Shown: positions 1 to 37,976 of the stretch, in pieces | How the letters are laid out: each line of letters begins with the position of its first letter | Numbering within the stretch: the first letter of the stretch is position 1 | Origin: Terriglobales bacterium | GTDB lineage: Bacteria > Acidobacteriota > Terriglobia > Terriglobales > Acidobacteriaceae | Assembly: GCA_035764005.1 (NCBI GenBank) | Contig: DASTZZ010000039.1 | Coordinates: forward strand, 1 to 37,976 | Length of the DNA: 37,976 bases | Direction: 5' to 3' | Position numbers and translations under genes: made by a program | The notes under the pieces: generated by a model | Databases searched by the model: none | Seen by the model: the letters and a program-made list of their open reading frames with translations, nothing else | What the model was told of the DNA's origin: nothing

Positions 1-195
1 AAAACCAACGGCAACCCCTTCCTGATAAGGGAAAAGCGCCGGCGCAAAAACAACATCGCTCGTGCTCACGGGAGAGGTGTCGCCCGCAGAGTTCAAAATC
101 AGATCTTGACAGAGCCGTCGTGGTTATAGACAGGATGACAGAATCTCACAGAATTCCAGAACTTCGAGCAGAAGAAGCCCAAAATGGAACGAAGC
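1..195. other. Window edge, no supported gene
   Basis: This stretch lies downstream of the lipoprotein gene on the minus strand. On the minus strand an ATG at position 56 opens a frame that runs off the left edge, beginning MLFLRRRF, which could be the start of a membrane-anchored protein. A second open minus frame with a GTG start also runs to the edge. Neither is long enough to judge, and no clear ribosome binding site separates them. I see no terminator or RNA gene here. Confidence 0.3.
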
Positions 196-789
196 TCAGA
201 TCGAGTCGTGCTCGCCGTGCTTCTGCACATACACGAGCGCGATGTTGCTGCCGCCGCTCTCCGGTTTGACGGCCACGATGTGTTGCTTGTCGTCAATCCC
301 GGTCTTTAGCTCTATGGTATGGCTGTCATCCCACCGGTAATTGGAGCCGTTGCCGCGTTCGCTTCCGCAGGTGAGTTGATTGTCCGAATCCTTGTTGTGG
401 TCGTGGAAGTTGACTTCGGTTCCCTTGCACTCCAGGTACTTCCCATATTTCTGCTTCAAGTCCTGCCGATACCAGGCGAGGACTTTGTCGGGCGAATCGT
501 CGCTGTGAAAGTTGAGCGCAATCACTTTTAACTGTCCCCACGGACTCGAGATGTTTACGTTAGCCTGGTCGTGATCGTGTCCCTCTTTGGGAACGAGCTT
601 CGCTCCAGGATAGACATTCAGTCCAGTCTCTTCCGGCTTCACCTGATCGGTGCGCACGCTGACCGAGCCGAAGGGGGTCTTCACGTCCACGTTGTCGCCA
701 TTGCCGGTCTTGCTGACGTTCACGCATGCTGTAAGCGACAAGGCAGCAGCAAGGATGGCGAGAGGAATGACTTCAATGCGCGATTTCAT
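196..789 (-). CDS. Small secreted lipoprotein of unknown function
   Basis: I do not recognise a named family. The 197-residue protein starts with a lipoprotein signal: a basic start (MKSR), a hydrophobic stretch, and the lipobox LTAC, which puts the modified cysteine near residue 22. The mature part is hydrophilic, rich in His, Asp and Lys, with segments such as GHDHDQ and FHDHNKD that could bind metal but could equally be simple surface loops. Two further cysteines (ECKGTE and LTCGSE) could form a disulfide in the periplasm. Its ATG overlaps the stop codon of the upstream GH3 gene (ATGA), so the two are very probably co-translated. The gene position suggests an envelope role linked to the GH3 enzyme, but that is inference only. 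Confidence 0.8.
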   Translation of the reverse strand: MKSRIEVIPLAILAAALSLTACVNVSKTGNGDNVDVKTPFGSVSVRTDQVKPEETGLNVYPGAKLVPKEGHDHDQANVNISSPWGQLKVIALNFHSDDSPDKVLAWYRQDLKQKYGKYLECKGTEVNFHDHNKDSDNQLTCGSERGNGSNYRWDDSHTIELKTGIDDKQHIVAVKPESGGSNIALVYVQKHGEHDSI

Positions 790-2729
790 TGGATTTGTGC
801 CGCTCCTGATGTTGTTTTCGGCAGCTCCGAGGCGACTCGCATCTCTTCCGGCTTGAGCTGCAGTCCGAATCCGCGATCGGCAATGCCGGGGAGGCTCACT
901 GGGAGCTTGCCTTTGAGTTGTATCTCGCCGAAGAGCAGCTTCACCGCGCTGCGCTCCGACGTAGGCGCGTTCGAATACGTACAGATATACGTTGCCACAT
1001 TGGGAAAGTTCATTGCCAGATATGGATTGCCCATAGCAATCACCGCCATCTTCGATCCGGCTGCATCGAGCAACTGCTGCATGAGATTTCCCGTAGCGTC
1101 GTTCAATCCAACGGTATTTGTGAGCTGACCGTTGACAACAGTTTGCTTCGCGGCAGTCGGCACAACGTAGGCTGCGACAACTACCTTCTGCGCTTGCTTC
1201 GCCGCTTCCACGATCTCAGGCGTCATGCCTGCGGCGATGGCGGAGTCGATGTAATAGACCTTGGTACCGCGAGCGCGCCGTCGCAGTTCAAGCTCGAAGA
1301 CGCGGCCATACTGGCTGCGCACATCGTCGGTGATTATGACGCCGACCACCGGCGAAGGGGTCCCTGGAATTCGATACGCTCCTGGCTGCGGGTTGGTTCC
1401 CGGCACTCGTGGTGCGGTGGCAGGCAATGGAAGGACCTGTCCACTGTCCCGCACCAGAGTCACGGCGGCATCCGCCACCTGCTGCGCAAAGTCAATGCTC
1501 TCCGGACGACTGACAATGTGGGGAATCTCTTCCATATCTACAAGCCGGGCTTTATAGAGGCCGAGCGAAGCCTTGGCACGAAGAATCTTCAGCACTGACG
1601 TGTCGATTTGCTGCTGGGAGATCTCCTTACTGCGGACTGCCTGAACGAGCCCGTTGAAAGCGCCATCCAGATCCGAAGGCAGCAGCACCATGTCGTTGCC
1701 TGCCTTCACCGCATCGACGGCAGCGCGACCAGAAGGATTGGGGCCGTTCTCAGGATAGAGCCGAGTAAGGCCGTGCATCTCGAGCGCGTCGGTGACGATA
1801 AGACCCTGGAAATGCAACTTGTCCTTGAGCAGATCGGTGACGATCTTGTGAGAGGTAGTGGCAACTTTGTCCGTATCAGATTCCAATGCGGGAATGGTTA
1901 CATGAGCAACCATAATCGAATCCACTCCGGCCTCGACTGCCTTCTCGAACGGCGGCAGCTCGACCGAATCGAGACGTGCGATATCGCCGGGAACCATCGC
2001 AACGCCAAGATGGGAATCGGTTGCGGTGTCGCCGTGTCCGGGAAAATGCTTCGCAGTACTAAGCATTCCGTACTTGCGCGAACCCTCTACGTAGGCCGCC
2101 ACCATCGCCGCTACCTGCTGCGGGTCCTCTCCAAATGACCGTGTATTGATAATCGGATTCTTGGGATTGATGTTCACATCCGCAACAGGAAAGTAGTTCC
2201 AGTGCACGCCAATCGCACGCGATTCCTGCGCCGTGATCTCCGCGAACTTCTCTTCGAACTCGGGATTGTAGGTGGCGCCGAACGCCATGGCATGCGGGAA
2301 CGCCGGCGTTTCGTTCAGACGCATCGAAAGACCACGCTCGAAGTCCGCAGCAACCAGCAGCGGCAGCTTCGATTCCTTCTGCAGCATGTTGGTCACTGCA
2401 GCAGCTTCATACGGCAGATCGCGGACGAGCAGTCCGTCAGAGACGCGAACCGTAAGAATGATCGAGCCCAGGTGATATTTCTTGATGGCATCGCGGACCT
2501 GCTGGTATTCGTCGCTCGCTACGTTGAGGAAGTCAGCGTAGGCGCGAATCTGGATCATCTGCCCGATTTTCTCTTCGAGCGACATCTTCTTGAGCGTCTT
2601 CTCCGCCCATTTATTTCCCTCAGAGGTGAGCTGCACCGGGCCGGCTTTTAGATACTTTTCTTCTTTGGCAGCGGCAGGCAGCACCAGCAGCAGAATTAAA
2701 AAGACAGCACGCAAGCGTGAATTGAACAT
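786..2729 (-). CDS. Secreted glycoside hydrolase family 3, NagZ-type
   Basis: Probable exported beta-N-acetylhexosaminidase or related GH3 glycosidase. I start it at the ATG at 2729 (647 residues), because this gives a classical signal peptide (MFNSRLRAVF followed by a Leu-rich core and AAAK) and avoids overlap with the esterase upstream, whose stop is at 2753. An earlier in-frame start at 2789 would put extra residues before the signal. The NagZ signature KHFPGHGDTATDSH lies at about residues 227-240, with Asp238/His240 as the general acid/base dyad of that subfamily, and the expected nucleophile is Asp314 in VTDALEM. The protein is longer than cytoplasmic NagZ (about 340 residues) and carries a C-terminal alpha/beta domain, as in Gram-positive NagZ and beta-glucosidases. 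Its location suggests periplasmic cell-wall or chitin-derived sugar turnover, but a plant-polysaccharide substrate cannot be excluded from sequence. Confidence 0.92.
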   Translation of the reverse strand: MFNSRLRAVFLILLLVLPAAAKEEKYLKAGPVQLTSEGNKWAEKTLKKMSLEEKIGQMIQIRAYADFLNVASDEYQQVRDAIKKYHLGSIILTVRVSDGLLVRDLPYEAAAVTNMLQKESKLPLLVAADFERGLSMRLNETPAFPHAMAFGATYNPEFEEKFAEITAQESRAIGVHWNYFPVADVNINPKNPIINTRSFGEDPQQVAAMVAAYVEGSRKYGMLSTAKHFPGHGDTATDSHLGVAMVPGDIARLDSVELPPFEKAVEAGVDSIMVAHVTIPALESDTDKVATTSHKIVTDLLKDKLHFQGLIVTDALEMHGLTRLYPENGPNPSGRAAVDAVKAGNDMVLLPSDLDGAFNGLVQAVRSKEISQQQIDTSVLKILRAKASLGLYKARLVDMEEIPHIVSRPESIDFAQQVADAAVTLVRDSGQVLPLPATAPRVPGTNPQPGAYRIPGTPSPVVGVIITDDVRSQYGRVFELELRRRARGTKVYYIDSAIAAGMTPEIVEAAKQAQKVVVAAYVVPTAAKQTVVNGQLTNTVGLNDATGNLMQQLLDAAGSKMAVIAMGNPYLAMNFPNVATYICTYSNAPTSERSAVKLLFGEIQLKGKLPVSLPGIADRGFGLQLKPEEMRVASELPKTTSGAAQIQ

Positions 2730-2752
2730 GAAGGCAAGATAACAGGTCGAAA

Positions 2753-3937
2753 TCACTTCCTGGTAGAAGCAGGCGAGTAGCCCTTCCACACGTACTCGAG
2801 CGCTTCGGCGAGCGTCTGCTGCTTGACCGCGCGATCCACGTGGCCGGCGTTGCGGGCGAAGACAAACTGGTAGTGATATCCCTTGGCCGCGAGTGCCTGC
2901 GCCATGCGTTCGTTTGCAAGCACCCAGTCATGCATGTTGTCGCGCATGGCATTCGGATTGAGGAGGTCGCGGTCACCCACTTCCATCCAGATCCTTATCG
3001 GCTTGCGTGGACTGCCGGGAATGAGATGCTCGTGAAACTCCCATGCGCCGTGAGGAGTCTGCGGATTGTAGGGCCATTGCTGATTTACGAAAGTCCCAGA
3101 ATAGGAAAGAACGCGGTGATACAACTCAGGGTGATACCACGCCATGATCAGCGCACAAGCCGCCCCGGAGCTGCCGCCCGTTGTCGCTCGTCCATCGGGA
3201 TCCTTCGTGAGTCTTACGTGAGCCTGCGCTTCGACCTGCGGCAGAACTTCGGTCTCCACGAACTCGGCATACTTTCCTGACATCGTGTCGTATTCGAGGC
3301 CACGCTCACTGCCTTGCGCGTCGCCACCTCCGTTGCCGATAGAAATCGCGATCATCGCCGGAAGCTTATGCTGAGCAATGAGCGAGTCGAGGGTGAGAAA
3401 GAGCAGGCGATCCGGACCATCGGCTCCGACAATAAATGGAGCGACGCTGCCGGCCAGGTACTGCTTTGGCACATACACCGCTACCTTCCGTCTGTAAGGC
3501 GCAGGGTGGCTGGTAGTCACGATCAGCTTGGCCGGATCCGCAGGATCAGGTGTGCCGAAAGTATTTGGATCGCGCGCAATACCCGGATAAATCGTGCTAT
3601 CGGAGGACTTCATCGTGAACTCGACGACGTTTCCGTTCGCAAGCGTGTCGTCGCTTGCCTGAAGCGCCGAAGCGATCTCCGGAGCCGGATTGTGCGTCGG
3701 TCCCAAAATGAAGTTTCCGTTCGCATCGGGCGAAGGCACCGTGCCATCGGGCAATTCTGTAGCCGCGACAAAGCCGGTGGAGTGAGGATCGCGTGTAGGC
3801 ATCGGAGGACGCGACGGATGTTGTGCCGGTGCAGGCGTTTGTCCCAGAATGGGACAGCGAGCAATTAAGAGAATAACGCCGAGCAGAGGGCCTGTAGAAC
3901 GCATAAACGCAACCGAACGGAAGTTAATCATGCCCAA
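2753..3937 (-). CDS. Secreted esterase, enterochelin-esterase-like alpha/beta hydrolase
   Basis: A 394-residue exported alpha/beta hydrolase of the esterase D / Fes (IroE-like) superfamily. The N-terminus is hydrophobic (GPLLGVILLIA) and is followed by a Pro-rich stretch, consistent with a signal peptide; internal starts at 3931 and 3904 are also possible and no clear ribosome binding site decides. The nucleophile elbow is GGSSG with Ser256. A likely acid is the Asp in VGDRDLLNP and a likely histidine is in AGHVDRAV near residue 366, giving a complete triad. Many members of this family in plant-biomass degraders are acetyl or feruloyl xylan esterases. Here that role is suggested only by the GH67-CE15 neighbour, which is transcribed divergently. 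It is followed after 23 bp by the GH3 gene and then the lipoprotein, a likely three-gene operon. Confidence 0.85.
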   Translation of the reverse strand: MGMINFRSVAFMRSTGPLLGVILLIARCPILGQTPAPAQHPSRPPMPTRDPHSTGFVAATELPDGTVPSPDANGNFILGPTHNPAPEIASALQASDDTLANGNVVEFTMKSSDSTIYPGIARDPNTFGTPDPADPAKLIVTTSHPAPYRRKVAVYVPKQYLAGSVAPFIVGADGPDRLLFLTLDSLIAQHKLPAMIAISIGNGGGDAQGSERGLEYDTMSGKYAEFVETEVLPQVEAQAHVRLTKDPDGRATTGGSSGAACALIMAWYHPELYHRVLSYSGTFVNQQWPYNPQTPHGAWEFHEHLIPGSPRKPIRIWMEVGDRDLLNPNAMRDNMHDWVLANERMAQALAAKGYHYQFVFARNAGHVDRAVKQQTLAEALEYVWKGYSPASTRK

Positions 3938-4126
3938 GCATTATCGCAGCGAAATCTCCGCGACCTCTTGTGTTTACCTCCGTGGCCTTCGTGTTCGCCT
4001 CTCTCAGTATTTGACTTCGCTGATTTGCGGTGCTCTACTGTGCCCCATCCCTTTAGTTCGCGTGTAAAACAATGTCTAAAGCGATTTAGACCAGCTTCTC
4101 ACGGCGAGCCTGGATTCTTACTGACG
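3938..4126. promoter_or_regulatory. Divergent intergenic region, with repeat fragment
   Basis: This gap separates the divergent esterase operon and the GH67-CE15 gene, so both promoters should lie here. I cannot point to convincing -35/-10 boxes. Positions about 3961-4000 hold a degenerate minus-strand copy of the dispersed CACGGAG-type repeat (CCTCCGTGGCCTTCGTG on the plus strand). An in-frame extension of the GH67 gene starting at 3968 covers this stretch but encodes Pro/Cys/Ser-rich sequence unlike a protein N-terminus, so I treat it as non-coding. Confidence 0.5.
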
Positions 4127-7100
4127 ATGCGCGCTGCAACTTCTCCCTACCTGCGACCGTTGCTGATTGTTCTTCTGTTCGCCGGCGTAATCCACGCTGA
4201 AACGGGCGAGCAGGCTTGGCTGCGCTACGCCCCTTTATCTGCTCAGGAAGCCAAGCAGTACGAATCGTTGCCTTCGAACCTCGTTGTGCTCGGCGACTCC
4301 GCTCTGCTCAAGAGTGCCCAACAGGAATTGACTCGCGGTGTCGAAGGCATGCTCGGCAAAGAGCTTGCCTCGTCGAATGCGCTGCCTTCCGGCGGCTCAG
4401 CTATCGTGCTGGGGACAGTTGAGTCGGTCCGCGCGGCGATTCCCGATTTGCAACTCCCGGCTTTGCATGAAGACGGCTACTGGCTTGCTACAAAGAAAGC
4501 TGGCGACCTGGAACGAATAGTCATCGTCGGCGGCGACGATCGCGGAGCGCTGTATGGGAGCTTTGCGCTGCTTCAGAAGATCGCGCTGGGCGAAAACATC
4601 GAATATCTGGAAGAGACGCAACAGCCGTACGCTCCACTGCGCTGGGTCGATCAATGGGACAACCTCGACGGTCGTATCGAGCGCGGATATGGCGGGCCCT
4701 CCATCTTTTTCGAAAACGGCTCAGTCCGCGCCGATCTCACCCGCGCTGCCGAATACGCGCGCCTGCTGGCCTCAATCGGGATCGATGGCTGCACGGTCAA
4801 CAACGTAAACGCCAATCCGAATGTTCTCGATGAGAGTTTCCTGCCGCAGCTCGCCCGCATTGCAGATGTTTTTCGCCCCTGGGGAGTGAGGCTCTCGATC
4901 TCGGTAGATTTCAGCAGCCCAAAGGTGATCGGCGGTCTCGATACCTTCGATCCGCTCGATGCGCGCGTTGCAGACTGGTGGAGCAAGCGCGTCGATGCCA
5001 TTTATCGACAGATTCCCGATTTCGCCGGATTCGTCGTGAAAGCCGACTCAGAAGGACGCCTCGGCCCTGCGACTTACAACCGCACTCCCGCCGATGCCGC
5101 CGACGTGATCGCCCGCGCGCTGAAGCCCCACGGAGGCATCGTTTTTTATCGCGCGTTCGTCTACAACCACCATCTCGATTGGCGTGATCCGAAGGCGGAC
5201 CGCGCAAACGCTGCCTACGACAACTTTCATCCGCTCGATGGCAAGTTCGACGACAACGTCGTGATCCAAATCAAGAACGGCCCCATCGATTTCCAGGTGC
5301 GCGAACCGGTTTCACCTTTAATCAGCGGACTGGAAAAAACGAACGAAGCTCTCGAGTTGCAGATCACGCAGGAGTATCTAGGCCAGGCTCGGCACCTGGT
5401 TTATCTGCCGACGATGTGGAAAGAGGTCCTCGACTTCGATCTCCACGCAAATCACCATGTCACTCTGACCAAGGACATCGTGGCCGGCCGCACCTTCCAT
5501 CGGCCACTCGGCGGCTTCGTCGGGGTTGCCAATGTGGGAATGGACGCCAACTGGATGGGCCATCCACTCGCCATGGCAAACGTGTACGGCTTCGGACGAC
5601 TGGCATGGAATCCGAATCTCACGGCCAGAGCCATCGCCGAAGACTGGACGCGGCTCACCTTCGGAAGCGATTCCGAAGTGGTCAACACGATCACCGACAT
5701 GCAGATGGCCTCATGGCACATCTACGAGAACTACACCGGCCCGCTCGGCGCCGGTACGCTGACTAATATCACCGGTCCGCATTACGGACCGGGCATCGAA
5801 TCGTCAGAGCGCAACGGCTGGGGTCAGTGGCATCGCGCCGATCACAACGGCATCGGCATGGATCGCACGGTTGCTACTGGGACCGGCTACACCGCGCAGT
5901 ACAGTCCCGAAGTGGCACAGATGTATGAGTCCCTCGCGACAACACCCGATGAGCTGTTGCTCTTCTTCCATCACGTGCCGTACACCTACAAGCTCCATTC
6001 CGGGAAGACTGTCATCCAGCACATCTACGATTCTCATTACGAAGGCGCGGAGCAAGCCGCCGGTCTCGTCCACGCATGGGAGCGCCTGAAAGGACGCATC
6101 GACGATGAGCGTTATGCCGCCACACTGGCGCGTCTCGAATACCAAAGCGGCCACGCAATCGTCTGGCGCGATGCCATTTGCAACTGGTTCCTTCGGACCT
6201 CCGGAATTCCTGATGCCAAAGGACGCGCCGGACATTTTCCCAATCGCCTGGAAGCCGAGTCGATGCACCTCAGCGGCTATCAGCCGGTGAACATTACACC
6301 GTGGGAGACAGCTTCCGGCGGCAAAGCTGTGCAGTGTCCTGCAGGCGCGAGTTGCGAGGCAGACTTCAAGTTTCCGAAGCCGACTGGCCAATACGAACTC
6401 GACATTCAGTACTTCGACATGCCTACTGGGCAAGCGAAGTTCCGCGTGCTCGTCGGCGGACACGAAGTTGATCACTGGATCGGAGACGATCATCTGCCGG
6501 CGCGAAAGCTCGACGGCGATTCCTCAACGCGTCGGCGCATCCATGACGTATCGCTGCATCAAGGAGAAGAGATCCGCATCGAAGGTACGCCGGACGGAGG
6601 CGATCCGGCGGCGCTCGACTACGTTGAGATCCACCCCGCATCCGAAGAGCAGGCCCCAAGCTATCCCGAACCGGCACACCTCACCGCCGAGCAGGACCAT
6701 CAGCGCACGATGGAGTTGCTGCACATCAGCTCGCTGCGCCCAGGACCGAGCGGCAATCCATCCGCTCCCAATGCGGCGAACACAGACGAGTCAAAGGTCC
6801 CGCCGTATACACTGCCCGATCCGCTTACGTTCAAAAGTGGGAAGAAGGTGAAAACGCCGAAAGACTGGTGGCAGAAGCGGCGTCCGGAAATCGTCGAAGA
6901 CTTCGATCGCGAGATCTACGGGCGCGTTCCGGCGAACGTTCCCAAAGTGGAATGGCAGGTCGCGAACGTCGAAGAAGAGAAAGTCGGGGCTGTTCCGGCA
7001 ATTACCAGGAAACTCATCGGGCGTGTAGATAACTCGGCGTACCCGCTGATCGATGTAAACATTCAGTTGACCTTGACCACGCCCGCGAGCGCCGCCGGCC

Positions 7101-7960
7101 CAGTGCCGGTGATCATGGAGTTCGGGTTCAGCCCGGAATTTATGGCCGCCATGGCGCGGCGGTTCGCTGCATTGCGCAACTCAACATCGGGGCCCACATG
7201 GCAGGAGCAAGTACTGGCGAAAGGCTGGGGCTACGCGATTCTGATTCCCACCACGATTCAGGCCGATAACGGAGCGGGGCTGACAGAAGGAATCATCGGC
7301 CTCACCAATAAAGGACAGCCGCGAAACCTTGATGACTGGGGCGCACTCCGGGCCTGGGCGTGGGGAGCAAGCCGAGCGCTCGATTACTTCGAGACGGATA
7401 AGGCAGTCGATGCCAAACGAGTCGGCATCGAGGGCCTCTCCCGATATGGGAAGGCCGCGCTGGTGACCATGGCGTATGATCAGCGCTTCGCCATCGGCTT
7501 CATCGGCTCCTCCGGCGAAGGCGGAGCCAAACTCTATCGCCGCATCTTCGGCGAGCAGGTGGAAAACATTGCTGCATCCGGCGAGTATCACTGGATGGCT
7601 GGCAACTTCCTGAAGTATGCCGGTCCGCTCACGACCAACGACCTGCCGGTCGATGCCAATGAACTCATCGCGTTGTGCGCTCCGCGTCCGCTATTCATCA
7701 GCACCGGCGCGCCTAAAGTCGAAGGCGGCTGGGTCGATGCGAAGGGCATGTTCCTCGGCGCCGTCGGCGCCGGTCCGGTTTACCGCCTGTTAGGAAAGAA
7801 AGATCTGGGCACAACGGAATTCCCGCCGATCGAAACGACACTGATCAGCGGCGACATTGCATTTCGTTCTCACAGCGGTGGGCACACGACAGGACCAAAC
7901 TGGCCGACGTTCCTGGAATTCGCGCAGAGGTATTTCGGGCACTCGCCTGCCGGAAAATAA
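4127..7960 (+). CDS. GH67 alpha-glucuronidase / CE15 glucuronoyl esterase fusion
   Basis: A 1277-residue exported two-enzyme protein. The ATG at 4127 is chosen because it opens a signal peptide (MRAATSPYLR, hydrophobic core, VIHAETG). Residues about 30-703 match GH67 alpha-glucuronidase, which removes (4-O-methyl)glucuronic acid from xylo-oligosaccharides: the KADSEG block, AAYDNF with Asp365, IQIKNGP, and VREPVSP with Glu393; Asp365 and Glu393 correspond to the family's two general-base carboxylates. QITQEYLGQ is also conserved. Residues about 704-835 look like a beta-sandwich carbohydrate-binding segment (RLEAESM to LDYVEIHP). After a linker, residues about 885-1277 match bacterial CE15 glucuronoyl esterases: GLSRYGK with nucleophile Ser1105, GEYHWMAGNF, LIALCAPRPL, and GGHTTGPNW with probable His1253. 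The two halves would act on the same side chain of glucuronoxylan, the esterase freeing it from lignin. Usual GH67 and CE15 proteins are about 700 and 400 residues and separate. Confidence 0.93.
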   Translation: MRAATSPYLRPLLIVLLFAGVIHAETGEQAWLRYAPLSAQEAKQYESLPSNLVVLGDSALLKSAQQELTRGVEGMLGKELASSNALPSGGSAIVLGTVESVRAAIPDLQLPALHEDGYWLATKKAGDLERIVIVGGDDRGALYGSFALLQKIALGENIEYLEETQQPYAPLRWVDQWDNLDGRIERGYGGPSIFFENGSVRADLTRAAEYARLLASIGIDGCTVNNVNANPNVLDESFLPQLARIADVFRPWGVRLSISVDFSSPKVIGGLDTFDPLDARVADWWSKRVDAIYRQIPDFAGFVVKADSEGRLGPATYNRTPADAADVIARALKPHGGIVFYRAFVYNHHLDWRDPKADRANAAYDNFHPLDGKFDDNVVIQIKNGPIDFQVREPVSPLISGLEKTNEALELQITQEYLGQARHLVYLPTMWKEVLDFDLHANHHVTLTKDIVAGRTFHRPLGGFVGVANVGMDANWMGHPLAMANVYGFGRLAWNPNLTARAIAEDWTRLTFGSDSEVVNTITDMQMASWHIYENYTGPLGAGTLTNITGPHYGPGIESSERNGWGQWHRADHNGIGMDRTVATGTGYTAQYSPEVAQMYESLATTPDELLLFFHHVPYTYKLHSGKTVIQHIYDSHYEGAEQAAGLVHAWERLKGRIDDERYAATLARLEYQSGHAIVWRDAICNWFLRTSGIPDAKGRAGHFPNRLEAESMHLSGYQPVNITPWETASGGKAVQCPAGASCEADFKFPKPTGQYELDIQYFDMPTGQAKFRVLVGGHEVDHWIGDDHLPARKLDGDSSTRRRIHDVSLHQGEEIRIEGTPDGGDPAALDYVEIHPASEEQAPSYPEPAHLTAEQDHQRTMELLHISSLRPGPSGNPSAPNAANTDESKVPPYTLPDPLTFKSGKKVKTPKDWWQKRRPEIVEDFDREIYGRVPANVPKVEWQVANVEEEKVGAVPAITRKLIGRVDNSAYPLIDVNIQLTLTTPASAAGPVPVIMEFGFSPEFMAAMARRFAALRNSTSGPTWQEQVLAKGWGYAILIPTTIQADNGAGLTEGIIGLTNKGQPRNLDDWGALRAWAWGASRALDYFETDKAVDAKRVGIEGLSRYGKAALVTMAYDQRFAIGFIGSSGEGGAKLYRRIFGEQVENIAASGEYHWMAGNFLKYAGPLTTNDLPVDANELIALCAPRPLFISTGAPKVEGGWVDAKGMFLGAVGAGPVYRLLGKKDLGTTEFPPIETTLISGDIAFRSHSGGHTTGPNWPTFLEFAQRYFGHSPAGK

Positions 7961-7965
7961 AACCT

Positions 7966-8000
7966 TTTCACCACGGAGGCACGGAGTACACGGAGGAGAC
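7966..8000 (+). repeat. Dispersed CACGGAG-type repeat, copy in convergent gap
   Basis: The sequence TTTTCACCACGGAGGCACGG continues with AGTACACGGAGGAGAC. It repeats the unit CACGGAG three times. Similar units occur at 17894-17930, 18001-18039 (opposite strand), 27828-27858 and, degenerate, about 3961-4000. It lies between the converging GH67-CE15 gene and the hypothetical gene at 8053-8628. I see no hairpin terminator in this 92-bp gap. Confidence 0.7.
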
Positions 8001-8052
8001 AAGATTGACTTCGTCTGATTTGCAGTACGTCCTGCTTGGCCTACTCGATCAT

Positions 8053-8628
8053 TCACACCTTGGCTGAACGCAGATACTGCTTCATCGCGTTTTGTGCCAG
8101 GGTTAGACCAATGGCCCAGCGCTGTTGTGCTTCCTGAAGATCCGCCCCGTAGCCGTGAAGGTAAAAAGTGATCGAGAAGCACTCAGAGGCATCGCCTTCC
8201 TGGCGATGATCCAAACAGCGACGCACGATGAACTGCGCTGCGCTGCTCAGATCTGGAGCTTGTCGCAGCATCCGAGCCAGGGTTTGGACGAAGCGCTCGC
8301 ATTCGGGAAAGCTGTTGCGGGCGAGTGATGCAAAGAGCAAATCGACATAGGAGCTGAACTTAACCGCTTCGCCGAAGACTTCGTCATCGGCATCCATTTC
8401 ACTGGTGCTCCAGACGTCGCACTTGGCAGTTTCGATCTGGGAGTCTGGTGAATTTGCCCAATCGAGAAAACTTGCCAACTCCTCGCAGGTACACGCCTCC
8501 GGTATTTCTAATAAAAGCTCTGGCTGGCGTTTGAGATCGAGGAAGCGCACCGAGCCATCCTCTGACCGCCAGGGGATCTCAAGCACCGGGTCATTCGGTC
8601 CTGGCTCGACAATCCATTCAGCAAGCAT
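8053..8628 (-). CDS. Hypothetical acidic cytoplasmic protein
   Basis: I do not recognise this 191-residue protein. It has no signal peptide or membrane segment. It is acidic in the first two thirds (ECERFVQ, MDADDEVFGEAV) and predicted mostly helical; the C-terminal third holds a possible helical pair (ADLQEAQQRWAIGLTLAQNAM). Six cysteines are scattered without a metal-binding spacing. The reading frame is supported by its codon pattern, by lying 24 bp downstream of the permease gene on the same strand, and by the absence of a competing conserved frame. It may be co-transcribed with the permease. The start at 8628 is the first ATG after the permease stop. Confidence 0.7.
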   Translation of the reverse strand: MLAEWIVEPGPNDPVLEIPWRSEDGSVRFLDLKRQPELLLEIPEACTCEELASFLDWANSPDSQIETAKCDVWSTSEMDADDEVFGEAVKFSSYVDLLFASLARNSFPECERFVQTLARMLRQAPDLSSAAQFIVRRCLDHRQEGDASECFSITFYLHGYGADLQEAQQRWAIGLTLAQNAMKQYLRSAKV

Positions 8629-8652
8629 GCGGTGGAGGAGAGGCGGTCGTTA

Positions 8653-10080
8653 TCATTGCGCCGCAGTCGTTCGCTTTCGGCTGGATGTCCAGTAGAGCGC
8701 GAGGCCAATGAGGATCGCAAGCGAGGTGCCGCCGATCAGCTTGAGTTCGAATACTGCTTTGTTCGTGGTCTCGCCGGGCGGAATCATCGAGAGCACCATT
8801 GAGAGCAGACAAATGAAGAATCCGAGCAGTCCTACGATCCACACTCCAGCTCGTCCCCATGGAATGAGCACCGCATCAGCATTCCCATTTCGGTCTGCCC
8901 GGTACGCCAGTTTGATAGCGGCAGCGTACATATACAGAAATGGCAGGAAGTAAAGAATGATTGCAGCGTCTACCAGCACCTGGTAGGCGCCGTTCACTGT
9001 CTCGCTGATCTGCGCGAGGACAAGGATAAAAGCGGAAATTCCCGCTTGAATAAGAATGGCAATGTACGGCGTGCGCCAGCGCGGATGAATTTTTCCGAAG
9101 AATGCCGGCAGATAGCTGTCGATGCCAACGGCAAATGGCACCCTTGCGATTCCCGCCACCGTGGTTCCCACGCCTCCGGCGTTGCCAACTGTGACCAGCA
9201 GCGCCGCAATTACGCCCACGATCCCGATGCCGAGCAAATGCGATCCCGAAGTAATCGCCTGGAAGACTCCACTCTTGGGATCGACATCGGCAGGAGTGAC
9301 CATCACCATCGTTGCAAGAGTGCCGAGGATGTAGATGAGCGCGATCAGGACTCCTGAACCGAGAATCGCACGTGGAAAGGTTCGCCGCGGGTTGTGAACT
9401 TCCTCCGACATCGCGCAAACGAGTTCCAAACCCGTGAACGCGAAGGCAATCTGTGACCAGAAGTTCACGGTGTCGAAATCCCAAGTCGGAAGAACATTCA
9501 CGCGTGTCAGGTGAACGTGCGATCCGGCTCGAGAATAAACGGCAACTGCAATTGCGATCAGGATCAGGAGTGGAGCATAGGTCCCAACGCCTCCGGCATT
9601 CTGCAGCCACTTTCCGATATTCAGGCCAACGATATTCAGTCCGACGGCAACGGCCAGCAGTACGAGTGAGCCCGCGACGAGAAAATGTTTGTCATTTGCC
9701 AGGTGCGAATGACCGAGTCCGCCGATGTACGCGCTCATCGCCGTGCTCGCCACCAGCAGTCCAGGAAAGTAGAAGAACGAATAAACCCAATACGCCCATC
9801 CCGCGACGAAGCCGTGAAAATCGCCGAAGGCTTCGCGCGTCCAGATGTAGAGCCCGCCTTCAGATGGGAAGCGGCTGGAGAGTTCGGTAATGACGAGTGC
9901 CGTTGGGAAGAAAAAGAAGACGGCTGCCAGCACCCACAAACTGAGTGATGAAGTCCCATTATGGGCTGCCGCTGCAATCCACCTGGGGCCGAGCACCGCA
10001 GCGATATTAAAGAGGAGAACATCCCAGAATCCCATCTCGCGCCGCAGTTGTGACACGGCTTCTCGTTGCGGATGGGACAA
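8653..10080 (-). CDS. APC-superfamily amino acid permease
   Basis: A 475-residue integral membrane transporter of the amino acid-polyamine-organocation superfamily. About twelve hydrophobic segments can be picked out. The first holds the family pattern (MGFWDVLLFNIAAVLGPRWI), corresponding to the unwound TM1 substrate site, and TM6 has FWSQIAFAFTGLELVCAMSEEVHNPRRTFP, where the F(A/T)GLE motif and the following EEVxNPRR loop are typical of APC permeases. The substrate cannot be told from sequence; amino acids are most likely. No ligand-binding protein is adjacent. It is separated from the LPXTG-like gene upstream by an intrinsic terminator, so it should have its own promoter. Confidence 0.92.
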   Translation of the reverse strand: MSHPQREAVSQLRREMGFWDVLLFNIAAVLGPRWIAAAAHNGTSSLSLWVLAAVFFFFPTALVITELSSRFPSEGGLYIWTREAFGDFHGFVAGWAYWVYSFFYFPGLLVASTAMSAYIGGLGHSHLANDKHFLVAGSLVLLAVAVGLNIVGLNIGKWLQNAGGVGTYAPLLILIAIAVAVYSRAGSHVHLTRVNVLPTWDFDTVNFWSQIAFAFTGLELVCAMSEEVHNPRRTFPRAILGSGVLIALIYILGTLATMVMVTPADVDPKSGVFQAITSGSHLLGIGIVGVIAALLVTVGNAGGVGTTVAGIARVPFAVGIDSYLPAFFGKIHPRWRTPYIAILIQAGISAFILVLAQISETVNGAYQVLVDAAIILYFLPFLYMYAAAIKLAYRADRNGNADAVLIPWGRAGVWIVGLLGFFICLLSMVLSMIPPGETTNKAVFELKLIGGTSLAILIGLALYWTSSRKRTTAAQ

Positions 10081-10104
10081 AGGCTTCGCCTCCGAATGCG
10101 AGCG

Positions 10105-10139
10105 GATAAAGAAATCCCGGCCTCAACGCAGCCGGGATT
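10105..10139 (-). terminator. Intrinsic terminator after the LPXTG-like gene
   Basis: Read on the minus strand, AATCCCGGC (10139-10131) pairs with GCCGGGATT (10121-10113) over 9 bp around a 9-nt loop, then TTCTTTATCC follows. It lies 30 bp past the stop of the LPXTG-like gene and before the permease start, so it should end that transcript. Confidence 0.8.
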
Positions 10140-10168
10140 CCAAGCCTACCAGATTTGATTTCGAGTAC

Positions 10169-11116
10169 CTATCGGCGAAGCCAGTACACCAATCCGCCGA
10201 CTACGCCCAATCCACCGAGCAGCAGCAAGAGCGGCAATGGCGAGCCGGTCTGGGGAAGCGTGGGGGTTTGAGTTTTGGCGGTGTTTTCGTTCGCCGCGGG
10301 TGTATTTTGGGCCGACGAGCTTTGCGGTTGAGTTGCTCCGGTGCTCTGGGCAGACGGAGTGGGGCTTTGCTCTGATGTCTTATGCCGCTGCTGCCATGCC
10401 GTGGAACTCGAACTCGAAGGTGATGTCGACGGAGCAGCCTGGCTCTGGTCGCTCTGCGGTAGCGCCGGCGCTTGATTTTGAGCCATTAACGTGCCTGCAT
10501 TCGCAGACTGGGCTGGTTGAGTCGCGGACTGTGAGCCAGCGACGACCGTACTGGTTTCCGGACCCAAATTGCCGGTGCGCACTCCGCGCGCGTTCAATTC
10601 CGCGATGCTGTCATTGTTGAAGCTCTTCACATCCTGCGGACGGTGTGACCGATACGCACGGGCGATCTGTCCCAAACTTTGCGTCTGATTCGAAGTGTTC
10701 GGCAATCCCGATTCGAAATGCTGAATGCCGTTTTCGAACGGCTCAGTCGGTGTAGCCGCAGCGCCTGAAGCCGGTGTGGTCGTTGAGGTCGCTGCATTCG
10801 ACGAGCTTGGAATCGCGGCCAAGTTTGAGGATGCCGGCTCCGCTACTGCAAAGGCCGCGCCGTTCGGGTTATAGACCGAAGGACCACTGCTGGAGCGGCT
10901 ATCGTTCGCGGCCGCCGCGGAAATCGGCGCGCCCACCGCAGATCCGCTGCCCGGCAGCGCGATATCAGGCGTGGAGATGAGCGGCGCGTTCGCGGCACTC
11001 ACCGGCACCGTCGCCATTGCTGGACCTGCCGTGGTAGCAGTCCCTCCTACAACAGCAACCTGCGCAAAACCGAACGACGCTGACAAAACGATTGCAAGCG
11101 ACAATTTACTCAACAT
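10169..11116 (-). CDS. Secreted low-complexity protein with LPXTG-like C-terminal anchor
   Basis: A 315-residue exported protein with no recognisable enzymatic domain. The start at 11116 is fixed by a strong ribosome binding site (GGAGGGG, 11126-11120) and gives a signal peptide (MLSKLSLAIVLSASFGFAQ). The body is rich in Ala, Ser, Thr, Gln and Pro, as expected for an extended, disordered surface stalk, with one more conventional segment (QSLGQIARAYRSHRPQDVK) in the middle. The C-terminus carries LPQTG, a hydrophobic stretch of about 20 residues (PLPLLLLLGGLGVVGGLVYW) and a basic tail (LRR), the tripartite layout of a sortase-sorted cell-wall protein. No sortase gene is in the window. In a diderm bacterium it may simply act as a membrane anchor. 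An upstream ATG (11182) is in frame but lacks a ribosome binding site. Confidence 0.8.
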   Translation of the reverse strand: MLSKLSLAIVLSASFGFAQVAVVGGTATTAGPAMATVPVSAANAPLISTPDIALPGSGSAVGAPISAAAANDSRSSSGPSVYNPNGAAFAVAEPASSNLAAIPSSSNAATSTTTPASGAAATPTEPFENGIQHFESGLPNTSNQTQSLGQIARAYRSHRPQDVKSFNNDSIAELNARGVRTGNLGPETSTVVAGSQSATQPAQSANAGTLMAQNQAPALPQSDQSQAAPSTSPSSSSSTAWQQRHKTSEQSPTPSAQSTGATQPQSSSAQNTPAANENTAKTQTPTLPQTGSPLPLLLLLGGLGVVGGLVYWLRR

Positions 11117-11476
11117 CTTCCCCTCCAGGCGCGCCAGCTTGCCCGCGTTCATCACTCGACGCAAGTCCGCCAATAACGGCACACCAGACCGTGAGTTGTT
11201 GGATTACTCCAGAACTACTGCAGGATGCCTGTCGGCCTACGGCAGAGTCATTGCCCGAAAGAAAGTCTGATGCTGGCAAATGTCCGCAAAAGCATACGCC
11301 TGTTCACCCAATTTGCCACCTGCACACTCTACTGGAGAGCTGCCATGCCGGTCTCCATTAAGACAACAAACCCGTCCGCTGTGAAATTTTCGTCCCAGCT
11401 TTGCTCGCGTTCAAAGGAATAAAGCTTCAAGCCTCTCGGTTCCCTTTGGCGGAAACCAGAAATCGCAAAGGAGCCT
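11117..11476. other. Divergent intergenic region
   Basis: This 360-bp gap separates the LPXTG-like gene (minus) and the metallophosphoesterase (plus). It contains the two ribosome binding sites: GGAGGGG on the minus strand at 11126-11120 and AAAGGAG at 11466-11472 on the plus strand, 4 nt before the ATG at 11477. I see no convincing promoter boxes, repeat or conserved small frame. Confidence 0.5.
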
Positions 11477-12520
11477 ATGTCGCACAGACGCAACGAATCT
11501 GATCCTAATCTTCTTGATGAGCGCCACAGCACCGACGGTCTCGACCGCCGCGGCTTTTTGAAATGTATGGCCTGGGCCGGCACCGGACTGCTCTGGACCA
11601 TCACCGCTGAGGGAATTCCCACATCTCACATCTTCGAAGGCGGGAAGCATGGCAAGAAGGCTGAATCTGGCCTGCAATTCGTGCAGATCAGCGACAGCCA
11701 CATGGGCTTCAACAAACCCGCGAATACGGATGTCGTTGCCACACTTCAGGCTGCCGTGGATCGCATCAACGCTCTGCCCGTCCCAGCTGATTTCATCATC
11801 CACACCGGTGATCTCAGCCATCAGTCGAAGGCCTCCGAGTTCGACACCATGGATCAGGTGCTCAAGAGCGCCAAGCCCAAGCAGATCTTCTATGTTCCGG
11901 GCGAGCACGACACCTCAGTTGACGATGGCAAACAATACCTTGACCGATATGGGAAAAGCACAAAAGGCCGAGGCTGGTACAGCTTCAATCACAAAGGCGT
12001 CCACTTCGTCGGACTGGTGAACGTCATACAGCTCGAAGGCATGGGCCAACTTGGCGATGAACAAATCGCATGGTTCAAGGAAGATTTGGGCGGAGTTTCG
12101 GCCAGCACTCCGGTAGTCGTGTTCGCGCACATTCCGCTATGGACTATTTATCCCGATTGGGGATGGGGAACAAAAGACAGCGAGCAAGCGTTCGAGTATC
12201 TCAAGCGCTTTGGTTCCGTAACGGTACTCAACGGACATATCCATCAGGTGATGCAGAAAGTCGAGGGCAATGCGACCTTCCACACCGCCATGTCGACGGC
12301 ATTCCCTCAGCCGGCACCGGGCACCGCGCCCGCTCCTGGTCCGATGAAGGTGCCTGCAGAACGACTGCGTAGCGTGCTGGGACTTGCGAACGTGCATTAC
12401 GTCGAGCAGAACCAGAGCTTGGCAATCGTTGATTCCAGTCTTGCCAGCGGCTCCGCAGACGAAGCACGTTCCTCTGCGGCCCTCGTGCTCCCACACCGGC
12501 AGATGAGCCTGAGACGTTGA
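11477..12520 (+). CDS. Tat-exported calcineurin-like metallophosphoesterase
   Basis: A 347-residue dinuclear-metal phosphoesterase exported folded through the Tat pathway. The twin-arginine motif is DRRGFLK (Arg24-Arg25), followed by a hydrophobic segment. The metal-ligand blocks are in order: ISDSHMG (Asp73, His75), HTGDLSH (Asp112), VPGEHD (residues 140-145), VFAHIPL, and NGHIHQ. The third block has Glu in place of the usual Asn of GN(H/D). His144 remains, so the site is probably still active but tuned. Substrate unknown; the family covers phosphodiesterases and phosphatases. The C-terminus after the GHIH block is Pro/Ala-rich and probably flexible. A good ribosome binding site (AAAGGAG) supports the start. 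The genes downstream code for c-type haem proteins, also periplasmic. Confidence 0.9.
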   Translation: MSHRRNESDPNLLDERHSTDGLDRRGFLKCMAWAGTGLLWTITAEGIPTSHIFEGGKHGKKAESGLQFVQISDSHMGFNKPANTDVVATLQAAVDRINALPVPADFIIHTGDLSHQSKASEFDTMDQVLKSAKPKQIFYVPGEHDTSVDDGKQYLDRYGKSTKGRGWYSFNHKGVHFVGLVNVIQLEGMGQLGDEQIAWFKEDLGGVSASTPVVVFAHIPLWTIYPDWGWGTKDSEQAFEYLKRFGSVTVLNGHIHQVMQKVEGNATFHTAMSTAFPQPAPGTAPAPGPMKVPAERLRSVLGLANVHYVEQNQSLAIVDSSLASGSADEARSSAALVLPHRQMSLRR

Positions 12521-12536
12521 CGCCTTAGAAGAGCAA

Positions 12537-12730
12537 GCCCGAAGGCCCGGTAGAAGCAGAGCCCAGCGGCGTAAGCCTTGGGAACATAGTCGCCCCAAAA
12601 ATTCTGAGCTGCGAAGGGGCGGCGTTTAATCGACGCCGAATGGAGTGTCGCCCTTTCAGGGCTCGACGTCTCGTCTCCTCCAACCCAGGGCTCACGCCGC
12701 TGGGCTCCGCTTCTGGCGGCCCTTCGGGCC
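12537..12730. repeat. Long imperfect palindromic intergenic element
   Basis: The left arm (12537-12583) and right arm (12682-12730) are reverse complements over roughly 47 bp with a few mismatches and a one-base gap; the shared cores include AGCCCAGCGGCGT and CCCGAAGG. Between them is an inner fold: GGCGT (12621-12625) pairs with ACGCC (12633-12637), flanked by GAAGGGGCGGC facing GTCGCCCTTTC. The whole element fills the gap between the metallophosphoesterase and cytochrome genes. It resembles REP/BIME-like palindromic units rather than an insertion sequence, since it encodes nothing. It could also act as a transcript-end structure. Confidence 0.8.
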
Positions 12731-12777
12731 TAATTGCCCCGGGTATTCGTGGACTTTGAATGATAAGGAAGAATGAA

Positions 12778-13212
12778 ATGCATCAAGTCTCAATTCGGGA
12801 ACGCTTGCTCAGAGTGGCTCCAACACGTTTGATCGCCGTCCCACTCGCCGCTTTTGTGTTCGGAGTCATGCTCTTGCTGCCGTTTTCTTCGGCTGTGGTG
12901 ACACAGCAAGCAGATGCCGATCGCGGCCATCAGCTCTTCGACCGGCGCTGCGGCGGCTGTCACTCGCTCGACAACGACAAAGAAGGCCCCCGCCTTCGCG
13001 GTGTTTACGGCAGAAAAGCAGGCACGGTGCCGAGCTTCAAGTACTCCGACGCGGTCGCGAAATCCGGAGTCACTTGGGATGACGCCAATCTTGATAAGTG
13101 GCTCACTGATCCAGATAAGTTCATCTCCGAGGCCGACATGGACTTCCATTTGGAAAAGGCCGACGAACGCGCCGACGTCATCGCCTACCTGAAGCAACTC
13201 TCAACGAAATAG
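12778..13212 (+). CDS. Membrane-anchored or periplasmic class I cytochrome c
   Basis: A small c-type cytochrome of 144 residues. I choose the ATG at 12778 rather than 12760, because AAGGAAGA at 12765-12772 sits 5 nt upstream of it. After an N-terminal hydrophobic segment (RLIAVPLAAFVFGVMLLLPF), which acts as a signal or anchor, the haem-binding motif CGGCH (Cys58, Cys61, His62) follows, in a context typical of class I, mitochondrial-like cytochromes (DRGHQLFDRRCGGCHSL, GPRLRGVYGRKAG, FKYSDA). The Met in EADMDFHLEKADERADVIAYLK is the likely sixth haem ligand. It would shuttle electrons in the periplasm; donor and acceptor are unknown. It is followed after 10 bp by a second haem-binding protein gene, so the two form an operon. 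Confidence 0.9.
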   Translation: MHQVSIRERLLRVAPTRLIAVPLAAFVFGVMLLLPFSSAVVTQQADADRGHQLFDRRCGGCHSLDNDKEGPRLRGVYGRKAGTVPSFKYSDAVAKSGVTWDDANLDKWLTDPDKFISEADMDFHLEKADERADVIAYLKQLSTK

Positions 13213-13222
13213 CGAGCGTGCG

Positions 13223-13774
13223 ATGGCTGAAATTTTGAAACGCGGCAGCGTTGCGGCAGAAGCGACAATCGAGAAGCGCACCTGGAATCCGCAGCTCATC
13301 GGCGGCTGTGGTGTCGGTATTCTCGCGTTGCTTTTCCTGCTGGCATTCGTTCATCCGTACGGCAACGCGAGAGTCGCCGATCCGGCCAAACAGCTTATGT
13401 CTTCCGCCGAGATCGGCCCGCCGGTGCTCGCTGTGCTGCAGCGTTCCTGCCAGAACTGTCATTCCGAGCGCACAACCTGGCCGGCGTACAGTCATCTCGC
13501 CCCGATCTCGTGGCTGATCGAAAGAGACGTACACGATGGTCGCAGCCACTGGAACATGTCGAAGTGGGATCAGTACAGTATCGGGGACCGCGAGCACATC
13601 CTGTCCCAAATCGGGCCGATGGTAAGAAATAGAAAAATGCCACTGCCGCAATATCTGCTTCTTCATCCAGAAGCCAGACTGAGCGAGGCCGATGCGGAAC
13701 TCCTGTATCAGTGGAGCCGGCAGGAGCGGAAGAGGCTGAAGGCGCAGCCTGGGCCAGCCGTCCCGAGCAACTAA
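13223..13774 (+). CDS. Haem-binding domain protein (Haem_bd family)
   Basis: A 183-residue membrane-anchored c-type haem protein. An N-terminal membrane segment (about residues 26-43, GILALLFLLAFVHPYG) is followed by a periplasmic domain with CQNCH (Cys76, Cys79, His80) in the setting RSCQNCHSERTTWPAYSHLAPISWL, which is characteristic of the Haem_bd family. Further conserved features are the DVHDGRSHWNMSKW segment and MPLPQYLLLHPEARLS, where a Met near residue 134 may serve as axial ligand. The C-terminus is a charged helix (ELLYQWSRQERKRLK). It lies 10 bp after the cytochrome c gene and is very likely co-transcribed, suggesting the two pass electrons to each other. Confidence 0.88.
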   Translation: MAEILKRGSVAAEATIEKRTWNPQLIGGCGVGILALLFLLAFVHPYGNARVADPAKQLMSSAEIGPPVLAVLQRSCQNCHSERTTWPAYSHLAPISWLIERDVHDGRSHWNMSKWDQYSIGDREHILSQIGPMVRNRKMPLPQYLLLHPEARLSEADAELLYQWSRQERKRLKAQPGPAVPSN

Positions 13775-13817
13775 CAAACGCCGGTGGGGCATCCCTGGCT
13801 CGCGTTATCCTTTACAC

Positions 13818-14720
13818 ATGAACCTTCGCGGCTGCGGCACAGCTTTGGTTACGCCCTTTCGCGCGGACGGCGCCATCGATGAGCGCGCCTTGAGCTCGCT
13901 GGTCGAGTGGCAAGTCGCTTCCGGCGTGCACTTCCTGGTTCCGTGTGGAACTACCGGTGAGACGCCGACGCTCACTCACGACGAATGGCTGCGCGTCATC
14001 GACATCACGATCGAAGTGGCCCGTGCTCGAGTGCCGATCGTCGCCGGCGCAACTTCGAATTCAACGCAAGAAGCCGTCCAGCGCGCTAAGGCCGTGGGTT
14101 CTCGCAAGGGTGTTGACGCAATTCTCACGGCGTCTCCGTACTACAACAAACCGACTCAGGAAGGACAGTACCAACACTTCAAAGCCATTGCCGAAGCGGT
14201 GGACAAGCCGATAGTTCTCTACAACGTTCCGGGCAGAACGGCGGCGAACATCGAGCCGGCGACACTGGCGCGCCTGGCGAAAATTCACAACATCGTTGCC
14301 GTGAAAGAAGCCAGCGGCAGCATGACGCAGATCGCTGAGGTTTTGAACGTAGTTCCGGAGGACTTCACAGTCCTGTCGGGCGATGACGCAGTCACGCTAC
14401 CCGTGATTTCTCTTGGCGGACGAGGAATTATCTCGGTAGCTTCCAACGTCATTCCTGCAGAGATCGCACAAATGACTCAGGCGGCGCTCGACGACGATTG
14501 GCCGCGCGCACGTGCGTTGCATCGCAAGTATCTCCCTCTCATGCAGGCGCTCTTCATTGAATCGAACCCGATGCCGGCAAAGTGCCTGCTGGCGATGATG
14601 GGACGCATCGAAGAGAACTATCGTCTTCCCATGGTGCGCGTGAAGCCGGAAACACGCACGAAGCTCGAAAAGGTCGCGACCGAGCTGGCGCTGCTGGCCG
14701 AGCGGGTGTCTGCACCGTAG
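13818..14720 (+). CDS. dapA: 4-hydroxy-tetrahydrodipicolinate synthase
   Basis: Cytoplasmic class I aldolase that condenses pyruvate with aspartate semialdehyde in the first committed step of lysine and meso-diaminopimelate synthesis. The 300-residue length is normal. Active-site residues are in place: Lys163 in AVKEASG (Schiff base with pyruvate), Tyr135 in LYNVPGRT (proton relay), the GTTGE loop at 44-48, Tyr108/109 in SPYYNKP (inter-subunit Tyr) and Arg140 (carboxylate binding). The start at 13818 gives MNLRGCGTALVTPF, the usual N-terminus. It is in the same orientation as the haem genes (43 bp gap) but functionally separate. A second lysine gene, dapD, lies 2.3 kb downstream. Confidence 0.96.
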   Translation: MNLRGCGTALVTPFRADGAIDERALSSLVEWQVASGVHFLVPCGTTGETPTLTHDEWLRVIDITIEVARARVPIVAGATSNSTQEAVQRAKAVGSRKGVDAILTASPYYNKPTQEGQYQHFKAIAEAVDKPIVLYNVPGRTAANIEPATLARLAKIHNIVAVKEASGSMTQIAEVLNVVPEDFTVLSGDDAVTLPVISLGGRGIISVASNVIPAEIAQMTQAALDDDWPRARALHRKYLPLMQALFIESNPMPAKCLLAMMGRIEENYRLPMVRVKPETRTKLEKVATELALLAERVSAP

Positions 14721-14774
14721 TCAGCCTCCTGCTGCAAGAGCTGGGCTCGCGATCGCAACCGGTTCAATTCAAAA

Positions 14775-14852
14775 TCACGGATTAATTCCGTCGGTTTACA
14801 GTTGCGCGTTTCGCGCAGATTCCCATTTTAGGAATCCGTGACTTCATTTTTT
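14775..14852 (+). terminator. Possible structured terminator after dapA
   Basis: TCACGGATT (14775-14783) is the exact reverse complement of AATCCGTGA (14833-14841). Between them TGCGCG (14803-14808) pairs with CGCGCA (14812-14817) around a 3-nt loop. A T-rich run (CATTTTTTCT) follows at 14844-14853. The closing stem spans a long loop, so it is weaker than a simple hairpin terminator, but the T-tract and position 55 bp after dapA fit. Confidence 0.5.
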
Positions 14853-14937
14853 CTCTTGACTTTTCTCGCGATTCGTCATAGCACGGAAGGTGGGAGTTAC
14901 GGATGACTGAAAGCAGCGCGCCATGCAATCAAAAAGA

Positions 14938-15058
14938 AGAGATCGGATGAGATCTCAAGGGATTCAATGAGATCGTTCATACGGGATATCTCATCTCGGC
15001 GGATGAGATATCTGATGGGATTCGATGGGATCGAGTGAGATTCGATGAGATCTTCTGA
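14938..15058. repeat. GATGAGAT-rich degenerate repeat patch with perfect inverted repeat
   Basis: About 120 bp built from variants of GATGAGAT, GATGGGAT and AATGAGAT in both orientations, with five GATC sites. Within it GATATCTCATC (14985-14995) and GATGAGATATC (15002-15012) are a perfect 11-bp inverted repeat with a 6-nt loop. It lies between the converging dapA and glycosyltransferase genes and encodes nothing convincing. The hairpin may end the glycosyltransferase transcript, but it lacks a T-run on either strand. Confidence 0.7.
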
Positions 15059-15060
15059 CG

Positions 15061-16155
15061 TTACCACGCGGCCGATCGTGAAAGCTGAATCGTCATCAGC
15101 TTGCAATAGAGTTCCTCGTAGGCATCGGCCATACGGCGGGAGGAATAGTTCTGGAGTGCGTACGCTCGACAGTCCTCTGGGTTGATTTCCCGCACACGAG
15201 ACAGAGCTGAGGCCATTTGATCGGCATCGTCGACGATAAATCCGGTTACGCCTTCGGCTACAACTTCCGGCAGCGCGCCTCGCCGCAGTGCGACAACTGG
15301 AGTTCCGCAAGCTGCGGCCTCCATCGCGACCACAGAACTGGTCTCGTTCACTTCGCTGGTGATGAGCAGAGCGCGGGCATTGCGGATTAAGTCAACTTTT
15401 TCCGCGAAGATCGGCTGCGGAACGTACCTGGCGCTGGTGCCGGCGCGTTTCAGGCGCGGAATGATTTCCCGCGCAAAGTATTTCTGGTGATAGAGAAAAG
15501 GATAGACGGTGCCTGCAAGGATCAGCTTCACGCCGGCTTTGCGGGCGACATCGAGCGCGGTGTGCGGGCCTTTTTCTTCGCAGATGCGGCCAAGCCAGAC
15601 AAAGTATTCTCGGCGGCCGGTCGGCACGAGAGGTTCGATGAACTTCTCCACCGGAATGCCGTTGGGCGCAACACCAAGCACGCGTGGCAAGTCTCGGAAC
15701 TCGCACATCTGCGATTGCGAAACGCAGTTAAAAGACACGCAGTTAGGAACGACGGAGAAGTTCGCGTGCTTGTAGAGTTGCGGAGGCAAATGGAGGGTCG
15801 CCATTACCGGAATCGGGAGCCCCTCGGCGTGCTGCCAGAAACCCCCACTCATGTCGTGAATGAGGTCGAGGCCTTTTGCTGCTCCTCCATGAAGCCAGGT
15901 AAGAAGCGCCTGGGTCTGCTCTTGCGAGCGCCGCTCGAATTGGTCGGCATTGTCCGCGCCGCCGCCGGTTGCAAACAAATCACCGGCCACGTGCGAGCCT
16001 GCACAGGCAGCGACCGTGGTGCTGTATCCCCGACGGTGCATTTCGCGCTCCACTGCGAGCAGCATCTGCTCGGCGCCACCGGCGCTGTGTTCCGAAATGG
16101 GCAGCAAAGGATACGCCACATAAAGCACGCGGAGCTTTCGAGGAGATTCCGTCAC
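15061..16155 (-). CDS. GT4-family glycosyltransferase
   Basis: A 364-residue cytoplasmic GT-B glycosyltransferase of family GT4, which retains anomeric configuration and uses an NDP-sugar. The N-terminal acceptor domain begins RVLYVAYPLLP with the Gly-rich GGAEQMLLAVE loop. The C-terminal donor domain starts near FVWLGRICEEKGPHTALD, a standard GT4 block, and contains the EX7E motif with Glu271 and Glu279 (NETSSVVAMEAAACGTPVVA). The acceptor is unknown. It is followed in transcription order after a PIG-L deacetylase gene 10 bp upstream, so the two probably work on one glycoconjugate: transfer of an N-acetyl sugar, then deacetylation, or the reverse. Such pairs also occur in secondary glycolipid and thiol pathways, but this sequence does not look like BshA. 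Confidence 0.9.
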   Translation of the reverse strand: MTESPRKLRVLYVAYPLLPISEHSAGGAEQMLLAVEREMHRRGYSTTVAACAGSHVAGDLFATGGGADNADQFERRSQEQTQALLTWLHGGAAKGLDLIHDMSGGFWQHAEGLPIPVMATLHLPPQLYKHANFSVVPNCVSFNCVSQSQMCEFRDLPRVLGVAPNGIPVEKFIEPLVPTGRREYFVWLGRICEEKGPHTALDVARKAGVKLILAGTVYPFLYHQKYFAREIIPRLKRAGTSARYVPQPIFAEKVDLIRNARALLITSEVNETSSVVAMEAAACGTPVVALRRGALPEVVAEGVTGFIVDDADQMASALSRVREINPEDCRAYALQNYSSRRMADAYEELYCKLMTIQLSRSAAW

Positions 16156-16165
16156 GCTGCGGAAC

Positions 16166-16951
16166 TCATTTCTCCAGCGGCACCGCAGCCGCTGAGAACT
16201 CGCCGAAGGCGGCGCATACCTCTTGCGGCGTCATGCGCCACTGCCACACTTCATAGTTGAGTTTGCCTTCGTGCGGTCGGCGCGAGTAGTCATAGGCAGC
16301 TTGCGGACGGAACCGTTCCATTTCGGGCCGGAAGGACGGCAGCGCATCAAATTGAGATTTATAGCAGGCGAGCATGCGCATTTTCTTTTCCAGTTCCCGG
16401 CCTTGAACATGATGCTCGATCACTTCGCCATGCTCGACTACGAACTGCTGAAACATTCCTTTTCCATCAGGACTCCGATGGTACAAAGGCGCCTCCCAAA
16501 TTGGGATCGAATGCGTTTTCCCGAGTTGCGCAGCGAGGAAGCTCACACTGTCATGGTCCGGGTGTCCGCCTTCATAGGCCAACGTCAACAGACACTGCGC
16601 ACGAAACTGCTCGACGAGCGATGAGAGTGCAGCAAAGGCGGCGGGCAACGACTTGTAGAGGCGCTGATCGATGAGCGGCGCCTGCACGCGATGGGAGAGA
16701 AATTCGACGGCGCCGACGCCCACAGATTCCAGAGCTGCGCGAGCTTCCTCCTCGCGCACATTGGCATACGCCGTGCGCGAGCCGTACTTGCGCCAGAAGT
16801 ATTCGTCTTCCGGAGCGCCGTCGGTGGCGAACACGACACAGGGCTGCTCGATGCACTGCAGCAAGCCGCCGCAAGAGATCGATTCGTCGTCTGGATGGGC
16901 CACGATCAGCAGTGTGCGGCCGAGCAGTTGCTGGAGCGGGTTCAGTTCCAT
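16166..16951 (-). CDS. PIG-L / LmbE-family N-deacetylase
   Basis: A 261-residue zinc-dependent deacetylase of the PIG-L superfamily, which removes the N-acetyl group from GlcNAc-containing substrates. The first metal motif is AHPDDE (His19, Asp21, Asp22, with Asp21 or Asp22 as base) and the second is GGHPDHDSV (His130, His133). [16 protein letters not shown] is a standard family N-terminus. No signal peptide, so it is cytoplasmic. The gene starts 64 bp from the divergent dapD and is followed after 10 bp by the GT4 gene, with which it should form an operon. The specific substrate cannot be told from sequence. Confidence 0.92.
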
Positions 16952-17015
16952 GGTCGGACAAGCTGCTGCACTTGTGAGATGCGCGCGGCCAGTTCGCGTT
17001 TATACTCCACTGCAA

Positions 17016-17870
17016 ATGTCCCACAGCTCACCTGGTGCCGCAAGCTTGCGGGAGCAGATTGAAACATTGTTTGATGCAGGATCTCGCGCCCACGAGGTCC
17101 CGCAGGCGCATGCAACTTTCGAGCGTTTCCGCGAAGCGCTTACGCATGGCGAGATTCGGGCAGCCGAGAAGATCGACGGCCGCTGGCATGTGAACACCTG
17201 GGTGAAGCAAGGCATCCTGGTGGGGTTCCGAATTGGAACGCTGCACGAGTGGAAGGGAGGCGTGCTGTCGTTTGTCGATAAAGCCACATATCCGCCGCGC
17301 CGGTTCGAAGCGCAAGACCGCGTTCGTATCGTTCCCGGCGGATCGTCCGTGCGCACAGGAGCCTATGTTGCGCCATCGGTGATCTGCATGCCGCCGATGT
17401 TCATCAACGCCGGCGCGTATGTGGACGAATGCACGATGGTCGATTCGCATGCGCTCGTCGGCTCATGCGCACAGGTGGGAAAGCGAGTCCACGTGAGTGC
17501 TGCGGCACAGATCGGCGGGGTGCTGGAGCCGGTCAACGCATCGCCGGTCATCATCGAAGATGACGTACTGATCGGCGGCAACTGCGGGATCTACGAAGGC
17601 ACGCTGGTCCGCGCTCGCGCTGTGCTTGGAGCGGGAACGATTCTCACTCGTTCCACTCCGGTCTATGATCTCATCCGAGGCGAGGTATTGCGCTCCAGTT
17701 CCAATCGCGCCTTGGAAATTCCGGAAGGAGCGGTCGTTGTTCCCGGCTCACGAGCCGTCACTCGCGGCAAAGGACAGGAGTGGGGACTCTCGTTATATAC
17801 GCCGGTCATCGTGAAGTATCGCGACGAGCGAACTGATCAGTCGATCGAACTTGAAGATCTGCTGCGATAA
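17016..17870 (+). CDS. dapD: Tetrahydrodipicolinate N-succinyltransferase
   Basis: Trimeric left-handed beta-helix acyltransferase that succinylates 2,3,4,5-tetrahydrodipicolinate in the succinylase branch of lysine and diaminopimelate synthesis. The start at 17016 ([10 protein letters not shown]) gives 284 residues, close to the usual 274; a much longer in-frame extension to 16671 is only antisense to the deacetylase. Family blocks are visible: an N-terminal helical domain ([12 protein letters not shown]), [34 protein letters not shown], the hexapeptide-repeat core ([37 protein letters not shown]), and VVVPGSRAV near the end. Together with dapA upstream it indicates the succinylase route. 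TATACT at 17001-17006 lies only 9 nt before the ATG and could be a -10 box of a nearly leaderless transcript; no good -35 is seen. Confidence 0.95.
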
Positions 17871-17893
17871 GATTTGCGGCGGCCCATCCCGGG

Positions 17894-18039
17894 GTTGAAC
17901 ACGGAGGACACGGAGGGTACGAAGGATTGCTTTTGTGGTTGGTTGATATCGACTCCGAGCGTTGAAACCAACTGTGCTGGAAAACCGCGGATCGCCATTT
18001 GAGTACTCCGTGCCCTCCGTGTCCTCCCTGTTCAATTCC
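17894..18039. repeat. Inverted pair of CACGGAG-type repeats
   Basis: The left copy (17894-17930) begins TTGAACACGGAGGACACGG. The right copy (18001-18039) is its reverse complement (CCGTGTCCTCCCTGTTCAA), and the two match over about 32 bp with few mismatches. The roughly 70 bp between them contain a smaller inverted pair (TTGGTT / AACCAA). The pair occupies the gap between dapD and the ligand-binding protein gene, of about 360 bp; the rest of that gap (18040-18230) shows no gene. Confidence 0.8.
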
Positions 18040-18230
18040 AAAGACTGCGCGCGAACGCATGTCGGCGGTTCGATGCGTAACTCTCGTTGCTATTTACAAG
18101 TCAGGGCCATTTCACGATTTAGTCCAGTTCCTGCACAGATTTCGACATACTCTCGGTAAGAGGCGGACTTCTCCCAAACACATCCGCACATATCCGTGTT
18201 CTGCGGCGAAATGCCGATGGAGAGAACGAT

Positions 18231-19442
18231 ATGGCAGCCCCGATCTGCGCCAGCCTGTGCGCAATCAGAAAATACATCAGCCTGACTGGCCTGCTATTGG
18301 CAGCGATCTTGGCGTTTGCCGGGATCTCGGCGGCACAGGCGCCTGGAATCACAAGCAGTGAAGTGAAAATCGGCTCATGCTCCGCCCTGGACGGACCCGC
18401 GCGGCAACTCGGCCTGGAAACCGTACTCGGAGCCACCGCCTATTTCGATTACATCAACGATCAAGGCGGTGTAAACGGACGCAAGCTGAAGCTAAGTTCC
18501 CATGACGATGGCTATGATCCGGACAAAGCCGCGGCATGCTTTGCCCAGCTCACGAAAGACGGCATTTTCAGCGCAGCATTTTTTGTCGGAACTCCCACTG
18601 CCGCCAAATATGTGCCCCTGGCCGAGAGCGAGAAAGTTCCCCTTGTGGGACTCTTCAGTGGAGCACCGTTTCTCAGCCAGCCGACGAAGCACTTCATCTT
18701 TAGCGTCCGCGCTTCCTATAACGATGAGACGCGCGAGCAGGTCGATGGTCTCTGGAACGCAGGCGTACGCAAGATCGGAGTCATCTACCAGGATGACGCT
18801 TTCGGCAATGCCGTGCTCGAAGGCGTGAAGCTCGCCTTGCATAAACATGGAGCGTCGCCTGCAGGTCTGGGCAAATTCGTTCGCAATACGCTAGACGTGG
18901 GCAAAGCAATAGCAGACGTACACGCAGCCAATCCGCAGGCGGTGATCTTTGCCAGTCCGTACGCGCCCGGGGCGCAGATTCTCAAACAGACACATGCGCA
19001 GAGCTGGCGCCCGACCTTCCTCACCGTTTCGTTCGTGGGTACGGAAGCTCTGATCAAAGCAGCCGGTAACGATGCCGAAGGCGTAGTGATAACACAGGTC
19101 GTTCCGCCATACGACCGTACGGAATTGCCGACCGTGAAGCTGTATCGGGAAAGCATCGCCAAATTCATGTCGAGCACGCAGCCGAGCTTCGTCAGTCTCG
19201 AAGGATTCATCGATGCTCTGGTGGTTGCCGACGGCCTCAGAAAAGCCGGAGCTGATCCCACGCGCGAGCAATTCGTGAATGGCCTTGAGTCGCTCCATGA
19301 TATGGACATCGGATTGGGTAACGATGCCAAGCTGATGTTCAGCGCGCATCATCATCAGGGACTCGATCATGTGTACCCAACTGTGATCCAAAATGGGAAG
19401 CCGCAGATGATCAAAGACTGGCAAGCCGTAGTCAAGCGCTGA
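18231..19442 (+). CDS. Periplasmic ligand-binding protein, LivJ-like
   Basis: A 403-residue exported type I periplasmic binding protein of the Peripla_BP_6 (branched-chain amino acid receptor) family. A signal peptide is present (MAAPICASLCAIRKYISLTG, then a hydrophobic core ending SAAQA near residue 37). The mature protein opens with VKIGSCSALDGPARQLG, the first strand and ligand loop of the family, then YFDYINDQGGVNGRKLKL, a hallmark segment, and FVGTPTAAKYVPLAESEKVPLVGLFSGAPFL. The ligand is unknown; amino acids, short amides or aromatic compounds all occur in the family. No permease or ATPase gene is adjacent, so it is an orphan component that either serves a transporter encoded elsewhere or acts as a sensor protein. 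GAGAGAACG just upstream is a modest ribosome binding site. Confidence 0.9.
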   Translation: MAAPICASLCAIRKYISLTGLLLAAILAFAGISAAQAPGITSSEVKIGSCSALDGPARQLGLETVLGATAYFDYINDQGGVNGRKLKLSSHDDGYDPDKAAACFAQLTKDGIFSAAFFVGTPTAAKYVPLAESEKVPLVGLFSGAPFLSQPTKHFIFSVRASYNDETREQVDGLWNAGVRKIGVIYQDDAFGNAVLEGVKLALHKHGASPAGLGKFVRNTLDVGKAIADVHAANPQAVIFASPYAPGAQILKQTHAQSWRPTFLTVSFVGTEALIKAAGNDAEGVVITQVVPPYDRTELPTVKLYRESIAKFMSSTQPSFVSLEGFIDALVVADGLRKAGADPTREQFVNGLESLHDMDIGLGNDAKLMFSAHHHQGLDHVYPTVIQNGKPQMIKDWQAVVKR

Positions 19443-19695
19443 GCAGTGCCTCAACGACGAATAGCCTCATGTTCCGATTTGGGCGGGGACAAGCTGGCCG
19501 CATTTGCAATCCGGCATCTCTGGTTGCGCATCCGCGCCGTAATCCAGTGCTCTGTGTTTGCGGTGAACGAGTTGCCGCCGAAGTATTACGGATTGCGGCT
19601 GGCTGAGTACTACGGCCTGCGGCAACTCGCTTAACTCCACTCAGGCAAGATACCTAGAAGCCCTAAGTAGTTTATCTAATATAGGGAGAGTAGAT
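19443..19695. other. Intergenic stretch without supported gene
   Basis: A 62-codon frame (19446-19634) starts 4 bp after the binding-protein gene, but it has no ribosome binding site of its own and ends in a local duplication (TATTACGGATTGCGGCTG / TACTACGGCCTGCGGCAA), so I do not call it. Downstream, TTATCTAATATAGGG (about 19671-19685) is AT-rich and could hold a promoter for the lipoprotein gene that follows. Confidence 0.4.
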
Positions 19696-19757
19696 GCCTC
19701 CATAGCTTTCCCCTTTCGGCACGGCGGTACCACCCGTGAGCCGTGGGAGGCAAAATG
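19696..19757 (+). promoter_or_regulatory. Leader hairpin that buries the Shine-Dalgarno sequence
   Basis: GCCTCC (19696-19701) pairs with GGAGGC (19746-19751), which is the ribosome binding site of the ATG at 19755. Nested directly against it, CACGGC (19720-19725) pairs with GCCGTG (19740-19745) around a 14-nt loop. An alternative partner for CACGG exists at 19734-19738 (CCGTG), so two exclusive folds are possible. This is the layout of a translational switch. It matches no riboswitch class that I can recognise. Confidence 0.5.
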
Positions 19758-21032
19758 CGACAGGGTGCAGTTCTTCTCGGTTTTTCTTTGATCGCAATGA
19801 TCGCCGGGTGCGGTGGCGCCGGCACCTACACAAAATCCGTAGATAGCTCGGCGAACACGAACGTCTCATCGGCCGGCTCCGCCGGCACAACCAATCCGAG
19901 CGCGGGCGCCGGCGTCAGCGGAACCTCCTCTGCCCCGGGAACCAGTTCCAGTTCGGGAAGTTCGACGACTGGAGGCAGCTCGAGCGGAAGCACAAGCTCT
20001 GGCGGCAGCACCACGAGTGGAGGCAGCTCGACAGGGGACACATCGACGGGCAATCCGCCTGCGGCCCCTGCGCCGACTCCAACCTCCGCGACTGAAGTAG
20101 TGATCAACTCCCCAGCCGAGGGCGCAACCGTAAGCTCACCCACTGCCGTTTCCGCTACTGCTACCGGAGAGGCATCCATTACCTCGATGCAGTTGTATGT
20201 AGACGATGGAGTGGCTTTCCAGGCGGAATCAGCTCAGATCAATACCAGCCTGAACCTTCCCGCGGGGCCACACACGATAGTCGCGCAGGCTTGGGACCAA
20301 AATGGGAGCGCCTTTAAATCGGCTCCGCTGCATGTGGTGGTGCAGGCGCCCGCCACTCCTCCAGCTCCGGCACCGGCGCCTGCTCCCAGCGCGCCGTCAC
20401 CGACGATCGGGCAAATTCAGACCCAGGGAGGTTGGGATGATTGCGACGTCTGCGCCGGCGATGCCGGCAATGGTCCGCACACCGCTCATGGAATGCAGCG
20501 AGGGGTTAGCTCTCCTTCACTGAGTGGGACTTCCACGCGTTTCGACATTGGCGGCACGCCATGGGGAGCCGCACTCTTCTGGCTCGAACTCGGTTCTCAC
20601 GACGACGCGCAGAACCTTCGTTACGATCTCGACTTCTATATCGATTCCACTTCCAGTGCCCAGGCGCTCGAATTTGACGTCAATCAGACGGCGAATGGAA
20701 ACAGGTACATCTTCGGCACAGAGTGTGACTTCCGCGGTACCGGCACCTGGCGGGTGTGGAACGGTCCGGCGCACACCTGGGCTTCTACCGGAATCGGCTG
20801 CCCGATGCCGGAAGCCGGTACTTGGCATCACCTCACTTGGGAGTTCCAGCGCAGTGGAGGACAGGCGCATTTCATCGCAGTTACGCTCGATGGCAATCGG
20901 CATGATGTGGGCATGGCGTTCGACGGCCTCGGCCAGTCCGGCAGCGGCCTCGACGTTGCCTTCCAGGCGGATCTGAATGCCTCGGGCGGAAACGTCTCTG
21001 TCTGGTTGGACAATGTAGGCTTATCGTGGTGA
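19755..21032 (+). CDS. Surface lipoprotein with Ser/Gly-rich stalk and Ig-like plus lectin-like domains
   Basis: A 425-residue lipoprotein of unknown binding function. The ATG at 19755 is chosen over an in-frame GTG at 19743, because GGAGG lies 4 nt upstream; it gives a lipobox LIAMIAGC. Next is a Ser/Gly/Thr-rich linker (about residues 30-110) of tandem GGSS/STSSGG-type units, then an Ig-like domain (VVINSPAEGATVSSPTAVS to PLHVVVQAP), common in acidobacterial surface proteins, then a Pro/Ala spacer (PATPPAPAPAPAP) and a C-terminal domain (about residues 220-425) with beta-sandwich character, GTWHHLTWEFQ being typical of concanavalin-like folds. Cysteines in DDCDVCAGD may form a disulfide. 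It probably binds carbohydrate or another cell-surface ligand. Translation may be controlled by the leader hairpin just upstream. Confidence 0.85.
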   Translation: MRQGAVLLGFSLIAMIAGCGGAGTYTKSVDSSANTNVSSAGSAGTTNPSAGAGVSGTSSAPGTSSSSGSSTTGGSSSGSTSSGGSTTSGGSSTGDTSTGNPPAAPAPTPTSATEVVINSPAEGATVSSPTAVSATATGEASITSMQLYVDDGVAFQAESAQINTSLNLPAGPHTIVAQAWDQNGSAFKSAPLHVVVQAPATPPAPAPAPAPSAPSPTIGQIQTQGGWDDCDVCAGDAGNGPHTAHGMQRGVSSPSLSGTSTRFDIGGTPWGAALFWLELGSHDDAQNLRYDLDFYIDSTSSAQALEFDVNQTANGNRYIFGTECDFRGTGTWRVWNGPAHTWASTGIGCPMPEAGTWHHLTWEFQRSGGQAHFIAVTLDGNRHDVGMAFDGLGQSGSGLDVAFQADLNASGGNVSVWLDNVGLSW

Positions 21033-21377
21033 CGATCTACGCATTGCGGACTTGATCGGCTGAATTACCGTCGGAGCGAACGCCGGCGTAGGCAAAAGGA
21101 ACGTTCGCAACGGCACGGCCCGAGCGGAGCTGTGCCGTTGCCGCAAAGGCGCTTTTAGCCGCTGAAACAGCTCTTCGGATTGCGCCGTGGGACTTAATCA
21201 AGAGCACCGCAGCAAATTCCTGCCGGGGGCTCGATCATTTTCGTCATACACGTTTTCCCGACTTACGTCGGCACTTGCCAGTCCCCTCTACAAACCCTGT
21301 CCAACGTATCTCGATCATTTCTCATCCAAATAACGGAGCTGCTGCTCAATCTTTTCGCGGAATCGTACGCACTACTT
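21033..21377. other. Intergenic region with strong hairpin
   Basis: The main feature of this 345-bp gap is a perfect 10-bp inverted repeat, GCAACGGCAC (21107-21116) and GTGCCGTTGC (21132-21141), with a 15-nt loop, followed by CGCAAAGGCGCTTTTAG. It may end the lipoprotein transcript, although only four Ts follow. The remainder holds no supported gene and no clear promoter for the next gene. Confidence 0.55.
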
Positions 21378-22373
21378 ATGGAATTTCTGTCTCGTTATTT
21401 GGCATCAACTCTTCTTCTCTCGCTGTTAGCAATCAGTGGATGCGCAGGGTCGAAGCGCACTGACATTGCGAGGACTCTGCGCTCGGAGGTCGCCTCACCC
21501 GAGGGAAGTCCGCAGATCATTGCTGCTTATCAGCCCTGGTTCGGACGCAGTGGGCACATCGACGTCGGCTACAACTCGCAAGATCCGAACGTGCTGGCGA
21601 ATCAGGTTGAGCACGCGAAGGACCTGAATATCAAAGCCTTCATCGTGAACTGGTATGGTCCGTCCCACGATTTCGAGAATCACAGCTATGCCGCCTTGCA
21701 GCAGGTTTCCGCCGAGCACGACTTCAAGACGGCAATCATGTACGACGAGAGCGTGGATGATCCAAGCCGGGCGACTGAGCAGGCGATCTCCGATCTGCAG
21801 TACGCCTATGAGCACTACATCGGCCCCCATGCAACTGTCCCTCGCGATGCTTACCTGACCTTCGACGGTCGCCCGATGATCTTCATCTTTCCCAAATCGG
21901 GAGACACAGACTGGAAGCGCGTGAAGCAGGCGGTAGGCGGATGGGAACAGCCGCCGGTGCTGCTATACGAAGATGGCGACGCCAAGAATTGGGGCGCATT
22001 CGACGGTTATTACGCGTGGGTCTCGCCCGGCAAAAAAGGGTGGTCACGCGACGGCAGCAACTGGGGCCGCACTTATCTCGAAAACTTCTACAAACGCCTG
22101 GCCGATGAGCCAGACAAGATCGCGGTTGGCGCCGCGTGGCCGGGTTTCGATGACTCCAAGGCAGAATGGGGCTCAGGTCGCAAAATGGACGCCCGCTGCG
22201 GTAAAACGCTTGAGGATTCGCTCAATCTCTATCGCCGCTACTTTCCGGCCGATCGCCCGTTGCCGTTCCTGATGATCGTCACGTGGAATGATTACGAAGA
22301 AGGAACAGCCATCGAGCGCGGGATCGGAAACTGCGGGAGCAAGAAGCCAGATAAGGCCCTCGCTATGCGCTAA
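21378..22373 (+). CDS. GH99/GH71-like glycoside hydrolase lipoprotein
   Basis: A 331-residue lipoprotein of the glycosyl hydrolase family 99-like group (endo-alpha-mannosidase / alpha-glucanase fold). The N-terminus has a lipobox (LLAISGC). The barrel begins IIAAYQPWFGRSGHIDVGY, a pattern typical of this group, followed by KAFIVNWYGP, LLYEDGD, and near the C-terminus TWNDYEEGTAIERGIG, which corresponds to the WNxxxEGT-x-E block where the catalytic carboxylates lie. The exact specificity cannot be assigned; the group covers alpha-mannan, alpha-glucan and uncharacterised enzymes. It should sit in the outer or inner membrane facing the periplasm or exterior. It follows the Ig-like lipoprotein, 345 bp away, on the same strand. 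Confidence 0.85.
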   Translation: MEFLSRYLASTLLLSLLAISGCAGSKRTDIARTLRSEVASPEGSPQIIAAYQPWFGRSGHIDVGYNSQDPNVLANQVEHAKDLNIKAFIVNWYGPSHDFENHSYAALQQVSAEHDFKTAIMYDESVDDPSRATEQAISDLQYAYEHYIGPHATVPRDAYLTFDGRPMIFIFPKSGDTDWKRVKQAVGGWEQPPVLLYEDGDAKNWGAFDGYYAWVSPGKKGWSRDGSNWGRTYLENFYKRLADEPDKIAVGAAWPGFDDSKAEWGSGRKMDARCGKTLEDSLNLYRRYFPADRPLPFLMIVTWNDYEEGTAIERGIGNCGSKKPDKALAMR

Positions 22374-22472
22374 GCTGCCGCACTTTGCGATCCAAGCCTG
22401 CAACTGAATCGTCGAACTTAGCGACTTCTAATTTCCTCGCCGGTCAGCGAACTGCTCCTCGCATGAAATGGC

Positions 22473-22709
22473 GTGAGCTTAAACGGATTGGCCTCTGCTC
22501 CGGCGCCGCAGCGTAAAAATAAATGCACTGTGAAGTCCGGGTTCCAATGCGCAGGGTGCGGCGAATGGAACAAAACCTTCGTCGATCCAAGTAATGGGTC
22601 CAGACAGAGCTATATAGAAGACTGCCAAGTTTGCTGCAAACCCAACGTGCTCAGAATCGAGTGGTACGCCGACGCGCAGGAGTTTGTCATCGCTGCGGAA
22701 TTGGAATAG
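22473..22709 (+). CDS. CPXCG-type cysteine-rich small protein
   Basis: A 78-residue (or shorter) putative zinc-binding protein of the CPXCG motif-containing family. FQCAGCGEWNKTFVDPSNGSRQ, EDCQVCCKPNVLRI and the acidic end match the family closely; four cysteines (CAGC and CQVCC) form the presumed metal knuckles. The first pair reads CAGC where family members commonly have CPYC. The start is uncertain: the GTG at 22473 opens the frame, and a second GTG at 22530 would give MKSGFQCAGC with about 59 residues, nearer the usual length; neither has a good ribosome binding site. Function unknown. It is monocistronic between the GH99-like gene and the TonB-dependent receptor. Confidence 0.8.
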   Translation: MSLNGLASAPAPQRKNKCTVKSGFQCAGCGEWNKTFVDPSNGSRQSYIEDCQVCCKPNVLRIEWYADAQEFVIAAELE

Positions 22710-23073
22710 ATGAGAATCCGTACTTCATCCGCGATTGATCCGGTTAGAGCACCGGCTTCGCCAAGGTCATCAACTTTGTACAGTCGATTTCTGTCCGACG
22801 TCGGAATCAGTAGACCCAATTCCGTCTCATTTGAACCCTCCGACTTTTCATATCTCGTTTGCAGGATGTACGAAAACTCATATTGAAATGCACAGTCTGA
22901 GTACCTACTCGTCGGTACAGATGGGAGACGCTGAAGTGTAGTCGTGACCAAGATTGCCCCTCTCGTCCCTAACAGTTCACCTTCCATCTCTCGTCCCACT
23001 TTTTGTCACCTGTTACGGCAGCGCGGATGCACCTTCCTCCCAGAGCGCAAGAAAAGCTCAGGAGAAGAATCGA
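22710..23073. other. Intergenic region upstream of the TonB-dependent receptor
   Basis: This 364-bp gap carries no supported gene; an in-frame extension of the receptor from 22954 is Pro/Ser-rich and precedes a much better start. TCCGACGTCGGA (22794-22805) is a perfect 12-bp palindrome and a candidate operator. AGGAG (23060-23064) is the receptor's ribosome binding site. Confidence 0.5.
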
Positions 23074-26000
23074 ATGACACTGCGTTGCAAAAGTTTTGAA
23101 AGTGCGCTCGCGAGAGTCGCGAGCGCGATCGCCAGCTTCTCTATTTTGCTGCTCCTACTTTCCTCACTGACATTTGGCCAGGGAATTACGACAGGTTCGA
23201 TTTCCGGCAGTGTGCAGGATCCACAGCAACAGGTGATTCCGAATGCCGCGGTGACCGCGGTCCAGATTGGGACTAATACGGCATTTACGGGAAGGACAAA
23301 CTCTGTAGGTGCCTTCGAGATTCGCGGCCTGCCGGTAGGCACCTACAACGTGACCATTGAAGCTTCAGGATTCAGCAAGACGCAAATCAACAATGTCGCG
23401 ACCAACGCCGGACGAGCAACTTCGGTTGGTCTGCAAACTTTGGGAGTAGCCTCCACGCAGGAGTCTGTCACAGTCGAAGCGAGTGCGCCGATTCTGCAAA
23501 CCGATACGATGCAGATTGGCGAAAGCTTTCAGACCAAAAAGCTGGCCGACCTTCCGGTTGGCAATGGCCTCGATATTGTGACCTTGTTCACCCCGGGCGT
23601 AGCTCCCGCCGGCGATTCCGGATTCAGCAATCAAGGAGGTGCGCAGTTCGGCACTAACGGTCAACGCGCTCGCAATAACAATTTCCAGCTCGACGGGCAG
23701 AGCAACAACGACACCTCAATCGGCGGCCCGCTGATCTTTTTCGGGAATCAGGACGCAGTTGCGGAAATCCAGGTTCTGACGAACTACAGCGCGGAGTACG
23801 GACGCAACACCGGAACGGTAGTGAATTATATTACCAAATCGGGAACCAACAATTTCCATGGATCGGCCTATGAGATTTACAACGGCAATTGGCTCGACTC
23901 ACTAGCCAATCAGGACAAGTCACCACTGTTCGGCGTTTGTCCGAAGGGCGTTGCGGAAGGCAGCGCCACCGACTTCACACCATCCTGCACAAAAGCTGTA
24001 GTCCCGCGAAACGTTGATAACCGCTATGGGGGCACGATCGGTGGGCCAATCGTCAAAGATAAGCTCTGGTTCTTTGGATCAGCAAATATCGAGCCAATTC
24101 GCACCGGACCGACGCTTGCTTCCTCAGGCGGTAAGCTCACGCCCACGGCGAACGGTCTTGCGCAATTGGCTGCAGCGTTCCCCAACAACGCCGCGGTTGC
24201 TGCCCTAAAGGCAGTTGGGCCCCTCGCGGTCACGAAAGGCACCCTCACTGTTGGAGCGCCACAGACCCAGTTCGTGGATGGCGTTCCGATTGAGTTCGCG
24301 ACCGTTACCCGCAACGTCGATGCGATCTCCAACGATTACGAGGGAACGGGACGCCTCGATTATCAGCTTTCCCAAAATGACAAGATCTTTGGCCGCTATA
24401 TCTACCAGAAGCAGTTATTCACGAACGTAGCGACTACCAACCTCGCCGGAGTGGCGGCGGGACAGTTTGTCGATATTCCTGCCCAGACGTATCAGATCGG
24501 CGCGGATTGGGCGCATACTTTTTCGCCGACGCTCATCAACCAGGCGCGGTTCAGCTACAACAATACGACCGTCGGATTCGAGAACGGCGGATTCCCAGAT
24601 TGCAACCGAGGCAACTTCACCAAGTGCCCGACCCAGGTCACTTTCAGCGATAACACGCTCGGATTCGGCGAGCCTACCGGCTTTCCCCAGGGCCGAGATG
24701 TAATCGATTATCAAGTCCAGGACAACGCGACGAAACAAATCGGAACGCACGCGATCAAGTTCGGAGGAGAATTCGCGCGGCAGAATCAGCCGAACTTCTT
24801 CCTGCCGAACTCAGCCGGCGTGTTTACCTTCTCCTGCTTGGCGAGCTGCAAGTCGGGCCAGCAGAGCGACTTCATCAGCAACACTGCCTCCTCGTTCCTC
24901 TTTGCGGATGGTCCTCCAAGCGAAACCTTCCTGGAGAACGATGGCGCCTTTTATCTTCAGGATGACTGGAAGCTGCGCAGCAATCTGACGCTCACGCTGG
25001 GTCTGCGTTATGAGATCGCTTCGCAGGCGATCAATGTGCTGCATGACATTACTGTGCAGCGCGAGACCAATCCCTCGACCGCCTTCTGGAACCAGAGCCT
25101 TCCACTTTCACGTAGAACGCTTCCGGCGATTCCGATCGCATCGAAAAACTTTGCGCCAGTTCTGGGCTTTGCCTATTCGCCGAGCGGCGGCTGGTTCGGA
25201 AACAATGCTACCGTCATTCGCGGGGGATTCAGAATTGCCTATGATCCTGAGTTCTATAACCTCTTTACGAATGTTGCCGGCGGCGCTCCATTTATTAATC
25301 TTGGCCAGGTGACCAATTGCCCGAACTGCTTGCCCGCTTCGGGAAATGGCGCCGATGTTCGCTCTGCTGACCTTGGCCTGATCGCCCGCGGCGTTGATCC
25401 GGGAACACGCAAGCAAACGATCGTCGCACCCAATCTTCACAATCCCTACGCCGAGCAGTGGAATTTTGGCGTTCAACGGCAGTTTGGATCCAGGATCGTG
25501 GGCGAAGCTCGCTATGTGGGCAATCACGGCGTCGGCTTGTTCCAGGACCTCGATGTAAATCCCGCTCTTGGTCCGCTCATCGCCGCAGGATACTCGAACG
25601 TAATTCCCTCAGGACTGACGCCCTGCACTACGGCCGGCACTCCAGGGTTTGCTGTGGGATACGCGAACTGCGATCGCACACGTATCCTTTCGCGTGCCAA
25701 TGTGGGAATGTCTTACTACAACGGCCTGCAGACACGCCTGGACGTGCAGGGATGGCAAGGCATCACCGCCGGTGCGACCTACACGTACAGCCACACCATT
25801 GATACCTCAAGTGAGGTGTTCAACAGTCTGGGCGGCGGCAGCACCCTGGCTTATCCGCAGAACCCGTTCAATGTGACGGCAGCCGAGCGCGCGAACAGCG
25901 GGATCGATTATCCGCACATTGCGACCGTGTACTTGTTGTATGAGCTGCCGTTCTTCTCCGATCAGCATGGCATTCTCGGGCATCTGCTGGGAGGTTGGGA

Positions 26001-26619
26001 GATCAATCCGGCCTATCGCTACACCAGCGGACAGCCGTATACGCCGGTGGAGACGCCGGGAAGCAGTCTGGCGACGAGCCCAGCTACAAGCGCTATCTCC
26101 GCCACACTCTGTGATCCAACTGGAGCCTTTAGTACTCAGGTTTCAAACTGCCGTCCAATCGTGAGCAATCCGAACGCGCCTGTGGACACGGTCGGAGCCT
26201 ACACCGACGGCTTGCAACTGGTGAACTACTACACCGGCGCGCCTATCAGCAACAGCGCTGTTCATTGGATCATTAACGATGTGAATGCAGCCACAGTGCT
26301 GGGTACGCCGTTCGGAGGCAGTGGACGCAACAGCGTACGCGGCGACACCATCAGCCAGTTGAATCTTTCGGTGCTTAAGAACTTTAAGCTTTCGGAAAGA
26401 TTCACGATGCAACTCCGCGGCGTGGCCTACAACGTGATGAATCGCCAATACCGAGGTGTTCCCGATCCCGTCATCGATGATGGCAACTTCGCAGATGCGC
26501 AGGGCTCATTCGGCAACACGTTCTTCAATAGCAACGGCGGCAACCCGCCTCAGGCCAATTCGGTCTTCTCCGGCATCGATCGACGGAGAATCGAAGTGGG
26601 CGCGAAAATTATTTTCTAG
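23074..26619 (+). CDS. Oar-like TonB-dependent outer-membrane receptor
   Basis: A 1181-residue outer-membrane protein. The ATG at 23074 is chosen because AGGAGAAG lies upstream at the right spacing and it opens a signal peptide (MTLRCKSFE, then a Leu/Ser-rich core ending TFGQ). Residues about 35-125 form a carboxypeptidase-regulatory-like domain (GSISGSVQDPQQQVIPNAAV, GLPVGTYNVTIEASGF). The TonB plug follows, with NNNFQLDGQSNNDTSIGG and EYGRNTGTVVNYITKSGTNNFHGSAYE, which are diagnostic of the Oar group. The remaining part, about 850 residues, is the 22-strand barrel with alternating aromatic strands, ending in Phe (VGAKIIF). Substrate unknown; members of this expanded family in Acidobacteria are thought to import or bind glycans and other large ligands. 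It is followed by a clear terminator, so it is transcribed alone. Confidence 0.94.
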   Translation: MTLRCKSFESALARVASAIASFSILLLLLSSLTFGQGITTGSISGSVQDPQQQVIPNAAVTAVQIGTNTAFTGRTNSVGAFEIRGLPVGTYNVTIEASGFSKTQINNVATNAGRATSVGLQTLGVASTQESVTVEASAPILQTDTMQIGESFQTKKLADLPVGNGLDIVTLFTPGVAPAGDSGFSNQGGAQFGTNGQRARNNNFQLDGQSNNDTSIGGPLIFFGNQDAVAEIQVLTNYSAEYGRNTGTVVNYITKSGTNNFHGSAYEIYNGNWLDSLANQDKSPLFGVCPKGVAEGSATDFTPSCTKAVVPRNVDNRYGGTIGGPIVKDKLWFFGSANIEPIRTGPTLASSGGKLTPTANGLAQLAAAFPNNAAVAALKAVGPLAVTKGTLTVGAPQTQFVDGVPIEFATVTRNVDAISNDYEGTGRLDYQLSQNDKIFGRYIYQKQLFTNVATTNLAGVAAGQFVDIPAQTYQIGADWAHTFSPTLINQARFSYNNTTVGFENGGFPDCNRGNFTKCPTQVTFSDNTLGFGEPTGFPQGRDVIDYQVQDNATKQIGTHAIKFGGEFARQNQPNFFLPNSAGVFTFSCLASCKSGQQSDFISNTASSFLFADGPPSETFLENDGAFYLQDDWKLRSNLTLTLGLRYEIASQAINVLHDITVQRETNPSTAFWNQSLPLSRRTLPAIPIASKNFAPVLGFAYSPSGGWFGNNATVIRGGFRIAYDPEFYNLFTNVAGGAPFINLGQVTNCPNCLPASGNGADVRSADLGLIARGVDPGTRKQTIVAPNLHNPYAEQWNFGVQRQFGSRIVGEARYVGNHGVGLFQDLDVNPALGPLIAAGYSNVIPSGLTPCTTAGTPGFAVGYANCDRTRILSRANVGMSYYNGLQTRLDVQGWQGITAGATYTYSHTIDTSSEVFNSLGGGSTLAYPQNPFNVTAAERANSGIDYPHIATVYLLYELPFFSDQHGILGHLLGGWEINPAYRYTSGQPYTPVETPGSSLATSPATSAISATLCDPTGAFSTQVSNCRPIVSNPNAPVDTVGAYTDGLQLVNYYTGAPISNSAVHWIINDVNAATVLGTPFGGSGRNSVRGDTISQLNLSVLKNFKLSERFTMQLRGVAYNVMNRQYRGVPDPVIDDGNFADAQGSFGNTFFNSNGGNPPQANSVFSGIDRRRIEVGAKIIF

Positions 26620-26638
26620 CCTCGCAGAAGTAATCACC

Positions 26639-26671
26639 AGGCGGTGGGAGATTTCCCACCGCCTCGTTTTT
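26639..26671 (+). terminator. Intrinsic terminator of the TonB-dependent receptor
   Basis: AGGCGGTGGG (26639-26648) pairs perfectly over 10 bp with CCCACCGCCT (26655-26664) around a 6-nt loop, then CGTTTTT. It is 19 bp past the stop of the receptor gene. Confidence 0.93.
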
Positions 26672-27044
26672 CGTGGACCGGCTGAACGCTGCTCTTGGGG
26701 GCTGCCCAATTCTGGACAGCAAGAATTCGCCTGCGAACACTAGCCCGCCGCGGAATGCTCTCAATCAGTCGTGATTCCGCCTGGCAGTTCTTGCCGGATT
26801 CTGATGGTTGTCGTCCAAGTCTGCCGGCGCCCAAACCCGAAAAAGACAACAATCGACCGTAGTACCTAAAATGCGACGATTCGTCCCTGCATAGGGACAA
26901 AATCGAACTTTCGTCGTCCAAAATGCGAACAGTCGGTTAGTACGGGCGCGATACGTGCAACTAAACGAAATCAATACGACCTGGTAAGAGCCGGGCGCGG
27001 AGGCTGCTGTGGGACTGTCAACTACTTCGGAGGGGCATATCAAT
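26672..27044. other. Intergenic region with direct repeats before the LytTR gene
   Basis: No gene is supported in these 373 bp. CTAAAATGCGA (26866-26876) and CCAAAATGCGA (26918-26928) are direct repeats 52 bp apart, near five helical turns. Related bits (CGTAGTAC and GTTAGTAC) flank them. This could be a regulatory region, possibly autoregulatory for the LytTR gene. GGAGGGG (27029-27035) is the ribosome binding site for the ATG at 27045. Confidence 0.45.
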
Positions 27045-27821
27045 ATGGTGATTGCTCCAAGGATGCGGGCAATAATCGCCGACGATGAACCGCTTTCACG
27101 CGAAAAACTGCGCATGCTGCTCGATCACGAGCAGGAAGTGCAGATCGTGGCTGAATGTAGTGGCCTCGAGGACACACTGCACGCGGTCCGCACACAACGG
27201 CCCGACGTTCTGCTCCTCGATATCGAAATGGAAGGCGGTACCGGTTTCGATGTTCTGCGCGATCTGCCTGCGAATGAGCGCCCCATCGTGATTTTTACTA
27301 CAGCCTACGACAGCTATGCTCTGCAAGCCTTCGACGAGCACGCGCTGGATTATCTGCTGAAGCCTTTCGATCAGGAGCGTTTGCACCGCGCACTGGAACG
27401 CGCGCGCAACGAGATGAGCAAGTCCGCAAAGGGCGCAGTGAATGAAAATCTCGCGAACCTGCTGAATGCGGCGCGACGGCCCCCGGAGAACCGGCTCATT
27501 ATCAAGTCAGGTGGCAGAGTCGTGTTTATCCAGATCGACGAAATCGATTGGATCGAGGCGGCAGCAAACTATGTCCGCCTGCACGTTGCCGGAAAGAATG
27601 CTTATCTGTTTCGTGAATCGATCGGCAGAATGGCCGACAAGCTCGATCCGTCGCAGTTCATCCGCATTCACCGCTCCTTCATCGTGAACGTCAGCAAGAT
27701 TAAAGAACTGCAGCCATGCAATAACGGCGAGTTCATGGTCTCGCTGCGAAACGGGAAAGAACTCCCCTGCAGCCGCTTCTACCGCCACGCGCTGGAGTCG
27801 CTGTGGAAGGGAACCAAGTAA
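27045..27821 (+). CDS. LytTR-family response regulator
   Basis: A 258-residue DNA-binding response regulator. Start 27045 is chosen because GGAGGGG (27029-27035) lies 9 nt upstream; a GTG at 27009 is in frame without such a signal. The receiver domain begins MRAIIADDEPLSREKLRMLL; phosphoacceptor Asp59 sits in LLLDIEMEGGTGFDVL, with the conserved Thr in FTTAYDSYALQAF and Lys in LLKPFD. A linker helix (RALERARNEMSKSAKG) leads to the LytTR DNA-binding domain (NRLIIKSGGRVVFIQIDEIDWIEAAANYVRLH, FIRIHRSFIVNVSKIKEL). It would control genes through imperfect direct repeats spaced by about two helical turns. No kinase gene is adjacent; the LytS-type kinase at 32510 is the natural candidate partner. 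Confidence 0.94.
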   Translation: MVIAPRMRAIIADDEPLSREKLRMLLDHEQEVQIVAECSGLEDTLHAVRTQRPDVLLLDIEMEGGTGFDVLRDLPANERPIVIFTTAYDSYALQAFDEHALDYLLKPFDQERLHRALERARNEMSKSAKGAVNENLANLLNAARRPPENRLIIKSGGRVVFIQIDEIDWIEAAANYVRLHVAGKNAYLFRESIGRMADKLDPSQFIRIHRSFIVNVSKIKELQPCNNGEFMVSLRNGKELPCSRFYRHALESLWKGTK

Positions 27822-27827
27822 AAGCCT

Positions 27828-27910
27828 GTTCACCACGGAGCCACAGAGACACGGAGAATTCTCCTGCTTGTCATTCCGAACGCCTGATTTGGCGGAGGAA
27901 TCCCTATGGA
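27828..27910 (+). repeat. Dispersed CACGGAG and TGTCATTCC repeat copies
   Basis: TTCACCACGGAGCCACAGAG at about 27829-27848 continues with ACACGGAG and is one more copy of the CACGGAG family. It is followed by TGTCATTCCGAACGCC (about 27870-27885) and GGAGGAATCCCTATG, a second family often seen in acidobacterial genomes. They fill the convergent gap between the LytTR gene and tsaE; no terminator hairpin was seen there. Confidence 0.65.
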
Positions 27911-28050
27911 GCCTACGAGCTTTCCAGTGCGTGAACGTTGAGTTGCCGTTCCTCTATCCAGCATTGACGAGATCCCAGGGCTTCTTTACGGTAAAAAGCA
28001 CCGGTTCGGACCGATAAAGAGTTGCTCCATGCCTCTCTGGTGAAAAACCA

Positions 28051-28488
28051 CTATGAAATGCGAAGGCTCACGCATCGCTGTGTTTCACCGAGAACCTCAA
28101 TCGCGACCTCACCATCGCTCTGGCTTTGAATCTCTCCGAATTTCTCTCCCCATTCGACGAGCAAAATCGCACCGGGTTCTGATCGCAGATCGTCGATGGC
28201 GAGGGCCATCAACTCGCGGCTTGTATCGATTCGGTACAGATCGATGTGGAAGAGAGTTACATCTGGACCGCGATACTCATGTACTAAGTTGAATGTAGGG
28301 CTAGTGACGTTCTCCTCCGGCGCAGCGCGAAAACCTTCAGCGATGCCTTTGACGAGCGTAGTTTTGCCGGCGCCGAGATTGCCGCGAAGAACGACAAGCT
28401 GACCCGCATGCAAGGACGCGCTGAGTTCTCGACCGGCAGAAATTGTTTCCTCGGCTGAGTTGGTAATGAATTCGCGCGCAACCTTCAC
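28051..28488 (-). CDS. tsaE: tRNA threonylcarbamoyladenosine ATPase TsaE
   Basis: A P-loop ATPase that works with TsaB and TsaD to place threonylcarbamoyl on A37 of ANN-decoding tRNAs. I start it at the GTG at 28488, which overlaps the stop codon of nnr (GTGA) and gives 145 residues, the usual length. An ATG at 28617 is in frame but its sequence only repeats the opposite frame of nnr. Walker A is GNLGAGKTTLVKGIA, the family block TSPTFNLVHEY follows, then FHIDLYRI (Asp for Mg) and LVEWGEKF. The 4-bp overlap suggests translational coupling with the NAD(P)HX repair enzyme, an arrangement known in several bacteria. Confidence 0.93.
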   Translation of the reverse strand: MKVAREFITNSAEETISAGRELSASLHAGQLVVLRGNLGAGKTTLVKGIAEGFRAAPEENVTSPTFNLVHEYRGPDVTLFHIDLYRIDTSRELMALAIDDLRSEPGAILLVEWGEKFGEIQSQSDGEVAIEVLGETQRCVSLRIS

Positions 28489-30059
28489 CTGCGCTGCGCT
28501 CCGCCCTGAATCCACGTGAACTCGTCGTACTGCTGAATAAGGCGAAACGCCTGCGGGAACGCTGCGATTACGTCTGTCGCCAGCATCGTGCGTTCCGTTT
28601 GCGCCGTCAGCGCGCAATCGGCGGCCAAGCCATGCAGATAGACAGCAGCGCGAACCGCGTCGGAAATTTGTTGAGGATACTGCGCGATCATTCCCGCGAT
28701 CATGCCTGTCAACACATCGCCGCTGCCGCCCTTTGCCAATCCAGGATTGCCCGTGGTGTTTACCCAGATGCGTCCGTTAGGATCTGCGATCAGCGTTCGC
28801 CATCCCTTCAGCACGAGAACGACTTTCGCCCGAGTGGCAAACGCACGCGCTATTCCGATACGATCTGCTTCGATTTCCGGAACAGATTTGCAGAGCATCC
28901 TGGCCATCTCGCCAGGATGAGGTGTAAGCACCAACGGGCGGGTCGCGCCATCCAGCAATTTCAGATTCGTTCCCTGGAAAGCATTCAGGCCATCTGCATC
29001 GAGGACGAGCGGGAGTTCGCATCGCTCGGTGAAGCGGTGAATTGCGGCCTCAGTATCATGGTCGCGTCCCATTCCCGGGCCGAGCGCTACCACGTTTTTG
29101 CCGTGGACGAGAGAGCTATAATCCGGGTCCTCGAACGCACGCTTCGCCACGCCGACGGCGTTATCTTCCAAGGGCTCTGTCATCAGCTCGGGAATGAAGC
29201 TTGCAATGATGGGAAGGAGCCTTTCCGGAACAGCGCACGTTACTAAACCCGCGCCAACCCGAAGCGCAGCAAGTGAGGCCATCACCGGTGCGCCGGTCTT
29301 CCCAAGCGATCCGCCGATCACCAGCACATGGCCGTATAAGCCCTTATTGGAATTCAGGCGGCGTACCTCAGTGAGAAGCGGCGACGGATCATTCCATTCG
29401 ATTCCCAAACCGGAGTGAATGATTTCGGATGGCGATCCTATATCGGCAACCACAATCGGTCCCGAGGTTAGCGTCGAGAACACGATTCCCGGCTTAGGCG
29501 CGGTGAATGTCACGATCGCATTGCTGCGGCAGGCGCCGTGTTGTTCCAGAGCAAGCGAATTTGAATCGATGCCCGAGGGTACGTCGACGGAAACTACCGG
29601 TGCACGCGCTGAGTTGATAATGGCGACCACTTTGGCAGCCAGTTCGGGAAGCGGAGGACGGAACCCAGTACCGAAAATCGCCTCGACGATCACATCGGCT
29701 TTGTCACACAAGTCAGAAAGCGCGTCTGCCTCTTGCAGTCGATGGATACAAGCCGGGGGCGACGGCAAACGCTTGAGCATCTGTTCCGCGTCGCCTTTTA
29801 CTTCCTGCGGAGCCGACAGCAGCACGGTCGCGACCGCCCGGCCCGCTTCCTGCATCTTGCGCGCAGCTACAAAGCCATCGCCGCCGTTGTTTCCTTTACC
29901 GCAAATCACAAGAACGCGCTTTGACTCGGGATATTGGCGAAGAACGAAGCGGGCGACCGCCGTTCCCGCATTCTCCATCAGCGTGAGCGAGGGCACGTGG
30001 TGCTTCTCGGTTGTGAGGCGGTCGATTTCCCGCATCTCTGCGGAGGTGACGATCTTCAT
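28485..30059 (-). CDS. nnr: Bifunctional NAD(P)HX epimerase/dehydratase
   Basis: A 524-residue metabolite-repair enzyme that restores damaged hydrated NAD(P)H: the N-terminal YjeF_N domain epimerises the R and S forms, and the C-terminal ribokinase-like domain dehydrates the S form with ADP or ATP. The epimerase has CGKGNNGGDGFVAAR (phosphate-binding loop) and VDVPSGID; the dehydratase has KGLYGHVLVIGGSLGKTGAP, LDADGLNAF, LTPHPGEMARML and the anion-hole block NPGLAKGGSGDVLTGMIAG. The N-terminus MKIVTSAEMREIDRLT is standard. It is divergent from dnaG by 179 bp, where both promoters must lie, and runs into tsaE with a 4-bp overlap. Confidence 0.95.
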   Translation of the reverse strand: MKIVTSAEMREIDRLTTEKHHVPSLTLMENAGTAVARFVLRQYPESKRVLVICGKGNNGGDGFVAARKMQEAGRAVATVLLSAPQEVKGDAEQMLKRLPSPPACIHRLQEADALSDLCDKADVIVEAIFGTGFRPPLPELAAKVVAIINSARAPVVSVDVPSGIDSNSLALEQHGACRSNAIVTFTAPKPGIVFSTLTSGPIVVADIGSPSEIIHSGLGIEWNDPSPLLTEVRRLNSNKGLYGHVLVIGGSLGKTGAPVMASLAALRVGAGLVTCAVPERLLPIIASFIPELMTEPLEDNAVGVAKRAFEDPDYSSLVHGKNVVALGPGMGRDHDTEAAIHRFTERCELPLVLDADGLNAFQGTNLKLLDGATRPLVLTPHPGEMARMLCKSVPEIEADRIGIARAFATRAKVVLVLKGWRTLIADPNGRIWVNTTGNPGLAKGGSGDVLTGMIAGMIAQYPQQISDAVRAAVYLHGLAADCALTAQTERTMLATDVIAAFPQAFRLIQQYDEFTWIQGGAQRR

Positions 30060-30238
30060 GCGGCTGCAGACGTGGCAAACTTCGGCGTTCGCGCCAAGCT
30101 CGGATTCTAGCGGAATGAAGAGGTTAAATCAGCGAGTCGCGGTTTCAGCGCTCTTTTCCACAAACGTTCTCGGCAATCCAGATTGACATGCCGGAGATGA
30201 GCTGTCGTAATCGATAGGAACAGTCCAATCATTCTGCA

Positions 30239-32050
30239 GTGTCCACGCCTCTCAACTTCGCTCAGGATCTCAAGCAGCAGACGGATATTGTCCGCATTAT
30301 CGGCGATTATGTTCAGCTCAAGAAGGCCGGTGCGCAGAACTTCACCGGGTTGTGCCCTTTCCACAAGGAAAAATCGCCATCGTTCTCCGTCCACGCGACG
30401 CGGCAGTTCTACCACTGTTTTGGTTGTTCCGCCTCAGGCGACGTCTTCAGCTTCATTCAACAAATTGAAAACATCAGCTTTCCCGAAGCAATACGGCGGG
30501 TGGCGGAAAAAATGGGAGTGGCGGTGCCGCGACAGGCCTACTCCGGCCCTGGCGAGGCCGCCGATGCCAAGCAGCGCGGCATTCTGCTCGACCTGCACGA
30601 GAAAGCCTGCGCCTTCTTTGAAGAGTATCTTCGCCGCCCGGAAGGCGCGCGGGCCCGTGAGTATCTGGCCGGCCGCGGGCTCAGTGAAGATACGATTCGC
30701 CGCTTCCGCATTGGGTTCGCTCCCGATTCGGGATTCCTGCTGCGCGATCGGCTGCGCGGCTCGGCAGATGAAGAAATGCTGCGACTCTCTGGATTGATGT
30801 CGTGGAAGCAAGAAGACACGGCATCGGGTGATCGGGCCATCGGGTCATCGGGTGAAGTAAGAAGCGATATTTCCCCTTCCGCTCTTTATTCCAAGTTTCG
30901 CAATCGCGTCATGTTCCCGATTTGCAACGAGCAGGGGAAGATCATAGCCTTCACCGGCCGCATTTTGGAAGCTACGGAAAAATCCGGCCCGAAGTACCTC
31001 AATTCTCCGGAAACCCCCATCTATTCCAAGGGCAGAGTGCTCTTCAACCTCGATAAGGCGAAGGAAGCGATCCGCCATCTTGGCTATGCCATTCTGGTGG
31101 AAGGAAACGTCGATTGCATTTCGGTATTCATGGCCGGCTTTCAAAACGTAATTGCCACTTCGGGAACGGCGTTTACCGAAGCACAGGTGCGGCTGCTCGG
31201 GCGGTTTGCGAAACAGGTGGTCGTCAACTTCGATCCAGATACGGCCGGCGCAGCCGCCACCGAGCGTTCTCTCGCCATGCTCATCGAAGAAGACTTTGCA
31301 GTAAAAGTCATGACGCTTGATGCAGGCTTCGATCCCGATCTGTTCATTCGGCGCAAGGGAGCAAAGGCGTACGGCGAGGCGCTGATGCAGGCGCCGAAAT
31401 ACTTCCCGTACCTCATCACCCGCGCAGCGGCCACCTTCCCGGTTAAAACGCCCGAGGGCAAAGCTAAGGCAGTCAATTATCTGTTGCCTTATATCCGACG
31501 CGTTCCGCAGGCCATCATTCGCGATGAACTTGCGAACGACGTTGCGCAAAAGCTCGGCATCGATTCCGCTCTGGTCCGGCAGGAGTTGCGCCACGCGGCG
31601 ACCAATCGCGGAGTGCAATTCAAGCCTGCGCCGGAACCCCAGGTAAGCGAAGCCGAGAAGATCGTAGTGCGCCTGCTTGCGCCAGGCGCTCCCGCCGAAC
31701 TCGGCGATCTGCAAAGCGCGGTCGCCGACATCTTGATGTCGGAAAACCTGACCGACAACCTGACAACCGAATCGCTGCTGCAGCTTCTCCTGTCACCTTC
31801 TCCGGACTCTCCAATTCCTGAATCGGAACAACGCCTGCTCGCCTCCATTCTCATGCACGAGACAGACGAACTCACGCAGGAGCTCATCGAATCGGCGATT
31901 GAGGCCCTGCGTCGGCGTAGGATGGAGCGCCGCAAGCGCGAGCTCAACACCAGCATCGCCGATGCCGAGCGCAAGAATGATGTGACGGCGCTCGCAGCGC
32001 TCCTGCAGGAGAAATTGGTAATCGAGAAAACTCTGCGCGAGCAAATGTAA
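30239..32050 (+). CDS. dnaG: DNA primase
   Basis: Synthesises RNA primers at the replication fork with DnaB. The GTG start at 30239 gives 603 residues, typical for DnaG. The N-terminal zinc finger is CHC2-type: Cys39, His42, Cys60 and Cys63 (CPFH, then YHCFGCSASGD). The RNA-polymerase domain contains the TOPRIM fold, with Glu288 in VEGNVD and Asp332/Asp334 in FDPDTAG as metal ligands. The C-terminal part (about residues 430-603) is helical and should bind DnaB; the end is strongly charged (RRRRMERRKRELN). Between the N-terminal and middle parts, residues about 192-212 form an inserted segment not usual in DnaG, encoded by a 4 x 8-bp tandem repeat. The usual rpoD neighbour is missing; a LytS-type kinase follows. 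Confidence 0.95.
   Translation: MSTPLNFAQDLKQQTDIVRIIGDYVQLKKAGAQNFTGLCPFHKEKSPSFSVHATRQFYHCFGCSASGDVFSFIQQIENISFPEAIRRVAEKMGVAVPRQAYSGPGEAADAKQRGILLDLHEKACAFFEEYLRRPEGARAREYLAGRGLSEDTIRRFRIGFAPDSGFLLRDRLRGSADEEMLRLSGLMSWKQEDTASGDRAIGSSGEVRSDISPSALYSKFRNRVMFPICNEQGKIIAFTGRILEATEKSGPKYLNSPETPIYSKGRVLFNLDKAKEAIRHLGYAILVEGNVDCISVFMAGFQNVIATSGTAFTEAQVRLLGRFAKQVVVNFDPDTAGAAATERSLAMLIEEDFAVKVMTLDAGFDPDLFIRRKGAKAYGEALMQAPKYFPYLITRAAATFPVKTPEGKAKAVNYLLPYIRRVPQAIIRDELANDVAQKLGIDSALVRQELRHAATNRGVQFKPAPEPQVSEAEKIVVRLLAPGAPAELGDLQSAVADILMSENLTDNLTTESLLQLLLSPSPDSPIPESEQRLLASILMHETDELTQELIESAIEALRRRRMERRKRELNTSIADAERKNDVTALAALLQEKLVIEKTLREQM
30823..30854 (+). repeat. Tandem 8-bp repeat (x4) inside dnaG
   Basis: Four head-to-tail units of period 8 run from 30823 to 30854: ATCGGGTG, ATCGGGCC, ATCGGGTC, ATCGGGTG. 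The 32 bp are read through without a stop and give SGDRAIGSSG. The array lies just before the block KFRNRVMFPI, which is conserved in DnaG, so the repeat sits in a loop. Confidence 0.9.
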
Positions 32051-32080
32051 TCGCTCTTATTTTTAAGCGATTTGCGTTTT
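32049..32080 (+). terminator. Possible terminator overlapping the dnaG stop
   Basis: AATCGCT (32049-32055) pairs with AGCGATT (32066-32072) over 7 bp with a 10-nt loop, followed by TGCGTTTT. The stem is short, so I rate it as weak. It starts within the dnaG stop codon. Confidence 0.45.
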
Positions 32081-32099
32081 GGAGGTACCCGGCCTCTCG

Positions 32100-32266
32100 T
32101 CACTGTCATCCTTCGGAGCGCCTAGATGAAACGTGGATTCTCGCATCCTTGGGTTGCGCTCCGGGGGACTGCTGTTCGTCCGACCGTAAACAGCAGGTTC
32201 CCCGCGCCGCAACCAAAGCCTGGAAATTCATGCTGTATCGCGGCGGCGCGAGGAATGACAGTGTCA
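32100..32266. repeat. TGTCAT-bounded intergenic element
   Basis: The left end TCACTGTCATCC (32100-32111) and the right end GGAATGACAGTG (about 32252-32263) are near-perfect reverse complements, closing an element of about 165 bp. The inside is GC-rich and carries no gene. The ends match the TGTCATTCC motif seen at 27870, so this looks like a non-autonomous dispersed repeat. The rest of the dnaG-kinase gap (32267-32509) holds no supported gene; an in-frame extension of the kinase from 32351 precedes the better start. Confidence 0.7.
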
Positions 32267-32509
32267 AAGGGATTGCTTTTTCTAAGATCTTGAGCGCGTC
32301 GTCTCACTCTGAACTGCCACCTACATTTCGGCGGTTCATGCTTTCCACAATTGCGCTCACCCTTGGAAGCTACAAACAACTTGCTGCGAACCCTCTCTCT
32401 GGGACGAATGCCGATTTTTAAGGGACGACTTGTAGATGCTCATCTGCACCGAGCCAAGCCCACGCTTAAGATGACTAAGCTGCCGGTTGGGCCGTCCAAT
32501 GGAGATACC

Positions 32510-33721
32510 ATGAGCGAAACAGCTGCGAGCGCATCGCGCACTTCCCTCGCCAATGATAAGTCAAAGGCGCAGGCCAAATCGCCGAGGCACGGTGTTTTCG
32601 TTTTTCCTGTCGCCTACCTGTTCGGCATCATGACCACCTTTGGATTGGGCATGGGCTGGCAGGCCTACCAGGTGCTCAAGCAATGGAACAAGCCTCGAAA
32701 CTACTTCAGCATGGAGGCAGCTAATCAGCTCATCGACTGCTACGTCTGGTGCCTGGTTGCAATCGGCATCTGGCAGTTGATGCGGGTCTTTTCGCTTCAG
32801 GGTTCGAAATGGAAGCGTGACCTGGCTGCACACATTGCGATCGCGGCTGTAAACGCTCCGGTAGCTACATTTGCTTACATCGGCGGCGTGGCCATCACGC
32901 GCCTGGGCATTCAGGACATGAGCATTCAAAGCCGTCTGAGGCTGAATCTCCGGGCTGAGTTCATTCCCAATATGGTGGAGTACTTCACCATATTGGCTCT
33001 GCTGGCTTCTATCGAGTACTACCGCAACTACCGCCGCGGACAGCAGGAGACTTTCCGGCTGCAGCACGCGTTGATGGAATCCAAGCTGCAGACTTTGCGC
33101 GCACAGTTGAATCCACACTTCCTGTTCAACGCCATGAACTCGGTATCGTGCCTGCTCCACCGCGATCCCGGAGCGGCCGACCAGATGCTCTCTCGCATCG
33201 CCAATCTGCTTCGCCTGACTCTCGCTCGCGATGACAGCCGCGAAATCGGCCTGCTCGAAGAAGTCGAGCTTGCCGAGGAGTATCTCGAAATCCAACGCAT
33301 CCGCTTCGGCTCAAGGTTGAAGCTGGAAATCGATATCGCTGATGACACCCTCGAAGCTCGCGTGCCGAACATGCTCCTGCAGCCGCTGGTCGAAAACGCG
33401 TGCGTGCATGGAGTGGCACGCACACGTGGAGACTGCCGGCTGGAAATCTCAACGCGCGTGGATGGGTCCGATCTGGTGATCAGTATCTACAACGATGGCC
33501 CACCGGTCCGGCCGGATTGGAAGACGCGTAGTGGCATCGGCCTGCGCAACACAGTTGAGCGCCTCGCCCTTCTCTACGGTGAGCGCGCATCGCTTGAACT
33601 CACCAGCTTTGGCCAGGGCGCCCGGCTGCGAGTGCGTCTCCCACTCACGCCACAGGCAGGCCCGCAAAAGCTCTTCGATCAGTTAGCGACATCAGCCCCG
33701 GCGCAACCCGCGGTTATGTAG
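32510..33721 (+). CDS. LytS/YehU-type sensor histidine kinase
   Basis: A 403-residue inner-membrane sensor kinase of the His_kinase (PF06580) group, which pairs with LytTR regulators. Start 32510 is supported by GGAG at 32501-32504, 5 nt before the ATG. Four membrane segments are predicted at about residues 29-49, 78-95, 106-128 and 155-172, with little periplasmic sequence, so the signal is probably sensed in the membrane. A charged helix (YYRNYRRGQQETFRLQHALME) leads to the H-box LNPHFLFNAMNS with His203. The ATPase domain has the N-box PLVENACVHGV and the G-box SGIGLRNTVERL. The nearest LytTR regulator is at 27045-27821, 4.7 kb away on the same strand. A pair split by unrelated genes is unusual; they may not be partners. 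Confidence 0.92.
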   Translation: MSETAASASRTSLANDKSKAQAKSPRHGVFVFPVAYLFGIMTTFGLGMGWQAYQVLKQWNKPRNYFSMEAANQLIDCYVWCLVAIGIWQLMRVFSLQGSKWKRDLAAHIAIAAVNAPVATFAYIGGVAITRLGIQDMSIQSRLRLNLRAEFIPNMVEYFTILALLASIEYYRNYRRGQQETFRLQHALMESKLQTLRAQLNPHFLFNAMNSVSCLLHRDPGAADQMLSRIANLLRLTLARDDSREIGLLEEVELAEEYLEIQRIRFGSRLKLEIDIADDTLEARVPNMLLQPLVENACVHGVARTRGDCRLEISTRVDGSDLVISIYNDGPPVRPDWKTRSGIGLRNTVERLALLYGERASLELTSFGQGARLRVRLPLTPQAGPQKLFDQLATSAPAQPAVM

Positions 33722-33909
33722 GCGCACTGAATGGGTTTTGTTTCAATCCCTCGAACTCAAACTTGTGTTGAGCGTGGAACAGCACGGGACGAAGACGTAT
33801 TTTTCGGACATAGCTGTTTACACGGCAGATATCACTCGAGAACGACTACTAATCACAGAGTAACTATCGACCTGCTGCGGAGCCCGTCATTCAGGCGAGG
33901 GCTCCCGCA

Positions 33910-34911
33910 ATGCGTTGCGCCGTATGTTTCGCGATTCTGCTGCTGTTCGTCTCGACTCTTTCGTTCGGTTCTAAATCGGAACCTCGAGTCTGCCACGTGC
34001 AGGTAAACATCTCCAGCGGTTCTCTTCCTGCGAACATGAAACTGCAGGTATTTGCCGGCGAGCGGCGGCTTTCAGAGATGAAGGTCCCCTTTGACGGCAA
34101 TGTGTTTTTGCCTCCCCTTGCGCCCGGAGATTACCGCGTGCAAACCGGCGAAGGAACTAACTTCGTAACCTCCGGCCCGCTGCACGTTCCCGAATCGGGA
34201 GCATGTGAACTGCGCGTAAGCATCCTTGGGCATGCCGATGCGAAAAACCAGTTAGTCGAGGACGACCTCGATGTCGAGGACCTCCGCGTCCCGCGAAAGG
34301 CGCGCGAACGGTTCGAAAAAGGCTTTGCCGCGCTTCAACATGGCGACCTGGAAGAGGCAGAAAAGGACTTTGTAGAAGTAACCAGGCTCGACCCCAAGCT
34401 GTCGCGTGCCTACAACGTTCTGGGAGTGATCTCCGATCAGCAAAAGAACCGCTCTGCCGCACGGCAGTATTTTGAAAAGGCCGTCGAATTGAACCCGCGC
34501 AGCAAGGCAGCGCTCATGAATCTGGCGAAGCTTTGCATGCTGGAGAAGCAGTACGATGCCGCGATCAGTCTCCTCGAGCGATTTCGCGCGGGCTCACGCG
34601 ATCACGCCGATGTCTACGGAATGGAAGCCGATGCTTATTTAAAACTAGGCCGATATGAGGACGCCATCCGCGCGGCCCAGTCAGCACATCGCCTCAACCA
34701 TCAGAATTGGGATACCGTGCATTTAATAGCAGCCTCAGCCTATGAGGCACTGCATCAGCCGCAAATGGCAGCAGCTGAATACCGTCTTTATATTGACGAA
34801 AGCTCCAATCCGGAAATGCGGGCGGTAGCGTTTCAGAAGCTAAGCGATCTGGACGGAGTAGCGCAGCAGAGCCAGACCGGAGTGCCCATGAATTCACTCC
34901 TGACTCGCTGA
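33910..34911 (+). CDS. Secreted TPR-repeat protein
   Basis: A 333-residue exported protein with tetratricopeptide repeats. A signal peptide is seen at residues 1-20 (MRCAVCFAILLLFVSTLSFG). Residues about 25-110 look like a beta-rich domain (VCHVQVNISSGSLPANMKLQ, FDGNVFLPPLAPGDYRVQT), resembling carboxypeptidase-regulatory-like folds. From about residue 135, TPR helices follow: ERFEKGFAALQHGDLEEAEKDF, SRAYNVLGVISDQQKNRSAARQYF, SKAALMNLAKLCMLEKQYDAAISLLERF and ADVYGMEADAYLKLGRYEDAIRAA. TPRs mediate protein contacts, so it is probably a periplasmic assembly factor. Its partner is unknown. Proteins of this layout are common in Acidobacteria. It lies 188 bp after the kinase gene. Confidence 0.88.
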   Translation: MRCAVCFAILLLFVSTLSFGSKSEPRVCHVQVNISSGSLPANMKLQVFAGERRLSEMKVPFDGNVFLPPLAPGDYRVQTGEGTNFVTSGPLHVPESGACELRVSILGHADAKNQLVEDDLDVEDLRVPRKARERFEKGFAALQHGDLEEAEKDFVEVTRLDPKLSRAYNVLGVISDQQKNRSAARQYFEKAVELNPRSKAALMNLAKLCMLEKQYDAAISLLERFRAGSRDHADVYGMEADAYLKLGRYEDAIRAAQSAHRLNHQNWDTVHLIAASAYEALHQPQMAAAEYRLYIDESSNPEMRAVAFQKLSDLDGVAQQSQTGVPMNSLLTR

Positions 34912-35027
34912 GTCGCAAGCGCTTCCGGGCTTACTCTTTAGCGCAACCGTTGCGGCTCCCGAATCGGGAGTAAGGCCATCGCATCGGTGATGCAACGCCC
35001 TGCCGGCAAAGCGCGTGAATCGGTCAG
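34912..35027. other. Intergenic region with short hairpin
   Basis: CTCCCG (34956-34961) pairs with CGGGAG (34965-34970) around a 3-nt loop, 45 bp after the TPR gene. There is no T-run, so terminator function is uncertain. No gene is seen before the small frame at 35028. Confidence 0.4.
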
Positions 35028-35210
35028 TCAAGCAGCTTTCCGTGTTTTCTCCGCGGAATCGGGTTTGTGCTGCTTGATTGCCGCCACAGCCTCATTGATG
35101 AGCTTCCGAGTCTCTGCTCTGGTTGCGGTAGCTTTTTGGCGCAATGCACGGGAACGACGGCGTAACGCTTCCACTTTGTTCGTTGTGTATGGGCCGCTGT
35201 CCATGTTCAT
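35028..35210 (-). CDS. Small basic helical protein, doubtful
   Basis: A 60-codon minus-strand frame. Its composition (basic, Ala-rich, with KVEALRRRSRALRQKATATR) looks like a real helical or nucleic-acid-binding peptide rather than random sequence. There is no clear ribosome binding site and I do not recognise a family. A chance frame cannot be excluded. It points away from the converging TPR gene and lies 107 bp before the cheR end in its own direction. Confidence 0.4.
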   Translation of the reverse strand: MNMDSGPYTTNKVEALRRRSRALRQKATATRAETRKLINEAVAAIKQHKPDSAEKTRKAA

Positions 35211-35317
35211 TGGGATGATAACTCGGCTCTGCCTGGATTGCTTTCGATCTGCTTCTTTCCATCGAAGCAGCCGCGAAGCCGCCGGACCGACTTAGGCAGG
35301 GCGCAAGATTGGACAAT

Positions 35318-37267
35318 CTAGCGCGCCTTCTTCCCAGCCTTTATCGCACTCTTCTTCCCACCGTTTGCCATGTTCTTCGATTTCCCAGATTTCTGAGCAG
35401 GGCGCTGGCCAGTCGAATTGCCCCCTTCCATTCCCGGCTGCTGCGGAGCAAACATCAGCAGCAGGCTGGGTTTGCCGCCATCGCGATTCAGCTGCGTGAG
35501 ATGGACATCGAATGCCATTTTGGAACGACCGGAGTTGAGATGCTGATTGCGCAGCAGGATTGGTGAATTACGCTCGCCGATAGCCTTGCTCCGGCGCACG
35601 AGCGCGGCACGAAGATTCGTGTCGATGGGAAGCTGAGCTAATTCGAGTCCCACCACCGAGCGCGCCTCCAGATCGAATAGTTTATGGGCGGCGCTGTTCC
35701 AGAATTGCACTCGACCTTCGCTGTCGAGCACCATGACGGCCCACGGCATTCGCTCCAGCGTCTCCGCGTAGCGGCTGTTCAAACTGTCAAGTTCGCGCGT
35801 GCGGAACTCGAGCTCCTCATTCATGTTCTCGAGTTCTTCATTGAGCGACTGCAGCTCTTCGTTGGTGGTCTCCAGCTCTTCGTTGGTAGATTGCAACTCT
35901 TCGTTGGTCGTCTCTAATTCTTCATTGGTCGATTGGAGTTCCTCGTTCGTGGTTTCCAGCTCTTCGTTGGCTGATTGAAGCTCTTCGCCGGTCGCTTCGA
36001 GTTGTTCAATGGTGGTCTGAAGCTTCTCGCGATGACTCACATCGTCGGCATAAACCAGCGTGCCTACGCGCTGACCGCTCTCTCCGTTGACCGGCCGCAC
36101 GGTAATGGCCAGCATGCGATTTTCGTTGTTGATCTTGACTGGGCACTCGAACTTCATCGGCTGATCGGGATTGCGATGACTCTCTTCGACCTTCTGCACC
36201 AGTTCAGGACACTGCCTGCCCAATGCCGAATCGGCAATGTGCTGCCCGACGAGCTTGCTGCCCGAGAGGCCCCACAATTCAAGAGCAGATTTATTGTCGG
36301 AGATCAAAATGTCATTGGCATCGAGCGCGAAGACGCCCGGCTCCAAAACTTCCAGCAGAGCGCCGTAATAGAGTTTGATCTTCGCTACTTCATGGTCTTT
36401 CGTCGAACCGTCTTCCGAAGCCATGGCTCCATTGCTCCTGCCGGCGGAGAGTCGAGGAATATCTCCGCCTGGCTGCAAGTGATCTTTCCGGAAGATCCTC
36501 CACCTGGAATCGACGGGCCGGAACATCGTCGAGTTGCTCAACTTAGATTCAGATTTTCCTAAAAACAGTATGCCGCCGGGATCGAGGGCATAGTGCAGCC
36601 GGTTGAGAATATGCGTCTGCGTGATCGAATCGAAATAGATGAGCACGTTGCGGCAGACGATGATTTGTACATGCGAGATCGGCGCATCCTGCGCGAGGTC
36701 GCTGCGGCCGAAGATCAACATGCGGCGGATATCGCGATTCACGCGGGGGATCTTAACGTTGGAAAAGTATTTGTGCCGCCACTCCGGACGTACTCTACGC
36801 AGGCGCTCCGGCGCATATTCACCGCGGCGAGCGACGTTGAGCGCGTCGTCATCCACATCTGTCGCGTAGATTTTGATATCGAACTCCGAGATCCTGGGCC
36901 CGAAGTACTCGGCTATGAGGATCGCGAGCGAATAGACCTCTTCACCGGTCGAGCAGCCGGCGACCCACGCGCGAAAGCTGTCGCCCGTGCGCAGGCGCTT
37001 TAGCAAATAGGGCAGTATGTCTTCGGCGATCACATCCCACGCCGCTGGATCGCGAAAAAACTCCGTGACGTTGATGAGAATGGTGTCGAGAAGTTCATTG
37101 GTCTCGTCAAGATGCGCGCGAATGTGTTCGAGATAAGCGTCGTAGTCCCCGAGCGAGAGCTGGCCCATGCGCTTGCGGATGCGGCGCTCCAGCGTCGTCG
37201 GTTTGTAGCCTCGCAGGTCTAAATCGCGCTCTTCCGCGAGGAAGTGCAACAGCTCATCCAGCTTCAC
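35318..37267 (-). CDS. CheR-type methyltransferase with PAS domains and heptad coiled coil
   Basis: A 649-residue cytoplasmic multidomain protein. Residues about 5-265 are a CheR methyltransferase, which uses S-adenosylmethionine to methylate glutamates on chemoreceptors: N-terminal helical domain (LDLRGYKPTTLERRIRKRM), VAGCSTGEEVYSLAILI (SAM binding), IIVCRNVLIYFD, and GGILFLGKSES. A PAS domain follows (about 300-415), then a coiled coil at about 425-490 built from alternating heptads (ELQSTNE / ELETTNE, repeated about eight times), then a second PAS (about 495-610) and a Lys-rich tail (SGKSKNMANGGKKSAIKAGKK). This matches the front and middle of large CheB-CheR-PAS-kinase proteins, but the kinase is absent. 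The gene starts with GTG at 37267, 3 bp after the cheB stop, so the two are surely co-translated. Confidence 0.9.
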   Translation of the reverse strand: MKLDELLHFLAEERDLDLRGYKPTTLERRIRKRMGQLSLGDYDAYLEHIRAHLDETNELLDTILINVTEFFRDPAAWDVIAEDILPYLLKRLRTGDSFRAWVAGCSTGEEVYSLAILIAEYFGPRISEFDIKIYATDVDDDALNVARRGEYAPERLRRVRPEWRHKYFSNVKIPRVNRDIRRMLIFGRSDLAQDAPISHVQIIVCRNVLIYFDSITQTHILNRLHYALDPGGILFLGKSESKLSNSTMFRPVDSRWRIFRKDHLQPGGDIPRLSAGRSNGAMASEDGSTKDHEVAKIKLYYGALLEVLEPGVFALDANDILISDNKSALELWGLSGSKLVGQHIADSALGRQCPELVQKVEESHRNPDQPMKFECPVKINNENRMLAITVRPVNGESGQRVGTLVYADDVSHREKLQTTIEQLEATGEELQSANEELETTNEELQSTNEELETTNEELQSTNEELETTNEELQSLNEELENMNEELEFRTRELDSLNSRYAETLERMPWAVMVLDSEGRVQFWNSAAHKLFDLEARSVVGLELAQLPIDTNLRAALVRRSKAIGERNSPILLRNQHLNSGRSKMAFDVHLTQLNRDGGKPSLLLMFAPQQPGMEGGNSTGQRPAQKSGKSKNMANGGKKSAIKAGKKAR

Positions 37268-37270
37268 GAC

Positions 37271-37876
37271 TCACCCTTGAGAGCAGAGCGATGAAATCTT
37301 CGGCGCGATGAGTCGCGCCTGCATGATGAAATCCGCACAGCCGGTTTCGATTCCATGAAAGGGCATGGAAGGAAACATGGCCTCGGCGGGATCTTGCACA
37401 ATGGTCGACGCGCCCAGCTTCTTCAGGGAGCGCAGACCTTCGGAACCGTCACGACCGGCGCCGGAAAGCAGCACACCGATCGCCGCAGCCCCTCGCCCTT
37501 CGGCGACGGATTTGAATAACACGTCCACTGACGGACGCTGCATGCGTACATGCGCTGAAGAAAGCAACTGCAAACGGTCACCAGATAATACAAGGTGCAA
37601 ATCGGGAGGAGCAATATAGATCACGCCCGTGCGTATCGTTTCACCGTCCTGAGCTTGCTTCACCATCCAGCTCCCATGGCGACCGAGAATCTGCGGTAAA
37701 AACGAGCGATGCAGAGGAGCAAGATGAACCACGACCAGAATGCAGCAGTCAGGAATCAGTGGGAGCTGAGGCAGAACTTCGTGCAGGCAGTGAATGCCCC
37801 CTGCAGATGCACCAATCGCGACAATGCGGGCGACACGACTTTCCGTCCGGTCGTCGTGGACATCAAACTGCGCCAT
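37271..37876 (-). CDS. CheB-type methylesterase without receiver domain
   Basis: A 201-residue protein-glutamate methylesterase domain that hydrolyses methyl-glutamate on chemoreceptors. The start at 37876 is supported by GGAGG at about 37881-37885. Catalytic residues of the CheB triad are present: Ser in VAIGASAGG, His in VVVHLAPLH and Asp in SGAGRDGSEGL. Full-length CheB carries an N-terminal receiver domain (total about 350 residues); this one lacks it, so it is regulated some other way, possibly by its CheR-PAS partner encoded 3 bp downstream. The product is cytoplasmic. A receiver domain or fused form is not encoded upstream within the window. Confidence 0.9.
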   Translation of the reverse strand: MAQFDVHDDRTESRVARIVAIGASAGGIHCLHEVLPQLPLIPDCCILVVVHLAPLHRSFLPQILGRHGSWMVKQAQDGETIRTGVIYIAPPDLHLVLSGDRLQLLSSAHVRMQRPSVDVLFKSVAEGRGAAAIGVLLSGAGRDGSEGLRSLKKLGASTIVQDPAEAMFPSMPFHGIETGCADFIMQARLIAPKISSLCSQG

Positions 37877-37976
37877 TACGCCTCCGCCCAGCAGGGGTTG
37901 GGTCGATGGCGGCCGAACCTTTGTCGGGTACTTCTCTATTACACACCCGCGTGGGCGCAAGTTGGCGTATTTATTT
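37877..37976. other. Upstream region of the cheB-cheR operon
   Basis: The right edge of the window, upstream of cheB on the minus strand. It carries the GGAGG ribosome binding site at 37881-37885. The frame extends upstream to 37960 in frame with cheB but starts with Arg/Pro-rich sequence and lacks a ribosome binding site, so I treat it as non-coding. I could not find clear promoter boxes. Confidence 0.5.

Follow-up and report, generated by a model that had tools for sequence, protein, structure and literature searches.

A single, apparently exported protein that carries both a GH67 and a CE15 domain, two families directed at the same side branch of xylan, is encoded by one gene of a small group of related bacteria. 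The joining of GH67 and CE15 is real and seems rare. The product is probably exported and combines two enzymes that together would complete the stripping of (4-O-methyl)glucuronic acid from pieces of glucuronoxylan esterified to lignin fragments. The source bacterium is related to the Acidobacteriota, and the joined enzymes should target the same side branch. The preliminary description of the window (the whole 37,976-nucleotide stretch of DNA analysed) had placed the gene on the forward strand as a single frame, and translation bears this out, with an ATG start at 4127, a stop at 7958-7960 and zero internal stops. The frame extends 5' without a stop as far as a TTG at 3968. A strong ribosome site was not seen near the ATG at 4127; a start there yields an N-terminus that by eye resembles a signal peptide, and the protein is predicted to be exported.

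Table 1. Features of the fusion gene and its neighbours, in window positions
Feature	Positions	Strand	Residues	Basis
GH3 glycoside hydrolase, divergent neighbour	786..2789	-		Pfam, NCBIfam
Putative esterase (PF00756), divergent neighbour	2753..3937	-		Pfam
Complete fusion gene, GH67 - jelly-roll module - CE15	4127..7960	+	1277 aa	One open frame; like architecture in 3 more genomes
Signal-peptide-like N-terminus, apparent cut after HA	4127..4198	+	1-24	Sequence reading by eye
GH67 (predicted alpha-glucuronidase), N/middle/C domains	4214..6226	+	30-700	Pfam; 743 bits to 1k9d
Middle module, CBM6/35/36-like jelly roll	6236..6640	+	704-838/842	AlphaFold2, Foldseek, 60-row alignment
Linker joining GH67-module end to CE15 start	6641..6682	+	839-852	Alignment with stand-alone CE15s; fast-evolving; low pLDDT
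CE15 (predicted glucuronoyl esterase)	6683..7942	+	853-1272	421 bits to TtCE15A 6hsw; alignment of 27 CE15s

Both families were recovered in one chain, over their cut-offs, by a Pfam search of the translated gene. The GH67 N-terminal, middle and C-terminal models match residues 30-148, 153-476 and 478-700 (E-values 4e-29, 5.9e-149 and 2.2e-97), scoring 101.7, 496 and 325.4 bits against curated cut-offs of 24.3, 23.5 and 27. The region also matches 1k9d (residues 28-700, 743 bits) and 1gqi, presumably Cellvibrio japonicus GlcA67A (residues 26-697, 531 bits). By alignment with 1k9d the catalytic acid falls at E309 (5051-5053) and the bases at D388 (5288-5290) and E416 (5372-5374), an assignment based on roles that we take to belong to E285, D364 and E392 of the Geobacillus GH67 enzyme; all three residues are kept in four of four fusions. 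Among the motifs first singled out for this domain, KADSEG does hold the catalytic acid; AAYDNF and VREPVSP are conserved, but the bases lie in GPIDFQ (D388) and ITQEY (E416). R342 and K383, which we take to be carboxylate-binding residues, are both present in the window protein; K383 is kept in all four fusions, whereas the reading of R342 covers just the window protein.

The Pfam model for CE15, GCE_fung, matches residues 1070-1223 (E 1.4e-29, 104 bits against a cut-off of 27) and spans profile positions 76-231 only. Despite this partial coverage the CE15 domain is complete, because the match to Teredinibacter turnerae 6hsw spans residues 851-1269 (419 bits; 421 bits over the whole CE15 domain); full-length structure matches (1k9d, 6hsw) and Pfam thus agree with the earlier claim that both domains are whole. 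The catalytic serine and histidine are Ser1105 (7439-7441) and His1253 (7883-7885), and an alignment of 27 CE15s also places Arg1106, Lys1109, Glu1143 and Trp1202. The Ser-His pair of the GxSRxGK type and the GlcA-binding Lys and Trp (S1105, R1106, K1109, W1202, H1253) are kept in all four fusions. The canonical acid position is Ser1128 in the fusion; the likely acid is Glu1199 (7721-7723), on the alternative acid loop, at a column where all 27 rows have an acidic residue (20 E, 7 D) and which lies one residue off that of TtCE15A relative to the Trp, with Glu1199 three residues before the conserved Trp versus two in TtCE15A. On family membership by sequence, the GH67 and CE15 domains are predicted to act as an alpha-glucuronidase and a glucuronoyl esterase, respectively.

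The segment between them had been called jelly-roll-like, and structure prediction concurs. AlphaFold2 folds the module with a pLDDT of 92.1 and a pTM of 0.85, and Foldseek retrieves 8j3y (E 4.9e-8), 2w47 (2.2e-6) and 4qb2 (1.2e-5), with TM by query length of about 0.65; the top rows include CBM6, CBM35 and CBM36, and other jelly rolls as well. Two cysteines are invariant in the 60-row alignment of relatives. Pfam gave no significant CBM match: CBM_35 came up for just 2 of the 60 members, at a best E of 0.16, and not for the window module, and assignment of the module to a Pfam CBM was dropped. The module probably binds a sugar or a uronic acid, or else does no more than pack against GH67. Unfused GH67s often have it: the loci examined, from a contig scan of the best 80 of 590 stretches, contain 73 GH67-module ORFs without CE15 (duplicates counted) and 14 GH67 frames without the module, some stopping at a contig end. 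No second signal peptide was seen at linker residues 839-852, before the CE15 part. A predicted model of residues 149-1277 has a pTM of 0.63, with the linker and stretches of CE15 at pLDDT below 50; its domain arrangement is not confident, and the model was not used for domain orientation.

When the architecture was looked for in further genomes, three more of the same genus were found to have it. In total, the fusion is present in four of the six genomes searched of that genus, including three of three high-quality ones, and its copies are 73-85% identical; the two genomes without any match are 88% and 83% complete. Because four of six genomes carry it, the fusion is no assembly artefact, and a frameshift or misassembly is ruled out by the unbroken frame in four separate genomes. 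With at most two candidate regions scored per genome, no other fusion appeared among the best matches of a 398-genome family sample, nor any further one in 396 genomes of the phylum, 296 of Bacteroidota and 294 of Planctomycetota, or in plasmids; distant or partial fusions could escape such searches. Purifying selection acts on GH67 and CE15 alike in all four fusions: dN/dS is 0.05-0.08 for CE15, 0.085-0.12 for GH67 and 0.15-0.50 for the 14-codon linker where computable, with dS near saturation for pairs with the window gene. A single change accounts for the fused form on each tree, with support of 76/99 and 80% of 200 bootstraps for CE15 and an SH-aLRT of 98 for GH67, whose tree was built by a quick method.

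Several lookalikes were set aside. A full-length match in genome G009 is two genes, with frames of 857 and 425 amino acids about 42 bases apart and a distant CE15 (39% identical). In locus L036 three genes encode GH67-module, a ROK regulator and CE15, and in L003 the frame stops after the module. Long CE15 frames proved to be a SASA (CE20-like) and CE15 chain in L065 and a frame with no further Pfam domain in L079; L133 and L130 also have long CE15 frames.

In the window genome the fusion has only the GH3 and esterase genes as neighbours, and the contig stops 4.1 kb upstream of it; the GH3 matches beta-xylosidase and other GH3 models of NCBIfam, all under cut-off. A sister genome, G135 (L001/L113), has the fusion in a xylan-type locus with LacI, a GH10 with CBM4_9, a GDSL esterase, a second CE15 and a ROK regulator. 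The adjoining GH10 is found in G135 only and is absent from the G108 and G054 stretches, and a second CE15 lies by the fusion only in G135 and G054. Among the 396 genomes of the phylum, 32 show both genes; 5 of these have an unfused GH67 and CE15 no more than 5 kb apart, and 7 have them no more than 10 kb apart. The corresponding figures are 3 and 5 for the 28 genomes showing both among the 296 Bacteroidota; none of the four Planctomycetota genomes showing both has a near pair. This count left out the window genome and G872, G941, G939, G1022 and G947 (CE15 matches below 100 bits), and G031, G180 and G095 in it are one genus, so the genomes are not independent. Most of the pairs counted are not close. 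G180 has CE15 followed by GH67 and ManD (D-mannonate dehydratase), and a full-length relative of this ManD, 70-72% identical, is present in all four fused genomes.

In the favoured reading, CE15 would cut the ester that ties the carboxyl of the uronic acid to an alcohol on the lignin side, and GH67 would then release the freed acid by cleaving its alpha-1,2 bond, the deep GH67 pocket accepting the uronic acid on a non-reducing-end xylose only. The complete and constrained domains, the one change on each tree and the xylan-type locus of G135 speak for this reading; the shifted CE15 acid, the lack of a confident domain arrangement, the sparse neighbourhood in the window genome and the two genomes of the genus without a match speak against it. 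The title of Raji 2021 reportedly speaks of coordinated action of glucuronoyl esterase and alpha-glucuronidase. The (4-O-methyl)glucuronic acid branch of xylan is the target of both families, as first proposed from family knowledge, according to PMC3879575, PMC6484129 and PMC10313548. GH10 leaves UXX, a GH67 substrate (PMC3879575). The two enzymes are thought to cooperate on lignin-carbohydrate esters, and PMC10313548 cites synergy in vitro, with no need for prior glucuronidase action seen there. An enzyme dedicated to clearing lignin-carbohydrate links by an intramolecular relay, in which the module between the two active sites would hold the uronic acid branch and the acid freed by CE15 would be passed to GH67, evolved once in one acidobacterial genus from neighbouring genes, can be suggested only tentatively.

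It is quite possible, if not our preference, that the fusion is neutral, both domains working no faster than separate ones and co-export or equal dosage being harmless or mildly useful. Its restriction to one genus among the best matches of the family sample is consistent with this, as are the separate adjoining GH67 and CE15 genes that serve other genera and the finding in PMC8417218 that full-length CE15-GH8 did not differ significantly from its domains mixed together; that paper cites a similar lack of gain for CkXyn10C-GE15A, while a later paper on the latter holds that the full-length enzyme was still needed to test coupling (PMC8280721). Against neutrality, the fusion has been kept at identities as low as about 74%, and GH67 and CE15 are both strongly constrained in each of the four; the fused sister genomes hold other CE15 genes, yet the fused one stays fused.

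The presumed carboxylate-binding R342 and K383 of the window GH67 speak against a reversed order, in which the glucuronidase would first cut xylan from the esterified glucuronic acid and the esterase would then free the acid from lignin. This order was proposed for the two enzymes in general (PMC5329029), but GH67 has a deep pocket in a rigid blind canyon (PMC3879575), which would have to accommodate a bulky ester, and we consider the reversed order very unlikely. Only slightly less improbable is a CE15 that acts on uronate esters of another kind, with methyl or small alkyl groups, instead of lignin esters: PMC10807430 describes CE15 enzymes from pectin-type loci and with dual GlcA/GalA activity, but TtCE15A, the closest relative of solved structure, favours bulky benzyl esters and shows no activity on methyl galacturonoate (PMC6484129), and the partner in the fusion belongs to a xylan glucuronidase family.

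A natural single chain makes the benefit of coupling CE15 and GH67 directly testable, and the fusion is a ready tool for wood-derived xylan. Together, gene fusion and gene neighbourhood support the view that, in Acidobacteriota, a single pathway can draw on both CE15 and GH67.

No characterised GH67-CE15 enzyme had been known to the preliminary description, and none is named among the literature matches listed. To our knowledge, none of the partner enzymes in BeCE15A-Rex8A, CkXyn10C-GE15A and OtCE15C removes glucuronic acid itself. Like the present protein, these are natural unions of CE15 with a glycosidase; the partner is an exo-oligoxylanase in the CE15-GH8 BeCE15A-Rex8A (PMC8417218), a xylanase in the GH10-CE15 CkXyn10C-GE15A (PMC8280721) and an uncharacterised GH106 in the CE15-GH106 OtCE15C (PMC10807430). 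TtCE15A (6hsw) matches the CE15 domain of the fusion over its full length, and both have Ser where the canonical acid would sit and an acidic residue, the likely triad acid of the fusion, on the other loop. In the fusion that loop is two residues longer and the domain is joined to GH67. The G. stearothermophilus enzyme 1k9d and 1gqi resemble the fusion in GH67 length and catalytic residues, but here the module and CE15 follow. Also close in layout are the acidobacterial GH67s with a C-terminal module and no CE15, in which GH67 and module are the same while CE15 is a separate gene, sometimes adjoining.

The fusion gene of the window is one unbroken frame, and the GH67 and CE15 domains that the preliminary description had placed in a single chain are both confirmed by Pfam and by matches to the Geobacillus stearothermophilus GH67 (1k9d) and the Teredinibacter turnerae glucuronoyl esterase TtCE15A (6hsw). 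No NCBIfam model scored above cut-off on the protein. In the fused chain, a linker of 14 residues follows the usual GH67-module protein and leads into CE15, which starts about where the conserved region of stand-alone CE15s opens (PEPAHLTAEQDH versus SPPVQLTAEQDH in locus L074). At the join, no second export signal was seen, suggesting that the CE15 is probably exportable only within the whole chain.

Coordinates of the fusion gene, its domains and related loci
Feature	Location	Basis or remark
Fusion gene, 1277 residues	window 4127-7960 (+)
GH67 N domain	residues 30-148	Pfam
GH67 middle domain	residues 153-476	Pfam
GH67 C domain	residues 478-700	Pfam
Match to alpha-glucuronidase 1k9d	residues 28-700	743 bits, comparison with solved structures
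Middle module	residues 704-842
CE15 model	residues 1070-1223	Pfam
Match to T. turnerae CE15 6hsw	residues 851-1269	419 bits, comparison with solved structures
Weak likeness to GH71 and GH99	window 21378-22373	both below Pfam cut-off
Large TonB-receptor-type outer-membrane beta-barrel protein	window 22954-26619	carboxypeptidase-like N-terminal domain
Adjacent GH67-module and CE15 genes	L002 2257-6147
CE15, GH67-module and ManD-type genes	L138 7348-12773
Second CE15	L113 5492-7591
Flavitalea chain	L065 3006-6311

Alignment to 1k9d places the GH67 acid at E309, within KADSEG, and the bases at D388 (GPIDFQ) and E416 (ITQEY). These roles follow those of E285, D364 and E392 in the Geobacillus enzyme. 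In the CE15, S1105 aligns as the nucleophile, accompanied by R1106, K1109, His1253 and Trp1202, and E1143 aligns with the sugar-binding Glu-305 of OtCE15A. As in TtCE15A, a Ser (S1128) occupies the canonical acid place and an acid (E1199) lies on the other loop, in a column acidic in 27 of 27 CE15 rows. However, the acid loop of the fusion is longer and its acid-to-Trp spacing is off by one, so we infer, rather than assign outright, that E1199 is the triad acid. All 13 columns compared are identical across the four fused proteins, including column 343, which is no active-site residue.

The jelly-roll-like segment noted earlier between the two enzymes was borne out by AlphaFold2, which predicted an all-beta jelly roll (pLDDT 92.1, pTM 0.85; 60 sequences). 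Neither this module nor its relatives matched any Pfam CBM family significantly; CBM_35 appeared in two of 60 members below significance (best E 0.16), and the lowest E of any Pfam family, 0.0027, came from an unrelated model in one member. Foldseek matched CBM6 (8j3y, 4.9e-8), CBM36 (1w0n, 1.4e-6) and CBM35 with bound uronic acids (2w47, 2.2e-6; 4qb2, 1.2e-5), at 14-20% identity. Since further jelly rolls (of cycloisomaltooligosaccharide glucanotransferase, GH87, laminin and Cry proteins) are also listed, the fold leaves the ligand unfixed. The module did not arise with the joining, because 73 frames in the examined loci carry GH67 and module without CE15. With duplicates counted, the same loci hold eight fused frames (four distinct proteins), 14 frames in which GH67 has no module that could be detected, and 31 with CE15 alone.

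The architecture, sought in other genomes as had been proposed, is present in four of the six genomes of the window's genus, the window genome included, and in all three whose completeness is 90% or more; the pair lacking it reach 88% and 83%. Of the 398 genomes searched in the family, 219 matched, five of them end to end. One of these, G009, was rejected as a fusion, being two adjacent genes. Among the matches listed, the fusion was found in four of the 398, all in the window's genus. No fusion was found among the matches listed in the phylum beyond the window genome (396 genomes, 74 with a match), in the phylum of Larkinella (296, 62) or in that of Limnoglobus (294, 71). Among 72,556 plasmid records, 80 matched at all and none over 80% of the query. 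A scan of genome contigs gave one fused locus among the best 80 of 590 stretches, L001, whose contig is a public record.

The fused form requires one change in both the CE15 tree (27 rows; support 76/99, 80% of bootstraps) and the GH67 tree (69 rows; support 98, quick method). Unfused neighbours occur in several arrangements. Locus L002, taken to be that of G009, has a GH67-module gene, about 42 bases, then a separate CE15 gene of a distant clade, and L036 encodes GH67-module, ROK and CE15 in order as separate genes. In genomes G031, G180 and G095, CE15 precedes GH67, with 87-153 bases between the matched stretches; of the three, only G180 had its frames checked. Where a genome shows both enzymes, they are no more than 5 kb apart in 5/32 (phylum) and 3/28 (phylum of Larkinella), no more than 10 kb apart in 7/32 and 5/28, and close in 0/4 in the phylum of Limnoglobus; therefore most pairs are not close. 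Many are split over different contigs. In G180 (locus L138), CE15, GH67-module and a ManD-type dehydratase are consecutive on the same strand, as if one operon led from ester to glucuronate breakdown. The third gene passes the equivalog cut-off for ManD (D-mannonate dehydratase), although a related subfamily model of the galactonate dehydratase family gives a slightly higher score; the gene has full-length relatives elsewhere on all four fused genomes and a partial one in genome G154.

In the window, the fusion gene faces GH3 and a putative esterase on the opposite strand. The locus of genome G135 (L001/L113) adds LacI, GH10 with CBM4_9, a GDSL esterase, another CE15 and a ROK regulator. A blast comparison shows the LacI, GDSL esterase, ROK, GH3-like and beta-barrel genes to be retained in the stretches of G108 and G054 alike. 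G054 also retains the second CE15; G108 does not but has a shorter CE15 about 10 kb away, and GH10 is in neither stretch. The frame of that second CE15 has 700 residues and a full-length match to GCE_fung (207 bits), and there is a relative in the window's genome at C74. Elsewhere the window's genome encodes GH10 (one strong, two partial matches), a single GH115 and another two CE15-like genes.

GH10 products keep the uronic acid at the non-reducing-end xylose, making them GH67 substrates (PMC3879575, PMC4870768), and the GH67 active site is a deep pocket within a blind canyon (PMC3879575). Because such a pocket should exclude an esterified carboxyl, CE15 would act first and GH67 second, and it may be beneficial to have both enzymes in one chain. 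The large fusion model gave no domain arrangement (pTM 0.63).

No GH67-CE15 pairing was named in the literature searched, and a wider search returned no such enzyme by title or opening of abstract among the matches listed. As subscription papers, CAZy and InterPro lay outside the search, such a protein may well be listed elsewhere, uncharacterised. In a Flavitalea chain (L065), CE15 is joined to a SASA (CE20-like) esterase that contains a GH2-type stretch. GH and CE partners are common in bacterial CE15s, GH67 being unnamed in the domain section of that account (PMC10313548), and the CE15 partners already described in one chain include GH8 (PMC8417218), GH10 (PMC8280721), GH106 (PMC10807430), CE3 and CE20-type domains.
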